Source of the DNA: Levilactobacillus parabrevis ATCC 53295 | GTDB lineage: Bacteria; Bacillota; Bacilli; Lactobacillales; Lactobacillaceae | NCBI RefSeq assembly: GCF_001434055.1 | Contig: NZ_AZCZ01000008.1 | Span: forward strand, 1-64,000 | Reading direction: 5' to 3' | DNA: 64,000 nt | Shown here: positions 1 through 64,000 of the stretch, piece after piece | Layout of the letters: each line of letters opens with the position of its first letter | How positions within the stretch are numbered: the first letter of the stretch is position 1 | Program-made: the position numbers and the translations under genes | The notes under the pieces: generated by a model | The model's database searches: none | Told to the model about the DNA's origin: nothing | Seen by the model: only the letters and a program-made list of their open reading frames with translations

Positions 1-1037
1 TACCAACAACAGTTGACATAGAACCCGAATTGCGTCATAAACAACGAAAACAGCATTTCTGGCGCCATCGCGGTGGATTTCATCTGTTTTTCCACCCGGA
101 ACAATCCTAAATAGGCCTGGTTTAAATCCGTCAGCTTGAACCGCCGTTGTGACTGCAGTGCCAACTTGATTCGGTATGGATGAACCTTCAGGAGACTCGC
201 CAGCTTGCCCTGACTGTATCCCTGCTTAGCCAACACCTTGGTCTGAATCAACAGCCGGAACTGACCTTGCAAAATTGCATTGATCTTTAACGGTTCTTCC
301 TTCGCCAACAACAACTCCCGGTATAACGTGACCGCCTTGGCTGTGTCCTTAGCCAAAACTTGATTGACCAGATCAAACACATTTTGTGTCAACGTCTGGG
401 CCACCAATCCGGTAACCGCGTCCGGTTGAATCGTCTTCTGCGGATAGGCAAAGAGCTCCAGTTTGGGGAGCTCCGCCATCATCAGCGTCAGATCCGCATC
501 CGTACGTTGGATCAACTCACCCAAAGCTGCTGGGTCCATAGTATACCCATCCTGCTTGAGTTGAGTCGTCACGAACTGCCGCACGTCTCGTTCGGAAAAG
601 TTACCGATGTCAATGGTTGTGGCCACTTTCTTCAGTTGCTTGGAAACCTTCTTACGGCCATCAAGCTTCTCATACGGTGCGAAAAAGACTAGCACCGTAC
701 TTTCCATCGGTGACCCTAAGTAGGTTTGTAAGCTGGCCACATCATGTTCAACCTTTTGCTTCTTGGTCTCCCCGGTCAGAAACTGGGGATTATCGATGCA
801 CACGACCCGCCGCTCACCAAAGAATGGCGCTGCCATGGCATCGTCTAAAGCGACCGCCAACGGTACGGTATCCATATCATAGGTGGCATAGTTCATCGTC
901 TGTTCTTCTGCGGGAACGACCGACTTGAAAGCCGTTTTTAACCGCCGCTGAAGGTAGTCCGCCTGCCCCATGATCAGGTAAACTGGAGCGAGTTTGCCAC
1001 CAGTTGCCAAGGTTTTTAAGAGTTCATTAATCGTCAA
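1..1037 (-). CDS. holA: DNA polymerase III delta subunit (partial, C-terminus beyond window)
   Basis: Delta subunit of the clamp loader, which opens the beta sliding clamp and loads it on primed DNA. I translated the frame from a TTG at 1037; it stays open to the window edge (345 codons), so the last residues are missing. The N-terminus (TINELLKTLATGGKLAPVYL, then IMGQADYLQRR) is typical of HolA, which is usually about 340 aa. The TTG overlaps the comEC stop (TTGA) and has a purine-rich AAAGGGGAAC upstream inside comEC, so it is translationally coupled as the last gene of comEB-comEC-holA. The same gene order is known in Bacillus and lactobacilli. The start is inferred from spacing and coupling. 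Confidence 0.9.
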   Translation of the reverse strand, partial: MTINELLKTLATGGKLAPVYLIMGQADYLQRRLKTAFKSVVPAEEQTMNYATYDMDTVPLAVALDDAMAAPFFGERRVVCIDNPQFLTGETKKQKVEHDVASLQTYLGSPMESTVLVFFAPYEKLDGRKKVSKQLKKVATTIDIGNFSERDVRQFVTTQLKQDGYTMDPAALGELIQRTDADLTLMMAELPKLELFAYPQKTIQPDAVTGLVAQTLTQNVFDLVNQVLAKDTAKAVTLYRELLLAKEEPLKINAILQGQFRLLIQTKVLAKQGYSQGKLASLLKVHPYRIKLALQSQRRFKLTDLNQAYLGLFRVEKQMKSTAMAPEMLFSLFMTQFGFYVNCCW

Positions 1038-3301
1038 GAGTCCCGTTCCCCTTTTAGTTTAGTCTGCCAGACACCGTGTTTCCCCGCATAAACGTAACGA
1101 ATCATCCCGCTCGTCTGGGTGCTCACTGCCGGTACCTTGGCCACCCGTAGCGTTGTCAAAGTCTCAGCATGGGGATGCCCATAGCGATTCTCCCGTCCAG
1201 CCGAAATAATTGCCCATCGCGGACGGAGCTGCTCGATAAAGGCCGGTGCACTGGCCGTCTTACTACCATGATGTCCTAATTTTAACACGTCCGTTCGGAG
1301 CTGTGGGTCATCGCCAATAATTTTCTGTTCACCCGCTTGGTCCAGATCCCCCATGAAGAGAAAGTTCAACCCACCAAAGTCGCCCTGCAAGGCCAACGAA
1401 TTAGCATTTTCAGCTGGGGCTGCCTCATACGGATGGCGGACCCGCAGTGGAACCTGACTGGCAATCGTGATCGGTTGAATCTTCACTGGGAAACGACTAA
1501 GCGCCAACAACCTTTGCCAGCCTGGTTCCTTCTCCATCCCCGCCGGTACGAGCAATCGTTTAACCTTGATTGCTTGCAGAAAGGCTGGTAGATCACCGAT
1601 GTGGTCAGCATCATGGTGGGTCAAATACAGATCATCTATATGGTCGATTCCCAGACTTCGCAGGTAATTCAGGTTCGTATGCGTTGCGGCATATGTAGTT
1701 GGCGTGGCTGGCACCCATTTCGGCTGCGGAAAAGCCAGGTGACCACCGGTGTCGATCATCGCAATCCGCCGATTGAACGGTTCTCGCAGTAAAATACTAT
1801 CGCCTTGGCCCACATCAAAGTAGACAACCTCGCCGTGAAGTGGAAAATGAATCAAACCGTACATCAAACCATAGCTCGCGAGTAAGCCAACCAGCCATCG
1901 CCGACGTTGGGCGGGTGGACGACTGAACAACAGCCAACTCAACACCACCCATAACCAACACACCCACCACCAGGGCTTACCAAAGCTCACATTTCCTGGC
2001 AGTTCTGCCAACCGGGTCAGACCGCCATCCAACATGCCTAAAATGGCTGCGCTCCACCCGCTAATTACTGGCAGCCAGGAAAAACACAGCACACCAATCA
2101 ACGTTACCGGTAGCATAACCAGTGGGAATAGCGGAACCAATACCACATTAGCTAGAATTGTGAGTGTATGCCACTGAAAGATCCCGTTCAGCAGACTGGG
2201 TAATCCCAGCAGCGTCAGACCAATCTGCCGCCACCAGGGCGATTCTTGTGCTAAAAGAATCAAGCCAAGTGAGAGACCATAGCTCAGTTGGCTACCCAGC
2301 TCAAAGAGCATCCCCGGGTTCATCCACAAACCCACCACTAGAGCACCTGCCCAGGCGTCTAGCGCACTCACTCGTACGCGAATCTTACGACCGCCCAGTT
2401 GAATGCCCCACATCAAACAGGCACGCAGCACACCGCTACCACCTCCGGCTAGGATAAAGTAACCGGGAAGTCCCAGGAGCAATCCCCACTCCCAGTGCTC
2501 CCGTTGAATGCGAAGGTGTACGCACAGCCACTCTACCGCTGTCAGCAGTAGCGCCACGTGTAGCCCGGAAATCGAAAATAAATGCAAGAGGCCCAGCTGC
2601 TGCATCCCTTGGAGTTCTTGAACAGCCTCGGCTGCGCGACTCCCTGGTAGGAGACCCAACGCGTAGACCCGCAAGGCTCCTGGAAGCCGATCACAGTAGC
2701 GAATCAGGCGTGTGCGTTGACGGTGCCACCAGTTGTTCACGACTTGCAGTGGCGATGATGGTGCGGTCCGCTGTTGGCCAATACTGACAATCTTAACGGA
2801 CTTGGTCACCCCACGATGCCGCCAATAACCGGCCGCATCAAACTGATTAAAATTCGTTGCTGGTAGAATCCCCACCTGCTGTCCACTCACACGCCAAAGC
2901 TGCGGTTGTCGCAATCGTTTCAACCGCTGAAGTTCCGCAGCGGACTGAGCCCAACCCCGCACCGTCAGCGGTTCCCCCGTCAGGTGATTTCGCGCGACAA
3001 AGTAGTAACCGGCACCGTGGAAAACGAGCGCATCCGGTTGAAAAGTCACGGCTAGCGACACGTTGGTTGGCCGAAATGCCGAAATTTGCCGGTGTTTTAG
3101 CTGACCCTGTCGCCAAGCGAAAATGCCACTAAAGACGGCCACTAGCAGTAGTGCAATCAGCAACGTCCGCCGCGACCGTAACGCCACCACGCGACCCATC
3201 GTTAAGACCACCAGTCCCATGCCTGCTACTGGATGGGCACCAAAAACCACACTGATTGCCGCTACTGGTAAACACGCTAAAAACCAATGGTTAGCCGCCA
3301 C
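1034..3301 (-). CDS. comEC: DNA internalization-related competence protein ComEC/Rec2
   Basis: Polytopic membrane channel that carries single-stranded transforming DNA across the cytoplasmic membrane. The 755-aa product has several hydrophobic N-terminal segments, a central ComEC/Rec2 competence domain (the region around LLHLFSISGLHVALLLT) and a C-terminal metallo-beta-lactamase-like domain with DVGQGDS, IDTGG and THHDADHIGD, the metal-binding motif of this family. Length is normal for ComEC. The start is GTG at 3301, which shares one base with the comEB stop codon. It lies in a comEB-comEC-holA operon with comEA just upstream. It looks complete; whether the strain is transformable cannot be told from this. 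Confidence 0.95.
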   Translation of the reverse strand: MAANHWFLACLPVAAISVVFGAHPVAGMGLVVLTMGRVVALRSRRTLLIALLLVAVFSGIFAWRQGQLKHRQISAFRPTNVSLAVTFQPDALVFHGAGYYFVARNHLTGEPLTVRGWAQSAAELQRLKRLRQPQLWRVSGQQVGILPATNFNQFDAAGYWRHRGVTKSVKIVSIGQQRTAPSSPLQVVNNWWHRQRTRLIRYCDRLPGALRVYALGLLPGSRAAEAVQELQGMQQLGLLHLFSISGLHVALLLTAVEWLCVHLRIQREHWEWGLLLGLPGYFILAGGGSGVLRACLMWGIQLGGRKIRVRVSALDAWAGALVVGLWMNPGMLFELGSQLSYGLSLGLILLAQESPWWRQIGLTLLGLPSLLNGIFQWHTLTILANVVLVPLFPLVMLPVTLIGVLCFSWLPVISGWSAAILGMLDGGLTRLAELPGNVSFGKPWWWVCWLWVVLSWLLFSRPPAQRRRWLVGLLASYGLMYGLIHFPLHGEVVYFDVGQGDSILLREPFNRRIAMIDTGGHLAFPQPKWVPATPTTYAATHTNLNYLRSLGIDHIDDLYLTHHDADHIGDLPAFLQAIKVKRLLVPAGMEKEPGWQRLLALSRFPVKIQPITIASQVPLRVRHPYEAAPAENANSLALQGDFGGLNFLFMGDLDQAGEQKIIGDDPQLRTDVLKLGHHGSKTASAPAFIEQLRPRWAIISAGRENRYGHPHAETLTTLRVAKVPAVSTQTSGMIRYVYAGKHGVWQTKLKGERDS

Positions 3302-3780
3302 TAATCCTGTTTCGGTTGTTCAAATGGAAGTTGCGTCAACATTGTCGGGTCTACCGTGACCTGATTCAAGGCCACGTGCTTCAACGCAATTAGTTTCTGA
3401 GCATAAGGATCATTGTGGTAGTTACGCATGTAAGTAATCTTCTTGATTCCGGCTTGCAGTAACATCTTGGTGCATTGTAAACACGGGAAATCCGTGACGT
3501 AGATCTCAGCCCCATCCGTGGCCTCACCAAATTTGGCACACTGCAGGATGGCATTCATTTCAGCGTGAATTGTGCGAACACAGTGACCGTCTACCAAGTA
3601 ACAGCCCTCATCTAAACAATGGTCATCGCCCGACACCGACCCGTTATACCCCGCAGCAATGATCCGTTTGTCACGAACCAGAGTTGCCCCGACTGACAGA
3701 CGATTGCAGGTACTCCGCGTGGAAATAACTAACGCCTGAAGCATAAAGTATTGATCCCAAGGAATTCTTTCTCGCTGCAT
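3301..3780 (-). CDS. comEB: dCMP deaminase family protein ComEB
   Basis: Zinc-dependent deoxycytidylate deaminase-like protein of the com operon, converting dCMP to dUMP. The 159-aa protein shows the family N-terminus RERIPWDQYFM, the zinc-ligand signature HAEMNAI, and FPCLQCTKMLLQAG for the two cysteines. I chose ATG 3780 because GGGGAC lies a suitable distance upstream; an in-frame ATG 36 bases further up has no ribosome binding site. In Bacillus ComEB is dispensable for transformation, so the role here is probably nucleotide metabolism. It overlaps comEC by one base. Confidence 0.93.
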   Translation of the reverse strand: MQRERIPWDQYFMLQALVISTRSTCNRLSVGATLVRDKRIIAAGYNGSVSGDDHCLDEGCYLVDGHCVRTIHAEMNAILQCAKFGEATDGAEIYVTDFPCLQCTKMLLQAGIKKITYMRNYHNDPYAQKLIALKHVALNQVTVDPTMLTQLPFEQPKQD

Positions 3781-3950
3781 GTTAAAGTCCCCATTTCCTA
3801 TCAATTTAAAATTCATTTTTCAGTTCAGCGGAGGCATGACGACACTCACCATCCAATTACCTTCACTAGCTTACACCATCCACTTAAACTTAAAATTAAC
3901 ATTAACGCACCACCATTGATATGTCATTGGTTATCAGCGGTTCCGAACGT

Positions 3951-4652
3951 TTAGGTGGTCAATTGGTCCTGTAGGTTAGCTACCGTCTTCTCACCAAATC
4001 CCGGCACCTGCGTCAGGTCCTTGACCGTCTGAAAGGAGCCGTGTGCCGTCCGATAGTCAACAATCTTCTGGGCCTTCTTTTCGCCAATACCGGTCAGTTG
4101 CTGCAGGTCTGTCACCGTTGCGGTATTCAGATTAATGACGGCTGCAGGCCCACCGGATTTTGCAGACGCGCCACCTCCAGATTGACTGGTCTTGGTGGCC
4201 GCCGACTCCTTACCACCGACATCAACCGGCTTTTCACCCTTCATCGGTATAGCTAACTGTTGCTGATCAGTCAGTCGCGAAGCTAAATTTACCTGCTGCC
4301 GGTCAGCCTTAGCGGTTAACCCCCCAGCTGATTTGACCGCATCGGCGACCCGCATACCGGCGGAAAACTCATAGAGTCCCGGATGAGCCACGGCCCCCTG
4401 AACGTCCACAAAGACCCGTGTGTCATGACTACTAACCTGACTAGCTGCACTGACACCTACTACCGAGTGACTCGCAGGATGACTCGTTTGCGCCTGTGCC
4501 GGTGGTACCGCCGCGGGTAGCGGTGCTGGTGCCGCACGACTCGTGATCAACCAACCACCCAATCCAATTCCCACCACCACGACGAGTACCCCACCAACGA
4601 TCAGCTGATAACGCCGCGCTAACCCTGACCACCAATCTCCAATCATTTGCAT
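3951..4652 (-). CDS. comEA: Competence protein ComEA, helix-hairpin-helix DNA-binding
   Basis: Membrane-anchored DNA receptor of the competence machinery. The 233-aa product has one N-terminal membrane segment (about residues 13-33), an Ala/Pro/Ser-rich linker, an SLBB-type domain (DVQGAVAHPGLYEF) and a C-terminal double helix-hairpin-helix (INLNTATVTDLQQLTGIGEK, then VPGFGEKTVANL) that binds DNA without sequence specificity. ATG 4652 is preferred over ATG 4658 because the AAAGGGGG ribosome binding site is then 8 bases away. A 170-base gap separates it from comEB. Confidence 0.94.
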   Translation of the reverse strand: MQMIGDWWSGLARRYQLIVGGVLVVVVGIGLGGWLITSRAAPAPLPAAVPPAQAQTSHPASHSVVGVSAASQVSSHDTRVFVDVQGAVAHPGLYEFSAGMRVADAVKSAGGLTAKADRQQVNLASRLTDQQQLAIPMKGEKPVDVGGKESAATKTSQSGGGASAKSGGPAAVINLNTATVTDLQQLTGIGEKKAQKIVDYRTAHGSFQTVKDLTQVPGFGEKTVANLQDQLTT

Positions 4653-4710
4653 ACGCATTGCCCCCTTTACTCTTAACTCCGTAATTAAAGGCAGAATAAA
4701 CTTTTAAAAT

Positions 4711-4742
4711 CAAAAAAATTCCCCTTTTTTCAAAGAGGAATT
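4711..4742 (-). terminator. Rho-independent terminator after ylbL
   Basis: An 11-bp stem (4717-4727 with 4732-4742, one G-T wobble) and a 4-base loop are followed on the minus strand by a T run. It lies 5 bases past the ylbL stop and separates the coaD-ylbL unit from comEA. Confidence 0.85.
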
Positions 4743-4747
4743 CTAAC

Positions 4748-5794
4748 TTAGTGCGTTTGGAGGTAGTGAACCGCGTCATTAAAGGACTTGACGGGAACGA
4801 CCTTCATATTCGGTGCGTATTTCTTCGCCGTTGCTTTGGCTAACTGATAGTTAGTCATGTGGTGTTCTTCATACTTCAATAAGAGCTTACTTGGCTTGAC
4901 GTACGGGGCAAAGAAGACGGTCGCACCGGCACGTTTAGCCGCAACGATCTTCTTATCAATCCCGCCGATCTCACCCACATCACCATTGGCGTCAATCGTG
5001 CCAGTTCCAGCAATCTTCTTACCATGCCGAAGATTCTGGCCCGTCACTTGCGTATAGATCTGTAGGCTAAACATCAACCCACCAGATGGTCCACCGATAT
5101 TCCCGGCATCAACCGTGACCTTGGGCTTTGCCGTCACCTTCACATTATCCGTCAAGGTAATCCCAATCCCGGCCTTCTTGGTTGGCAGGCGCATCAGCTT
5201 CTTCGTCACTGACCGCGTCTTACCATCATGCCGATAAGTAATCGTGGCCTTGGCGCCAACCTTTTGACGCTGAATGTACTGCTGATACCCGATCATCGAG
5301 TTGAAATGGTGGCCGTTAACCTTAGTCACCGTATCGCCAACCTGCAATTGCTTGGCAAACGGCGACTTTTGATCCACACTCAGCACGTAAATTCCTAGAT
5401 AGTTCCGTGTCACCGGCTTCTTGGCGGCCTTATAGGCCGTGTAAATCGATTCGTTAATAGCGCTTTGCATGTAAAAGTCCTGAACTTTATCGTAGGTGGC
5501 ATTGCTCTGCCCACCCGTTACGGCGTCCACGCTCTCAATGCTGTAGATAGCATTCATCTTGGCATACAGGTAAGTCGCCGGCCGTGCTTGGGCCAACGCC
5601 ACGGAGGTGATCATGTATTTTCCCTTATCCGTATCCGAATGGCCAGGCATCTTCACGAACGTCTTAAGATCATTCGCTTCACCGGGACCCTCAATGTACT
5701 TGGGGAGTGGCATAAAGAAAAACGCCAAGACGGCGATCGCTAAAATCAGCGTACCGATGACTTGACGCCACTGATGACGCGTCAACTTCCACAT
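4748..5794 (-). CDS. ylbL: SepM/YlbL-type PDZ and Lon-protease domain membrane protein
   Basis: Membrane-anchored serine protease. The relative SepM trims the competence peptide in Streptococcus mutans, and Bacillus YlbL cleaves a cell-division inhibitor. The 348-aa sequence has one N-terminal membrane segment (about 12-29), a PDZ domain in the middle (GDTVTKVNGHHFNSM) and a C-terminal Lon-type protease domain. The nucleophile is the serine of GGPSGGLMFSL and the partner lysine is in GGIDKKIVAAKRAG. The ATG start directly follows the coaD stop codon, so the two are co-transcribed. The substrate here is unknown. Confidence 0.9.
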   Translation of the reverse strand: MWKLTRHQWRQVIGTLILAIAVLAFFFMPLPKYIEGPGEANDLKTFVKMPGHSDTDKGKYMITSVALAQARPATYLYAKMNAIYSIESVDAVTGGQSNATYDKVQDFYMQSAINESIYTAYKAAKKPVTRNYLGIYVLSVDQKSPFAKQLQVGDTVTKVNGHHFNSMIGYQQYIQRQKVGAKATITYRHDGKTRSVTKKLMRLPTKKAGIGITLTDNVKVTAKPKVTVDAGNIGGPSGGLMFSLQIYTQVTGQNLRHGKKIAGTGTIDANGDVGEIGGIDKKIVAAKRAGATVFFAPYVKPSKLLLKYEEHHMTNYQLAKATAKKYAPNMKVVPVKSFNDAVHYLQTH

Positions 5795-6280
5795 CTACTT
5801 GTCACGCTCCAATCGATCCCGCAGTCCCTGAGCGACCGCTGGCGGTACCAGCTGAGTCAGGTCACCACCGAATTGCGCCACTTCCTTCAATAGGCTAGAC
5901 GACACGAATTGATACTTCGGCGCCGCCATCAAACAAACCGTATCAATCTGATCATCCAGTGACCGGTTCATGCCGGCAATCCCCTGTTCAAATTCAAAAT
6001 CGGTACTGTTACGCAAGCCACGGACTAAGACCGTGGCGTTGACTGACCGCATAAAATCAACCGTCAATCCCGCTTCGACCTGAACAGAAACGTTGGCCAA
6101 CGCCTGCGTCCCAGCCTCGATGAAGGCAACACGTTCACTAGCGGTAAAGACGCCACGTTTAGACGTGTTCTGCCCCACCGCAACAATCAGGTGGTCAAAC
6201 ATTCGGCTAGCCCGTTGAATCAGGTCCAAATGGCCGTTCGTCAGTGGATCAAAACTACCTGGAAAGACTGCAATCGTCAT
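5795..6280 (-). CDS. coaD: Pantetheine-phosphate adenylyltransferase
   Basis: Penultimate step of coenzyme A synthesis: joins ATP and 4'-phosphopantetheine to form dephospho-CoA. The 161-aa length is normal. It shows the nucleotidyltransferase signature GSFDPLTNGHLDLI with the T/HxGH element near the N-terminus, the RGLRNSTDFEFE segment and the C-terminal YQFVSSSLLKEVA. Its ATG shares a base with the rsmD stop codon. The rsmD-coaD-ylbL order is widely conserved in Firmicutes. Confidence 0.97.
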   Translation of the reverse strand: MTIAVFPGSFDPLTNGHLDLIQRASRMFDHLIVAVGQNTSKRGVFTASERVAFIEAGTQALANVSVQVEAGLTVDFMRSVNATVLVRGLRNSTDFEFEQGIAGMNRSLDDQIDTVCLMAAPKYQFVSSSLLKEVAQFGGDLTQLVPPAVAQGLRDRLERDK

Positions 6281-6840
6281 TAACCTTCACTCCCTAACGC
6301 ATAAATCGTCAGCTCGGTAATCCCATAGTCTCGGCGCTCAACAAAGTCGAAACCGTCAATATCATCGGGCAATTGCGCCTGTTGATCCGTTTCACAGATA
6401 ATCCGGGCACCACTCGCCAACAGTCCCAGTTCTCGCAGAGTTGCCATCTGTTCAGCAATCTTTTGCTGGGCGTATGGCGGATCAAAAAAGACCAGATTGA
6501 ACTGATCCCCTCGATCGGCGAGTTCTTTTAAAGCTCGATTGGCATCGCGTTTCAAAATTTCAAATTTTTCGGGGGCCTTCGTGACGGCCACGTTATCCTT
6601 AATCGTCTTAATGGCTGCGTATTGCTTGTCGATCAGAACGGCGTGTTCCACCCCACGAGACACGGCTTCGATACTCAACCCACCGGAACCGGCAAATAGG
6701 TCCAGACTACGCCCGCCATCAAAGTACGGGCCAATGATATTGAACAGGGCCTCCTTGACCTTGTCCGTAGTTGGCCGCGTGGCCATACCGGGAACGGCTT
6801 TGAGTCGCCGACCACCAAAATCACCTGCTACAATTCTCAT
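6280..6840 (-). CDS. rsmD: 16S rRNA (guanine(966)-N(2))-methyltransferase RsmD
   Basis: SAM-dependent methyltransferase that modifies G966 of 16S rRNA in the assembling 30S subunit. The 186-aa protein begins MRIVAGDFGGRRL and has the SAM-binding motif SLDLFAGSGGLSIEA and the catalytic motif VFFDPPY (DPPY for N2-guanine methylation). The ATG overlaps the ylbG stop by four bases, and the stop overlaps the coaD start. Confidence 0.96.
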   Translation of the reverse strand: MRIVAGDFGGRRLKAVPGMATRPTTDKVKEALFNIIGPYFDGGRSLDLFAGSGGLSIEAVSRGVEHAVLIDKQYAAIKTIKDNVAVTKAPEKFEILKRDANRALKELADRGDQFNLVFFDPPYAQQKIAEQMATLRELGLLASGARIICETDQQAQLPDDIDGFDFVERRDYGITELTIYALGSEG

Positions 6841-7118
6841 TCATCATCATCCTTCGTTGCGGCCGCCATTTCTTCGGCGACACCATTAAATGTTTCATTG
6901 ATTGCTGGCCGTTGTGATGCAACGACCCGTTTGACAAAGCGTAAGTGGTTCAACTGATCCGTCAATGAGGCCACATCCGCTTGATCCACGTACAAAACCA
7001 CGTAACGCATCTTCTTAGACACGTACATGACGGTACCGTAGCGCTTCAATTGGCGGGTCTGTTTTAAACTATACGTATACACGATCAGACTCTGTCGTGG
7101 TTGAATTTCAAATGCCAT
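6837..7118 (-). CDS. ylbG: YlbG family protein (DUF2129)
   Basis: Small 93-aa soluble protein of the YlbG/UPF0298 family, whose function is unknown although its place before rsmD is widely conserved in Firmicutes. The core (RQSLIVYTYSLKQTRQLKRY, then VSKKMRYVVLYVD) matches the family. The C-terminus is a short acidic tail (ATKDDDE). It lies 16 bases after ftsW and overlaps rsmD, so it belongs to the ftsW-ylbG-rsmD-coaD-ylbL unit. Confidence 0.9.
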   Translation of the reverse strand: MAFEIQPRQSLIVYTYSLKQTRQLKRYGTVMYVSKKMRYVVLYVDQADVASLTDQLNHLRFVKRVVASQRPAINETFNGVAEEMAAATKDDDE

Positions 7119-7134
7119 CAGTCGACCTCCTCAG

Positions 7135-8289
7135 TTAATGTGTGGCGCGGTAACGTTTCTGCCGCGCGCTAATATTCATGACGACCCCCATGACCAGCGC
7201 AAGTGTCCAGGTACTGGACCCCCCGTAACTGATGAAGGGGAACGTTACCCCAGTAATTGGCAGTAGACCCAAGACCCCACCTAGGTTAAACAGCGTCTGC
7301 ACCGTTAAATAGGTGGCCGCACCGTAACAAATCAGCGTGTGGTAGGCAGAGTTACTACGAATCCCAACCAATACCGTCCGGGTAATAATTAAGAACAGCA
7401 AGGCAATCACACCCAAAGCCGTGATCAGCCCCAGTTCTTCGGCCAAAATGGCCATAATGAAGTCGGTGTTGGGTTCGGGTAGGTATCCAGTCTTCTGGAT
7501 ACTATTGCCCCAGCCAACACCCAAGATTCCGCCGTTACTCAACGCATAATAGGAGTTAACTAACTGTTGCCCGACGCCTTGCGAATGCTCGAATGGATTC
7601 ACAAAAGCCACGATCCGTTGTAACTGATAGTTATTTTTAGCAAAGCCCATCTCAGAAATCTTAACGGCCAACGGGAAAATAATTCCCAGGACCAATAAAA
7701 TTGCACCTAAAAAGTAAGTAATCGCGCGCTTCCAATTAAAACCACTCGCAAGCAGTAACACAAAGACAATGCTGGCGTTGATGGTTGCTCCCCCTAAATC
7801 CGGTTGGATCAGGATCAAACCGATCATGGCTCCACTAATGACGACTGGTCGTAACATGACGGCCCACCAGCCTTCAATGGCAATGGCGTCTTGACGACGG
7901 TCAATGACGTGCGCCAGCCAAATGATGAGATAAAACTTCACAAACTCGGCGGGTTGAATACTGATCGGTCCAAAACGAATCCAGCCGGCCGCCCCATTGA
8001 TGGTCTTCCCAATAATCAGCAAGAACAACAACGAGCAAATCGCAATAATACTGGCATACTTCAAAATTTTCTTATTACGCAATTTATTTAAGTTCATGAG
8101 CACCATAAAGGTATAGATGGCGAGCCCCAAAATCACGAAAAACAGCTGTTTCATCAGGTAACTGCCGGGACTCCCACCATTTTGCGAGCCAATATCAGCA
8201 CTGGCGGAATACACCATCACGATCCCAAAGAGGCTCAAAATTAAATATGGCACAAATAGCCAATAGTCCAAATATTTTAACTTCCGCAT
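7135..8289 (-). CDS. ftsW: FtsW/RodA/SpoVE family peptidoglycan glycosyltransferase
   Basis: Polytopic SEDS-family glycosyltransferase that polymerises lipid II at the division site. The 384-aa product has about ten hydrophobic segments and the family signatures QPAEFVKFYLIIW, LAEELGLI and PFISYGGSS. I chose ATG 8289; a TTG 18 bases upstream is in frame, but the GGAGCGAG ribosome binding site lies between them. The location upstream of ylbG rather than in the main dcw cluster is normal for lactobacilli. RodA is the alternative, but FtsW is favoured by position. Confidence 0.88.
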   Translation of the reverse strand: MRKLKYLDYWLFVPYLILSLFGIVMVYSASADIGSQNGGSPGSYLMKQLFFVILGLAIYTFMVLMNLNKLRNKKILKYASIIAICSLLFLLIIGKTINGAAGWIRFGPISIQPAEFVKFYLIIWLAHVIDRRQDAIAIEGWWAVMLRPVVISGAMIGLILIQPDLGGATINASIVFVLLLASGFNWKRAITYFLGAILLVLGIIFPLAVKISEMGFAKNNYQLQRIVAFVNPFEHSQGVGQQLVNSYYALSNGGILGVGWGNSIQKTGYLPEPNTDFIMAILAEELGLITALGVIALLFLIITRTVLVGIRSNSAYHTLICYGAATYLTVQTLFNLGGVLGLLPITGVTFPFISYGGSSTWTLALVMGVVMNISARQKRYRATH

Positions 8290-8341
8290 ATGTTTCACTC
8301 GCTCCAAGCCTGCCGTCCGTAGACGGTAATCGAATGTTTAT

Positions 8342-8350
8342 ATTATAGCA
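8342..8350 (-). promoter_or_regulatory. Extended -10 promoter of ftsW operon
   Basis: TGCTATAAT on the minus strand, a perfect extended -10, lies about 50 bases before the ftsW ATG. No good -35 box was seen, as is usual for extended -10 promoters. The rest of the 371-base gap (8290-8660) holds the typA terminator and about 240 bases (8351-8591) in which I see no gene. Confidence 0.6.
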
Positions 8351-8591
8351 TAGCTTGCGTTTAAGATTGTGATAAAACTGGGAAGGATTGTGCAAACCAC
8401 CAGCTACAATGACGATCAGACGACACCCTACCGGACGGCAAAGATACTTGATGTGATTAATCAACTTAATGGTTCAAAAACACCATGTCTCGCACCCTAC
8501 TCAGGATTAACAGCCTGCTTAACCAACAACAAGTCATCACATCCGCCGGCATCTCCGAGAACCACAGCCGTCAATTCTCAATTTCTGCATC

Positions 8592-8634
8592 AAAAAAACC
8601 GGTAACCACCGCAGTCTCCTGCAGCCATTACCGG
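8592..8634 (-). terminator. Rho-independent terminator after typA
   Basis: Minus strand CCGGTAA...TTACCGG with an inner GCAG/CTGC stem is followed by a run of seven T. It lies 27 bases past the typA stop codon. Confidence 0.85.
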
Positions 8635-8660
8635 CTAGAATTTAAATTAAAGTTTAGAGA

Positions 8661-10505
8661 TTACTTCCGCGAAGCAGTCTTCCGCTTCTTGGCAGCCTTT
8701 TCACGTTCGCTGGTGTTCAAGATTTGCTTACGCAGACGAACATGGTCTGGCGTGATTTCACAGTATTCATCTTCGTTGATGAATTCCAGTGATTCTTCCA
8801 GAGACATCTTCAATGGCGTCTTAACCTTGGCAATATCTTCAGAACCGGCGGCACGGACGTTGGTTTGGTTACGACCACGCGTGATGTTAACGGAGATATC
8901 GTTGTCACGGCTGTTTTGGCCAATGATCATCCCTTCGTACACTTCAGTACCGGCTTCAGTGAAGACGATCCCACGGTCTTGAACGGCCATGATTGCGTAC
9001 GTCGTTACCTTACCAGAGTTAATTGAAACCAGAGTCCCGTTGTGACGGCCTGGGTTCCAGTTCTTGATAACTGGCAAGTACTTGGAGAAGGTATGGTTCA
9101 TGATCCCGTAACCACGAGTTAAGGATAAGAATTCGGTTGAGTAACCGATCAATCCACGTGATGGGGCCAAGAAAGTCAAACGCGTTTGACCATTACCAAC
9201 GGCTTCCATGTTCTTCATTTCACCCTTACGTTGTGAAAGGGTATCGATGATTGAACCCGTGTATTCGTCAGGCGTATCGATTTGAACAGATTCGAATGGT
9301 TCGCAACGAACGTTGTCCACTGTTCTGTAGATAACTTCTGGACGAGAAGCTTGTAATTCGTAACCTTCACGACGCATCGTTTCGATTAAGATGGACAAGT
9401 GAAGTTCACCACGACCAGAAACGACCCAGGCACCAGGATTGTCGGTGTCGTCAACACGTAAGGAAACATCGGTATGAAGTTCACGCTTCAGACGTTCTTC
9501 GATTTGACGAGACGTCACAAACTTACCTTCACGACCAGCAAATGGTGAGTCGTTGGTCCGGAAAGTCATTTGCAGCGTTGGTTCATCAATCCGCAATACT
9601 GGAAGTGGTTCCAACGTGTCAGGTGCAACAACCGTTTCACCAACGTTGATTTCATCCATCCCAGAAACGGCAATCAAGTCACCCGCTTGGGCTTCGTTGA
9701 TTTCCAAACGCTTCAACCCAAAGTACCCAAATAACTTGGTTACTCGGAAGTTTTGCTTAGAACCGTCAAGCTTCATAACAGTAACGCTATCGCCGACTTT
9801 AACCTTCCCACGGAAGATCCGGCCAATCCCGATACGACCAACGAAGTCGTTGTAGTCCAACATAGCAACTTGGAACTGTAAAGGTTCGTCAGTGTTGTCA
9901 ATTGGGGCTGGGATGTGCTTAACGATGGTGTCAAAGACAGGCTTCATCGTGTGTTCTTGCGTGTCCAATTCTGGATCGTAGCTTGAAGTCCCGTTCATAG
10001 CTGAAGCGTAAACCACTGGGAAGTCCAGTTGGTCTTCGTCAGCACCTAATTCGATGAAGAGGTCCAAAACTTCGTCAACAACTTCGGAAGGACGAGCGCC
10101 TTCACGGTCAACTTTGTTGATAACCACGATAGGGGTCAAGTGTTGGTCCAAAGCTTTCTTCAAAACGAAACGGGTTTGTGGCATCGTACCTTCGTAGGCA
10201 TCGACAACCAATAAAACACCGTCGACCATGCGCATGATCCGTTCAACTTCACCACCGAAATCGGCATGTCCTGGGGTATCCAAGATGTTGATTTGCTTGT
10301 CGCCGTAACGAACAGCGGTGTTCTTGGACAGGATCGTGATGCCCCGTTCCTTTTCGATTGCGTTAGTATCCATGGCGCGGTCGCCAATGGACGTATGTTC
10401 GTCTAACGTATCGGATTGTTTAAGCATTTCGTTAACCAGGGTTGTCTTCCCGTGGTCAACGTGGGCAATGATGGCAATGTTACGGATATCATCTCTGAAT
10501 TTCAA
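8661..10505 (-). CDS. typA: Translational GTPase TypA/BipA
   Basis: Ribosome-associated GTPase of the EF-G-like family, involved in 50S assembly and stress or cold adaptation. The 614-aa length is standard. It shows the P-loop [15 protein letters not shown], switch motif [23 protein letters not shown] and NKVD, then the domain II, III and V regions and the TypA-specific C-terminal domain. The start is TTG 10505 with AAGGAAG 8 bases upstream; no better ATG exists at the conserved N-terminus. It is monocistronic, with a possible TACAAT -10 at 10578-10583. Confidence 0.97.
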
Positions 10506-10625
10506 GTGTATTTCTTCCTTTCATGCTTGTTGAATTAGATGGATCACGGCATGCTTACGTCGATAGTAAGTACGCTTATTGTAGCGTGATTGAGTAATAA
10601 AGTCCATCTGTACCGACCGGCCGCA

Positions 10626-10651
10626 TAAAAAAACTGTGACCGTGTCACAGT
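10626..10651 (-). terminator. Terminator overlapping the end of the suhB-like gene
   Basis: CTGTGAC-acg-GTCACAG followed by seven T on the minus strand. The TGA stop codon of the upstream gene (10647-10645) is part of the 5' arm of the hairpin. Confidence 0.85.
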
Positions 10652-11436
10652 GAGACGTCATCTTCTTCAATTTGGAGAATATCACGTTGCGCTTTTTCCG
10701 TCGCTACTAGTACAAGGTTAGATGATAGCATATTGAGCGGCTGGCCGTCAATGGTTGAGACCCGAACACCCAAAAAGTTTAGCATAACTTGACCGGCAGC
10801 AATGTCCCATGGCTTGAGGTAGGAAATGTACCCCAGCGTCTTCCCCAACAAAACATTAATCATTTCAATACCGGCGCTCCCGTAGATACGCATGCCAGCA
10901 CTGTCGTGAACAATCTTCTGCATGTGAGCTGTATCATGAACCACTAATGGTGCACTGGCACCAATCAAGCCTTCGGATAAGGCCAAGTTAGCTGGTGCGG
11001 AAATTTGCTGATCATTGGCCCAAACGCCGCCAACGGCTGGTCCCCCAGCATACAGCACATCATTCATCACATCATAGATAAAGCCAAGCTGCCCCTCGCC
11101 GTCTTGATAAATACCAATCATCATAGCGAAGTTGTCATGCTGTTTCACAAAGTTCATGGTGCCATCAATTGGGTCCACGATCCAGACGCGACCATCTAAA
11201 CTCGTCAGCTTGTCACCAAAACCTTCTTCGCCTAGTACCTTAGCCGTAGGATCCATGTTCCGGATACCGGCAATTAAAAATTGTTCATTACTTTTATCAA
11301 TATTAGTAACGAGGTCTTTACGCCCAGTCTTCTCATCGACCGTCATGGGACCGGCCATCTTGGCAATAACCTGTCGCCGGCCTTCCCGTAATAAAGCTGA
11401 TACATCGCGTGCTACTTGCTGCCAATCTTCACTCAT
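10645..11436 (-). CDS. suhB: Inositol monophosphatase family protein
   Basis: Mg2+-dependent sugar-phosphate or nucleotide phosphatase of the IMPase/SuhB family; the true substrate is unknown. The 263-aa protein has the metal-binding motifs GEEGFG, DPIDGTMNF and WDIAAG in the right order and spacing. It follows the UPF0223 gene by three bases, a pairing conserved in lactobacilli and Bacillus (yktA-yktC), so the two are co-transcribed. The stop codon sits inside the terminator hairpin. Confidence 0.88.
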   Translation of the reverse strand: MSEDWQQVARDVSALLREGRRQVIAKMAGPMTVDEKTGRKDLVTNIDKSNEQFLIAGIRNMDPTAKVLGEEGFGDKLTSLDGRVWIVDPIDGTMNFVKQHDNFAMMIGIYQDGEGQLGFIYDVMNDVLYAGGPAVGGVWANDQQISAPANLALSEGLIGASAPLVVHDTAHMQKIVHDSAGMRIYGSAGIEMINVLLGKTLGYISYLKPWDIAAGQVMLNFLGVRVSTIDGQPLNMLSSNLVLVATEKAQRDILQIEEDDVSL

Positions 11437-11439
11437 CGT

Positions 11440-11736
11440 CTAACGTGCCCCTTTCATCCTAATCCGACCGCCCTGCTCGCGTGCTTGCTTCATGGTGCGG
11501 TAAATACTATAACCAGACGCCTTTTCGAAGTCGCGACCAAGTTGTTTTTCTTCAAACTTTTGTGGAACAACCTTCTGGAAATCACGGTAAGCTGCGATCA
11601 GCACATCTGCCGGAACCCCCTGATTAACCTCGTAAGCGTCTTCCACCCGCTGATAAAGCGTGGTCACCGCTACAATATCCGTAGTCGACCAGTCGGCCTG
11701 TAAAGGATATTCATAATTACTTGATGATTGGGTCAC
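11440..11736 (-). CDS. UPF0223 family protein
   Basis: Small 98-aa protein of the UPF0223 (YktA) family, function unknown. The core pattern YPLQADWSTTDIV...FQKVVPQKFEEKQ...ASGYSIYRTMKQAR is typical. The start is GTG 11736 with GAGGGAAA upstream. It lies 3 bases after the dehydrogenase-like gene and 3 bases before the suhB-like gene, giving a tight three-gene operon. Confidence 0.87.
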   Translation of the reverse strand: MTQSSSNYEYPLQADWSTTDIVAVTTLYQRVEDAYEVNQGVPADVLIAAYRDFQKVVPQKFEEKQLGRDFEKASGYSIYRTMKQAREQGGRIRMKGAR

Positions 11737-11739
11737 GAG

Positions 11740-12645
11740 TTATTTTCCCTCCGTTTGTTGGCTTTCAATCGCCGTAATTTGTTCTCTGATTTCTGCAATC
11801 TGGGCGCCGTAAGCCTGTTGTTCATCTTCCGACAAGACCAGATTGGTTAAATGTTGAATCCCTTTCGCACCAACCAACACCGGTGAAGCCGCCGCAAAGA
11901 CTGGATCTTCCTCATGAATGTTGGTGACCGGCGCAATCACCGGCTGCTGAGACAGCGTCGCCTGAATCAGTCGAATAATGGCCATGTACCGCAGCGTATC
12001 CTGCTGTTCAGCCGCCTCACGAACCAGCCACGAACTCATCTTGTCCAGGTCGTCCGCATCAAAATCCGCATCCGCATTCGCCAGATACATCAGCAGTGGC
12101 GCCGGTCCCACATAGGTCCGACTCCAAGCCGCAATCGGCGACTTAGCCGTGCCAACGACCGTGGCCTGAATCACGGTTGCACCGACACCCAGACGCTCCG
12201 CCAAGCGGTACGTCAACAGTCGGGTCAGTGGGTACGTCCCGAGACCCCAGATTTGACTTGCCGGTAAGCCTGAGAATTTCCACGCAAAATAAGTTAACAA
12301 CTCATCCTGTTCGCCAGAAAAAACGAGCTGACCATTGAAGCCATTTTCAATGATGTGCTTCATCAGCAACCGAAGTTCTGCGATACGATTAGCCAGCGGT
12401 AACTCAGCTGCGTAACGGTCCAAGATGACCAACCAGGTTGCCTTGCCATAGTCCGCAGCCGTCCCGACGCGCACCGTCAAACGTGGGCACAGGGCACTGG
12501 CCACCACTAACGGCTGGTACCGCGGCGTATCGTCAGTCGTATTGGGCATAACCACACAATCCAGTGGTAGGTTCATGACCAGTAATTGGTGAACCAATTG
12601 ACTAGTCTGATCAAAGTTCCCTTGAATAAGTAACGTTGGTTTCAT
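11740..12645 (-). CDS. Degenerate lactate/malate dehydrogenase-like protein
   Basis: 301 aa, near the length of L-lactate and L-2-hydroxyisocaproate dehydrogenases. The weak similarity is mostly C-terminal to the middle: IWGLGTYPLTRLLTYRLAERL corresponds to the GTGTxLDTARFR region, and the later PIAAWSRTYVG to the segment after the catalytic histidine. The Rossmann glycine motif is absent (LIQGNFDQTSQ), the catalytic GEHGDS is replaced by GTAKS, and the Asp-Arg of LDTARFR is lost. I therefore see no complete active site. It is probably a pseudoenzyme with a structural or regulatory role. It leads the operon with UPF0223 and suhB. The ribosome binding site GGAGGG is strong and the frame is intact, so it is not a decayed pseudogene. 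Confidence 0.65.
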   Translation of the reverse strand: MKPTLLIQGNFDQTSQLVHQLLVMNLPLDCVVMPNTTDDTPRYQPLVVASALCPRLTVRVGTAADYGKATWLVILDRYAAELPLANRIAELRLLMKHIIENGFNGQLVFSGEQDELLTYFAWKFSGLPASQIWGLGTYPLTRLLTYRLAERLGVGATVIQATVVGTAKSPIAAWSRTYVGPAPLLMYLANADADFDADDLDKMSSWLVREAAEQQDTLRYMAIIRLIQATLSQQPVIAPVTNIHEEDPVFAAASPVLVGAKGIQHLTNLVLSEDEQQAYGAQIAEIREQITAIESQQTEGK

Positions 12646-12819
12646 GGTGACCCTCCTTTTACCGCACTGACCCTAGCTACGAGCCCTTGCAAAAGCCTAA
12701 ACAGACAGTTGAATGCCCCCCCAGATTGTTGACCTTCTCGAAATAAGACTTTCGCCAACCACTGGTGCCGCGGTCAAAACACTTCAAATATTTTACGCCG
12801 AAAATGACCACATAGTCCC

Positions 12820-12847
12820 ATTATAAGTGAACCTTGTCGGATAGCAA
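12820..12847 (-). promoter_or_regulatory. Promoter of the dehydrogenase-like/UPF0223/suhB operon
   Basis: Minus strand TTGCTA (12842-12847), a 16-base spacer and TATAAT (12820-12825). Transcription from here gives an unusually long leader of about 165 bases containing a TTGACC/GGTCAA closed stem (12729-12777). The rest of the 388-base gap (12646-13033) holds a small hairpin near 12870-12910 and the pdhD terminator. Confidence 0.6.
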
Positions 12848-12972
12848 GTTAGAGCGTCCAAACTCCAAAATTTATCGTCCGCAAGGTGGGTTCAGCGAGC
12901 GCCCACTCCTTGATTAACCAGATTTAAGTGGAAGCCCCCGGCGATTACCCCCTATCAGGACGGCTAGCCACG

Positions 12973-13000
12973 AAAAAAGGCCACTCACTAGGAGTGACCC
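12973..13000 (-). terminator. Terminator of the pdhABCD operon
   Basis: Minus strand GGTCACTC-cta-GTGAGTGGCC stem followed by six T, about 35 bases past the pdhD stop codon. Confidence 0.8.
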
Positions 13001-13033
13001 TTTCCGCGGAACTAGAGTTGTCACAAGTCGCCG

Positions 13034-14461
13034 TTAGACGTGGGTTGGGAACCCTAAAGCAATGTCTGCAGCTTCTTGGATTGGTTCGTTTAATGTTGGG
13101 TGTGGGTGAATCGTCAAAGCGACGTCTTCCACATTCAACCCACCATTAACGATGAGTGATAATTCACCGGTCAGGGTGCTGACCTCAGGACCCACCGCTT
13201 GGGCACCGACGATGTTCTTATTCTCATCATCCGTGTAGACAAAGCGAACAAAGCCTTCAGGAACATCCAAGGAGACGGCCCGTGCATTCCCAGCAAATGG
13301 GAACTTCGCGGTCTTGACCTTGATACCCTTGTCCTTAGCTTCGGCTTGGGTGTAACCAACCGTTGCCAATTCTGGATCGGCGAAACAAACTGCTGGGACA
13401 CTTAACCAGTCGTTTGCCGTCTTTTCACCAGAGATGGCACCGGCAGCGGTCTTGGCTTCAGCAAAGGCTTTGTGAGCCAATGCTGCGCCAGGAACCACAT
13501 CACCAACCGCCCAGATATGTTCTGAAGCGGTCCGACCCTGGTTGTCAACTTCGATCTGACCATGGTCATTTAACTTAACCTTGGTGTATTCCAGACCCAA
13601 GTCATCCGTGTTTGGCTTCCGGCCAACCGTGACCATGCAGTAGTCTGCCTTGATCGTGGATTCCTTGCCATCAACGGCGTAAGTAACGTCAACACTGTTA
13701 TCGTCTTGCTTAGAACCCTTAGCCATGGCGCTGGTGATGACATCAACACCCTTTTTCTTCAAGTTCTTCAGCACAACAGAAACCATGTCTTTTTCAAAGT
13801 TTGGTAAGATCGATGGCGTTCCTTCAATGATTGTCACGTGAGCACCTAAGCTAGCGTATGCGCCCGCCAGTTCAGTCCCAACGTAACCCCCACCAATAAC
13901 AACGAATTCTTTAGGAATCTCTGGTAAGTTGAGCCCACCAGTCGAGTCAATGACCCGGCCTTCAAACTTGAACCCAGGGATTTCAATGGGATGGCTCCCC
14001 GTCGAGATAATAATGTTATTGTATTCGAAGGTTTGACCCGTGTCCGTAGACATGAATTGCTTTTCACCAGTTGGCATTACCCGTAATTGGGTGTCGCTCA
14101 AGAAGACAGCTTCACCATTGACCACGTCAACGTGATGCTTCTTCATCAGCATCTTAACCCCACTGGTCATCCGGTCAACGACCTTCTTTTGCTTCCAGTC
14201 TTGGGTTTTCTTAAAGTCGATCTCAGCCGAGCTCGTCGAAATCCCATAAGTGGAACCATCCTTGGCCTGTTCTAACCGGTGACCCGCTTGGATCAACGCT
14301 TTGGAAGGGACACAACCAACGTTCAGGCAGACACCGCCCAGCGTATCGGATTTTTCAACCAAAGTTACTTTTTGGCCTAATTCAGAAGCCCGAATTGCGG
14401 CTACGTAGCCACCGGGGCCGGCACCAATGATGACGGTATCCTTTTTTTCAACATCTGCCAT
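13034..14461 (-). CDS. pdhD: Dihydrolipoyl dehydrogenase (E3)
   Basis: FAD/NAD-dependent enzyme that reoxidises the dihydrolipoyl arms of the pyruvate dehydrogenase complex. The 475-aa product has the N-terminal dinucleotide motif VIIGAGPGGYVAAIRA, the redox disulfide motif GGVCLNVGCVPSK, the NAD-binding motif GGGYVGTELAGAYASLGA and the C-terminal His-Glu pair in HPHPTLNEPIQEAA. ATG 14461 was chosen with GGAAGGATGA as ribosome binding site; the upstream ATG at 14473 abuts that site. It is the last gene of the pdh operon, 8 bases after pdhC. Confidence 0.97.
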   Translation of the reverse strand: MADVEKKDTVIIGAGPGGYVAAIRASELGQKVTLVEKSDTLGGVCLNVGCVPSKALIQAGHRLEQAKDGSTYGISTSSAEIDFKKTQDWKQKKVVDRMTSGVKMLMKKHHVDVVNGEAVFLSDTQLRVMPTGEKQFMSTDTGQTFEYNNIIISTGSHPIEIPGFKFEGRVIDSTGGLNLPEIPKEFVVIGGGYVGTELAGAYASLGAHVTIIEGTPSILPNFEKDMVSVVLKNLKKKGVDVITSAMAKGSKQDDNSVDVTYAVDGKESTIKADYCMVTVGRKPNTDDLGLEYTKVKLNDHGQIEVDNQGRTASEHIWAVGDVVPGAALAHKAFAEAKTAAGAISGEKTANDWLSVPAVCFADPELATVGYTQAEAKDKGIKVKTAKFPFAGNARAVSLDVPEGFVRFVYTDDENKNIVGAQAVGPEVSTLTGELSLIVNGGLNVEDVALTIHPHPTLNEPIQEAADIALGFPTHV

Positions 14462-14469
14462 ATTTTCTG

Positions 14470-15780
14470 TCATCCTTCCATTAAGAGCATTTCTGGATCA
14501 TGAAGCAATGCTTTCAGTTCATTTAAGATATTTTGAGCTAAGGCCCCGTCAATCAAACGGTGGTCGTAACTCATGGAGAGCTTCAACATCCGGCCAACAA
14601 CGATGTCGCCATCTTCATTGACGTAAGGTGCCTTTTCAATCCGGCCAACCCCTAAAATTGCGACTTCAGGTTGGTTGATAACTGGTGTGAACCAGCCACC
14701 ACCGATTGATCCAACGTTACTGATGGTAATGGACCCACCGGCCATGGATGCTGGTGATAACTTGTTGTCGTAGGCGGCTTGTGAGTTTTCACTAATTTCC
14801 TTGGCAATTTCGAACATACCCTTGGAATCCGCGTTCTTGATGTTTGGTACATACAGACCGTGATCCGTGTTGGTAGCGATACCAATATTGTAGTAGTGTT
14901 TCGTCACAATTTCTTGCGTGGTGTCATCGATTGAAGCATTCAGTTCTGGGAAGTCCTTCATAACAGCAACCAAAGCTTTGACAATGTAGGGTAAGAAGGT
15001 CAAATGAATGTCCTTGTCCGCAGCAGCTTGCTTGTACTTCTTCCGGTTAGCCATCAGAGCTGAAACTTCAACTTCATCGAATGACGTAACGTGTGGCGCA
15101 ATATCCTTGGAAGTCCGCATACTCTTAGCAATGATCTTCCGCATTGGTGACATTGGTTCACGCGTTTCCAGTTCAGGCCGGTCGGCGTTCCAAGGCTTGA
15201 TAGCTTGCCCAGTTGCTTTCGCAGCGGCTGGAGCAGCAGGTGCAGCGGCAGCAGCGGGTGCTGGAGCGGCGACGCCATTGAAGTTATCGATATCAGCCTT
15301 CAAGACTTGACCATGGTTCCCAGTTGGGGTGACTTGAGTTATGTCAACGCCTTTGTCGCGGGCATGTTGCCGGACAGATGGCATTGCCATAACCAACTTG
15401 TTAGGATTGGACGCAGCGGGAACGCCAGTTGGTGCAGCGGCAGGTGCCGGTGCAGCAGCTTCAGGTTCGGCAGCGGGTGCTGGGGCAGCTTCTTCAGCCG
15501 GTGCAGCATCCCCACCCTTGCCTAAATCAGGTGGCGTATCGGAGCCGTCATCAATCACGATCAATGGATCGCCGATTTCAACGGTGTCCCCTTCTTGTGC
15601 CACAATCTTTGAAATCGTACCATCAACGGGTGATGGTAATTCCGAAACAGACTTATCGTTTTGGATTTCGACTAATGTGTCGTCTTCCTTGACGGCGTCT
15701 CCTTCTTTAACAAGCCATGAAGAAATTTCGCCTTCGGCCATTCCTTCACCAAGCTCAGGGAGTTTGAACGTATAAGCCAT
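14470..15780 (-). CDS. pdhC: Dihydrolipoamide acetyltransferase (E2)
   Basis: Core subunit of the pyruvate dehydrogenase complex, transferring the acetyl group from lipoate to CoA. The 436-aa protein has a single lipoyl domain (about 1-77, lipoylated lysine in IQNDKSVSE), an Ala/Pro-rich linker (about 92-115), a peripheral-subunit-binding domain ([12 protein letters not shown]...[11 protein letters not shown]), a second Ala/Pro linker, and the catalytic domain ending with [12 protein letters not shown], whose His and Asp are the catalytic motif. There are 8 bases before pdhD. Confidence 0.97.
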
Positions 15781-15856
15781 GGGAAAACTTCCTTTCTTTC
15801 ATTTAATGCAGGATGTTCCCACATTGTGTTTAATCTTTATTTTTTAAAGTTTGAAA

Positions 15857-16834
15857 TTAGTAGTTAGCGATTTCACGTGCCTTGGCTTCAATGTCATCGG
15901 CATTTGGAATCCAATCATTTTCGGCTTGAGCAAATGGGTAAATGCTATCTGGTGCAGCTACCCGGCCGATCGGTGCGTCCAAGGACATGATTTTTTCTTC
16001 AGCAATGTCAGAGGCAACCACGGCACCGACACCGGCCATCCGTTGTGCTTCCTGAACGACAACTACCTTGTGGGTCTTGTCGATAGAAGCAAAGATCGTA
16101 TCCGTGTCAATTGGTGACAGTGACCGCAAGTCAATGACTTCAGCTGAAATGTTGTCCTTAGCCAAAGCATCGGCAGCCGTCAATGATTCGTTAACTTCTG
16201 CACTGTAGGCCACGATGGTAATATCAGAACCTTCGCGAACCACCTTTGCAGAATCTAGCGGAACCGTGTACTTTTCATCTGGCACTTCATCCTTCATTGA
16301 ACGATAAAGCTTCAGGTTTTCCATGAACAGAACTGGATCGTCGCTTTCAACGGCGGAGATGATCAGGCCCTTTGCATCGTATGGGTTAGCTGGTGTAACC
16401 ACCCGCAGCCCAGGGGTACTGGTAAAGTAGTTTTCCAAGTTATCGGCATGCATTTCGGCAGTATGGGTCCCCCCACCAAATGGGGTCCGAACAGTAACTG
16501 GGAAGTTCTTTTGGCCACCAAACCGGTAGTGGTCACGAGCCAATTGTCCAACAATCCCATCCATTGCTTCGAACGTGAAGCCCATGAATTGAATTTCTGG
16601 AATTGGCCGCCAACCAGTCAGTGACAACCCAATTGCCAATCCTAAGATACCAGATTCAGCCAATGGGGTATCGAAGACCCGGTCTTCACCATATTTGTCT
16701 TGCAGACCAATCGTGGTCCGGAAGACACCACCGTTCTTACCAACATCTTCACCGAAGATCAAAGTCTTGGGATCGTCGTTTAAGACTTGATCCAGACCAG
16801 AAGTGATCGCTTTAATATACGTCATTTTAGCCAT
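15857..16834 (-). CDS. pdhB: Pyruvate dehydrogenase E1 component subunit beta
   Basis: Beta subunit of the thiamine-diphosphate-dependent E1 heterotetramer that decarboxylates pyruvate. The 325-aa length and motifs (IFGEDVGKNGGVFR, FDTPLAESGILGLAIG, RTPFGGGTHTAEMH, DLRSLSPID) are typical. The start follows the pdhA stop by two bases with GGAGTCGAAG as ribosome binding site. There are 76 bases before pdhC. Confidence 0.97.
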   Translation of the reverse strand: MAKMTYIKAITSGLDQVLNDDPKTLIFGEDVGKNGGVFRTTIGLQDKYGEDRVFDTPLAESGILGLAIGLSLTGWRPIPEIQFMGFTFEAMDGIVGQLARDHYRFGGQKNFPVTVRTPFGGGTHTAEMHADNLENYFTSTPGLRVVTPANPYDAKGLIISAVESDDPVLFMENLKLYRSMKDEVPDEKYTVPLDSAKVVREGSDITIVAYSAEVNESLTAADALAKDNISAEVIDLRSLSPIDTDTIFASIDKTHKVVVVQEAQRMAGVGAVVASDIAEEKIMSLDAPIGRVAAPDSIYPFAQAENDWIPNADDIEAKAREIANY

Positions 16835-16836
16835 GA

Positions 16837-17952
16837 TTACTTCGACTCCTTTGCTTCGAATTCTGCAATTTGCTTCTTAACCGCTGGAGTAGGAACATTG
16901 TAAGTCCACTTCAGGAAGTCGGAAACCTTTTGTGCTGGTGCTGCTTCTGCTTCCTTCATTGCTTGCTTAAATTCGTCTTTGTATTCGTCGACTAATTTGT
17001 CTTCTTGATCTTGTGACCAAACACCTTTGTCGGTTAAGACCTTCCGCATCCGAATCAATGGGTCGGCATCGAACCAAGGCTTTTCTTCTTCCTTCGTCCG
17101 GTAACGAGAAGGATCATCCCCGGCAGAGGAGTGCGCACCATAACGGTACGTTAACGTTTCAATAACCACTGGACCATTCCCAGCAGCGGCAAAGTCACGA
17201 GCAGCTTTTGATACTTCGTGAACAGCCACAATATCCATCCCATCGACTTGGACGGAAGGAACACCCATGGCAACCGCTTTTTGAGCTAAGGTTTCAGCAC
17301 CAGTTTGCTTGTAACGTGGTACGGAGATTGCCCAACCGTTGTTTTGAACAAAGAATACGGCTGGTGCTTGGAAGGCACTGGTGAAGTTAACCCCTTCATA
17401 CCAGTCCCCTTGTGACGTCCCACCATCACCGGTGTAGACGAAGGCAACACGGTCTTCGTCGCCGTTCTTCTTGATTCCCAAAGCTACGCCGGCAGTTTCT
17501 ACGTATTGGGCACCAATAATAATTTGTGGGAAGAGCATGTTAGGATTTTCGTGTTGGTTCCCCTCAACATGACCTTTGGACCATAAGAAACCTTTTGCAA
17601 CGGTAGTCCCGTGTTGAATCATTTGTGGTAAATCACGGTATGCAGGTAACAGGAAGTCTTGTTGCTTGAATGCAGTAACACTCCCCATTTCACTAGCTTC
17701 CTCACCGGCAGTTGGAGCATAAAAACCGAGGCGACCCTGACGGGAGAAGTTCATTGTTTGTTCGTGTAACGTACGCTCCCAAACCATTTTCTTCATGAAG
17801 TCAACAAGTTGGTCATCTGAATATTTCGCCAACGTGTCTGGATCAACAACCTTCCCTTCCCGGTCAATGACTTGCACCGGGTGCTTATATGGGTCGGCCA
17901 TCGTAGCTTTGATTTTGGCAAAGTCTACAATCTGTTTGCTTCCATTAGCCAT
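16837..17952 (-). CDS. pdhA: Pyruvate dehydrogenase E1 component subunit alpha
   Basis: Alpha subunit of E1, binding thiamine diphosphate. The 371-aa product shows the TPP-binding GDGGTSQGDWYEGVNFTSAF and the conserved phosphorylation-loop region TYRYGAHSSAGDDPSRYR. ATG 17952 is chosen because GAAAGGAAAG lies 8 bases upstream and the preceding in-frame sequence is promoter DNA. First gene of the pdhABCD operon, which makes acetyl-CoA from pyruvate; the operon is divergent from def. Confidence 0.97.
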   Translation of the reverse strand: MANGSKQIVDFAKIKATMADPYKHPVQVIDREGKVVDPDTLAKYSDDQLVDFMKKMVWERTLHEQTMNFSRQGRLGFYAPTAGEEASEMGSVTAFKQQDFLLPAYRDLPQMIQHGTTVAKGFLWSKGHVEGNQHENPNMLFPQIIIGAQYVETAGVALGIKKNGDEDRVAFVYTGDGGTSQGDWYEGVNFTSAFQAPAVFFVQNNGWAISVPRYKQTGAETLAQKAVAMGVPSVQVDGMDIVAVHEVSKAARDFAAAGNGPVVIETLTYRYGAHSSAGDDPSRYRTKEEEKPWFDADPLIRMRKVLTDKGVWSQDQEDKLVDEYKDEFKQAMKEAEAAPAQKVSDFLKWTYNVPTPAVKKQIAEFEAKESK

Positions 17953-18030
17953 AAGTAACACTTTCCTTTCACTTGATATGAAATTGTTAACATAGAGTGA
18001 GTTAACGTTGCGTTTCCTGACTACACCCCT

Positions 18031-18059
18031 AAAGTACCATTTTTTCACAACCGTTGCAA
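18031..18059 (-). promoter_or_regulatory. Promoter of pdhABCD
   Basis: Minus strand TTGCAA (18054-18059), a 17-base spacer and extended -10 TGG-TACTTT (-10 at 18031-18036). It gives a leader of about 70 bases before pdhA. Confidence 0.6.
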
Positions 18060-18143
18060 GCCCTTTCATTGACGTAAATAAAGGTTTGACGCGAAATCGT
18101 TGATAACGCTTGTGATTATCAGCTTTCGCTATTTTAAATGTAT

Positions 18144-18157
18144 GGAAACCGTTTTCT
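18144..18157. promoter_or_regulatory. Possible CcpA (cre-like) operator between pdhA and def
   Basis: Minus strand AGAAAACGGTTTCC matches the TGWAANCGNTNWCA consensus except at the two outermost bases. It lies about 85 bases upstream of the proposed pdhA -35 box, so control of either divergent gene is possible. CcpA control of pdh genes is known in related bacteria; the site itself is an inference. Confidence 0.4.
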
Positions 18158-18228
18158 TTCATTTCATTTTGGCCGCCTGATATGTTAAAATGAATACTAG
18201 TTATGAATAAATTGCGGAGGTAATGCTC

Positions 18229-18789
18229 TTGTTTCTCATGAAAGATATTGTCAGAGATGGCGATCCCGTACTGCGCAAGGAAGCGGCAGAAGTCACTTTC
18301 CCCCTGTCAGAAGAGGATCAACAGCTCGCTAAGGACTTAATGGAATACCTGGTCGTTTCCCAAGACCCAGAACAATGTAAGAAGTATGGTTTACGTGCCG
18401 GTGTTGGTCTGGCCGCTCCCCAAGTGGGTGTTTCCAAGAAGATGGCCTCCGTACTGGTTCCGCCGGCAGAAGAAAATGGCAAGTCGCCATTCACGGACGT
18501 CATCATCAACCCCGTCATCGTTTCCGAATCCGTTCAGCTCGGGGCATTGACTGAGGGTGAAGGTTGCCTCTCCGTTGACAAAGACGTGCCCGGCTTCGTG
18601 CCCCGCCACGACCGAATCACGTTGCGTTACTACGACGTTAACGGCGAGAAGCATCAATTACGTTTGAAGAACTACCCCGCTATCGTGTGCCAACACGAGA
18701 TCGATCACTTACACGGGACGTTATTCTACGACCACATTGACAAGGACCAACCATTCAGTCGCGCTGAAGATACCATTATGATTGAGTAG
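18229..18789 (+). CDS. def: Peptide deformylase
   Basis: Metalloprotease that removes the formyl group from the N-terminal methionine of new proteins. The 186-aa protein is the longer Gram-positive (type 2) form. It shows the three active-site motifs: [16 protein letters not shown] (metal Cys) and QHEIDHLHG (metal His residues and catalytic Glu). The start is probably TTG 18229, 8 bases after GGAGG; ATG 18223 lies too close to that site and ATG 18238 too far. A strong bidirectional terminator follows. Confidence 0.95.
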
Positions 18790-18797
18790 TTGTTTGA

Positions 18798-18848
18798 AAA
18801 AGGACGACTGGGTTTTCACAATTTCTTGCGAAAACCCAGCCGTCCTTT
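18798..18848. terminator. Bidirectional terminator between def and the convergent gene
   Basis: Long stem AAAGGACGaCTGGGTTTTC paired with GAAAACCCAGcCGTCCTTT around a 12-base loop. A/T runs on both sides suit termination of def and of the converging minus-strand gene. Confidence 0.85.
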
Positions 18849-18874
18849 AATTTTAATTTATTTAGTTTGGTCAC

Positions 18875-19372
18875 TCACTTAACACTCGGGTCGCCCAACT
18901 TCTTTAAATCCTTCATATATTCTACGGTAGATTCATTCATCAGGTAAGCCACGTCAAGATGTAACTCACCCGTGTAGACCCAGATGTCACTGACGACGAA
19001 AGCCGAGCCACTGACGACCGACTTCACCTCGTGGTCTGCACAAAAACTAGCGAGTGCTTGATTAAACGCTGCTTCAAGTTCCGGTAACCGGCGTTCGGTA
19101 TCCAAGCCCGCGGGAAAACTGTACTCAAATGACATGACCCCGCGGCCCCAAACATCGGCGACCGTTTCAACGGCTTCAATCTGACATTCGGGTTCCGTCA
19201 GCACATCTTCATTGACCAGTCGTTGGAGAGCCGCCTTCACCGCCACATCCGTCTCATCCTGAGCAGACCGGCGAACAATTCGGGTCGCTCGCTGCACGAT
19301 GGTCCGGTGAATAAGTTCATATATCACGATGGCAATGATAACCCCAATGATGATCTCTACTATTAGTGCCAT
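18875..19372 (-). CDS. Membrane-anchored hypothetical protein
   Basis: I do not recognise this 165-aa protein. It has one N-terminal hydrophobic segment (about residues 2-21, IVEIIIGVIIAIVIY), then a basic stretch (RATRIVRR) and a soluble alpha/beta-looking domain with a helical AALQRLVNED and a YSFPAGLDTERR element. Topology suggests an N-terminal anchor with a large cytoplasmic domain because of the positive residues after the helix. ATG 19372 has GGAGG 7 bases upstream; the in-frame GTG 18 bases earlier does not. It is a single-gene unit with its own extended -10 promoter. Confidence 0.75.
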   Translation of the reverse strand: MALIVEIIIGVIIAIVIYELIHRTIVQRATRIVRRSAQDETDVAVKAALQRLVNEDVLTEPECQIEAVETVADVWGRGVMSFEYSFPAGLDTERRLPELEAAFNQALASFCADHEVKSVVSGSAFVVSDIWVYTGELHLDVAYLMNESTVEYMKDLKKLGDPSVK

Positions 19373-19404
19373 GGCGTCTCCTCCGTTCACTTTGCGTTAG
19401 CTTA

Positions 19405-19413
19405 ATCATAGCA
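19405..19413 (-). promoter_or_regulatory. Extended -10 promoter of the membrane-anchored hypothetical gene
   Basis: Minus strand TGCTATGAT about 35 bases upstream of the ATG. It is back to back with the rpoY promoter. Confidence 0.5.
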
Positions 19414-19457
19414 TGTTTTGTCGCCCAGTGGTAATTCTATACAATCACCTGAAACTA

Positions 19458-19466
19458 TGCTAAAAT
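19458..19466 (+). promoter_or_regulatory. Extended -10 promoter of rpoY-rnjA
   Basis: TGCTAAAAT lies about 98 bases before the rpoY GTG. No clear -35 box is visible. Confidence 0.5.
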
Positions 19467-19563
19467 TGTGCTAATTGTTGTGTAAGCAACCCGCAGTTCG
19501 GAAGGACCCATGACCCGCCGTCTTACTGACGAGTTAAATTATTTTGTTAAAGGAGTTTTGTCA

Positions 19564-19782
19564 GTGATTTATAAAGTTTATTACCAAAACGATAAAAAGC
19601 GGAATCCTAAGCGCGAGGATACCCATTCTCTCTATTTGGAAGCGGACACCGAAGTTGAAGCTCGGGCCCAAGTAGAGGCACACACGGAACACAATATCGA
19701 ATTCATTGAAGCGATGGAAGGCAGTACCCTCGCTTACGAACAACAGAATCCGAATTACAAGTTAACGGAGTTCAATGAATGA
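19564..19782 (+). CDS. rpoY: DNA-dependent RNA polymerase epsilon subunit
   Basis: Small accessory subunit of RNA polymerase in Firmicutes (YkzG family). The 72-aa protein begins [20 protein letters not shown] after the initiator and has the family pattern [14 protein letters not shown] and [15 protein letters not shown]. The start is GTG 19564 with AAAGGAG 8 bases upstream; an in-frame ATG at 19510 would add 18 unrelated residues. The stop overlaps the rnjA ATG (ATGA), which is the conserved rpoY-rnjA arrangement. Confidence 0.95.
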
Positions 19783-21458
19783 ACAAGTTAAACGTCAAAA
19801 ATAACGAGACCGCTATCTTTGGCGTGGGTGGACTTGGCGAAATCGGGAAAAACACTTACGGTATTCAATTTCAGGACGAAATCATCCTGATTGATGCCGG
19901 GATTAAATTTCCTGAAGACGAATTATTAGGGATCGACTATGTCATTCCCGATTACCAATACCTCGTTGAGAACCAGTCTAAGATCAAGGCGCTAGTGATT
20001 ACCCACGGCCACGAAGATCATATTGGTGGTATCCCGTATCTGTTAAAGGCTCTGAACGTTCCAGTCTACGCTGGTCCCTTAGCCTTAGCATTGATTAAGA
20101 ACAAGCTCGAAGAACACGGATTACTTAAATCGACTGAGCTACACACAATTGACGATGATACTGTGCTTAAATTTCGGAAGATGAGTGTGACCTTCTTCCG
20201 GACGACCCACTCAATCCCCGATACGCTGGGGGTTGCTGTTCACACACCAGTCGGCACGATTGTGGAAACGGGGGACTATAAGTTCGACTTAACACCCGTT
20301 ACCAACCAGCCGCCTGATCTTCAAAAGATGGCCAAGCTGGGCGACGAAGGCGTGCTCTGTCTGATGTCAGACAGTACCAACGCCGAACGCCCCATCTGGA
20401 CAAAATCTGAAAAATGGGTGGGTAAATCCATTCGCAAGATTTTCGACCAAGTTGAAGGCCGGGTCATCTTTGCCACGTTCGCTTCCAATATCTCACGTAT
20501 CGAGACGGCCTGTGAAGTGGCGTTGGCTCACGGACGAAAGATTGCTGTCTTTGGCCGATCCATGGAAGCAGCCATTGTCAACGGTCGGGAACTGGGTTAC
20601 TTGAACATCCCTGACGATGCGTTAGTCGATGCCAACACCATTCGTTCCCTGCCCGCTGAAAAGGTCATGATTCTATGTACCGGTTCGCAAGGTGAACCCA
20701 TGGCGGCCCTTTCACGGATCGCTAATGGGACCCACCGGCAAATTGCCATTCAGCCTGGCGATACCGTTGTCTTCTCCAGTAACCCAATCCCTGGGAACAC
20801 GATTTCAGTGAACCGGGTCATTAACGAACTGGAAGAAGCCGGCGCTAACGTCATTCATGGTAAGGTCAATAACATTCATACTTCCGGTCACGGTGGTCAA
20901 GAAGAACAGAAGCTGATGCTCCGGCTGATGCAACCGAAATTCTTCATGCCGATTCACGGGGAATACCGGATGTTAAAGATTCATACCGAACTGGCTGAAC
21001 AGTGTGGTGTACCGTTAGATCACAGCTTCATTCTGCAAAACGGGGACGTCTTAGCTTTAACGCAAGACTCCGCTCGGGTTGCGGGTCACTTTACCGCTGG
21101 CGATGTTTACATCGACGGTTCCGGTATCGGTGACATTGGCAACGTGGTCTTACGCGATCGCCAACTACTTTCTGAAGAAGGTTTAGTTGTCGTAGTTGCC
21201 ACCATCGACCTCAAGAATCAAGAAATCAAGGCCGGCCCCGACCTGCTTTCTCGTGGATTCGTCTACATGCGTGAATCCGGCGAGCTGCTAAATGAAGGCC
21301 GTCGTCGTGTTTTCCAAACGATTCGTCGAGCTATGCGCAACCCCAAGGCTACTGAAGCTTCAATTAGAAACGCAGTCATCGATGACCTCCAAAACTTCCT
21401 ATTTGCGAAGACGGAGCGCCACCCAATGATCTTACCAATGTTCATTATGACCAAGTAA
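19779..21458 (+). CDS. rnjA: Ribonuclease J1
   Basis: Metallo-beta-lactamase/beta-CASP ribonuclease with endonuclease and 5'-3' exonuclease activity, central to mRNA turnover. The 559-aa length is normal. The zinc motif [15 protein letters not shown], the later DSTNAERP and GHGGQEE motifs and the C-terminal domain are present. It is translationally coupled to rpoY. Confidence 0.97.
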
Positions 21459-21466
21459 ATATGACT

Positions 21467-21499
21467 TGAAGAAGACGCTGTGATGGCGCCTTTTTTTAT
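21467..21499 (+). terminator. Probable terminator after rnjA
   Basis: AAG-a-CGC / GCG-c-CTT hairpin followed by seven T, about 10 bases after the rnjA stop. The stem is weak. A structured element (family A) begins immediately downstream. Confidence 0.55.
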
Positions 21500-21506
21500 G
21501 GTCAGA

Positions 21507-21648
21507 GTGCTCCACAAGGCGGTTAGACTCTGAGCATTAACGTCGCTAAGGTAAAAATCCCGAATCTGGATTTTTGGCTTAGTGGGGTTAAGCGCAGGAG
21601 TCTGCCTTGTGGAGCACGTTTCGGCTATAAAGCATGAAAGCGAGGCCC
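21507..21648 (+). repeat. Structured interspersed element, family A, copy 1
   Basis: The core 21507-21617 is closed by a perfect 14-bp inverted repeat, GTGCTCCACAAGGC with GCCTTGTGGAGCAC. Inside are a second stem AGACTC (21525-21530) with GAGTCT (21598-21603), a conserved internal loop (GAGCATTAACGTC on the left, GGGGTTAAGCGCAG on the right) and an apical stem around CGAATCT. A conserved tail (ACGTTTCGGCT, then GCGAGGCCCC) extends to 21648. The same architecture with changed but still pairing stems is found at 51863-51972. The rest of the 450-base gap (21649-21875) shows no gene; a TATAAT at 21876-21881 may serve the next gene. Confidence 0.8.
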
Positions 21649-21910
21649 CAAACAAATACCGGACTTAGCCTTTAATTTCGTTGTATAAACTCAGAAAAAC
21701 TCCAACAAAACCAAACACCCCACTTATCTCCAATTACCACGTCAGCGCTCATGCTCCTTTCCAATACTTCGCTCGAAAAGTGAGCGGTCCGCACCCCACC
21801 GTCCGTTTCCTTATAAAAACCTTATAACTAAGGAAAGTTCCATCAGAATCACTAGGCAGTTTGGTCGATTTCGTTTATAATAGTGAAGATTAATAATTGA
21901 GAGGAGAAGT

Positions 21911-22873
21911 ATGGTGAGTGTCCAGTTCTATATCATCTTAAACGAGCACGCGGGAAGCGGCCGCGCGAAGGAACTCTGGCCGGAGATCAAGCAAGCGCTT
22001 GATGCCGCTCAAGTCTCCTATCAGCTCGCCATCTCAGAATATGCGAACCACGCGATTCTTTTAAGCGAGCAATTTGCCAAAAAGTTACCCGACGAGCCCC
22101 ATCAAAACTGGGTCGTCCTCGCCGTTGGTGGCGATGGCACCCTTCACGAAGCCATCAACGGCCTCAACAAGTTTCCTCGGACCCACCGCATTCCGGTCGC
22201 CTACTTACCGATCGGTTCCGGTAATGACTTTGCTCGGGGCGCTGGCATGGCGTTGAAATGGCCGGACGCCTTAAAACAGATTATTCAGTGTACCCACGCC
22301 ACTGACTATGATATTGGGAGCTACAACGAAACCATCAAGCGGGAACGTGGCGTTTTTACTAACAATCTGGGAATCGGCTTCGATGCCGCCATCATTTCTC
22401 AGGCAAATCAGTCCAAAGCCAAGGTCTGGCTCAATAAACATCACTTGGGCAAGCTATCTTATCTAGCCTCGGCCCTGGATGTGTATTACAACCAGACCGG
22501 CTTCACCCTGACGGTGCACGTCGGCAACCAACGAGATATTTACCCGAACGCCTTCCTGGTCACCACGACGAATCACCCCTACTTCGGTGGTGGCGTGGGC
22601 ATTGCCCCCAGCGCAACGATCACCGATCACAAGCTGCACTTGGTGGTCATCGAAAAGCCTAATTTCTTTAAGCTGATGTGGTTAGCCCTACGCCTCGTAT
22701 TTAAGCGTCATTTGACGTCTAAGGCCGTTCACTACTATCAGGCATCAAGTGTCCACCTTACCGTTCCAGCCATCGAATACGGCCAATTAGACGGCGAAGA
22801 GATGGGCGGACGTTTCTTTGACGTTTACGTGGGCCTCAAACAGTATCCTTTTTGGTTCGACACGACAATTTAG
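21911..22873 (+). CDS. Diacylglycerol kinase family lipid kinase
   Basis: Member of the YegS/BmrU/DagK family that phosphorylates lipids such as diacylglycerol or related amphiphiles. The 320-aa product has the nucleotide-binding motifs LNEHAGSGRAKELW, VGGDGTLHEAINGL and PIGSGNDFARGAGM in order, and the C-terminal beta domain with QLDGEE. The ATG lies 4-5 bases after GAGGAG; a GTG one codon later is also possible. Single gene, with a TATAAT 30 bases upstream and a strong terminator. The exact lipid substrate is not predictable. Confidence 0.88.
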   Translation: MVSVQFYIILNEHAGSGRAKELWPEIKQALDAAQVSYQLAISEYANHAILLSEQFAKKLPDEPHQNWVVLAVGGDGTLHEAINGLNKFPRTHRIPVAYLPIGSGNDFARGAGMALKWPDALKQIIQCTHATDYDIGSYNETIKRERGVFTNNLGIGFDAAIISQANQSKAKVWLNKHHLGKLSYLASALDVYYNQTGFTLTVHVGNQRDIYPNAFLVTTTNHPYFGGGVGIAPSATITDHKLHLVVIEKPNFFKLMWLALRLVFKRHLTSKAVHYYQASSVHLTVPAIEYGQLDGEEMGGRFFDVYVGLKQYPFWFDTTI

Positions 22874-22903
22874 ACGGTTAAGTTTCTTTGAAAGCCAGAG
22901 ATG

Positions 22904-22956
22904 AAAACGTCCCATCAGACACAGCGAAAAGGCTGCATCTGATGGGACGTTTTTTC
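22904..22956 (+). terminator. Terminator of the lipid kinase gene
   Basis: AAAACGTCCCATCAGA pairs with TCTGATGGGACGTTTT around an 18-base loop, followed by T. Confidence 0.9.
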
Positions 22957-22974
22957 AGTCACTTTGCAGGCAAC

Positions 22975-23004
22975 AAAAAAAGGATGTGATCGCGACCACA
23001 TCCC
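22975..23004 (-). terminator. Terminator for the minus-strand small gene at 23039
   Basis: Minus strand GGATGTG-gtcgcgat-CACATCC hairpin followed by seven T, converging on the lipid kinase terminator. Confidence 0.8.
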
Positions 23005-23038
23005 TTCGTCATTGGCGCTAACCAATAACAGTTTATGA

Positions 23039-23248
23039 TTAATCTTCAGAAGCATCCATTGCTTCCAGAATCATGTCTAGCTGAGCGCACTTATTACTGA
23101 GGTAGTTCATTTCCTCACCATACCGCGGTTCAATCTGTACGGTTTCATTAGTACTTTGAACAGTTGCGGATTCCTTTTCTTTCAACGTGGCTAGCTGTGA
23201 ATTAGCCTGCCGATACTCTTCCAGAATCTCTACCCGATTACTCATCAT
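23039..23248 (-). CDS. Small helical hypothetical protein
   Basis: 69-aa protein that I do not recognise. It is charged and probably helical throughout (NRVEILEEYRQANSQLATLK at the start, LSNKCAQLDMILEAMDASED at the end), with no membrane segment. AGGAG lies 7 bases before ATG 23248, and it has its own terminator, which supports real expression. It sits between the lipid kinase and the LysM/P60 gene with no shared transcript. Confidence 0.7.
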   Translation of the reverse strand: MMSNRVEILEEYRQANSQLATLKEKESATVQSTNETVQIEPRYGEEMNYLSNKCAQLDMILEAMDASED

Positions 23249-23392
23249 TACACAACTCCTTTAACAAAATTAGTTTTTTTGATTCCCGTTTTCTCAAACG
23301 ACTAAAAGGAATCATACCACTTGCTAAGGGATTTGTTAACGATTATCTTAAACTTTTTCAACGATTTTCATAAACTTTTTTCCTGCAACCGA

Positions 23393-24871
23393 TTACTTCA
23401 GCGACCCAGCAAAGGATGGCATGAAGTAACTACTGATCTGTTGCACCTTAACATTTTGACCAGGTTGTGGTGCAGCAACGAATTGATTATTGCCTAAGTA
23501 GATTGCGTCATGGTAAGTGGACCCCTTCGCACCCCAGAAGAGAATGTCGCCAGGCTTGGCTGAAGCGACAGAGTGCGTTGAAACATAGGCTTCTTGCGAT
23601 ACCGTGTTATGTGGTAAGCTGACGCCCATTGCGTTCTTGTAAACGTAAGCAACTAATCCAGAACAATCCATCCCGCTGAGTGAAGAGCCACCCCAAACGT
23701 AAGGAATGTTGGCTGAGGCCAACTTCAGCGCTAAGCCAGTCACGGACCCACTGGTTAAGCCGGCTGTGTTCGTGGTCTTCTTAGTACTGCTGCTGGTTGC
23801 GGCCGTTGCTGAAGAACTGGTGTTAGTTGTGTTAGTGCTCGTTGCCGTCGTAGCCTTGGCAGCTTGCTTTCTAACAGCGGATTGCGTGGTGGTCTTGATC
23901 CGTTTCGTCCGGGTCGTAGCCGTTGCATTTTGACTGCCAGTCTGTGGCTGTGCTTGCGTTTGACTGCTACTGCTGGTTACGGCACTGGTACTAGCCTTGC
24001 TTGGTGTCGTTGCCTGTGTGCTAGACTGCGTCGTGGTAGATGATGATACAGACTGACTTGACACAGTAGCTGCCCGAGACTGACGTTGGACTGGTTGACT
24101 AGAACTCGTCGTGCTTGGCGTCGTTGCAGAATTACTAGACGTTACTGCACTATTCGAGCTCGTGGTTGATGAAGTTGACTGACTACTCGTGCGACTTGCA
24201 ACCGGTGCCTTCGTCGTGTTGGCATTGACGTGATTATCCTTTACCGTTGAGCTGCTAGTCCGTGATGAACTATTGGCAGCTGGCGTCGATACAGATTGTT
24301 TCGTAGTACTTGAGCTAGTGGCTGCGGCACTCTGCTTCTGCTGTTGCTTGCTAGCTGCGGCTTGCTGTTGTGCCACGATTTGGGCTTGAACGGCACTAGC
24401 CTTTTGCGTTGTCTGTTGCGTTGCGCTACGGGTTGTCGTAGCCGTGGAATTAGTCGTGCTCGTGGTAGCGGCAACGCTACCCTTAGGAATTGTCAGGTTC
24501 TGTCCCACACTCAGGACATCGCCATCCATGTGATTAGCTTTTTGTAATTGTGCCACGGAGACGTGGTACTGCTGAGCCAAGTCCCACAGCGTATCACCTG
24601 ATTTAACGGTGTGCGTCTGTTGCGTCTTGGCGGAGCGGACTTGTAATTTCTGACCGACAAAGATCATGTCAGTCTTACTATCAATCGAGTTCTGTTGTTC
24701 AAGGTCTTGAATCGAAACGCCTAGCTTTTGTGAAAGTTCCCAAACGGTGTCGCCCTGCTTCACTTGAATACTATCCGCATTGGCGGTGATCGTGGCGCCG
24801 GCTGCTAACGCACCCATGGCGCTGACGACTCCGACAAGTGCTTTGGTGGTTTTTCGTTGTCCTGTACTCAT
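23393..24871 (-). CDS. Secreted LysM and NlpC/P60 peptidoglycan endopeptidase
   Basis: Exported cell-wall hydrolase. It has a signal peptide (about 1-33, ending ATITANA), two LysM peptidoglycan-binding domains (starting at IQVKQGDTVWELS and HTVKSGDTLWDLA), a Ser/Thr/Gln/Ala-rich linker of about 240 residues and a C-terminal NlpC/P60 domain. The nucleophile is the cysteine of GMDCSGLVAYVY and the base is the histidine of YHDAIYLG. The usual third polar residue region reads FVAAPQPG, without His. Such proteins cleave D-Glu-linked stem peptide bonds and influence cell separation. Start is uncertain: ATG 24871 is 13 bases from AAAGGA, and TTG 24877 would have a 7-base spacing. Confidence 0.92.
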   Translation of the reverse strand: MSTGQRKTTKALVGVVSAMGALAAGATITANADSIQVKQGDTVWELSQKLGVSIQDLEQQNSIDSKTDMIFVGQKLQVRSAKTQQTHTVKSGDTLWDLAQQYHVSVAQLQKANHMDGDVLSVGQNLTIPKGSVAATTSTTNSTATTTRSATQQTTQKASAVQAQIVAQQQAAASKQQQKQSAAATSSSTTKQSVSTPAANSSSRTSSSTVKDNHVNANTTKAPVASRTSSQSTSSTTSSNSAVTSSNSATTPSTTSSSQPVQRQSRAATVSSQSVSSSTTTQSSTQATTPSKASTSAVTSSSSQTQAQPQTGSQNATATTRTKRIKTTTQSAVRKQAAKATTATSTNTTNTSSSATAATSSSTKKTTNTAGLTSGSVTGLALKLASANIPYVWGGSSLSGMDCSGLVAYVYKNAMGVSLPHNTVSQEAYVSTHSVASAKPGDILFWGAKGSTYHDAIYLGNNQFVAAPQPGQNVKVQQISSYFMPSFAGSLK

Positions 24872-24877
24872 TTTCAA

Positions 24878-25301
24878 CAACACGTCCTTTTATGACTTTT
24901 TTTCAATGCAGGTGAACGTGAAAGTCCTGCTAATCAGCAAGCAACTTCCGGTCGTTCATAGTAAATACGAATCACAAATTAATATTACCACACGATTTGC
25001 CAGTTCCTTGTGAAATATTAAGGAAATCATAACGGATTTTTAAGCTTAAACGTTTGTTCCCATTTTTAAATTCATCACCTTATTTATCACCTGAAAGCGT
25101 CTATTCATAGGCATTAACCGGTCACATAAGCCAAACCTCTGTTCTAACACCTTCAAAATTCACCCGTCACAATTTCATTGAACACCTCAAGCAGTTTCGG
25201 GGTTAAAAATGTTTGCAGAATACAAATTGCCATTGATAACGCTTTCTGTAGGTTACAACTAGCGATTTTTGTTGCGACTTTGTGAAATTTATTTTTGTGC
25301 A
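24878..25301. other. Gene-free gap between two secreted-protein genes
   Basis: No coding region or RNA gene is visible. On the minus strand TGGTAATAT near 24982-24992 is a possible extended -10 for the LysM/P60 gene, with a leader of about 100 bases. TGATAACGCTTTCT at 25234-25247 resembles a cre site but is far from any start codon. Confidence 0.5.
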
Positions 25302-25327
25302 CAAAAAAACGGGAGAAATTCTCCCGT
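25302..25327 (-). terminator. Terminator of the DUF1002 gene
   Basis: Minus strand ACGGGAG-aattt-CTCCCGT followed by seven T, about 30 bases past the stop codon. Confidence 0.9.
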
Positions 25328-25357
25328 TAGTTAGTAATCCCGCCGTTCTGACGTTCC

Positions 25358-26377
25358 TTAGTTGAATAGTCCTTGGAAGAACGAGACAACTTGGTGCCAG
25401 ATCTGAACAAGGAAGTTTTCAGCTTTTTTAGCATCGGCACTGTTGGCAAAGTCTTTCACATTTGCCATTTTGTCACCGATACTATTCGCCAAATTATTGG
25501 CAACATTGGTGACGTTGTTCACGTAAGTCTTACTCGTTGAGACTGGTGCTTGTTGCACCTTGCTCAACGCAATTGCAATATTAGTGATCTGTGTTTGATT
25601 GGTTTTACCATCGATGCCCTGCTTAGCCAAAGCCTTTTCCAACATTTCTTCAATGTCGGCCTTGGTTGCGAGATCATCCCCGTTTTGCCGTTGCTTAGCT
25701 AAGTCGGAAGAAACCGAACCGACCGCTGACATCAGCTTACCAGGATACTTCTTATCATTATTGTTATGATCAATTGCCGGTTGCGTGGCGTCCAAAACGC
25801 CGTTAGCGGCTTGTGTATTCTCGGCATTCAGCGTCAACCCATCTGCTGCCAAAGCCTTGTAGACCCCAGTCAGCGCCGATTCACCTGAGACGGACTTGTC
25901 GGCAGTCACCGTAATGATAACGTCCTTAACGCCGGCCATCGTTGCGACCATGGCGTACTGCTGAGAAGTAACCTCAGTAATATTATTACTACCATTATAT
26001 TCGGCAATGTTGACCTTCACACCAGTTCCCGGATCAGCCGGGGCCAACGCTACAGAACTGATCATACTAGCGTCGGTTGTCCCAGCCGAGTTCAGGTACT
26101 GGGCATAGTCGCTCCCAGTCGCCGTTAACGCACTGTAATTGGATTTGACGCCCAAGGCTGAAGCCACGGCATCCTTGTCCTCGCTGGCTAGCCCCGCACC
26201 ATAGACCACGTAGGCTTTGGATAACGCCTTAGTCTGAACGGTACTACCGCTGGTGGCGGAACTACTGGTATCACTCGTCGTGTCCGTGGTATCCGCATTA
26301 GCATGAACCATGCTTCCGCCAATGCCCAGTGCCAGAGTAAACGCCGCCAAGCTCAAGATAACTCGCTTTAATTTCAT
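25358..26377 (-). CDS. DUF1002 domain-containing secreted protein
   Basis: 339-aa exported protein of the DUF1002 family, common in lactobacilli and Bacillus (YpuA-like) and of unknown function. It has a signal peptide (about 1-29, cleavage after SMVHANA), a Thr/Ser-rich linker, and the DUF1002 domain with SKAYVVYGAGL, VKVNIAEYNGSNNI and VKDVIITVTADKSVSG. The tail ends in an amphipathic stretch (FLVQIWHQVVSFFQGLFN). ATG 26377 has AAGAGAG 8 bases upstream. It lies among cell-wall hydrolase genes, hinting at a cell-envelope role. Confidence 0.88.
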   Translation of the reverse strand: MKLKRVILSLAAFTLALGIGGSMVHANADTTDTTSDTSSSATSGSTVQTKALSKAYVVYGAGLASEDKDAVASALGVKSNYSALTATGSDYAQYLNSAGTTDASMISSVALAPADPGTGVKVNIAEYNGSNNITEVTSQQYAMVATMAGVKDVIITVTADKSVSGESALTGVYKALAADGLTLNAENTQAANGVLDATQPAIDHNNNDKKYPGKLMSAVGSVSSDLAKQRQNGDDLATKADIEEMLEKALAKQGIDGKTNQTQITNIAIALSKVQQAPVSTSKTYVNNVTNVANNLANSIGDKMANVKDFANSADAKKAENFLVQIWHQVVSFFQGLFN

Positions 26378-26491
26378 TGTTTGCACTCTCTTTTCACTTG
26401 AATTTAACTTCCCCGGTGAACCCAGTATAGCACGAGAGCCAATTTGGAAGCCGAATTCGAAGCGACCTTAGAGAATTCTTCAGACTTGGGT

Positions 26492-27385
26492 TTATTGCCA
26501 GAACCGCCGTGCACCAGCGTATTCAGGGGCAAATGCAGATTTGGCCATGCTGACTTCTTCAACCTGGCCACCAGGCTTAGGGGCATGTAGAATCTGCCCA
26601 GCACCCGCGTATAGACCCACGTGGTGAATAGCTCCCGTGCCGTGGTCCGTGGCAAAGAAGACCAGATCACCCGCGGTTAATTCCTCAGGCGCTACGGGAT
26701 ACCCATTGGCGAATTGGTCCTGCGCATCACGTGGTACGGGAATGCCCAGTGCACGGTGCAGCGCATAAATGAAGCCCGAACAGTCAAAACCAGCTGGGGT
26801 CAACCCGCCCCACAGGTAAGGCGTATTGACAAACTGGCGGCCCAACGCAAGAATTCGATCTCCATCATCCACACCAGTTACGCCAAGTTGCGCAGCAGCT
26901 GCTGGAATCTGACCGGAACCTAATGGGGTGACCACTTGAATCCACTCAGCGTCCTGACTCGTCGTAGTTAGGATAGTTCCCATCGGTAAGGTCAAGACCG
27001 GCTGTTGCTCCGCGTCCAGTAACGTCGTCGTTGGTTGAACCAGGCGAACCGTCGTCGTTGGGTACTCCAACTCAGCATCACTAGTCGTCAATTGGGTCAT
27101 CGGAATCCAGCCGGGATATCCCCGCCGTTCCAGACGATTGGCTTGCCGCGTCACAAAGACGTGCGCCCAGTCACCCTCCTGCCGATCCAAAACGACGCGA
27201 TCGTTAAATAGCGCTTCGGTGACGATGCCATTCGTGTCCGCTAACCGTTGCCGATCAGCTGGCTGCAAAGCTGCCAACCACGCCGTCAGGTCACCGTCTT
27301 GTAAATACGTCTGATCAGTCTCTGTGGCTACCGTCGGTGCAGACCACACTAATGCCGTGGGAACCTTAATCCGTCGAATCTCCAT
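26492..27385 (-). CDS. SH3-domain NlpC/P60 peptidase
   Basis: 297-aa protein like the Bacillus YkfC group of gamma-D-glutamyl-L-diamino acid endopeptidases, which trim cell-wall peptides. It has no clear signal peptide. Two bacterial SH3-like regions (about 1-95 and 105-165; YPGWIPMTQL, TTTSQDAEWIQVV) precede the NlpC/P60 domain. The triad is complete: Cys in GFDCSGFIYALH, His in HHVGLYAG and His in ILHAPKPG. The YkfC architecture suggests peptide recycling in the cytoplasm or at the envelope. GGAGGCGG precedes the ATG. It lies about 115 bases upstream of the DUF1002 gene on the same strand. Confidence 0.87.
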   Translation of the reverse strand: MEIRRIKVPTALVWSAPTVATETDQTYLQDGDLTAWLAALQPADRQRLADTNGIVTEALFNDRVVLDRQEGDWAHVFVTRQANRLERRGYPGWIPMTQLTTSDAELEYPTTTVRLVQPTTTLLDAEQQPVLTLPMGTILTTTSQDAEWIQVVTPLGSGQIPAAAAQLGVTGVDDGDRILALGRQFVNTPYLWGGLTPAGFDCSGFIYALHRALGIPVPRDAQDQFANGYPVAPEELTAGDLVFFATDHGTGAIHHVGLYAGAGQILHAPKPGGQVEEVSMAKSAFAPEYAGARRFWQ

Positions 27386-27508
27386 TAAAACCGCCTCCAG
27401 TTTCTTTACCCCAATCTTACCAATAATTCGATCAACTTACTAGATTGTTCTGTAACTTACGTGATTGTTTCGATAACTAGTCGCTAAAGCTGTGCCAATA
27501 CCACTTCA

Positions 27509-27546
27509 CAAAAAAGTCACGCTAGTTGCGGAAGACTAGCGTGACT
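27509..27546 (-). terminator. Terminator of tkt
   Basis: Minus strand AGTCACGCTAGT-cttccgca-ACTAGCGTGACT, a perfect 12-bp stem, followed by T. Confidence 0.92.
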
Positions 27547-27579
27547 GGAGGACATAGTATTATAGAAGAAACTTTTCTT

Positions 27580-29601
27580 TTATAACAGATCTAGATAGGC
27601 TTGAACAACATTTTCTGGGGTAAAACCAGCCATTTCGACGACGGCTGCGCCATTCCCACTAGCGCCAAAGTGTTCTTGTGTCAATGCAATCCCATCTAGG
27701 CCAACGTACCGGTACCAGCTGGCACCACTCGCCATCTCAACCGCAACTCTGCGACGAAGATGCTTGGGAAGAACGCTTTCCTGGTAATCAGCGGATTGGG
27801 CGTTAAATTTCTCAAAACTAGGAACGGAAACCACCCGAACATCGTGACCAATCTCGGCCAGACGTTGCTGTGCATCCACAGCTAACTTCACTTCGGAACC
27901 CGAGGCCATCAAGATCCCTTCAGCCTCGTGTTGCGCATCCGTAACGACGTACCCCCCACGCTTCACGCCGGCACGAACCTTAGCGGCTGGCTTGGGTAAG
28001 GTCGGTAGGCCCTGCCGCGTCAAAATGATTGCCGTTGGGTGATCCGTTGCAGAAATGGCTTGTTCCCAAGCTGCGACCGTTTCGTTCCCATCGGCTGGCC
28101 GGTAAACCGTCAAACCTGGGATGGACCGTAATGCTGCCAATTGTTCTACTGGCTCATGGGTCGGGCCATCTTCTCCAACGGCTAAGGAGTCGTGGGTAAA
28201 GACGTAGATCACGGGTAACTTTTGCAATGCGGCTAACCGAATTGCTGGCTTCATGTAGTCGGAGAAGACGAAGAATGTTGACCCGTAGACACGAGTCCCT
28301 CCGTGTAAGGCGATACCGTTCATCGCAGCGGCTTCGGCAAATTCACGAACCCCAAACCAGAGATTCTTGCCGGTTGGATTGTCCCGACTAAAACGATCCT
28401 CATCGGCAACGTTGGTCTTGTTCGAGCTGAACAGGTCAGCTGAACCACCCCACAAGTTCGGGCAAGCTGCGCTCAACCGTTGAAGGATCTCATGACCACT
28501 AGCTCGCGATGCCAGCGCATCCTTCTTATAATACGTTGGCAGGCTCTCCGTGTAATCAGCTGGCAAGCTCTGACTAATGCCTTGTGCAAACTGCGCAGCC
28601 AATGCTGGTTCGGCAGTGGAATAACGTGTAACCAAGTTAGACCATTCTTGATGGCTAGCCCAGCCACGAGACTTCACCGTGCTTTGGAACCGTTCCGTAA
28701 CGGCCGCTGGTACCGTGAAGGGATCGTTATCCCAGCCGTAGAACTCACGCGTAGCGGCAAGGTCTTCCGCATTGAGCGGTGCGCCATGAACCTTGTTCGT
28801 CCCTTGATGGGGACTACCGGCACCAATCACCGTCTTGACCTCAATCAACGTTGGCCCGGATTGGTTGTCCTTGGCGGTGTTGATTGCAGCATCAATCGCG
28901 TCTAGGTCATTACCATCGGCGACCCGCAGATAGTTCCAGCCGTAACTCTCAAACCGCCCCGCAACGTCATCGTGGCAAGCGTTAGAGAGTGGCCCATCCA
29001 AGGACACATCGTTTGAATCATATAAGACGATTAATTTATTTAATTTTAACTGACCGGCGAGGCTAGCTGACTCTGCAGCGACCCCTTCCATCAGATCCCC
29101 ATCCCCGCAAATCGCGTAAGTATAGTGATCAACCACGTCATATTCAGCGCGGTTGTATTCAGCACCCAAGTGCATTTCAGCCATGGCCATCCCCACGGCC
29201 ATACCAATACCTTGTCCCAAAGGACCAGTCGTGGCATCAACACCAGGTGTCACCCCGTGTTCGGGATGTCCCGGCGTCTTACTCCCAACTTGCCGGAAAT
29301 TCATCAAGTCGGACTTACTCAGGGCAAACCCACTGAGGTGCAGCAGGCTGTAAAGCATTGCTGAGCCATGACCGGCGGATAAGACGAACCGATCGCGATT
29401 GAACCATTGTGGGAAAGATGGGTCAATGCGTAGGTGCCGGGAGAATAAGACGTAAGCCATTGGCGAAACCCCCAAAGGTAAGCCAGGATGACCGGAACGG
29501 GCCCGCGAAATCATGTCCATACTGAGCATCCGAACGGCCGTCACCGCTTGCGTATCAACTTCATCAAAATCTGCTTTTTTTACTGCTTTTTCATTCAACA
29601 T
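27580..29601 (-). CDS. tkt: Transketolase
   Basis: Thiamine-diphosphate enzyme of the non-oxidative pentose phosphate pathway, exchanging two-carbon units between sugar phosphates. The 673-aa length is standard. Seen motifs: [28 protein letters not shown], the TPP motif [18 protein letters not shown]...[11 protein letters not shown], catalytic-glutamate region [16 protein letters not shown] and [19 protein letters not shown]. Single gene with a strong terminator. The neighbour rbsK feeds ribose 5-phosphate into the same pathway, but they are separate transcripts. Confidence 0.97.
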
Positions 29602-29846
29602 TGATAGATAACCTCACTTTTATGTAGCCGGACCATTCACGGCTACCATTTTTGATTGGCGCATGCATTCGTTGATTTAATCGATATCGTCAACGGCATC
29701 TCCTTGACTTTTCTAACTATACCAATTCAACTGAAATAATGCAACCACTCTTTTAAAAGTTATTCTAGCGGCGTTTATAATAACTGGATAACTGTATTAT
29801 CAAATATACCGATTCATTGATGTTGCAACCGGTTGTCCAAAATACG

Positions 29847-29891
29847 CAAAAAAAAGCAATCTTTTTCCGAAAATTTCGAAAAAGATTGCTT
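29847..29891 (-). terminator. Terminator of rbsK
   Basis: Minus strand AAGCAATCTTTTTC paired with GAAAAAGATTGCTT, then eight T. The rest of the 314-base gap before tkt (29602-29846) shows no gene. Confidence 0.92.
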
Positions 29892-29915
29892 AGTTAGTTA
29901 AGTCTTTCAGAAAAC

Positions 29916-30836
29916 CTATTTCTTACTTGCAGCGATAATTTCATCGTAGGTTGGGATTGAAGGCATCGCACCCAAACCTTGAACCGTCAATGAACTAGCG
30001 CGTTGAGCGAAAGTCAAAGCGGATTCAATGTTGCTCAAGTCACTCTTCAATTGTGAGCTCAATGCCCCAATGAAAGTGTCACCGGCTGCAGTCGTATCAA
30101 CGGCCTTAACCTTGAATGCTGGGACGAAGCCAGATTCCTTTTCAGTTGCGTAGTAAGCACCCTTACTCCCAACGGTGATGATCAGGTTCTTGGCGCCCAT
30201 TGCACGGAACTTGTCAGCATTAGCATCCATTGACGCACGGTCAGTCACTTCGATACCGGTCAGAACAGCACTTTCAGTTTCATTAGGAACGACCAGATCA
30301 GTCACCTTCAAAATAGCTGGATCGATCTCAGCGGCAGGCGCTGGATTTAAGATCGTCGTTACACCATGTTGCTTGGCAACGGTAAAGGCAGCCAAGGTTG
30401 CAGCTTGAGGCGTTTCAAATTGTGCGATCAGGAAGTCGGCCTTAGCGATGTCATCTTCGACAGCCAAGACTTCAGCATCCTTGATCTGTTGGTTAGAACC
30501 ACCGTAAACCAAGATACTGTTTTGGCCTTCTTCATCCAACAGAATGAAAGCAGAACCGGTACCAACCGTCTTGTCGGTTACAATGGCACTCGTATCGATC
30601 TTGTCTTCTTGCAAGGATTCTACCATGAAACGACCGGCATCGTCGTTACCGACTTTACCGATGAACCGCGTTTCAGCACCAGCACGGGCTGCGGCAACGG
30701 CTTGGTTCGCACCCTTCCCACCAGCAGCACTACTCTTGTTTTCAGTTGACAGGGTTTCACCTGGTAACGGCATACGGGGAACCCGTAAGGTTGTATCCAC
30801 GTTGAGACTTCCCAAAACAGTAACTTTGTTTGCCAT
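29916..30836 (-). CDS. rbsK: Ribokinase
   Basis: PfkB-family sugar kinase that converts ribose to ribose 5-phosphate. The 306-aa protein has the two PfkB signatures: the N-terminal GGKGANQAVAAARAG and the C-terminal DTTAAGDTFIGALS with the catalytic Asp. The N-terminus VTVLGSLNVDTTLRV is typical of ribokinase. ATG 30836 has GGAGTGGAAG upstream. No ribose transporter gene is in the window. A perfect LacI-type operator lies just upstream, and a LacI-family regulator gene precedes it on the same strand. Confidence 0.93.
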   Translation of the reverse strand: MANKVTVLGSLNVDTTLRVPRMPLPGETLSTENKSSAAGGKGANQAVAAARAGAETRFIGKVGNDDAGRFMVESLQEDKIDTSAIVTDKTVGTGSAFILLDEEGQNSILVYGGSNQQIKDAEVLAVEDDIAKADFLIAQFETPQAATLAAFTVAKQHGVTTILNPAPAAEIDPAILKVTDLVVPNETESAVLTGIEVTDRASMDANADKFRAMGAKNLIITVGSKGAYYATEKESGFVPAFKVKAVDTTAAGDTFIGALSSQLKSDLSNIESALTFAQRASSLTVQGLGAMPSIPTYDEIIAASKK

Positions 30837-30870
30837 AATAAACTTCCACTCCTTAACCATTTATCCGTTC

Positions 30871-30884
30871 GTAAAACGTTTTAC
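30871..30884. promoter_or_regulatory. Perfect LacI-family operator upstream of rbsK
   Basis: GTAAAACGTTTTAC is a perfect 14-bp palindrome with the central CG typical of LacI-family operators. It lies 35 bases upstream of the rbsK ATG and downstream of the proposed promoter, so repression would be by roadblock. The adjacent LacI-family gene is the likely regulator. Confidence 0.8.
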
Positions 30885-30925
30885 GTATTACCGATACGCC
30901 CGGTAACCCGTTTCAGATTACTACT

Positions 30926-30954
30926 AGCGTATCATGATTCGAAAAGGCTTACAA
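30926..30954 (-). promoter_or_regulatory. Possible promoter of rbsK
   Basis: Minus strand TTGTAA (30949-30954), a 17-base spacer and TG-a-TACGCT (-10 at 30926-30931). The -10 is a moderate match; the extended TG helps. Confidence 0.45.
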
Positions 30955-30999
30955 GTAAAACTTGAAATTTTTTTCAGTTATTTTTTAATATTTGACGAG

Positions 31000-32010
31000 T
31001 TATTTACTGACTGGTCCCGTACTCTCCCGTTCTTTCAATTCAACGGGCAATTCCACCGTCTGTGGGTCCAACTGGCGTTTCTGAATCCGGTTAATCAATA
31101 ACGTCGTAGCTTGTTCACCCATGGTCACAACTGGTTGATGGACCGTTGTCAGCTTAGGAACCACGTAATCATCGAGGTCGATGTCATCGTAGCCCAGGAC
31201 TGAGATGTCTTCCGGCACACGAATACCCTTTTCGTGGAGTCCCCGAATCAGGCCCAACGCCATTTCATCGTTGACCGCGAATACTGCTGTTGGCGCTTGC
31301 TTGACCACGGCCGCCGTTGCTTGGTAACCACCGAGCTTGGTCATCGGCGAAATAATTGTATCCTCGGCCTTCAACGTCACACCGGCCGTTGCCAGCGTGT
31401 GTTTAAACCCATCCAGCCGTATGATCAGGTTGTCCGTGGGATCTGCTGGCATAACAATGGCAATTTTTTTGTGACCCAGCGCCAGCAAATGTTCGGCCGC
31501 AATCTTCCCGCCACGCTGATCGTTGATCCGAACGCGGTCAAGACTTGGCCCTCCATTTTGATCGATCAACAAGTAAGGAATTCCGTTTTTCTTCAGAATA
31601 TTATCAACGGCGTCAACCGTAATCGAGGAACTGGCGATAATCAGACCATCAACGGCCCGCTTGATCAGTTCCTGCAGGTAGTAACCCTCTAGATCCTCAT
31701 CATAGTTTGCCCCAAAAATCAGGGGGATAAAGTGCCGCTCACGACTGGTCGATTGAACCCCCTTGATAAACATACTGAAGAAGGGGTTCCCCAGGTTAGG
31801 CACAATGACACCAATCGTTTGCGCAGAACGCATAATCAGATTACGCGCGTTAAAATCCGGCACGTACCCCATCTCTTCTTGGAGTTGATGTACGCGCGTT
31901 CGCGTATCGATGCTGAAGCGCTCACCCTTGCCATTTAAAATCTGCGAAACCGTGGTCACCGAAACACCAGCAGCCTCTGCCAGATCTCGAATCGTTACTT
32001 TCCGTGTCAT
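31000..32010 (-). CDS. rbsR: LacI family transcriptional regulator (probable ribose repressor)
   Basis: 336-aa repressor with an N-terminal LacI helix-turn-helix (VTIRDLAEAAGVSVTTVSQI, hinge near VPDFNARNL) and a periplasmic-binding-like ligand domain (TIGVIVPNLGNPFFSMF, then VFAVNDEMALGLIRGL and VLGYDDIDLDDYVVP). ATG 32010 has GGAGG 5 bases upstream. Its position before rbsK and the CG-centred palindrome there suggest ribose-responsive repression. The ligand is inferred, not read. A 326-base gap upstream (32011-32336) holds its promoter region and the terminator of the next gene. Confidence 0.88.
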   Translation of the reverse strand: MTRKVTIRDLAEAAGVSVTTVSQILNGKGERFSIDTRTRVHQLQEEMGYVPDFNARNLIMRSAQTIGVIVPNLGNPFFSMFIKGVQSTSRERHFIPLIFGANYDEDLEGYYLQELIKRAVDGLIIASSSITVDAVDNILKKNGIPYLLIDQNGGPSLDRVRINDQRGGKIAAEHLLALGHKKIAIVMPADPTDNLIIRLDGFKHTLATAGVTLKAEDTIISPMTKLGGYQATAAVVKQAPTAVFAVNDEMALGLIRGLHEKGIRVPEDISVLGYDDIDLDDYVVPKLTTVHQPVVTMGEQATTLLINRIQKRQLDPQTVELPVELKERESTGPVSK

Positions 32011-32282
32011 AACATCCTCCACACCAATCTGTCTAATTCTCTATTGTCCGAAGCATCGGCAGTTACCCCGCCGCACTCGCTCTATAACGATTATACCCTA
32101 TCCTACGGTCCATTTGCTGAACAATTTTTCGAATTTCACAGAATAGCATTCGTTATTATCAAATTTATAGCTATTTACGGTTAACCGCTTACTAGATTGG
32201 CTGGTAAGTTAACCAACTGACTCGGCCAAAATTCTCAGGATATTACTCGACTGGATCGTCATTCCACCGCTTAGCCGGTGTA

Positions 32283-32327
32283 AAAGAAAAGACTGAGCCG
32301 TAAGTTAATCCTTGCGTCGTCAGTCTT
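32283..32327 (-). terminator. Terminator of the aldo/keto reductase gene
   Basis: Minus strand AAGACTGA...TCAGTCTT stem with a long loop, then TTCTTTT. It starts 10 bases past the stop codon. Confidence 0.65.
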
Positions 32328-32336
32328 CAATCAGTC

Positions 32337-33326
32337 CTAAGCCTTTAGAATCTTGTCGATAGCTTGTAACTCTTCATCGTCAAACTCTAAGTTTTGAACT
32401 GCTTTTACGTTTTCATATAAATGTTCAGGTTTGGAAGCGCCAGTAATGACACTGGTGATAACCGGATTGTGTAGCAACCAGGCGAGCGCCATGTGGGACA
32501 GCTTTTGCCCACGACTGTGCGCAATCTTGTTCAGTGCTTGCAACTTACTCAGCATCTTGTCGCGGCCTTGTTCCAGAATGTATTCACTAGACCAGTGAAT
32601 ATCAACGTCTTCTGGAATACCGTCCAGGTACTTGTCCGTCAGCAAGCCTTCACACAATGGCCCGTAGGCGATAGCCCCAGCATTGTTCTTCTGAAGCATA
32701 TCGAAGAGTCCATCATCATTGGCGCTCTGATTCAACATGTTGTAAGAAACTTGGTCCACCACGAATGGTGTATGCAGGTCCTTAAAGATCTTGATCATCG
32801 CTTCAGCTTGTGGTGCCGTGTAGTTAGAAATCCCAACGTACAACGTCTTACCTTGGCGAACCATGTCGTCTAACGCAACGGCCGTTTCTTCTGGTGACGT
32901 TTCGGCGTCGTAACGGTGACTATAGAAAATGTCCACATAGTCTAACCCCATGCACTTCAGGGAACGATCCAATGAAGCCATCAGCGCCTTGCGGGAACTC
33001 ATTTGACCGTAAGGACCGGGCCACATGTGGAAGCCAGCCTTACTACTGATGACGAGTTCATCCCGGTAAGGCTTTAACTCACGTTCCAAAACTTCACCAA
33101 AAAGACGTTCTGCTTCGTAGGAACCAGGACCGTAGTTGGCGGCCAAGTCAAAGCTAAAGATCCCTGCGTCAAACGCCTTTAAGATAATGTCGCGGGTGTC
33201 GCCGTAATTGGCGTGCTCCCCGTATTTGTGCCACATTCCGAAAGAAATTGCTGGTAATTGAAAACCAGTATTCCCGGCACGCCGCACTGGAATTTTTTCA
33301 TAACGATGTTCATCTGCTAAATACAT
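32337..33326 (-). CDS. Aldo/keto reductase (YghZ-like)
   Basis: NADPH-dependent oxidoreductase. The 329-aa protein resembles the YghZ/L-glyceraldehyde-3-phosphate reductase branch (KCMGLDYVDIFYSHRYD, YGPLCEGLLTDKYLDGIPE). The catalytic tetrad is recognisable: Asp in DLAANYG with Tyr, Lys in ISSKAGFHMW and His in YSHRYD. ATG 33326 fits GAAGGA 9 bases upstream better than ATG 33335. Physiological substrate unknown; detoxification of aldehydes is possible. It has its own promoter overlapping the murQ end. Confidence 0.88.
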   Translation of the reverse strand: MYLADEHRYEKIPVRRAGNTGFQLPAISFGMWHKYGEHANYGDTRDIILKAFDAGIFSFDLAANYGPGSYEAERLFGEVLERELKPYRDELVISSKAGFHMWPGPYGQMSSRKALMASLDRSLKCMGLDYVDIFYSHRYDAETSPEETAVALDDMVRQGKTLYVGISNYTAPQAEAMIKIFKDLHTPFVVDQVSYNMLNQSANDDGLFDMLQKNNAGAIAYGPLCEGLLTDKYLDGIPEDVDIHWSSEYILEQGRDKMLSKLQALNKIAHSRGQKLSHMALAWLLHNPVITSVITGASKPEHLYENVKAVQNLEFDDEELQAIDKILKA

Positions 33327-33359
33327 TTGCCACATTCCTTCCCTTTATGCCTACCTACG

Positions 33360-33389
33360 AGTATAAAGGAATTGGTGTGGACCAGTCAA
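33360..33389 (-). promoter_or_regulatory. Promoter of the aldo/keto reductase gene
   Basis: Minus strand TTGACT (33384-33389), an 18-base spacer and TATACT (33360-33365). It starts 10 bases after the murQ stop codon. Confidence 0.7.
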
Positions 33390-33397
33390 GTTTTGCG

Positions 33398-34312
33398 TTA
33401 AATCTGGTGCACGTCGTCGCTGAGCTTGACTGCCTGTGAAACGTGGCCACCAGTAGCATCGAGCAACTTCTTGGCTTCGGCAATGGTCCCCTTCGTCTCA
33501 ATCAAAACAATGGCCAAGGGCACATTATTACCGGCGCGATCGAGTGCCCGCTCTGCCGCCAAAGTCGACGTCTGGGTAGCTTCCGCGATAATCTTCTTGG
33601 CCCGTTCAAAGGTCTTGCCATTGGTTGGAACCACGTTGATCATCAGATTCTGATAAACCTTCCCCGACTTCACCATGATCCCGGTCGATAGCATGTTCAA
33701 TACCATCTTCTCGGCGGTCCCAGCTTTCAGCAGCGTGGCTCCAGTAATCACTTCGGGACCCACGACCGGCGTAATGGGATAGTCGGCAAGCTGGGCCAGC
33801 GGACTCTCCTCAATACAGGAGAACCCGATCCCAGTAGCACCATGTTCCTGAGCAAATTTCAAGGCGGCTACGGTGTATGGCGTCTGCCCGGAAGCAGCAC
33901 TGGCCACGACCACATCCTTCTCCGTCAGTTGGACGGCGGCGAGATCATCCTGAGCCAGCTCTGGTGAATCTTCAACGGAGGGTAACGTATGGGTCAATGC
34001 TTGATTTCCCCCAGCAATTAGGCCAAAGGTTTGTTGCTCGGTCAAGCCGTAAGTGGGTTGGAGCTCAGTCGCATCAATGACCCCCAACCGGCCAGAAGTC
34101 CCAGCGCCCACGTAGATCAGTCGTCCACCTTGGTCAAACTTCGGGTACGCAGCGTCAATGGCCGCAGCGATCTCTGGCAACTGCTTTTGCACGGCGCGGG
34201 CAACCCGGTGATCCTCGCGATTAATCGTGCCGACCATTTCCAACGTTGATTCACGGTCGATGTGTGTCGAGCGGTGATTTCTCTGTTCTGTAAGTAAGTC
34301 ATCAAATTGCAT
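33398..34312 (-). CDS. murQ: N-acetylmuramic acid 6-phosphate etherase
   Basis: Cleaves the lactyl ether of MurNAc 6-phosphate to give GlcNAc 6-phosphate and D-lactate, recycling cell-wall sugar. The 304-aa length is normal. The SIS-domain signature VGAGTSGRLGVIDATEL, SAASGQTPYTVAALKFA and the VVPTNGKTFERAKKII region are clear. ATG 34312 has GGAGG 8 bases upstream. No MurNAc PTS (murP) or MurR regulator is next to it, so transporter and regulator lie elsewhere. Confidence 0.95.
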   Translation of the reverse strand: MQFDDLLTEQRNHRSTHIDRESTLEMVGTINREDHRVARAVQKQLPEIAAAIDAAYPKFDQGGRLIYVGAGTSGRLGVIDATELQPTYGLTEQQTFGLIAGGNQALTHTLPSVEDSPELAQDDLAAVQLTEKDVVVASAASGQTPYTVAALKFAQEHGATGIGFSCIEESPLAQLADYPITPVVGPEVITGATLLKAGTAEKMVLNMLSTGIMVKSGKVYQNLMINVVPTNGKTFERAKKIIAEATQTSTLAAERALDRAGNNVPLAIVLIETKGTIAEAKKLLDATGGHVSQAVKLSDDVHQI

Positions 34313-34379
34313 GGTGTTGACCTCCAACTTTCATTAGACTTGTCAAAATTATGTATTCGCTTTCATAGTTACTACTCTA

Positions 34380-34408
34380 GGTATAACATGTTTCATACAT
34401 AATTTCAA
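34380..34408 (-). promoter_or_regulatory. Promoter of murQ
   Basis: Minus strand TTGAAA (34403-34408), a 17-base spacer and extended -10 TGT-TATACC (-10 at 34380-34385). An inverted repeat AATTATGTAT (34347-34356) / ATACATAATT (34395-34404) brackets it. The remainder of the gap to 34645 contains no gene that I can see. Confidence 0.65.
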
Positions 34409-34645
34409 TTGTGAATATCAGGCCAGTAATATTCAAGTTGCCTTCCAGCGTTTACAAGCCGAGCTTTGTTAGTCCAATTGCTCTGAAAATCGGTGGGCTT
34501 GTGATCGCCGTTAATTTCAGGCTTTCGTCGGTTAAATCAGTTGTGTGCTCACACCATTACGTGCTTAAAACAAAGTTTCACGTTATTTTAAAAAAAGTGA
34601 GACTAGATTCCGTAAATTTACATTAGTAATAGTATAGAAACTATT

Positions 34646-34951
34646 TTAGAACTCACCATTCTGATCCAAATACGCCATCATTGCTGCGACATCCGTAAAT
34701 ACCGGCGAATCGTCCGGAATCAGACCCAACTCTTTGGCTTCTATCACTACCATCGCTCTTCTAGTCACTGCATTAGGTTCATTCTCTCCAGGTGTCAAAA
34801 CGGCAAATGGTATCCGGTCCTGAATGACAAGTTGCTTTGCTGCTAGCACAAAATACGCATTCAAAGTCAATCCAACAGCCTGTAACTGAGCAGTCACGGC
34901 TTGCCGCAATTGCTCATCCAATGTAATCGTAACGGATGTTGTACACATCAT
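34646..34951 (-). CDS. RelB/DinJ family antitoxin, no toxin partner visible
   Basis: 101-aa protein with the ribbon-helix-helix N-terminus of RelB/DinJ antitoxins (TTSVTITLDEQLRQAV, then LNAYFVLAAKQLVIQDRIPF) and a C-terminal acidic part that would wrap a YafQ/RelE-type toxin. ATG 34951 has GGAAGG 8 bases upstream. Neither the 330 bases downstream nor those upstream encode a RelE/YafQ-like protein, so this is an orphan: a remnant, a chromosomal decoy or a regulator that acts with a partner elsewhere. Confidence 0.8.
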   Translation of the reverse strand: MMCTTSVTITLDEQLRQAVTAQLQAVGLTLNAYFVLAAKQLVIQDRIPFAVLTPGENEPNAVTRRAMVVIEAKELGLIPDDSPVFTDVAAMMAYLDQNGEF

Positions 34952-35153
34952 AATCGCTTCCTTCCGGCCTCACTATACCACGTGAGACCGTCAAAGCCGT
35001 TAACGACTACTCCGACTTCTGCCGCCCGAATTCGACTCAACGACAGGAGAGCCTTTCTGAAAACGCGGTTGTGGCACTTCAAGTGACGCAACTTCGCACA
35101 GGTTGAGAGGAGCCTGGCCCAACGCGAAGCCATTTTACGTGATTTTAAATTGT

Positions 35154-35191
35154 AAAAAAACAGAGCCCGGGATAAAATCCCAGACTCTGTT
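35154..35191 (-). terminator. Terminator of oppA
   Basis: Minus strand ACAGAG...GGAT-tttt-ATCC...CTCTGT hairpin followed by seven T. It lies about 90 bases past the oppA stop, after the shortened family A element. Confidence 0.85.
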
Positions 35192-35217
35192 ACTAGCCAC
35201 TCTTATGTGGTTAAAAC

Positions 35218-35272
35218 GTGCGCCAAAAGGCAGCCGATTCCGCTTAAAACTGATAACCACCTTTTGTCCCAC
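35218..35272 (-). repeat. Structured interspersed element, family A, shortened copy 3
   Basis: On the minus strand the left arm reads GTGGGACAAAAGGTGGTTA and the right arm TTTTAAGCGGAATCGGCTGCC then TTTTGGCGCACG. These align with the outer parts of copies 1 and 2, but the apical stem is missing. The basal stem has changed to CAAAAGG (35224-35230) with CCTTTTG (35260-35266), keeping the pairing. It is located in the 3' untranslated region of oppA. The rest of the 330-base gap up to 34952 shows no gene. Confidence 0.65.
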
Positions 35273-35282
35273 TCTGATTAAT

Positions 35283-36926
35283 CTATTTCTGAACTGCCAT
35301 CCATTGGTACCCACGACTCATGCCGGCTGGGTTCCAAACGTAGCCACTGACCTTAGCGTTCCACATTTCAACCGTTGCGGGTTGATACAGTGGAATCACA
35401 CCTTGTTGGGTCATCAGACGCTTTTCAGCGTTGACCAGGTCGTTGTACCGGGCCGTTGGCTTGTTGGCATCCTGATTTTCAGATTTCTTCACGTAGTTGT
35501 CATACTGGGCATCGGAGAAGCCACCATTATTGTTGGTGTTCCCCGTGCTCATCAACGACAAGAAGTTAATTGGGTCGGCGAAGTCAGCTCCCCAATTGGA
35601 CAGGACCAAGTCGAAGTTTCCACTATTGGAACGGCTCAACCGCGTCTTGTAAGGCAGCGTGCTCAACGTAACTTTCACGTTAGGCAACTTCTCCAAGTCA
35701 GCTTGAATGTACTGAGCAACCGTCTTAGTCACACTAGTATCATCGGCCATCAGGGTCAGGTGCAATTCCTTCGTGCCACTCGCCTTCAAGCCAGCCTTCA
35801 TCAACTGCTTAGCCTGTTTCAAGTCATAGGTCACGCCGCTCTTGACATAAGCATCCTTGGCAAAGTCCGCCTTAGTCTTCGGGTTCTGCGTCAAGTTCTG
35901 TGACACGAATCCTAGTGGTGCCTTGGACCCATCTCGGAGCACGCTCTTAGCGAGTTGTTGCTTATTGATGGCCATGGACAAGGCTTGACGAACCTTCAGA
36001 TTCCGCAAAGCCTTGATCCGCTTTTGGTTCATCTGCATGTAGTAGGTCGAACCCCCGACAAACGTCTTCATATCCTTGTTGTTCTTCAGGTTGGCTACCT
36101 GCGTTCCATCCAAGGTCGTCGCATCCAATTTCTTTTGTTGATACAAGTTGAGGCCAGTCGATGGATCAGCCACGACTTGGAAGTTCATCTTCTTCAAGGT
36201 GATCTTCTTTTTATCCCAGAACTTGGTGTTCTTGACCAATTGCCAGTTCTGGTTAGTCCCCTGCCATTTGGTCATGACAAACGGCCCATCGTACGCCGTC
36301 TGGTCGCTGGAATGACCGTAGTCCTTGCCATACTTGTCCACAATACTTTGTTCCTGTGGGAAGAAGGTTGGAAAAGCCAACAACAGTTTGAAGTAGGCCA
36401 CTGGCTTACTTAACGTCACTTGTAACTTGTATTTACCCAACGCCTTGACACCCAATTGGCTCGGCGCTAATTTTCCGCTTTGAACCTGACTGTAATTCTG
36501 AATACCAGCCATCAGATAAGCATATTCGGCCGCCGTCTTCGGGTTAACCGTCCGTTGCCAAGAGTAAACGTAATCCTTGGCCGTGACCGTCTTGCCGTCA
36601 TTCCACTTATTATCGTGACGCAAGTTGAAGACGTAGGTTTTCCCGTTGTTGCTGACCGTGGTCTTCGTTGCCATCGCGTTAATCAATTTTTCATTTTTAC
36701 CTAAACGATACAATCCCTCTTGCGTATGATACAACTGGGTCAAGCTCGTAGAGTCCGCTGCCTTGGAGACATCCAAGGTCGTGACTTCCGACTTGGTAGA
36801 CAGTTTGACCTCTTGGTCGGCTGCCAGACCCGTCTTGTTCGAAGTCGTGGTCTTCCCGCAAGCAGCGAGACCGCCCACGACTAAAGCTGTGATTCCCAGT
36901 AAGATACCAAAATGTTTTCCTCTCAA
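35283..36926 (-). CDS. oppA: Peptide ABC transporter substrate-binding lipoprotein (OppA family)
   Basis: Extracytoplasmic binding protein that delivers oligopeptides to an Opp-type importer. The 547-aa product has a lipoprotein signal with lipobox LAACGK (Cys near residue 23), the SBP family 5 core (LYRLGKNEKLINAMATKTTV, WNDGKTVTAKDYVYSW, YDGPFVMTKW) and typical length. It stands alone, without permease or ATPase genes, as many OppA copies do in lactobacilli. Ligand could be peptides or pheromone; not resolvable from sequence alone. Confidence 0.93.
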   Translation of the reverse strand: MRGKHFGILLGITALVVGGLAACGKTTTSNKTGLAADQEVKLSTKSEVTTLDVSKAADSTSLTQLYHTQEGLYRLGKNEKLINAMATKTTVSNNGKTYVFNLRHDNKWNDGKTVTAKDYVYSWQRTVNPKTAAEYAYLMAGIQNYSQVQSGKLAPSQLGVKALGKYKLQVTLSKPVAYFKLLLAFPTFFPQEQSIVDKYGKDYGHSSDQTAYDGPFVMTKWQGTNQNWQLVKNTKFWDKKKITLKKMNFQVVADPSTGLNLYQQKKLDATTLDGTQVANLKNNKDMKTFVGGSTYYMQMNQKRIKALRNLKVRQALSMAINKQQLAKSVLRDGSKAPLGFVSQNLTQNPKTKADFAKDAYVKSGVTYDLKQAKQLMKAGLKASGTKELHLTLMADDTSVTKTVAQYIQADLEKLPNVKVTLSTLPYKTRLSRSNSGNFDLVLSNWGADFADPINFLSLMSTGNTNNNGGFSDAQYDNYVKKSENQDANKPTARYNDLVNAEKRLMTQQGVIPLYQPATVEMWNAKVSGYVWNPAGMSRGYQWMAVQK

Positions 36927-37036
36927 ACTACTCGCTCCTTAATCTAGATATTTGTGACGCCACCCATTCAACCCCTTTGCGGATTCGGTGGGGCATAAAA
37001 TAAGAACCATCACCAGCGTGACGGCCCTCATCGTTG

Positions 37037-38023
37037 TTATTGCTTATGCTGCTTCAAAGCCTTGTGGAATAAGGAATCCACGGGTTCTTGGTGGTAAATG
37101 AGGTCCATGGCTTTACCAAATAACTCGCCAACGGACAATACGACAAATTTATCACTATTCTTTTCTTCTGGCAACTGAATCGAATCGGTAAAGACTACTT
37201 TTTCCAGTGGTGAGTCATCGATCCGTTCCGTTGCTTGACCAGACAGAACCGCATGCGTCGCACAGGCGTAAACGTCTGCGGCACCAGCAGCCTTCAAGGC
37301 GCGAGCGGAAACGGTAATCCGTAAGGCGGTATCAATGATATCGTCAACTAGGATGGCCCGTTTGCCCTTCACATCCCCGATAACGGCATCAGGATGCGCG
37401 GAATTCTCCGTATCATCCCGGTTGTCGATGATGGCGATGGGGGCGCCCAGCAATTCGGCTAACCGCCGTGCCCGACTCACACCAGCGTGGTCGGGAGCGA
37501 CCACAACGAAGTTATCATCCGCCATTTCAGGGTTGTCCTCAAAGTAGCTGGCCAAAAGCCGGTCGCTTTGCAAATGATCCACCGGAATATCGAAGAATCC
37601 TTGTAACTGCGCCGCGTGCAAGTCCAGGGCAATCACCCGACTGACACCATCCATTTGAAGGAGTGACGCGATTAATTTAGCGGTGATGGGTTCCCGTGAA
37701 CGTGCCTTACGATCTGCCCGTGAATACCCGTAGTATGGAATGACCACGTTAATTTTCTCAGCGCTGGCCCGCCGTGCGGCATCCACCATAATCAACAGTT
37801 CCATCAAGTTCGTGTTGACTGGATCTGAGACTGACTGAATGATAAACAGTTCGTCCCCACGAATACTTTCATCGATACTAATCTGAATTTCACCATCACT
37901 AAAGTGCTTGATCGTTGACTTACCCAGCTCAACGCCAGCAGCCTTCGCAATCTTTTCCGCGAGTGGCCGGTTTGAATTCAGTGCAAAAACTTTCATTCTG
38001 CCAGCTTCGACATGTTCTGCCAT
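37037..38023 (-). CDS. prs2: Divergent ribose-phosphate pyrophosphokinase paralogue (Prs2 type)
   Basis: 328-aa homologue of PRPP synthetase, which makes PRPP from ribose 5-phosphate and ATP. The fold motifs are intact ([61 protein letters not shown]). Active-site positions differ from canonical Prs: the KRRP catalytic loop is replaced by NRDD after AIID, DTAGTI reads DTALRI, and ARQDRK reads SRADRK. Such Prs2 paralogues are known in lactic acid bacteria as having non-conserved active-site residues. It may be weakly active or regulatory. GGGAGG precedes the ATG. Own promoter. Confidence 0.88.
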
Positions 38024-38136
38024 AACAGCCTCCCAGTGGGTTTCCCCAAATTCGTTTATATTTTAAGTTTACGTCGTGCTGCTTGCGGGATAATCCCCAC
38101 TAAACTAAGACGCACAACGCCTAATTTACTGTTTAT

Positions 38137-38165
38137 ATTATCGCAATCTTTTCCCGGAAACGCAA
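38137..38165 (-). promoter_or_regulatory. Promoter of prs2
   Basis: Minus strand TTGCGT (38160-38165), a 17-base spacer and GATAAT (38137-38142). The leader of about 107 bases can form a GTTGTGC/GCACGAC stem. Confidence 0.5.
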
Positions 38166-38182
38166 CGATTCGCGCCGCACTT

Positions 38183-40732
38183 TTAGGCTTTTGCCATAAA
38201 TTGTGCCGGTGTGATTCCCTGCATCCCGATCATGGGATTAATCTGACGACCAAGCACTAACTCCGGTGTTAAGCGGTAATCGGTCGGTTCAGCCGCTGGT
38301 GACGCCTCTGATGAAGGCGTTTCCGGTGCTTCCTCACTCGGCGCCACCGTTTTCTCATTTCCGGTCGACATTTCTGCCGTTGGTGCGTTCTCACCAGAAT
38401 CTTCGGTCGATTCACTTGCCGACACTGACGCAACTGCTCCCTCAGGATCCAACACGTGTTGAATCCGCGTGGTCAACGTCGTGTGGCGATTAACCGACAG
38501 ATTGTTGACACAGGTGGCAAAAGCGTTAGGTTCCCCCAACAGGATCAACATGTCCGCCGCTCTGGTCACCGCCGTGTACAGCAGGTTTCGTTGGAGCATT
38601 CGGTTATACTGACCAACCATCGGTAAAATCACCATCTTGAATTCGGACCCCTGCGACTTGTGGATCGACATGCAGTAGGCCAGCGTCAGCCGGTTCCAGT
38701 CATTGCGTGAATATGTGACCTCGGTCTGCTCAAACGCAATCGTCAACTGATCGGCCTTGATTTCCTTGTTCTTAGCACTCAAGTCGATCCCCGTAATCGT
38801 TCCGATATCACCATTAAAGACGTTATTTTCGGGACTATTTACCAGGTGTAAGACCTTATCACCAATCCGGAATTTTTGGTTACGAAATTCAACTTCCTTA
38901 GTCCGCTCGGATTTCCGCGGATTCAAAATATCCTGCAAGACCACATTCAAGCGATCAATTCCAGCAGAACCACGGTACATTGGCGCCAGCACCTGAATAT
39001 CACTCGCCGTAAACCCCTTGGCATGCGCCTTAGCCACGATTTGGTCAATCACGCTTTCAACCTGGTTAGCATGGCACGGAATGAACGACCGGTCTGGTTG
39101 ATTCTTGGTAAAGTCAGCCGGTAGCTCCCCGTTCTTAATCGCATGGGCCAGTGGAATAATCGAGGAACCATCCCCCTGCCGGTAAATTGTGTCTAACTGA
39201 ATCTTCTGCAGTTGGTCACTGGCCAATAGGTCGTGAAAGACTTGGCCGGGTCCCACGGATGGGAGTTGGTCCTTATCGCCCACGAGAATGACTTGCATGC
39301 CCACGGGGACCGCCCGCAACAACGTCTTCATTAGATAGACGTCGACCATCGACGTTTCATCGATGATCAGCAAGCCACCTTCTAGGTCCTTAGTGGCCGC
39401 GGCATCGAGATCATCTTCTCGTCCCGTCAGTCCCAACAACCGGTGAATGGTGCTGGCCGGCAAACCGGTCGACTCACTCATTCGTTTGGCAGCTCGGCCG
39501 GTCGGTGCGGCCAATAAGATTGGGAAAGGTTGCTCCTTGTAATCATTGATGTCGAGTGACACCTCGTGCAACCGGGCGTACAGGTTAACTAGGCCACGAA
39601 TAATCGTGGTCTTTCCGGTCCCGGGTCCCCCGGTTAGCAGCATGACCTTCGCCTTCACGGCAGCGGTCAACGCGGCCGTCTGCGAATCGTCATACACGAT
39701 GTCGGCCTGCTTTTCGACGATGCGGACCTGCTTTGCAATGGCCTCATCGTTGAATCGGTCATCGTCCTCGCCACCCTGTAACAGCCGTTGGAAATGTTCG
39801 GCAATTTGCCACTCGGCATCGTAGAGTGATTTCAGATAAATCCGCTGCTCGTCACCGACGACTTTCTCCTGCTTCGCCAGCTCGAGAAGTTGGTTCGCAA
39901 TATCTTGTGGATTCAATCGCACATTCCGTGAATTCTCTAGGAGGCTCAGCGTATTCGCCAACAGTGGCTTAGCCGTAGTATAAGTATCCCCATTGGCAAC
40001 GGATAGATCCGTTAGTGTCTGTAAGAGACCCGCACGCAACCGCTCTGGTCGATCGGCTGCGTAGCCTAACTGCGTCGCAATCTGATCGGCTCGTTTGAAG
40101 CTGACCCCGGTGATATCTTCGGCTAACTGGTAGGGATTGTCATGAATCACATCCAGTGTCTTCGCCTCATACCGATTGTAAATAGCGGCTGCCAGCGTGC
40201 TCCCAAAACCGTAACCGTTCAGACCAATGATGATCTGTTCCATCCCGTTATTAGTCTGCAACTGACTGACTAACGTTGCCACCACCTTGGGCGACAGGCC
40301 CAGCGGTGTCAAAACACTGCTGTCATCGAGAATCTTCTCAATGGCATTGGTGCCTAGCCCGTCGACGATCTTCTCCGCCGTCTTCTTCCCCAGCCCTGGA
40401 AAATCATCCCCGCTGAGATAGGCAATAACGCCACTACGGGATGTCGGCGTTTCATTCTGATAGTTGTCGGCCTGAAACTGCACACCGTACTTGGGATGCT
40501 CGACCTTCTTACCACTAAAGCGGTAGGTCACATCATCCTTCACGTCCGCGAAGTTTCCCGTCACAACGATTTCGTCTTCGTGCCAGTCCAGACTGGTCTC
40601 GGACACCTTGATCAGCATGACCTTGTAGAAACTATCTTGACTGGCAAAGAAGACCGCACTGACGGTGCCGACCACGTAATCGGCCTGATCGCCACTGTCG
40701 CCCGCGAATAAGTCTAGTGATTCGGATGCCAT
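38183..40732 (-). CDS. recD2: RecD2-type ATP-dependent DNA helicase
   Basis: Stand-alone SF1B 5'-3' helicase involved in DNA repair and replication-fork stability. The 849-aa product has an N-terminal OB-like region, a helix-hairpin-helix section (FPGLGKKTAEKIVDGLG), the Walker A motif LTGGPGTGKTTIIRG, Walker B LLIIDETSM and the C-terminal SH3-like plus UvrD_C_2 region (YCMSIHKSQGSEF). An unusual Ser/Glu/Pro-rich tail (about residues 765-815) links the helicase to a short conserved-looking end. It is followed by its own distance to prs2; upstream it follows the TPR gene by 18 bases. Confidence 0.96.
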   Translation of the reverse strand: MASESLDLFAGDSGDQADYVVGTVSAVFFASQDSFYKVMLIKVSETSLDWHEDEIVVTGNFADVKDDVTYRFSGKKVEHPKYGVQFQADNYQNETPTSRSGVIAYLSGDDFPGLGKKTAEKIVDGLGTNAIEKILDDSSVLTPLGLSPKVVATLVSQLQTNNGMEQIIIGLNGYGFGSTLAAAIYNRYEAKTLDVIHDNPYQLAEDITGVSFKRADQIATQLGYAADRPERLRAGLLQTLTDLSVANGDTYTTAKPLLANTLSLLENSRNVRLNPQDIANQLLELAKQEKVVGDEQRIYLKSLYDAEWQIAEHFQRLLQGGEDDDRFNDEAIAKQVRIVEKQADIVYDDSQTAALTAAVKAKVMLLTGGPGTGKTTIIRGLVNLYARLHEVSLDINDYKEQPFPILLAAPTGRAAKRMSESTGLPASTIHRLLGLTGREDDLDAAATKDLEGGLLIIDETSMVDVYLMKTLLRAVPVGMQVILVGDKDQLPSVGPGQVFHDLLASDQLQKIQLDTIYRQGDGSSIIPLAHAIKNGELPADFTKNQPDRSFIPCHANQVESVIDQIVAKAHAKGFTASDIQVLAPMYRGSAGIDRLNVVLQDILNPRKSERTKEVEFRNQKFRIGDKVLHLVNSPENNVFNGDIGTITGIDLSAKNKEIKADQLTIAFEQTEVTYSRNDWNRLTLAYCMSIHKSQGSEFKMVILPMVGQYNRMLQRNLLYTAVTRAADMLILLGEPNAFATCVNNLSVNRHTTLTTRIQHVLDPEGAVASVSASESTEDSGENAPTAEMSTGNEKTVAPSEEAPETPSSEASPAAEPTDYRLTPELVLGRQINPMIGMQGITPAQFMAKA

Positions 40733-40750
40733 CTGCTCGTCTCCTCCTGA

Positions 40751-41437
40751 CTACTCTTTGGTCTCGTTCTTTTGCGTCTGAATGAACCGCTCGATATCGG
40801 CCAGCTTCTTTTGACCCTTTTCAAAGTACCGTGGGTCTAACGACTTAGCCGCCTTAAAATACGGACCATAATCTTCGCCCTGAACCATAGCCACTAAGCC
40901 ACGATCAAAGTTAGCCCGACCATTGTGATCGTCCAGTGCCAAAACTTGATCGTAGTACTGAGCAGCTTGGGCCATATTTCCCAGTGCCAGCAGGTTCTCA
41001 GCGACCACCTGTAACGTTGCAACGTCCTTAGGTTGACTGCCTAACGCGGTCAAACCAAAGACCAGTGCCCGTTTGTGATCACCACTTGCCATGTAGCTCT
41101 GTGCCATCATCAGGTAACCGGCACCCTTTAGCTGCGCACCCAGCTGGTCAAATTCGGCAATGGCTTTCGTGTAATCCTGAGCAGCGTAGTAGACGTTCCC
41201 CAAACCATAATGCAGCTTCTCCACGGCAACTGGTTGTGCCGCGAACAAGCCCAAGGCCTTCATCAAAAGTTCTTCTGCCTGCGCAAAAGAATTGAGATCG
41301 ACTAGAACCGTTGCCAACTCGTAGTACGCATCCGCATCCCCCGGATGACTATCGATACGTTGAACCAATTCATGAACCATGTGTTCTGAGCGTGCTTTAT
41401 CTTGGTCACGCCCCTGACCCGTTTGTTTTTCCGTCAT
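40751..41437 (-). CDS. Tetratricopeptide repeat protein
   Basis: 228-aa soluble protein with at least four TPR-like units, e.g. DADAYYELATVLVDLNSFAQ, KLHYGLGNVYYAAQDYTKAI and AQYYDQVLALDDHNGRANFD. TPR proteins mediate protein-protein contacts. It lies between the phosphatase and recD2 in one operon, as in many lactobacilli. ATG 41437 has AGGTGATT upstream; the in-frame GTG 12 bases earlier overlaps that site. No specific function can be assigned. Confidence 0.88.
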   Translation of the reverse strand: MTEKQTGQGRDQDKARSEHMVHELVQRIDSHPGDADAYYELATVLVDLNSFAQAEELLMKALGLFAAQPVAVEKLHYGLGNVYYAAQDYTKAIAEFDQLGAQLKGAGYLMMAQSYMASGDHKRALVFGLTALGSQPKDVATLQVVAENLLALGNMAQAAQYYDQVLALDDHNGRANFDRGLVAMVQGEDYGPYFKAAKSLDPRYFEKGQKKLADIERFIQTQKNETKE

Positions 41438-41456
41438 TTTATTAATCACCTAATAT

Positions 41457-42116
41457 CTAAATCGTGTCGGTCGGCGATGCTGCCGCCGTCAAGAAGCTCG
41501 TATCATTCCAGTCCAGCAAGTCAAAGCTGTGGCCACCATCCGTGGTCTCAAGCACCGTGACACTGGTATTTCGAATACCGCCTCGTTTTCGCAAATCCGG
41601 AAGTGGAGTGCCCAACAGCGCATTGATCTCCGCGTTGAGAGCAGCCCCGTGACTCACAATCAGGACGTTGGCCTTCGGCTGTGGATTGGCCCCAACGATT
41701 GCCTGGATACCAGGTGTCATGCGGTCAATAACTTCTTGGAAAGTCTCCCCGCCAATCCGACTGGTATCATACTGGTCGGGATGGTTACGGAAGGCATCCA
41801 GCTCAGCCGGGAACTGTGCTTTAACATCCTCAAACGCCATGCCCTCGAGCTGCCCCAGGTGAAATTCCTCGAGTCGACTCATCAGCGTTAGGGGCACGTG
41901 CTGGTGAAGCTCCTTCACAACGTGTTGGGCGGTCACCCGAGCACGACGAATGGGGCTTGAATAGGCGTGCTGAAAGCGCGTCTGACGCAAGAAGTGGCCC
42001 ACCTGGACCATTTGCTGGTAACTCTCGGTCAGTAGCTCAGAGTCGCCCCCAGCGCCCTGAAACCGGCCCTCTAAATTCCACTGCGTCTTACCATGACGGA
42101 CAAAGTATAATTTCAA
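41457..42116 (-). CDS. Histidine phosphatase family protein
   Basis: Member of the phosphoglycerate-mutase/cobC-like phosphatase branch. The 219-aa protein starts KLYFVRHGKTQWNLEGRFQG with the catalytic RHG, has the phosphate-pocket Arg in YSSPIRRARVTAQ and the second catalytic His in VLIVSHGAAL. The start is probably TTG 42116, since GAGGAAGG lies 8 bases upstream; an ATG at 42137 would put the ribosome binding site inside the gene. It heads the phosphatase-TPR-recD2 operon, and its leader carries a family B element. Substrate unknown. Confidence 0.9.
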   Translation of the reverse strand: MKLYFVRHGKTQWNLEGRFQGAGGDSELLTESYQQMVQVGHFLRQTRFQHAYSSPIRRARVTAQHVVKELHQHVPLTLMSRLEEFHLGQLEGMAFEDVKAQFPAELDAFRNHPDQYDTSRIGGETFQEVIDRMTPGIQAIVGANPQPKANVLIVSHGAALNAEINALLGTPLPDLRKRGGIRNTSVTVLETTDGGHSFDLLDWNDTSFLTAAASPTDTI

Positions 42117-42145
42117 AGTGTCGTCCCTTCCTCTCATCTCATTAT

Positions 42146-42359
42146 GGGTTAAGCCCTTGGCGCCTTGCCGGGTGGCCCAAATCAACTGGAACGCTGGGGC
42201 GGGCGCCAGAAGCCAAAGAGCGGTCTTCTGACTTGTCTTTGAACCTCTAAAATCGAGTTTCAAAGACACCAATTCTCTAAGCGACCAAAAACGTCGCTAA
42301 GAGAATTCCCACGGCTAAGTTGATTTGGGCCACCCTCACGGCTTACACTGGCTTAACCC
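42146..42359. repeat. Structured interspersed element, family B, copy 1
   Basis: The outer pair is GGGTTAAGCC (42146-42155) / GGCTTAACCC (42350-42359). An inner perfect 16-bp pair is GTGGCCCAAATCAACT (42172-42187) / AGTTGATTTGGGCCAC (42318-42333). Three hairpins lie inside: CCAGAAG/CTTCTG (42206-42230, loop with AGAGCGGT), GTCTTTGAA/TTTCAAAGAC (42235-42267) and a 15-bp stem 42271-42285 / 42293-42307 with loop CAAAAAC. The layout recurs at 60730-60940. It lies in the phosphatase gene leader, 30 bases before the TTG. The remaining 190 bases up to the mnmA terminator show no gene. Confidence 0.8.
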
Positions 42360-42550
42360 GTACCAATTCTTTCTATACCTGTCGTATTCTATCCATCTGC
42401 ACTAGCTACGTTCTACAAAACAACTGTCGCGTTCTATCTCAATAACCTCAATAATACCACGCTAACATGCCCTTCAGAACCCCGTGCAGTCACATCACCT
42501 TATTATGCCAGTTTTCAGGTGATTTTCAAAGAAACAACTGCGGAAATTTC

Positions 42551-42588
42551 AAAAACCCGCCAACGAGATTGCTCTCGCTAGCGGGTTT
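42551..42588 (-). terminator. Terminator of mnmA
   Basis: Minus strand AAACCCGC...GCGGGTTT with an inner GAG/CTC pair, followed by T. Confidence 0.85.
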
Positions 42589-42618
42589 CGATTGACTGTT
42601 TGGTTTAAATGGTCAGAA

Positions 42619-43761
<1,143 letters not shown>

Positions 43762-43913
43762 TCATTCAGATTCTGGAGAATCTACGATTTGAAGGTCGCA
43801 TAAATCCAGTATTGCTTAGTTTACCTATTTTTCGTAAGTTTTGCAAGCCTGGTGTTCCCTTTCAGAAAAGGTGGTGGCAGCCTGCCCACTGTGGTCAACA
43901 CCACGCCTACTCA

Positions 43914-43950
43914 CAAAAAGGTGGCAGGTCTGGTTCGGCCTCCCACCTTT
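43914..43950 (-). terminator. Terminator of the mtnN-iscS-DUF1831 operon
   Basis: Minus strand AAAGGTGG...CCACCTTT with an inner GGC-rich loop, then T. It is about 36 bases past the DUF1831 stop. Confidence 0.8.
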
Positions 43951-43985
43951 GGATCATCTATTTTAGACCTTCATTTACGAAACGA

Positions 43986-44327
43986 CTACTTCTTCTGAAT
44001 GATCTCGCGGTCAATCAGATTCTGCAGGATAAAGTGATATTGTTCCACGTTGCCCTCGGCGTGAGCACCCTTGAAGATGTTGACACGCCGGTTACCAGAA
44101 GCGTTGGTCGTCGACATCTTGAAACCACTGAGATCCTTAGCCACAATCACCCGTAGCATCTGGTTACGATTGTAGGGTGACGTTGGATCGACAGACCGTT
44201 CCAGCGTGTAGTTACCGGCGTTGGACAGTTGGAACCCGACATCCTTCAAAGCATAGGGCTTCACGTTTGGATTCAGCTCGTAAGTATCGGGGTCACCGTC
44301 AACTTGCATTTGCTTTTCAAATAACAC
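43986..44327 (-). CDS. DUF1831 domain-containing protein
   Basis: 113-aa soluble protein of the DUF1831 family, found almost only in lactobacilli and relatives, with a known crystal structure from L. plantarum but no defined function. The core (DVGFQLSNAGNYTLERSVDP, NRNQMLRVIVAKDLSGFKM) matches. It follows the cysteine desulfurase by one base, implying a link to sulfur transfer. It is the last gene before the terminator. Confidence 0.88.
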   Translation of the reverse strand: MLFEKQMQVDGDPDTYELNPNVKPYALKDVGFQLSNAGNYTLERSVDPTSPYNRNQMLRVIVAKDLSGFKMSTTNASGNRRVNIFKGAHAEGNVEQYHFILQNLIDREIIQKK

Positions 44328-44328
44328 G

Positions 44329-45537
44329 TTACTTCACCTCACTATGATTTTTGGCTAACCGCTTCACGATGGCGCTCACGTTCTCTACAAACGCTGCGAT
44401 CTCATCGCTCGTCGTCTGTTGCCCAAAGGACAAGCGAATCGACTCTGCGATCCGGGGACTCTTTTCACCAAACATCGCCGTTAAGACGTGCGACGGTTCG
44501 ATGGAACCCGCCGTACATGCCGACCCACCGGACACGGCAATTCCTGCCAAGTCCAGATTGGTCTGCATCACGTAAGTCGAAATTCCCTTGATCCAAATGT
44601 TCAGCACGTGATCGAGGTTTTCACCCACGTCACCCAGCGACCCGTTGATTTCAAAGTCCACGCCGTTATCGGTCAGGCCTTTAACGACCTGTTCCTTGAA
44701 GCCGTGGAAACGAGCCCGCTTTTCAGCCTTAGCTTCCGGCGTCAACAGTTCAGCGGCCTTAGCAAAACCAGCGATGGCAGGCACATTTTCCGTTCCGGCG
44801 CGCCGCTTTTCTTCCTGGTCGCCCCCCTTGATCAAGCTAGGGAAGTTGACCCCCTCACGCTTGTAAAGGAACCCAATCATCTTGGGACCGTTGATTTTGT
44901 GCGCCGATGTCGACAACATGTCGATGTGGTCACGCTGGACGTCGATATCGAGCAAGCCATAAGTCTGCACGGCATCGGTGTGGAACCACGCCTGGTGGTC
45001 CTTTAGGATCTCACCAATTTCGTGAATCGGCATCCGACTACCAACCTCGTTGTTACCCATCATAATGGTTACGAGAATCGTGTCGTCACGCAAGGCCGCC
45101 TTGAAGTCATCGAGGCTGATATTTCCGTGCTCATCAACGGGCAGATAAGTCACGTCAAAGCCCTGTTCCTCCAACGCATGAAGGGGCTTCAGGACCGCTT
45201 CGTGTTCGATCTCCGTGGTGATGATGTGCTTACCCAGCGATTGGCGTGCAAGGGCAGTCTGCGTAATGGCGGTGTTGTCACCTTCACTACCACCACTGGT
45301 AAAGATAATTTCTTCATCACTGGCAGCATTAATACTGTTGGCGATGACTTGGCGACTGTTTTCCATGACCGTGTGGGCTTGACGACCCAAGCCGTAAAGC
45401 GTGGAAGCATTCCCGTACACGTTCGTCATCTTATCCATCATCTCAGCCAAGACCTCTGGGGCCATCGGCGTCGTGGCAGCGTTGTCCAGATAAATTTCCT
45501 TGACGGCGTTGCTGTTCTCAATATGAATCTCTTGCAC
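44329..45537 (-). CDS. iscS: Cysteine desulfurase (NifS/IscS family)
   Basis: PLP-dependent enzyme that removes sulfur from cysteine as a persulfide for tRNA thiolation and Fe-S work. The 402-aa protein shows EIYLDNAATTPMAPEVL, the PLP-binding lysine in TSAHKINGPKMIGF and the persulfide cysteine in SGGSACTAGSIEPSH. The start is GTG 45537 with AGGAGG 8 bases upstream. It lies between mtnN (25 bases upstream) and DUF1831 in one operon, and close to mnmA, its likely sulfur acceptor. Confidence 0.95.
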   Translation of the reverse strand: MQEIHIENSNAVKEIYLDNAATTPMAPEVLAEMMDKMTNVYGNASTLYGLGRQAHTVMENSRQVIANSINAASDEEIIFTSGGSEGDNTAITQTALARQSLGKHIITTEIEHEAVLKPLHALEEQGFDVTYLPVDEHGNISLDDFKAALRDDTILVTIMMGNNEVGSRMPIHEIGEILKDHQAWFHTDAVQTYGLLDIDVQRDHIDMLSTSAHKINGPKMIGFLYKREGVNFPSLIKGGDQEEKRRAGTENVPAIAGFAKAAELLTPEAKAEKRARFHGFKEQVVKGLTDNGVDFEINGSLGDVGENLDHVLNIWIKGISTYVMQTNLDLAGIAVSGGSACTAGSIEPSHVLTAMFGEKSPRIAESIRLSFGQQTTSDEIAAFVENVSAIVKRLAKNHSEVK

Positions 45538-45562
45538 CCTTAAAACCTCCTGAACGGCCGAG

Positions 45563-46255
45563 TTAGTCTTGTGCGGCTAACAGGGCTAATAGCATCTGAG
45601 CAGAACGGTGTCCCGCATCAATAATAAAGTCATCAAAATTAACGCCAGAGTCATTATCGGCGTTATCGGACATGGCCCGAACGACCACGTAAGGCACGTC
45701 AAATTGGTGAGCAACTTGGCCCACTGCGGCCCCTTCCATTTCACCAGACAAGGCATCTGGGAAGTGTCCCATAATATCCTTGATGGTTTCGGGACTGTTT
45801 AAGAACTGGTCACCGGAAACGATTAGGCCTAACTTGGTCTTCAAACCGGTGTCGGCTGCGGCGGCCACAATCTTTTCGCCCCATTCCTTGGAAGCCTCGA
45901 ACCGGGCTGGTTGTTGTGGCAATTGGCCGTATTCATAGCCAAAGGCCCGGGCATCGGCATCGTGATACGCCGTTTCAGTGGAAACAACCACGTCACCAAT
46001 ATTCAGGTCAGGTGCCAAAGCACCGGCAGAACCGGAATTGATGACGATATCCACGTTGAATTGGGTAATCAGTAAGGCCGTCGTCAAGCCGGCTTCAACT
46101 TTACCAATTCCAGAACGGACCAAGACGACCTGTTGGCCGCTGATGGTGCCTTCGTAAAATTCAAGACCGTGAATATCCGTGGTCTTGGCGTCTTGTAAGG
46201 CGTCGTGTAGTTCCTTGATTTCTTCTTCCATGGCGCAGAGAATTCCAAATGTCAT
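45563..46255 (-). CDS. mtnN: 5'-methylthioadenosine/S-adenosylhomocysteine nucleosidase
   Basis: Hydrolyses MTA and SAH, removing products of SAM use and feeding LuxS. The 230-aa product begins TFGILCAMEEEIKEL and has the purine-nucleosidase motifs NSGSAGALAPDLNIGDVV and EMEGAAVGQVA, and the catalytic Asp in RAMSDNAD. First gene of the mtnN-iscS-DUF1831 unit. The 160-base gap upstream is gene-free. Confidence 0.96.
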   Translation of the reverse strand: MTFGILCAMEEEIKELHDALQDAKTTDIHGLEFYEGTISGQQVVLVRSGIGKVEAGLTTALLITQFNVDIVINSGSAGALAPDLNIGDVVVSTETAYHDADARAFGYEYGQLPQQPARFEASKEWGEKIVAAAADTGLKTKLGLIVSGDQFLNSPETIKDIMGHFPDALSGEMEGAAVGQVAHQFDVPYVVVRAMSDNADNDSGVNFDDFIIDAGHRSAQMLLALLAAQD

Positions 46256-46417
46256 GTGTGGTATTCGCTCCTTAAAATTTATCGTCGTTTTTAGCGGTCA
46301 CCACGACATAAATGTGATGACCGACAGGGTGATGTGACACTGCCCACCACCAGTTATTCAGTCAGTTTACAGCGCGTATGCCGCTAGTCCGACAGGCATT
46401 ACGCCACTATTCTACGG

Positions 46418-46723
46418 TTAATGCATGAAGAATAGAATCAGATAAACAATAATGATCATTGCAGCTAACCAAAAAATCGCCCAGTTTAGGCGGTGGCCCA
46501 GCCGTTTTTGTTTCATTTCGACGGGACTGACACGCTGGTCAATGGGTGGTTCGTTGGTTGGCTCGTTTCCCTTAGGATTGCCATGTCTTCTGGCATAGTC
46601 CTTTTCGACCTGAACCCGTTTGCGGTCGCGTTCCTGAAAGTCCTTTTCGGCCTGTTCCTGCTCGCGCCGGTAGTCGGCTCTGGTCCTGGGTTGATCGTCG
46701 TTTTCTTGCCAATCATTGTGCAT
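46418..46723 (-). CDS. Small C-terminally anchored membrane protein
   Basis: 101-aa protein with a long, highly charged N-terminal region (RTRADYRREQEQAEKDFQER, about residues 13-60, probably helical) and one C-terminal membrane segment (AIFWLAAMIIIVYLILFF). This tail-anchored pattern recurs in lactobacilli between nudF and mtnN; no function known. ATG 46723 has AGGTG 6 bases upstream, overlapping the end of the NUDIX gene region; an in-frame GTG at 46732 is possible. Confidence 0.78.
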   Translation of the reverse strand: MHNDWQENDDQPRTRADYRREQEQAEKDFQERDRKRVQVEKDYARRHGNPKGNEPTNEPPIDQRVSPVEMKQKRLGHRLNWAIFWLAAMIIIVYLILFFMH

Positions 46724-46732
46724 TGCTGTCAC

Positions 46733-47275
46733 CTACTTCTGCAATAGCCAGTAATAGATGGCCGTAATCGTCTTGGCGTCGTTGATCTCGCCACTCTCAA
46801 TCATGGCCTGTGCTTCAGACTTTGTGACGGTCATCAATTCCAAATTTTCCCCTTGGTCCCGAGGAAGTTCGGTGGTCACGGGCTTGAGGTCCGTTGCCAT
46901 GAATAGCGTCATGTATTCATCAGAAAAGCCAACACTGGAGTAGAATCCGGTAATCCGTTTTAACTGGCCCGGTTGATACCGAATTTCTTCGTTCAGTTCC
47001 CGGATAACAGCGTGTTCAACGTTGTCGGCATCACGACTGTCCAACTTACCCGCTGGAATCTCCAGGGTCGTAGCGGCGATTGGTGCTCGCCACTGGCGTT
47101 CCAAAATCATTTTATTATCATCGGTCAACGCTAAAATGCCGACCGCACCCGCGTGACGCACGATTTCTCTGGTCGCAGCATCCCCGTTAGGTAGGCGGAC
47201 ACGTTGCCGTTCTAATTTCACAATCACACCGTCATACAGGTCCTCGGTGGATTCAACGTGTTCTTCTAAATCCAT
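46733..47275 (-). CDS. nudF: NUDIX hydrolase, ADP-ribose pyrophosphatase type
   Basis: Cleaves nucleoside diphosphate-sugars, typically ADP-ribose to AMP and ribose 5-phosphate. The 180-aa protein has the preceding IPAGKLDS and a NUDIX box that deviates from GX5EX7REUXEEXGU: an Asp replaces the first Glu, two extra residues are inserted, and RELNEEIRY ends it. The catalytic REL..EE core remains. ATG 47275 has GGAGGAGG upstream. It follows the cold-shock gene by two bases and precedes the small membrane protein. Confidence 0.88.
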   Translation of the reverse strand: MDLEEHVESTEDLYDGVIVKLERQRVRLPNGDAATREIVRHAGAVGILALTDDNKMILERQWRAPIAATTLEIPAGKLDSRDADNVEHAVIRELNEEIRYQPGQLKRITGFYSSVGFSDEYMTLFMATDLKPVTTELPRDQGENLELMTVTKSEAQAMIESGEINDAKTITAIYYWLLQK

Positions 47276-47276
47276 G

Positions 47277-47507
47277 TTAAGCCTCCTCCGCACTGCCCAT
47301 TTTGACTGGCGTCACTTTGGCTGCTTGTGGCCCACGGATGCCTTGGACAATCACGAATTGCACGGTTTGGCCGGCTTCGAGTTTCCGAAAGCCTTCACCC
47401 TCGCCGATAATGCCCGTGTAATAGACAAAGACATCTTCACCGTCTGGCGTGGTAATAAAACCAAAACCGCGTTGTTCACTATAACTTTTTACTTTTCCGG
47501 TTAACAT
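47277..47507 (-). CDS. Cold-shock domain protein (CspA-like, divergent)
   Basis: 76-aa single-domain RNA/DNA chaperone. RNP1 is intact (RGFGFI) but the RNP2 motif VFVHF reads VFVYY, and the usual KWFN is SYSE. The end GPQAAKVTPV is typical. ATG 47507 has GGGAGGG 5 bases upstream. Unusually for a csp gene it is joined to a NUDIX gene two bases downstream. Confidence 0.85.
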   Translation of the reverse strand: MLTGKVKSYSEQRGFGFITTPDGEDVFVYYTGIIGEGEGFRKLEAGQTVQFVIVQGIRGPQAAKVTPVKMGSAEEA

Positions 47508-47619
47508 GGTATCCCTCCCATACATAGCCCAAATTATACTCGCTTGACCGGTAGACCGCAAACACGGGGGCTTATTGCCGGTTTACTGGCGGTTGAAGAA
47601 TAAAAATAATAGAAATACT

Positions 47620-47654
47620 TACAAAAAACTACCCCGCCAACGGCGCAGTAGTTT
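47620..47654 (-). terminator. Terminator of the Panacea module
   Basis: Minus strand AAACTAC...GTAGTTT with an inner CCG/CGG pair, then T, 6 bases past the last stop codon. Confidence 0.75.
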
Positions 47655-47659
47655 AATCA

Positions 47660-48103
47660 TTAATGTTTATATAATTTAAATTTAGTATCGACGGCCAGAA
47701 CGTAAAACGTCTTTTCCTGAATCTTACCAATAACTCGACCAGTATTAGCCAATCGAAAAATCCAATAGTCGGGTAAACAGTCCTCATGCCGATGGGATTG
47801 GACAAACTCTGGATTGATTGCCAATCTTACTGCCGTTTCCGGTAAATTCTCTAACCCAACACTTTTGGACCAACCCAGGATTACATTAAAATTATCAGAC
47901 GAGAGCCGAACCATTTTGTCGAATAATTTTGCTTTGACAATCTTGCTAAACCCCTTATCTTCAAAATTAAACCGCCTATCTCTCGTCACAAAAGACAAGT
48001 TAAAAGCCAAACGGTCAGGGTCAAAGTGCAACTGTTTTCTGAGGTCAATCTTTATATGCCCTGTTTCAAGATATTTAGGATTCAACCGAACGTTTTTGCT
48101 CAT
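47660..48103 (-). CDS. Unrecognised partner of a Panacea-domain antitoxin (putative toxin)
   Basis: 147-aa basic soluble protein that I cannot assign to a family. Readable features: N-terminal LRKQLHFDPDRLAFNLSFVT, a lysine-rich centre (FSKIVKAKLFDKMVRLSS), a cluster SHRHEDCLPDYW, and an end FYVLAVDTKFKLYKH resembling C-termini of several small toxin or phage proteins. Its ATG overlaps the Panacea gene stop by four bases, the arrangement expected of a toxin downstream of its antitoxin. The DNA is visibly more AT-rich than neighbours. Toxicity is inferred from context only. Confidence 0.6.
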   Translation of the reverse strand: MSKNVRLNPKYLETGHIKIDLRKQLHFDPDRLAFNLSFVTRDRRFNFEDKGFSKIVKAKLFDKMVRLSSDNFNVILGWSKSVGLENLPETAVRLAINPEFVQSHRHEDCLPDYWIFRLANTGRVIGKIQEKTFYVLAVDTKFKLYKH

Positions 48104-48567
48104 TGCAAAACGACTTCAGCTTTGAAAAAAGCCGTCATCAATTCGGATGTAATCACACCATTGGGGACAGTCTCCTGCCACGGACGTTCCGTGTGTGTTT
48201 GTTGCATCAATTCAGTGGCAGACATATCCCCGAATGCTTGCCAGACGGCCTTCAATATGATGCCCAAATCAGAATCTGACGGAATGCTGGTATAGTCCGC
48301 AATAGCTTGCGGATCTTCACTAAGATTGCCAACAATTCCGCGTTGACCACTGTACTTTTCATGAACCTCACGAACAACCGGGCCAAACTTCCAAGCAATA
48401 ATATCATTGGAAAATGCCTTTTCGCCGTGGACCGCCAAGTACGTCCCCTGAACATAATATAATAACTTCATAACCTTCATTTGCGTCAATTCATCAGCCT
48501 TAATCGTCCGCATGTCAGCATTACTGGTCACTCTAAACCAGTTAACAATCTTAAAAACGTCGGTCAT
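48100..48567 (-). CDS. Panacea-domain (DUF4065) protein, putative antitoxin
   Basis: 155-aa protein of the Panacea/SocA/GepA family, known from many toxin-antitoxin pairs in which the domain neutralises very different toxins. The hallmarks are the helical N-terminus with MKVMKLLYYVQGTYLAVHGE, FSNDIIAWKFGPVVREVHEKY and the later LMQQTHTERPW. GGGGATGAC precedes ATG 48567. It is coupled by a four-base overlap to the downstream unknown gene. Its own promoter lies just upstream. Confidence 0.82.
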   Translation of the reverse strand: MTDVFKIVNWFRVTSNADMRTIKADELTQMKVMKLLYYVQGTYLAVHGEKAFSNDIIAWKFGPVVREVHEKYSGQRGIVGNLSEDPQAIADYTSIPSDSDLGIILKAVWQAFGDMSATELMQQTHTERPWQETVPNGVITSELMTAFFKAEVVLQ

Positions 48568-48605
48568 AAAGTCATCCCCTTTTTATGAAAATTAACACTA
48601 CGAGC

Positions 48606-48635
48606 AGTATACCCGACTTGTGTGTTCCGTGTAAA
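48606..48635 (-). promoter_or_regulatory. Promoter of the Panacea module
   Basis: Minus strand TTTACA (48630-48635), an 18-base spacer and TATACT (48606-48611), about 40 bases before the ATG. Confidence 0.6.
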
Positions 48636-48682
48636 CAATTTAAGTTGTAACATGCCATCATTCTCGGATGCCCCCGCACCAA

Positions 48683-48735
48683 AAAAGTGCCGCAAAGCCC
48701 AACTACCCAAGCAGGCAGTCATCTTTGCGGCACAA
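48683..48735 (-). terminator. Terminator of ileS
   Basis: Minus strand GTGCCGCAAAG...CTTTGCGGCAC, an 11-bp stem, followed by six T. Confidence 0.88.
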
Positions 48736-48767
48736 CTTAATTTTCAGTTAAGGCAAGCACTCAAAGC

Positions 48768-51581
48768 TTACTTTTCTTCAAAACCTTCCGTTGCCGTTTC
48801 AGGATAGTTCTCCCGAACGATAGCGGCACAGCGGGCACAGAAGTGAGGATAGTCTTTGTCACTACCAACATCTTCTTTGGTCAAACGACAACGGTCACAG
48901 ACCTCACCAGCAGCTGGCGTAACCTTGACGGCGACGTGATCGAAGCTCAGCGCATCGGCTGGAGCTTGATCCAGGTCGGCAAAGTCTAAACCAGAAACCA
49001 GTAAGATTTGTTGCACGTCAACGTCTAACTTGTCCAACAACGTCTTGGTTTGGTCGTCAATGTACAAGTCCAGGTGGGCCTCAGCAGCCTTCCCAATCAA
49101 CTTGGCATTCCGGGCTTCTTCCAAGGCCTTCAGAACGTGGCTCCGCAGCTTCATGAAGTGATCCCAAGCAGAGTTTTCACTGCTGTCTTCCACTTCGTTA
49201 GCGTCATCCATGTCCAGAACCTTAGGCATTTCGGCCAATTGCACGAAGTCTTCTGGTTCTTGCAGGAAGCCCCAGAGTTCTTCAGCGGTGTGTGGCAGGA
49301 TTGGCGTGATCAACTTAGTCAAGCTAACGGCAATCTGGTAGAAGACCGTTTGCATGGACCGGCGTGCCTTGCTGTCAGCGGCATCAATGTATAAGATGTC
49401 CTTGGCAAAGTCCAGGTAGAAGGCGGACAGGTCGGTGACGACGAAGTTGATGAGTTCCTTGTAGATGTTCAGGAAGTCAAAGTTATCGTAATGCCCTTCC
49501 ACGCTCTTCGTGAATTCGTTGAGCTTGTAAAGCATGTGACGGTCAACCGCGGTCAGCTGATCAAAAGCAACGGCGTCGGTCTTAGGATCGAAGTCGCTGG
49601 TATTTGCCAGCAAGTAACGCATGGTGTTCCGCAACTTCTTGTAGCTGTCAGAAATTTTGACGAAGGCTTCCGTAGAAACGCGAACGTCGGCTGAGGAATC
49701 AACGGAAGTGACCCAGAGACGAACGATGTCGGCCCCCATCTTCTTGATGATCTCGTCAGGAGCAATCGTGTTCCCCAGGGACTTGGACATCTTGTGACCC
49801 TCTTTGTCCAACGTAAACCCTTGTGAAACGACTTGCTTGTAAGGTGCCTTGCCGGTAGCGGCAACACTGGTGATTAAACTAGAGTTGAACCAACCACGGT
49901 ATTGGTCGGAACCTTCCAAGTAAAGGTCTGCTGGGAAATCGAGGTAATCGCGTTCAGCCAAGACCCCTTGATGTGATGAACCGGAGTCGAACCACACATC
50001 CATGATGTCGGTTTCCTTCGTGAATTCACCATTTGGTGAGTGTTCACTAGTAAAGCCTTCGGGCAATAAGTCCTTGGCATCACGTTTGAACCAGATGTTT
50101 GAGCCGTATTGGCCGAACAAGTCAGCGACATGTTCCACCGTTTCTGGTGTGATGATTGCCTCACCATCTTCACCATAGAAGATTGGCAGTGGCACACCCC
50201 AGACCCGTTGCCGGGAAATAACCCAGTCGCCACGGTCCTTGATCATGTTGGCTAACCGCCGTTGACCCCAGTCAGGCTGGAACTTAACGTCTTTCAACGT
50301 TGCCAAGATTTCATCACGAATCTTGTCCACAGAAGCGAACCACTGTGGCGTTGCCCGGAAGATAACGGGCTTCTTCGTCCGCCAATCGAATGGGTAACTG
50401 TGTTCGTATGGCATGTAGTCCAGCAAGGCGTTGTTAGCCTTCAGCTTGTCCAACGCGATTTGGTTAGCATCTTCGTAGAAGACACCAGCAAAGTCGGGAC
50501 CTGCTTCTTCGGTCATGTACCCTTGGTCGTTGACTGGTACTAAGACGGGCAGATTGTACAGCTTACCCACGTTGAAGTCATCTTCCCCAAGACCTGGTGC
50601 AGTATGAACCAAACCAGTCCCGGAATCGGTCGTGACGAAGTCGCCTAACATAACCACTAACTTACGGTCGGCAATGAATGGGTGTTGGGCAATGATATTG
50701 TCCATATCTTGGCCCATCACCGTCTTCAAGACTTTGACGTCTTTCCAACCAAAGCGTTCGGCATTTTCAGCAACCAAGTCGCTGGCCAAGACAAACTTAC
50801 GATCTTCACCGGCAGGTTGGACAACGGCATATTCGATACCAGCATCGATGGTGATCCCTTCAGAACCAGGAATGGTCCAAGGGGTCGTGGTCCAAACGAC
50901 CAAGTAAGTATCGTCATCTAAGACGCCCTTACCATCAACGACCTTTTCTCCATAAAAGGCGGAAGGTGAGGTCACATCGTGGTATTCAACTTCGGCTTCA
51001 GCCATGGCTGATTCGGAGGACCATGACCAGTAGACTGGCTTCTTCCCCTTGTAGATCAACCCACGCTTGGCCATTTCACCAAAGACCCGCACTTCAGCGG
51101 CTTCGAATTCTGGCTTTAACGTTAAGTAAGGATTGTCCCATTCAGCGGAAACGCCTAACCGCTTGAAGCCTTCACGTTGTTGGTCAACTTGCTTCAAAGC
51201 GTATTCGCGACAGAGGTCACGGAAGTCGGCAGTCGACATCTTCTTCCGGTCGTAGCCGGCCTTCGTCAACTGTTGTTCGATTGGCAGACCATGGGTATCC
51301 CAACCAGGAACGTAAGGTGCCCGGTAGCCGCTCATCGACTTGTAACGAACGATAATATCCTTGGAAACCTTGTTCAACGCGTGCCCCATGTGGATGGGAC
51401 CGTTAGCGTATGGTGGGCCATCGTGCAAAATAAACGATGGCTTCCCCTCATTTAATTTTTGGCGGGCTTCATAAATCTTGTTTTCAGCCCAGACTTTTTG
51501 CCGTTCAACTTCTTTAACCGGCAAATTGCCACGCATTTTGAATTTGGTTTTACCCAGGTTCAACGTGTCTTTCACTCGCAT
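48768..51581 (-). CDS. ileS: Isoleucyl-tRNA synthetase
   Basis: Charges isoleucine tRNA, with editing of valine. The 937-aa class I enzyme has the HIGH motif in [15 protein letters not shown], the editing domain after [15 protein letters not shown], the KMSKS motif in [14 protein letters not shown], and a C-terminal zinc finger (CDRCRLTK...FCARC). AAGGAGG precedes the ATG. It follows divIVA as in many Firmicutes and is controlled by a T-box. The leader between the T-box and the ATG is about 400 bases, unusually long. Confidence 0.97.
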
Positions 51582-51624
51582 ACCGTCATTTCCTCCTTAT
51601 GATTAAGTCCTTCACGGTTGATGA

Positions 51625-51667
51625 ACCGGTGAGCTCAAGCCAGTCTAACTGGCCTCAGCTCACCGGT
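51625..51667 (-). other. Stable hairpin in the ileS leader
   Basis: ACCGGTGAGCT (51625-51635) pairs perfectly with AGCTCACCGGT (51657-51667), and the loop holds a second stem GCCAGT-cta-ACTGGC. It lies about 44 bases upstream of the ileS ATG and has no T run, so it is not a terminator. A second small hairpin GCTCCG/CGGAGC is near 51717-51737. Confidence 0.7.
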
Positions 51668-51793
51668 CTACCGGACCGATTGTATCCTGATGATCATGCA
51701 AAATAATTATCTTATGCTCCGAAGTGCCCCCGGAGCAGATTACCAAACTTGCCTTGCTTAGTATAACAGGTTAACACCGGCCAGCTGGTAATC

Positions 51794-51972
51794 GGGGCCT
51801 CGCTGTTGACTATTTTTTGGCAGGATTGCACTGGTGCTCCTCTACCATTACACAGCCGAAACGTGCGCCACAAGGCAGGTCCCTGCGCTTAACCCCAATA
51901 AGGAAAAAGCCAGACCCGGGCTTTTATCCTTATTGACGTTAATGCTCGGGACCTAACCGCCTTGTTCTGCAC
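51794..51972 (-). repeat. Structured interspersed element, family A, copy 2, in the ileS leader
   Basis: The core 51863-51972 on the minus strand has the basal stem GTGC...ACAAGGC paired with GCCTTGT...GCAC, a second stem AGGTCCC/GGGACCT (copy 1 has AGACTC/GAGTCT), the conserved GAGCATTAACGTC and GGGGTTAAGCGCAG internal loop, and an apical stem AATAAGG...CCTTATT with GCC/GGC. The tail ACGTTTCGGCT and GCGAGGCCCC (to 51794) also matches copy 1, with a 38-base longer spacer. It lies downstream of the T-box terminator and is therefore inside the ileS transcript. Confidence 0.8.
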
Positions 51973-51984
51973 TCTTTCCAAACA

Positions 51985-52205
51985 AAAAACGACCCGTCGC
52001 AAGGGACGAAGTCGTTCGTGGTACCACCCAAATTCAGAAAGCGGCGGTTACCGCCTTCCCTCAAGACGCCGTATCGGGGCGCTTCCGCCGTTGCTTACTG
52101 TTGGTTCAGCCACGGGACTTGGAGAATGATACCAGCTAAAAAGAGGTGACGTTAGCCTTCCACCATCGCTAACTCGCTTGTGTCGTCTTTTTTAGTTGAC
52201 TGATT
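51985..52205 (-). promoter_or_regulatory. T-box riboswitch controlling ileS
   Basis: tRNA-sensing leader. The T-box sequence TGGGTGGTACCACG (52030-52017) pairs with the uncharged tRNA acceptor end. It overlaps the 5' part of the terminator ACGACTTCGTC...GACGGGTCGT plus six T (51985-52015). The specifier ATC in GGTATCATTCT (52130-52128) is an isoleucine codon, agreeing with ileS. Stem I parts (AGTTAGC/GCTAAC) are near 52145-52180. Uncharged tRNA-Ile would favour the antiterminator. Confidence 0.92.
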
Positions 52206-52222
52206 TCTCTGTCATTTATTAT

Positions 52223-52948
52223 TTATTGTTGGTCTTGATCAAAATGCGGTTGATCGTTGTCTGGGAAAATCACAACGGTCTCGCCATTATAATCATTCGC
52301 ATCCGTCACTGGGGCTTCTTGGACCGGGGCATCATCTGCCACCGCCGTCTCACCACTTGGTTGGGATGTGTTTGAGTTTACGCCTTGAGCTGTATCATTG
52401 TCAAGCCGGTCGCCAACGACCTTCTTGATTTCTTCGTAGCTGGACATGGACCCTTCCTTTAACAGGCTGTCCCAATCATTGGACTTAACCACTTCCAACT
52501 GACTTTCCAGCATAACTTGTAGACGTTGACGGAAGACCCGGGTACTCTTCTTCAAGTCATCAGTCTCCACGGCCAACTTCTTGGCCCGCTTCGAAGCTTC
52601 GTCCATGATCTGATTGCCCTTGTTCGTGGCTTCAGAAACAATATCAGAACTCTGCTTTTGCGCTTCTCTGATGATGATTTCGGATTCCTTTTGAGAATTA
52701 GCCTTAACCTTATCCGCAGCTTCTTGCGCAACCAAGATAGATTGGTTAAGAGAGTCCTTCAAGTCGTTAAAGTACTTGAGTTTCCCGTTTGCTGCATCTA
52801 ATTGTTCCTCTAATTCCTTATTGTGATTCAACGTAATTTGGTAATCTTTGATGACTTGATCCAAGAAATCATTGACCTCATCAACGTTGTAACCACGCAT
52901 CTTCGTGCCAAACTCTTTATTATGAATGTCTAATGGACTTAGTACCAT
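52223..52948 (-). CDS. divIVA: Cell division protein DivIVA
   Basis: Coiled-coil protein that binds negatively curved membrane at poles and septa and recruits division factors. The 241-aa protein has the N-terminal membrane-binding region (LSPLDIHNKEFGTKMRGYNV, with DEVNDFLDQVI), two coiled-coil stretches (about 30-75 and 80-155) and a disordered acidic tail. Next to ylmH-ylmG-sepF as in other Firmicutes. A 16-base gap follows ylmH. Confidence 0.96.
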   Translation of the reverse strand: MVLSPLDIHNKEFGTKMRGYNVDEVNDFLDQVIKDYQITLNHNKELEEQLDAANGKLKYFNDLKDSLNQSILVAQEAADKVKANSQKESEIIIREAQKQSSDIVSEATNKGNQIMDEASKRAKKLAVETDDLKKSTRVFRQRLQVMLESQLEVVKSNDWDSLLKEGSMSSYEEIKKVVGDRLDNDTAQGVNSNTSQPSGETAVADDAPVQEAPVTDANDYNGETVVIFPDNDQPHFDQDQQ

Positions 52949-52964
52949 TGTGTTCCCTCCGCAT

Positions 52965-53744
52965 CTATTTCTTCAACACCGCTAGGGTGACCCGAATTTT
53001 TTCCTTTTTCGTACGGCCGGCAATCTCGTCTAACCGCACCCGACCAAACCCTCGGACCGACACGATGTCAGCCACGTCGAGCTCGTAATCCGGCTTGATG
53101 GTTTCCGTCCAGTTGACCCGGACGTGATTGCCTTCAATCAATTCCTTCGCGCGGTGCCGGGATAAATGGAAGCCGGTCCCCACGATGTTGTCTAACCGCA
53201 ATGACGATAGGGTTGCAGACTCCGCTTCCCACTCGTCTAACGGTTGAATCAACGCAGCAAAGTCGCTGACCACTAGCCGGGACTTGACCCGACCAATGTG
53301 ATCGACCTGCCCCGTCAAATAATCGGCCATTGACGACTCCGTCACGACCTGCCACGTTTCGCCATCGGTCAGGATATCGCCCAAAATTTCACGTTCGATC
53401 CCCGAACCCAACAACGTCCCCAAAATCTGGCTGTGATGTAACGTGGCAAACTTCACCGGATAATCTACCCGTAACAGTGTTAACTCGAAGTCTTTCTCCT
53501 CGGGTTCGTAATAATCCGGAAAGAACAGGGCGCGTTGCATCTCAGCCATTTTGTGGCCACCGCTAAATTGAACCTTCACGTCCGCACGGTGTGCTAACGT
53601 GGTGGCAATATAGACTTGCCGTGGGTTCAAGAAATGCGTGAGGACGGGGCGGTACTCGTCCGCCACCTGTTGAAGCCAACCACCGACAGCATCAATAAAC
53701 GGTGCTTCATCCGGTCGAAAATGTTGTGTGACGTTCTCATCCAT
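52965..53744 (-). CDS. ylmH: S4-domain RNA-binding protein YlmH
   Basis: 259-aa protein with the YlmH N-terminal fold (PRQVYIATTLAHRADVKVQF, QRALFFPDYY) and a C-terminal S4 RNA-binding domain (LDNIVGTGFHLSRHRAKELI...VNWTETIKP). Recent work in Bacillus gives YlmH a role in ribosome-associated quality control; older data link it to division by location only. It lies between ylmG and divIVA in the dcw-associated string. Confidence 0.93.
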   Translation of the reverse strand: MDENVTQHFRPDEAPFIDAVGGWLQQVADEYRPVLTHFLNPRQVYIATTLAHRADVKVQFSGGHKMAEMQRALFFPDYYEPEEKDFELTLLRVDYPVKFATLHHSQILGTLLGSGIEREILGDILTDGETWQVVTESSMADYLTGQVDHIGRVKSRLVVSDFAALIQPLDEWEAESATLSSLRLDNIVGTGFHLSRHRAKELIEGNHVRVNWTETIKPDYELDVADIVSVRGFGRVRLDEIAGRTKKEKIRVTLAVLKK

Positions 53745-53767
53745 GTCTCAAACCTCCCCTTGATTCG

Positions 53768-54049
53768 TCAAACGAGTAGACTCAGTACAATGTACTGCAG
53801 GTACTGCAAACCGTATTGAACCAACGATAGGACGATGATGGCCACGACTGGGCCAAATCCTAACGGTCCAACCGAAATGAAATTAAAATAACTTAGAAAT
53901 GGCTCGACCAGCCGGCCAATGAACTGACCTAACTTCGACTGGTAAGCCCCAGGCAACCAACTCATCAGCGCGTACACCACGATCAACATGATGTAGGCAC
54001 TCACGACCCAGCCTAAAACCTGGAAAATCAAATTCACAATCGTTAACAA
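53768..54049 (-). CDS. ylmG: YggT family membrane protein
   Basis: 93-aa protein with two hydrophobic segments (about 7-28 and 65-90) and the YggT signature YALMSWLPGAYQSKLGQFI...LVEPFLSYF. It belongs to the conserved sepF-ylmG-ylmH-divIVA string. Function uncertain; related plant and bacterial proteins affect membrane or nucleoid organisation. There are 12 bases between the sepF stop and its start. Confidence 0.92.
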   Translation of the reverse strand: MLTIVNLIFQVLGWVVSAYIMLIVVYALMSWLPGAYQSKLGQFIGRLVEPFLSYFNFISVGPLGFGPVVAIIVLSLVQYGLQYLQYIVLSLLV

Positions 54050-54061
54050 GGCGTCGCTCCT

Positions 54062-54496
54062 TTACTTCGTAAACTGCGTTCCTAGATTTGCCGCGACGTC
54101 GCCGCTAACTTCAAAGTTATGCGGGGTGCACAGAAAAATCTGTTCACCGATCCGCTTGATCTCGCCACCCACAGCAAATGCGGTCCCATTTAAGAAATCT
54201 ACGATGCGCTGTGCTTGTGGCTCATCGACCCGCGCAAAGTTCACGATGACGGCATCGCCACCTGTAAGCTGTTTGGCAATCGACTTCGCATCAGAGTAGA
54301 TCCGGGGTTCACAAATTGCGATATGACTGGCATTGGGTTTTGCATTGCGCATGGCAACCACCTTTCGACTATCGACTGGCCGATTAGGGGTAGCTGGCGT
54401 TGGGTTCGCTACCGGAGCTGTTTCGGGTTCCTGATAGTCTTCGTCATAATCATCGTTGACACCGAAAAATCTGCTTAGACTAAACTTCTCCGCCAT
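54062..54496 (-). CDS. sepF: Cell division protein SepF
   Basis: 144-aa FtsZ-binding protein that tethers FtsZ to the membrane. It has an N-terminal amphipathic helix ([12 protein letters not shown]), an acidic/proline-rich linker and the C-terminal SepF domain ([37 protein letters not shown]). It follows ftsZ by about 40 bases, the usual order. Confidence 0.96.
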
Positions 54497-54538
54497 GGTT
54501 GGCCACTCCTCTCATAACGACTCCTACCTGGGACGCCC

Positions 54539-55810
54539 TTACTTGCGCCGACGCTTGAAGAACGGTGGCGTGTCCTCGCCCTTATTGCTATCATCAGCCG
54601 GTGCACTGTCATTGTTAGAGCTAGGGTTGAAGATATTAAAGTCTGGCTTGTCAACTCCGGCAAATTCATCATGAGATGAACTAGCCTTGGGTTCTGGCCG
54701 GTGGGCAGGTTCGCGGATGTCCCAGTTACCAAATGGATCTTGATCCGTTTCATTCTTACTTGCTTGGTTATTTTGTGATTCAGTGTTGTTGCCTTGTTGA
54801 TTGGATTCACGCCGAGCAACCCGACTGTGTTGGGCAGCCTCGCGTTCTTCCTTCTTCTTGTCGATCCCGGTAGCAATCACCGTGACCCGAACTTCATCGC
54901 CGAGTTCTTCGTCGATGGACGTCCCGAAGATGATGTTAACATCGCTGGTAGCGGCGTCAGACACGATTTGTGAAGCGGCTTGGGCTTCAAACAAGGACAG
55001 GTCTGGCCCACCGGTAATGTTCAGCAGGACTTGCTCGGCACCATCGATAGAAACTTCCAGCAGTGGTGAGGAGATAGCCTTCTTGGTAGCGTCTTCCGTC
55101 CGGTTTTCACCGTTGGCAGAGCCGATACCCATCAATGCAGCCCCTTGATCCTTCATGACCGTCTTCACGTCAGCGAAGTCCAAGTTAACGTAGCCAGGAC
55201 TCGTAATCAAGTCAGAGATCCCTTGAACCCCTTGACGTAACACATTGTCAGCTTCTTGGAAGGCTTCCATCATTGGTGTCTTCTTGTCGACAATTTCTAA
55301 CAGGCGGTTGTTGGCGATGACGATCAGCGTATCAACGCTTTCCTTCATGGCAGCGACCCCTTCAGCGGCAAAACGACCGCGGCGTGGACCTTCAAAACTA
55401 AATGGCCGGGTCACAACCCCCACCGTCAAAGCACCGCCATCCTTGGCAATCTTAGCGACGATTGGGGCAGCACCGTTCCCGGTACCCCCGCCCATCCCAG
55501 CGGTAACGAAGACCATGTCAGCGCCATCTAAGGCTTCCGTGATTTGTTCTTCACTTTCTTCGGCAGCCTTGGCCCCAATCTCAGGGTTGGCACCAGCACC
55601 AAGTCCCTTGGTCAGTTTCGGGCCAAGTTGAATCTTGGTTTCAGCCTTAGAAGCTTCCAAGGCTTGGACATCGGTGTTGGCAACGATAAATTCGACACCC
55701 TTAACGTCTTCGGCGATCATCCGGTTGACGGCGTTGTTACCCCCGCCCCCGACACCGATGACTTTGATATTCGCGCCGTGATTTTGCGCTGAATCTAGTG
55801 AGTATTCCAT
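54539..55810 (-). CDS. ftsZ: Cell division protein FtsZ
   Basis: Tubulin-like GTPase that forms the division ring. The 423-aa protein has the conserved [16 protein letters not shown], the signature [18 protein letters not shown] (Asn replaces the usual second Thr) and the T7 loop region [11 protein letters not shown]. The C-terminal linker is Asn/Gln/Asp-rich and the tail ends with PPFFKRRRK, the binding peptide for SepF and FtsA. ATG 55810 has GGAGG 10 bases upstream. It follows ftsA. Confidence 0.97.
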
Positions 55811-55833
55811 ATTTGTATTTCCTCCATCTCGCA

Positions 55834-57165
55834 TTAGTCGAAGAAGTCGCTAAAGAACTTCCGGAACCCTTCAGTTCGCTTTTTCTTTTCTTTTGGTTGT
55901 TTAGCCTTCGGAGTCTGACCAGATTGTGCCGGAGCATTGTTAGCAGCCTCTTGGGCGGCTTCTCTGGAACGAATCTCGTCAGTCTCATCGGCTAATTGGG
56001 TGGAGCCAGTCAAAGCGCTCTTGATGAGCAAGTCAATCTCACTCAGATCCCCAAAGTATTTCACTAAAGCTAGTGCCAACGTGAACGATGGGTGCCGAAG
56101 CCCCATCTGATCGGGCACGTAGACCCGAACGTTGGTCCCAAATTCATCCGTAGCCAAGTCAGTGATGCCTGGCAGCGCAGCTACGCCACCAGTCAACACG
56201 ATACCCCCCGGTAACTCTAAGGCTTGGACTTTGTCTAGGTTAGACCGTAGACGTTGGAAAATTTGGTCAAGTCTAGCTTCAATAATTTCAGCTAAGTATT
56301 TTTCCGAAATTGGTGTTGGTTGGCTTTGACCGACCACATCAACTGGGAACTCATCCTCGTCGCTGGCTTGCGTTGCATCGGCGTAACCATAATCGCGCTT
56401 GAGTTTTTCCGCGCTGTCCAGGGAAGTGTTCAAGACCACCGAGATATCCTTGGTGATGAATTGCCCACCTTCCTGGTCGACATCAATGTATTTTAACTGG
56501 TGGTCGTGAATCACGGCTGCCGTAGCTTGTCCGCCACCAAGATCAATCAGGATGGTCCCAAAGTCTTGTTCACCATCATTCATGACCATCATGCCTTGTG
56601 CCATCGGGTTGATAACTGTCCCCCGCAGGTTAAGGCCAGCTTGTTCCACGGCTTTGCGGGTATTGTGCATGATCGTCTTGGGTCCAGTAAACAACGTCCC
56701 GTGAATTTCAAGACGAACGCCGACCATCCCCCGCGGATCCTTGATCCCGTCAAAACCATCGACCACAAATTCGTCGGCTAAGATGTCCACGACTTCACGT
56801 TCTGGTGATAAGCTCTGAATCAACGCGGCACTGGCGACCGTCCGGACGTCACGCCCCGTAATTTCACGAGATTGATCGTCAATGGCGATCATCCCGCTAC
56901 ATGGTTCAATCTTTAACATATTTGCGGGAATTCCCACAATTACATCGTGAATTTCGATGCTGGCCTTCTCTTCGGCTTGTCGAACGGCGCGCTGAATCGC
57001 TTCAGCTGCCTTGTCAATGTCCACGATAACTCCGCGACTGACACCATTCGAACGTTCATTTCCCACACCAATAACGTTCATTTGCCCTTTAACATTCTCA
57101 GCAACAATGACTTTTATTGAGGTGGTTCCTATATCGAGACCAACGTACATCCCTGAATTATCCAT
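55834..57165 (-). CDS. ftsA: Cell division protein FtsA
   Basis: Actin-like ATPase that anchors FtsZ to the membrane. The 443-aa protein starts with [16 protein letters not shown], has [11 protein letters not shown] and [15 protein letters not shown] nucleotide motifs, and ends with the amphipathic membrane-targeting helix ([12 protein letters not shown]). It has a promoter-containing gap of about 140 bases upstream, separated from divIB by a possible terminator. Confidence 0.97.
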
Positions 57166-57261
57166 AGAAAAAGGAACCTCCTAAGTTAATCTAATATCAA
57201 CACTGCATGAATTCGCTTTTTCCCCTAATTATTTTTCAGTTTACCACATTTACTAGGGGTT

Positions 57262-57286
57262 GAAAAAGCCTAATTGACGCTTTTTC
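57262..57286 (-). terminator. Possible terminator or attenuator between divIB and ftsA
   Basis: Minus strand GAAAAAGC-gtcaattag-GCTTTTTC, an 8-bp stem whose 3' arm is itself T-rich. A second stem, CCCCTA...TAGGGG, lies just downstream. It would set ftsA-ftsZ expression apart from murD-murG-divIB. Confidence 0.5.
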
Positions 57287-57306
57287 GCCGTTGCAATCAA
57301 AATGAA

Positions 57307-58164
57307 TTATTTTGTAAAGGGGTACGAGTACGCCCCAACCTCCAAATTGACCACACCTTTTTGTTTCATTTTCGCTGCAATCCCCGGGTAATACGCCATT
57401 TTCTGGGCGAAAGTTGGGATGCTAGCGTAGACCTCATTACCATCATTCATGAACAAGTGGACCCGGTTCGGATTGTCCTTATTCGGCGCATCATGAATTT
57501 CACTGATACTTCGTTTAATTTCCGAATCGAGCTTGGCATATTGCAAAATCATCTGGTGAAGGCGCTTGGTATTCTTGAAATTACCGTAAACCGGAGTCCC
57601 ACTTTTAGGTTGGGTCACTGATTGTTCACTAACAATACCATTTTCCAAGACTTCATAGTAACGATTCTGCTTCATGACATATCCCGCCGTAACGTACTCG
57701 GTCACGTGGACCGTCGCCCGGTTAGGTCGCTGGAAGTGAATGGTTGCCTGCTTGAGGCGTGAATTTCGCCGGGGAGCCTGCCGTTCGAATTGCTTGGTAT
57801 GCCCCCACAGCTTGAAGATTGAATCACCCGGTCGAACCTGCACCGCACGCTGAACACGTTGAGCACTCAACACATCGGCACCAGTAACCGTCACCGTCTT
57901 GAAATGACTCAGTGGCGAGATCAAATAGACCATCGCCAGGATCACCACCGTAAAGCTGGTCAACAGTATCGTTAACCGGCGGACCAACTTACGGTTTCGT
58001 TGATGCTTCAATCGCGGTAACTTGTCACCGATACGCTTAGCTTGATGAACCCACTTGGGTGCTTTGGCCTGCTTGCGCTGTGCCGCTGCCTTGCGTTGAT
58101 AATTCTCCCAGGGCGTTAATGTTTCTTGTTGCTTCTTATCGTTGCGGTTCAAACGAAACTTCAC
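57307..58164 (-). CDS. divIB: Cell division protein DivIB/FtsQ
   Basis: Bitopic division protein that scaffolds DivIC and FtsL. The 285-aa protein has a basic cytoplasmic N-terminus (about 1-65), one membrane segment (LTILLTSFTVVILAMVYLIS), a POTRA domain (FKTVTVTGADVLSAQRVQRA) and the beta domain. The start is GTG 58164 with GGGAGG 9 bases upstream. It follows murG by 33 bases. Confidence 0.94.
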   Translation of the reverse strand: MKFRLNRNDKKQQETLTPWENYQRKAAAQRKQAKAPKWVHQAKRIGDKLPRLKHQRNRKLVRRLTILLTSFTVVILAMVYLISPLSHFKTVTVTGADVLSAQRVQRAVQVRPGDSIFKLWGHTKQFERQAPRRNSRLKQATIHFQRPNRATVHVTEYVTAGYVMKQNRYYEVLENGIVSEQSVTQPKSGTPVYGNFKNTKRLHQMILQYAKLDSEIKRSISEIHDAPNKDNPNRVHLFMNDGNEVYASIPTFAQKMAYYPGIAAKMKQKGVVNLEVGAYSYPFTK

Positions 58165-58197
58165 AGCCGCACACCTCCCACTTGCTGGATTAGCGTG

Positions 58198-59292
58198 CTA
58201 GTCACGCTTGAGTGATAGAACCACGTCCAAGACCCGGTCCGCAGCATCCGGTACACCCAATTGTTTGGAAGCCACTGCCATATCTTGCCGTAAACCGTCG
58301 TCCGTCATCAGTTGATCGGCCTTAGCTACCAGAGTATCCCCGTTCAGATCAGCTTCCTTGATGATCTCAGCGGCCCCCACATTGGCCAACGACTGTGCGT
58401 TCTTAGTCTGATGATCAGCGGTTACATATGGGCTTGGAATCAAAATAGATGGAATCCCATCGGCCGTGATTTCCGCGATACTCGTTGCACCAGCCCGACC
58501 GACGATTGCGGCCACCTTGGGTAATACTTCTGGCATGTTGGGAATGTACGGCTTAACCACGACGTTGTCGCCAATGGTCGTCGACTTGAGCTGTTCCATC
58601 ACGCCATCATAACGCTTCTGCCCGGTAACAAAGACAACTTGGTAATCGCGTTGATTAAAAGCTGGGATCGCAGCGACGGTGGCCGCATTGATCTTCAAAG
58701 CCCCTTGGGACCCGCCAAAGATCAGCAACGTTGGCACGTCATCTTTTAAATTGTATTCTTGCCAACTAAAATTGCTGACGACCTCAGCGGCTTCCTGAGC
58801 CCGTGGATTCCCCGTCTTCACCATTTTACTGGCAGGCAGTTGATCCAACGCGGCATCAAAGACGTACGCGATTCGGTCCACGTACCGACTCAGGAACCGG
58901 TTGGTAATCCCAACCACACTGTTCTGCTCGTGAATCATCGTGGGAACGTTCAACCGGCTTGCGGCGTACACGACGGCTCCGGAAACGTAGCCCCCGGTGC
59001 CAACCACGACATCTGGCTTGAATTCTTTAATCATCTTCTTGGTCTCATGGACACTCTTTAAGAACAGATAGAGCGTCTTGAAATTGTCTAAGGACAGAGA
59101 CCGCTTGAAGCCCTGAATCTTCGTTGACTTGAAGGGAATCCCCTTGGCCGGAACGATGCTACTTTCCAATCCCCGTTCGGATCCCACGTAGAGGACCTCG
59201 GCGTCAGGATCGCGTTTCTTCAAAGCTTTGATAAGGGCCAGTGCCGGATAAATATGTCCACCGGTACCACCACCCGATACGATTAGTCGCAT
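58198..59292 (-). CDS. murG: UDP-GlcNAc: lipid I N-acetylglucosaminyltransferase
   Basis: Adds GlcNAc to lipid I to form lipid II at the inner face of the membrane. The 364-aa GT-B protein has the N-terminal [23 protein letters not shown], the donor-binding [12 protein letters not shown] and [12 protein letters not shown]. Its ATG directly follows the murD stop codon. Confidence 0.97.
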
Positions 59293-60672
59293 TTACTTTT
59301 CCTCCTGCTTACCCGTCAGGTTCTCAACGGCCTTGATAAAGCGGTCGCCACGAACCTCAAAGTTCGGGTATTGATCCCAGCTGGCATTGGCCGGCGACAG
59401 GAGAATGATGTCACCAGGATCACTCAGTTGGTAAGCCACTGGCACACCGGCTTCGGCATTTTCAGCGAACTTAATGGTCTTGATACCAGCCTGCTTTGCT
59501 GCATCTTCCAACAGCTTGGCCGTCTGACCGAAGAGCACGATAGCCTTGACGTGTGCCTTAAAGGCGGGCACCATCTTTTCAAAGGTGTAGCCCCGATCCA
59601 AACCACCAGCCAGCAAGACCACTGGGGCTTTGAAGCCCTTCAACGCCATCTCGGTTGCTTCCATGTCGGTTGCCTTAGAGTCGTTGTAGTATTGACGGCC
59701 CTCGGCCTCTAGCACGTATTGAGTCCGGTGCCGCACACCACCAAAGGTTTTCAGCACACTGACAATGGCTGCCGTGCTGACTCCTTTGATTTTGGCCACA
59801 GCAATTGCGGCCAAAGCATTTTCGATGTTGTGATCCCCAGGAACCTTGACGTCACTGGCGGCCATGATCTTTTCGCCACGGAAGTAAAGCTCACCGTCGG
59901 CTTCGTAAGCTCCATCCTGCGAGTTATCCTCCCGCGAGAATGGCACAACTTTGGCGGCAGATTGCTTGCTCAGCTCACGCCACTCTGGATTGTCAAAGTT
60001 GACCACAAAGTAGTCGTCCGCCGTTTGATTGGCGGTAATCTTCATCTTGGCCGCAACGTAGTTAGCCCGCGTCTTGTGATAATCCAAGTGATTGGAGAAG
60101 ATGTTGGTCAGGACCGCGATGTGGGGATGAAATTCAGTCGTTCCCACCAACATGAAGCTGGACACTTCCAAAACCAGAGTGTCATCGGCTGTGACCTCTT
60201 GGGCAACCTTACTGGCCGGAACACCAATGTTTCCGGCATAAACGGCGCGGCCCGCCTGACGGTCATGATCCAACATCTTTTGAATCATCGTCGTGGTCGT
60301 GGTCTTCCCATTGCTGCCAGTGACAGCGACCAATTCGGCCTCAGCGACTTCGCCGGTCAATTCCATTTCTGAAATAATCGGTAGTTTTAAGTCCAGTGCC
60401 CGCTTTACAACCGGCACATCGTATGGAATCCCAGGATTCTTCACGATTAAATCGTACCCGGCGTCTAGCAGATCCGGCGTTTGTTCGCCAAGAATCACGT
60501 TAAAACCAGCCGCTTTAAGTTCCTGTGCGTCCTGATTTTCTGCCAATGGTTGGACATCACTGACGGTGACCGTAGCCCCCAAACGTTTTAATAATTTTGC
60601 TGCATTGGTCCCACTCTTAGCCAATCCCAAGACGAGAACCTTTTTCCCTGCATATGTCGTGATCTGCTTCAT
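59293..60672 (-). CDS. murD: UDP-N-acetylmuramoylalanine--D-glutamate ligase
   Basis: Adds D-glutamate to UDP-MurNAc-L-Ala. The 459-aa ligase has the N-terminal VLVLGLAKSGTNAAKLL, P-loop VTGSNGKTTTTTMI, the MNHLDYHKT-type site (SNHLDYHKTRANY), and the C-terminal YNDSKATD substrate motif. ATG 60672 chosen because of GGAGAG upstream and the conserved start. A family B element lies about 60 bases upstream. Confidence 0.97.
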   Translation of the reverse strand: MKQITTYAGKKVLVLGLAKSGTNAAKLLKRLGATVTVSDVQPLAENQDAQELKAAGFNVILGEQTPDLLDAGYDLIVKNPGIPYDVPVVKRALDLKLPIISEMELTGEVAEAELVAVTGSNGKTTTTTMIQKMLDHDRQAGRAVYAGNIGVPASKVAQEVTADDTLVLEVSSFMLVGTTEFHPHIAVLTNIFSNHLDYHKTRANYVAAKMKITANQTADDYFVVNFDNPEWRELSKQSAAKVVPFSREDNSQDGAYEADGELYFRGEKIMAASDVKVPGDHNIENALAAIAVAKIKGVSTAAIVSVLKTFGGVRHRTQYVLEAEGRQYYNDSKATDMEATEMALKGFKAPVVLLAGGLDRGYTFEKMVPAFKAHVKAIVLFGQTAKLLEDAAKQAGIKTIKFAENAEAGVPVAYQLSDPGDIILLSPANASWDQYPNFEVRGDRFIKAVENLTGKQEEK

Positions 60673-60729
60673 AACGCCGTTCGCTCTCCATTCATTTTTA
60701 GTGTTACTTATTTTGATATCGTTTATTTC

Positions 60730-60940
60730 GGGCACATTGTCGCCTGCGGTTGCCAGAGATTCCGCTTGCTGTGGGGACCGGCAAAAGCCTGAGAAGCGGT
60801 CTTTTGCCTCGACTTTGAGCCGTGAAGTTCACCCGTCTCAAAGCACGTCCCGCGCTGTAGTTTGGCAAAAGAACGCCAAACAACACCGCCGTCACAGCTA
60901 GCTACACCTCTGGCCCCCTCCGGCTAAGCTAATTGTGCCC
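60730..60940. repeat. Structured interspersed element, family B, copy 2
   Basis: The outer pair is GGGCACA (60730-60736) / TGTGCCC (60934-60940). Inner pairs are GCCAGAG (60752-60758) / CTCTGGC (60908-60914) and GCTGTG (60768-60773) / CACAGC (60893-60898). The three internal hairpins are GGCAAAAG/CTTTTGCC (60780-60808, loop with AGAAGCGGT), CTTTGAG/CTCAAAG (60813-60843) and GTTTGGC/GCCAAAC (60860-60881, loop AAAAGAAC). The order, spacing and loops match copy 1, while the stems differ and still pair. It occupies the murD leader. The remaining gap (60941-61377) shows no gene. Confidence 0.8.
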
Positions 60941-61377
60941 AAATTAATCCTAGCAACCTTCATTCAGAGCATTTTACCAGGAGACAATGACTGACTTTAC
61001 TAGCCAACAATCTCATCGAGACACCTATAAAAGATGAGTACCCCAAATTTGGCACTATCTCTAGTTTATCAGGTTCGCTGACTTATCTCACTAAATCTGC
61101 CAAAATCTACAAGAAATCTTCGATATTCAGTGATTTTTAGGGCAATGCTGGCAAATTACCGATGGTTAGCAGTTAATTCCCTGTGAGGATCTCCTAAAAA
61201 GCCGCTGAGCCCGTTCCGGTAAATTCATGGTTAACTGGACCACCATCCCCACTAAGTAGCTGTAGCAAGCCAATATAGCACATACTGTCACCACCAACAC
61301 CATTGTTGAGCAAAGTCAACGAATAGTGTACGGCGTGGGCCCCACTTATCTTGCCTCAGCCAAACCGGCAGTGGACG

Positions 61378-61420
61378 AAAAAAGGCTAGCTTGGCCCTAA
61401 CGAGCAAGCTAGCCCATTAG
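61378..61420 (-). terminator. Terminator after mraY
   Basis: Minus strand GGGCTAGCTTG...CAAGCTAGCC, then six T, directly after the mraY stop codon. It ends transcription inside the dcw cluster. Confidence 0.9.
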
Positions 61421-61431
61421 TCGTCCAGTCG

Positions 61432-62403
61432 TTAGTTGGCTAAGATGGCCCAGACACCCGTCAACGCGGTAACCAAGCCAATTCCCCAGAAAGTCAGGTC
61501 GATCTTCCATTCACTCCAACCCTTCATTTCGAAGTGGTGGTGAATCGGACTCATCAGGAAAATTCGCTTGCCCGTCAACTTGAATGAGGCAACTTGCAAC
61601 ATAACACTCGCCGTCTCAATCACAAAAATCAAACCGATCCACAGCAGGGACAGTTCGTGATGCAACAGAATTGAAACTGCTGCTAAAGCCCCACCAAGGG
61701 CTAACGAACCGGTATCACCCATAAAGATCTTGGCTGGCTTGTGATTAAAGATGAGAAAACCGAGAAGACTGCCGACTACGGCAAAACAAAAGATAGCAAT
61801 GTTAATTTGGTGTTGTTGGTAAGCCACGATACCGTAGGCCGTAAAGGCGATACTAGCCAACCCACTGACCAAGCCGTCTAACCCATCCGTTAAGTTCACA
61901 GCGTTAGAGAACCCAACCAACCAAATAATAATGAAAACGGCGTACCAGCCACTCATATGCCAGTCGCCCAAGCCCGGTACGTGCAAAGCCATCGGCAACT
62001 GTTCGTGGGTGTAGACCCAGAACAGGATCAGTGCGCCCACAATCTGGCCAAGTAATTTTTGCCACGCCTTAAGGCCTTCGTTCTGGCGATGGAACAATTT
62101 AATGCTATCGTCCCAAGCACCTAACGCCCCATAGAGCACCAAGATAAAGAGTAAAATCCAGGTGGTGGAGAGCACATGGTGTGGCGCTAACGCCCAACTG
62201 GTAACCAGCGTCATCACCACAATCGCGATGATGTACAGCAAGCCCCCCATCGTCGGTGTTCCGGACTTTTTCTCGTGCCAAGTTGGTCCCTCTTCACGAA
62301 TCATTTGCCCTTCATGCCGGGCTCGGAAGTATCGAATCAGTGATGGCATAAACGCCACGGTAATTATAAATCCACCCAACAAGGGCACTACTACATTCAT
62401 CAT
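61432..62403 (-). CDS. mraY: Phospho-N-acetylmuramoyl-pentapeptide transferase
   Basis: Polytopic enzyme that makes lipid I. About 323 aa with ten hydrophobic segments, the motifs [31 protein letters not shown] with the catalytic Asp residues, and [19 protein letters not shown]. Either ATG of the ATGATG at 62403/62400 may start it; an in-frame TTG at 62415 abuts the GAGG. It follows the PBP gene closely and is followed by a terminator. Confidence 0.95.
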
Positions 62404-62424
62404 TCTCTTTCTCAATCCTCATTC

Positions 62425-64000
62425 TTATTTATTTTGTTTCAAAGTCACCGTTAACGTCGCACCGGAAGCGACGGTGGTTCCCGCCTTGATACTTTGCTTC
62501 GTGACGTAACCATCCCCGGTAACGTTAAGTTTTAATCCTTCAATCTGGGCTAATTTTACCACATCGCCCTTCGACCAGCCCGTCAAGCTCGGTAAAGCCA
62601 CGGTGCCTCCCGTGTTCAGGAAGACCCGCTGATTCTTATACAACGTGGTTCCCGCCGAAACGGATTGCTTCGTGACCTTATTCCCATTTCCGAGCAAGGT
62701 GACCGTTGCACCGGCCTTGGTCAGTGCATTCGTCGCTACCGTTACAGTCCGACCAGCAACTAATGGCATCTTGGAGACCTTAGTCGTCTTGGCCTCGGTG
62801 TCCTCTTGCAAGGCCCGTGCCATGACAGGTTTCATGATAGAAGCCAGCAGTTGTGTGGCGGTCTTACTCCCTAATTGCGGTTGTTTCATCGTGATATACA
62901 TGACGTACTTGGGATGACTTGCAGGAACCATAGCCGCTACGGAATAGAGGTAGTTGTCATCGCCTGACAGGTACCCTTTCCCGTTGCTGACCTGAGCGGT
63001 ACCGGTCTTAACGGCGACCCGCTCCCCACTCATCTTATAGTCACTCCCAATACCATAACTCTTATAGACAACATCTTCCATATGTTTCCGAACAGTTTTT
63101 GCCGTTTTGGCCGAAATGGGGTTACCCACAACGGTCGGGGAATACTTCTTGACGGTCTTGTTGGTATTGGGGTCCGTTACCTTACTGATCACGTAAGGCT
63201 TCATCATCTTCCCATCATTGCTGACGGCAGTTAAGCCCTGCAGCATCTGAAAGGCAGTGACCTGAATCCCTTGACCAAACGCGGTATCAGCCTGTTCAAT
63301 CGGCCGCTGGAAGGCAATACTCCCGCTCATTTCACCGGGTAACCCAGAGTTGGTACTCTTCAGGAAGCGGAAGCGATCGATGTACTTCTTCCACGTCTTG
63401 GCACCCATTTGCTGTTCCAGATGGGCCATCGCAACGTTACTAGAGAGGGCAAACCCCTTATCATAGGTAATCGTCCCCCACCCAGCCGTATTCCAGTCAG
63501 GAACGGTCTGATTACCAATAGCGTATTTCCCAGATTGATAGGTGGCATTCCCATTGTAATTGCCGCTATCAATAGAGGAAGCCAGCGTAAAGACCTTCAT
63601 CGTTGATCCAGGTTCGTAAGCATCCTGAACCAGTGTGTCCCGCCAGATGTCGCCTAGTCCCTGTTTCGTGCTGGCATTAAACGTCGGCCGTTGCGTGGCG
63701 GCGAGGATGGCTCCGGTCTTAGCATTCATCAACACGGCATTCATCGAGTTGGCCTTGATCTGGTTCTGAACGCTACTCATTTCAGTTTCTAATAGCGTCT
63801 GCAACCGGGTATCCAGTGTCGTATACACGTTGTCCCCGTTCTTAGCCTTCTTGGATTTTTGCTTAGTTCCAGGGAGCTGGTAACCGTACATATCCTTCTT
63901 GATTTTCTGTGACCCATTCGTCCCGGTCAATTGCCTGTTGAAGGCTTGTTCGATGCCCATTGACCCCGTCAGTGTCGTCTGACCCTTATCATTGGTCTTG
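62425..64000 (-). CDS. pbpX: Class B penicillin-binding protein with PASTA domains (partial, N-terminus beyond window)
   Basis: Division-specific transpeptidase of the PBP2x type. The frame stays open through position 64000, so the N-terminal membrane anchor and dimerisation domain are missing. Motifs seen: SxxK in GSTMKVFTLASS, SxN in SSNVAMAHL, and KTG in VAVKTGTAQVSNG. After the transpeptidase domain are two PASTA domains (VAGRTVTVATNALTKAGATV, then LPSLTGWSKGDVVKLAQIEG) that bind peptidoglycan. It is the gene before mraY, the usual dcw position of PBP2x-type genes. Confidence 0.93.
   Translation of the reverse strand, partial: KTNDKGQTTLTGSMGIEQAFNRQLTGTNGSQKIKKDMYGYQLPGTKQKSKKAKNGDNVYTTLDTRLQTLLETEMSSVQNQIKANSMNAVLMNAKTGAILAATQRPTFNASTKQGLGDIWRDTLVQDAYEPGSTMKVFTLASSIDSGNYNGNATYQSGKYAIGNQTVPDWNTAGWGTITYDKGFALSSNVAMAHLEQQMGAKTWKKYIDRFRFLKSTNSGLPGEMSGSIAFQRPIEQADTAFGQGIQVTAFQMLQGLTAVSNDGKMMKPYVISKVTDPNTNKTVKKYSPTVVGNPISAKTAKTVRKHMEDVVYKSYGIGSDYKMSGERVAVKTGTAQVSNGKGYLSGDDNYLYSVAAMVPASHPKYVMYITMKQPQLGSKTATQLLASIMKPVMARALQEDTEAKTTKVSKMPLVAGRTVTVATNALTKAGATVTLLGNGNKVTKQSVSAGTTLYKNQRVFLNTGGTVALPSLTGWSKGDVVKLAQIEGLKLNVTGDGYVTKQSIKAGTTVASGATLTVTLKQNK

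Follow-up and report, generated by a model that had tools for sequence, protein, structure and literature searches.

Bacterial MITEs, of which ERIC, Correia/NEMIS, RUP and BOX are examples, and the REPINs and BIMEs, which are linked with RAYT transposases, are the mobile repeats with which the element reported here is best compared. Like MITEs, the present repeat is short, free of a transposase and found in many intergenic copies, and its preserved units have inverted ends and target duplications. Unlike them, it is built of modules that form branched three-hairpin folds with strong covariation and a wobble bias on one strand, and each unit holds two distinct, divergent subtypes of module. With REPINs and BIMEs it shares inverted pairs of hairpin modules in intergenic DNA; the present modules, however, are about 190 nt long, and the distribution of Y1 transposases differs from that of the repeat. 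A branched, covarying fold is also what the structured RNAs of Rfam display, but no Rfam family matches the element. A further structure for comparison is MRSC-65-2, described as a single long stem with UYCCGG repeats that has representatives from diverse phyla (PMC11109978). It is likewise multi-copy and covarying, with inconsistent orientation to genes, whereas the present repeat has three hairpins inside the stem. The range of the present repeat was followed by model in Lactobacillaceae and by one DNA pattern in all named genomes. In the literature searched, mostly open-access and including PMC11109978, PMC8632094 and PMC2267715, we found no description of this repeat family.

The window, by which we mean the whole stretch of 64,000 nt analysed here from Levilactobacillus parabrevis ATCC 53295 (contig NZ_AZCZ01000008.1), carries two copies of the repeat. 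Both are probably modules that belong to a family of non-autonomous, MITE-like mobile repeats in Lactobacillaceae, to which we would assign them by the homology of the modules. The outermost pairing of copy 1 is limited by about 42146-42359 and encloses a conserved core at 42157-42350. The parts of the two copies are as follows, the RNA strand being the reverse of the window's plus strand:

42157-42350, minus (RNA) strand: conserved core of copy 1, a c1-type module (cmsearch, 210.5 bits with model R1; 38-copy alignments).
42146-42159, no strand assigned: outer closing arm of copy 1 on the RNA 3' side (fold; own versus swapped flank pairing); not conserved between copies.
42351-42362, no strand assigned: outer closing arm of copy 1 on the RNA 5' side (fold; own versus swapped flank pairing).
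42170-42187, minus strand: RNA 3' arm of the long closing stem P1 of copy 1, pairing with 42318-42335 over a perfect 18 bp.
42318-42335, minus strand: RNA 5' arm of P1 of copy 1, pairing with 42170-42187.
42206-42230, minus strand: hairpin 1 of copy 1 (helix 6 of the c1 alignment); its loop region, AGACCGCTCTTTGGCT in the RNA, is conserved, and one A is bulged.
42235-42267, minus strand: hairpin 2 of copy 1 (helix 5; both sides changed in 11 of 13 pairs).
42271-42307, minus strand: hairpin 3 of copy 1 (helix 3; both sides changed in 13 of 14 pairs).
60736-60929, minus (RNA) strand: conserved core of copy 2, a c2-type module (cmsearch, 210.2 bits with model R2; 33-copy alignments).
60730-60736, no strand assigned: outermost arm of copy 2, GGGCACA, pairing with 60934-60940.
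60934-60940, no strand assigned: outermost arm of copy 2, TGTGCCC, pairing with 60730-60736.
60780-60808, minus strand: hairpin 1 of copy 2 (fold; helix 6 of the c2 alignment).
60813-60843, minus strand: hairpin 2 of copy 2 (fold; helix 5 of the c2 alignment).
60860-60881, minus strand: hairpin 3 of copy 2, with an A-rich loop (fold; helix 3 of the c2 alignment).

The three-hairpin stems that an earlier note on this DNA had named in both copies are present in sequence and fold, and the loops are as it described them. The inner pair of copy 1, which it had called perfect over 16 bp, is indeed perfect but extends over 18 bp; both sides have changed in 13 of the 23 pairs of this stem (P1, helix 1) in the 38-sequence alignment. 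When the two copies are aligned with each other, shared blocks are found around hairpin 1. The distance from the end of the core to a minus-strand start codon is about 40 nt for copy 1 and 63 nt for copy 2 if the phosphatase-like frame starts at a TTG and murD at the ATG of MKQITTY; these starts were chosen from the sequence by judgement, and there are also longer open reading frames that start inside the repeats or at their edge. Neither covariance model detects a partner module anywhere in the window.

The alignments strongly support that the three-hairpin fold is real and belongs to one strand. Standard pairs on the RNA strand make up 98.2% of 2598 cells in the c1 alignment and 95.5% of 2058 cells in the c2 alignment, and both sides have changed in 43 of 69 and 41 of 63 pairs, respectively. 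None of 500 shuffles reached any of five measures in the 38-sequence or the 33-sequence alignment, and with slid structures only 32-48% of cells pair. With the RNA-strand consensus, G.U outnumbers A.C by 157 to 16 (c1) and 105 to 23 (c2); with an opposite-strand consensus, A.C on the plus letters is still more frequent than G.U (96 to 45 and 51 to 45). We assign the fold to the window's minus strand on the basis of this wobble excess. When no consensus is used, the minimum energy is lower on the RNA strand for 35 of 38 c1 and 32 of 33 c2 copies, and a lower energy on this strand is also found in a genome of genus g38 (G320; 23 of 30 c1 and 20 of 20 c2 modules) and in a further Levilactobacillus genome (G030; 21 of 25 and 33 of 33). 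In G320, 29 of 30 c1 modules and 3 of 20 c2 modules have a loose form of the hairpin 1 motif; in G030 the respective figures are 23 of 25 and 28 of 33. Both alignments bear out the proposal of an RNA-type fold that is conserved, covarying and strand-specific. The outer arms, for their part, pair only within their own copy and have no strand bias. Next to the core, arms pair with their own partners at a mean of -20.1 and -19.9 kcal/mol, versus -15.0 and -14.3 kcal/mol with swapped flanks, and this excess vanishes 60 nt out. A fold-back origin of the outer arms is one idea that we have entertained; insertion into terminator hairpins is another.

In the window's own genome (G000; 2.61 Mb in 133 contigs), 46 matches are obtained when copy 1 is the query and 44 when copy 2 is; we scored 40 candidates per query, and some of the matches are pieces of one copy. 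Two subfamilies can be distinguished, c1 with copy 1 (38 copies aligned) and c2 with copy 2 (33 aligned, one truncated copy being left out). They are homologous, since each covariance model detects the other subfamily: the c2 model matches copy 1 (window 42156-42347, E 1.5e-18) and the c1 model matches copy 2 (window 60737-60932, E 2.8e-9). Of 35 Levilactobacillus genomes, in which up to 72 (c1) and 73 (c2) candidates were scored per genome, 33 have matches to either model, and the other two (G012 and G024) have zero copies by both. One genome of the genus (G004) has only 5 and 9 copies; the other 32 have at least 9 by the c1 model and at least 29 by the c2 model. The covariance-model search across Lactobacillaceae that had been suggested earlier gave matches in 78 of 301 sampled genomes, belonging to 10 of 40 genera; the filters were stricter here, and 8 candidates were scored in each genome. 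The 40 stretches obtained when named genomes were scanned with a pattern come from Levilactobacillus species, apart from those of one uncultured Lactobacillus bin.

Copy numbers are high in several genomes. In 798 kb of L. fuyuanensis 244-4 (G010) represented by whole pieces, we counted 76 distinct copies (26 c1 and 50 c2), which extrapolates to about 257 copies per 2.7-Mb genome; at this density, modules would occupy nearly 2% of a Levilactobacillus genome. The c2 model matches 136 of the 150 candidates scored in G030, and the c1 model all 150 scored in G320 (3.3 Mb). A third, weakly scoring repeat type, which retains the hairpin 1 loop, lies at about 14476-14680 of a L. fuyuanensis locus (L155) where the window's genome holds a c1 copy (L020, 1291-1485).

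The evidence for mobility comes from related genomes. Thirteen of 20 regions from other genera hold two matches, and these are divergent in all 13. The centre between divergent modules measures 16-25 nt in 7 of 11 listed pairs, all seven from genus g38 and four of these from a single genome; in the remaining four pairs it measures 38-95 nt. In G320, the whole c1/c2 composite is found at 21 of 30 loci, and homology between copies reaches from about -75/-90 to +470/+480. Repeats just outside this inner composite, direct or inverted, were not above control in the 21 copies; the true ends of the units lie further out and are the inverted repeats CTAAAGGTTGAAAG...CTTTCAACCTTTAG. The terminal inverted repeat of 14 bp, CTAAAGGTTG[AC]AAG, is matched in G320 at up to one mismatch 63 times forward and 69 times reverse (132 matches; control 0). 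Both ends bound 19 distinct G320 units of 201-549 bp, of which 15 are at least 522 bp long, and 12 of these 15 measure 541-549 bp. Perfect duplications flank 15 of the 19 units (7 bp in seven, 8 bp in seven and 9 bp in one) and are lacking in the other four, while mismatched-copy controls gave 0 of 342 at each of the three lengths. Neighbouring modules within 500 nt of each other in G030 are divergent in 23 of 25 pairs, 20 of these 23 having centres of 67-105 nt; two units of this genome have the ends, L354 (605 bp) together with a perfect duplication of 8 bp and L364 with an imperfect one. A L. fuyuanensis unit (L168, 3380-4000) has both ends and no visible duplication.

From the inverted ends and target duplications of these preserved units we conclude that the family is MITE-like: the relatives combine terminal inverted repeats and target-site duplication with short length, many copies and no transposase gene. 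The window copies and the other copy loci of the same genome lack the terminal inverted repeats; in 220 kb of such loci, including the window, the inverted ends were not above control (0 and 2 matches, controls 1 and 2). The earlier note had held that copies with target-site duplications and no conserved loops would indicate a miniature transposable element rather than a functional RNA. Target-site duplications were found, in related genomes, yet conserved loops and covariation are present as well, so that the reading as mobile DNA and the reading as a selected fold do not exclude each other here. In the window's genome and L. fuyuanensis, the spacers between paired modules are 100-461 nt long (19 pairs listed) and nearly all mutually unrelated, and no conserved motif above control was detected in the flanks of the copies of either genome. 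Some of these spacers resemble host terminators by eye. In one composite of another genus (L275), a 17-bp inverted repeat, ATGCTTGGTGCTAGTTG / CAACTAGCACCAAGCAT, flanks the modules at about 255-300 and 665-710.

To examine how single sites change between species, we mapped copies of the window's genome into 997 kb of L. fuyuanensis, which was possible for 45 of 72. At 42 of the 45 sites the second genome has a copy in the same orientation that covers more than 120 model positions, and at the remaining three it has a partial or no match. The subtype differs at 8 of the 42 sites, five having changed from c1 to c2-like (one of them to the third type, L020/L155) and three from c2 to c1, although single assignments may be off because the best same-strand match was taken where several copies lie in one segment. 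Core identity in 25 pairs compared in detail is 89-97% in 16 and 71-81% in 9. Low core identity beside flank anchors that are 81-99.5% identical points to wholesale overwriting of some cores. Among the losses observed are internal deletions that spare the outer stem. Nested copies, which lie in what appear to be remnants of other repeats with an old outer stem or one end retained, were seen at L034 557-759, L046 849-1040, L022 1049-1242 and, in L. fuyuanensis, at about 16748-16938 of L165.

Within the 16 conserved pairs, 84 of 2031 paired sites have changed as compared with 88 of 908 unpaired sites (Fisher 1.2e-8), and there are 12 double changes where 1.7 are expected. Single changes keep pairing 38 times and break it 21 times in the core, versus 19 and 33 times in the outer arms (Fisher 0.004), and they give G.U 23 times and A.C 9 times in the core, versus 9 and 20 times in the outer arms (Fisher 0.002); only one sequence of each pair was used to fold the structure, a bias against kept pairs that affects the core as well as the outer arms. 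In the nine replaced pairs, paired sites (264 of 1097) and unpaired sites (107 of 454) differ equally, and double changes number 88 where 30.2 are expected. Some of the double changes could be mimicked by partial gene conversion, which would not, however, explain why paired sites change at a lower rate. Statistically, the core at a given site retains its pairing on the RNA strand between species.

At the two sites of the window, presence varies among species. In the phosphatase-mnmA gap, which holds copy 1, a full copy lies somewhere in 16 of 30 species and 14 have no match; in the murD-mraY gap, which holds copy 2, there is a full copy in 9 of 30, a partial copy in 2 and no match in 19. Copies in other species occupy differing positions within these gaps, which indicates independent placement. 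The murD-mraY gap of L. fuyuanensis has a c2 copy and a divergent c1 module 410 nt away, and the window's genome has c2 only. Between these two modules of L. fuyuanensis lies a block that is found in the window at about 61045-61128, and the same block, 88-95% identical over 83-105 nt, occurs in four genomes (G005, G011, G022 and G028) whose gaps have no repeat match. Because the murD modules flank a block of the host, they were not brought by one compact unit, unless the block moved. This mraY-murD block is about as conserved as the flanking genes and is perhaps a promoter or operator block. By eye, the 5' arm at the murD site resembles an inverted copy of the 3' flank. In the mnmA-phosphatase gap, a segment ACAGTCACATCACCTTATTATGCCAGTTTTCAGGTGATTTTCAAAGAAAC (window about 42487-42550) is common, whole or in part, to most Levilactobacillus species examined, and its distance to the gene differs between species.

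Database searches identified neither a known RNA family nor a partner element. The earlier note knew of no matching family, and Rfam agrees: the window has no match at gathering scores (release 15), and at E up to 1 in ten further loci the repeat itself has none, the three matches outside it being to a TPP riboswitch, V_AS7 and isrN, the latter two below gathering scores. A TPP riboswitch (RF00059) lies near a c1 copy of the window's genome (L009, 289-380). At E up to 1e-8, a Y1 transposase is encoded in both repeat-free Levilactobacillus genomes and absent from the repeat-rich G002, G003, G020 and G029; at the same threshold RVT_1 is found in 10 of 35 genomes, and neither the window's genome nor L. 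fuyuanensis is among them. As these distributions differ from that of the repeat, we dropped Y1 transposase and reverse transcriptase as partners. An autonomous element with the same ends was not found in 2.09 Mb of DNA scanned, nor by eye near G320 ends among the matches listed. There was no match in plasmid records to both window copies and two whole units, in phage records to copy 1, or in viral contigs to one end pattern.

The unit is best preserved in G320 and in some cases in G030; there it is about 520-620 bp long, with terminal inverted repeats of 14 bp. In its middle is a centre of 16-105 nt, which has a c1-type module on one side and, in inverted orientation, a c2-type module on the other; about 60-95 nt separate the c1-type module from one terminal inverted repeat, and a similar stretch separates the c2-type module from the second. 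Insertion of such units duplicated 7-9 bp, and a transposase acting in trans presumably moved them. The covariation shows that each module folds into three hairpins enclosed by a long closing stem, on the strand that leads outwards from the centre. In the window's genome and L. fuyuanensis, modules persist at fixed sites, either singly or in wide divergent pairs, and are often overwritten by another copy or subtype, which may occur by gene conversion or nested insertion. Since the core retains its pairing on the RNA strand, the fold in outward transcripts is probably kept, be it for mobility or because a folded insert least disturbs neighbouring genes. The modules of these two genomes, the window copies among them, may be remnants of compact units or may have been placed individually.

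The position of the copies relative to genes bears on several other explanations. Both window copies lie upstream of same-strand genes, and the earlier note had placed the first in a phosphatase-operon leader; cis-acting leader RNAs, riboswitch-like or protein-binding, would regulate downstream genes such as the phosphatase gene and murD. Of the 71 L. fuyuanensis copies that lie between two genes, 39 have a gene of their own direction on the RNA 3' side, which favours a leader, and 32 have one of the opposite direction, which does not. The energy bias towards the RNA strand is strongest with a same-direction gene (64 of 64), but it persists with an opposite-direction gene (54 of 61). The covarying secondary structure of riboswitches and cis-leaders is present, and a consistent position upstream of one gene class is not, with gene classes annotated at the window sites only. 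The lack of any match in 2 of 35 Levilactobacillus genomes, the gaps of the window that are empty in 14 and 19 of 30 species and the subtype switches at fixed sites also argue against leaders. We dropped the leader or attenuator reading because this gene context is unfit for it, and now consider it very improbable; what survives of the earlier proposal is the RNA fold, not the phosphatase leader. There is similarly little chance that the copies are independent small RNA genes spread by duplication, each with its own promoter. A strand-specific covarying fold that is independent of gene direction would suit such genes, but promoters are not enriched upstream (score of at least 10 in 22 of 141 copies versus 23, 25 and 19 of 141 in three controls), T-runs are not in excess after the 3' end (7 of 141 copies versus 12, 4 and 15), and the centre between divergent modules is only 16-25 nt long in the seven g38 pairs. 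With no enrichment around the 141 copies, an own promoter or terminator was dropped as well.

An element that acts only at the level of DNA, REP/BIME-like or cruciform, could owe its covariation to template-switch repair of long quasi-palindromes. The very long stems, the outer arms that pair just within their own copy without strand bias, the loss by internal deletion and the nested copies are all consistent with this. Mutation alone, however, predicts equal G.U and A.C, which is at odds with the 157 to 16 and 105 to 23 observed, and orthologous changes favour G.U in the core (23 versus 9) but not in the outer arms (9 versus 20). Moreover, divergent modules have opposite RNA strands, so a single DNA strand cannot explain both, and we regard the DNA-only explanation as improbable. 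Finally, the modules may have been placed singly, the RNA 3' end facing the nearest gene, and the host may have kept them as UTR or boundary elements; the compact units with inverted ends in other genomes would then be a later association. We think this unlikely but worth keeping in mind. In 63 of the 71 L. fuyuanensis copies, the RNA 3' end is the one closer to a gene (median 66 nt, against 401 nt for the other end; Wilcoxon 2e-8); 5 of the 71 overlap a frame of at least 100 aa. The murD modules that flank a host block and the persistence with kept pairing point in the same direction. Against it, pairing of c1 with c2 is the rule in compact units of two genera, two Levilactobacillus species have no match, and where modules are paired, their divergence by itself accounts for part of the position rule; among neighbouring L. 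fuyuanensis copies within 1 kb, the RNA 5' ends face each other in 17 of 20 cases.

If the copies are modules of a MITE-like family, as we favour, it is possible, and we suggest it tentatively, that the family represents a new class of mobile element, in which divergent modules each specify a selected structured RNA, a self-spreading RNA module and not an inert DNA repeat. A transcript crossing a pair from either side would then read exactly one module in the folding sense, the modules would lie with the RNA 3' end facing the gene next to them, and hundreds of folds would stay under selection in the genome after insertion. The repeat is abundant in Levilactobacillus and in some genera related to it, yet has no Rfam model or description that we found, and it is a warning to annotators who would name single copies leaders. 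Strong covariation commonly counts as proof of a host RNA; here a repeat of the mobile type bears the same signature and is kept in place between species. Its copies offer hundreds of natural replicates for testing what selects RNA structure in mobile DNA.
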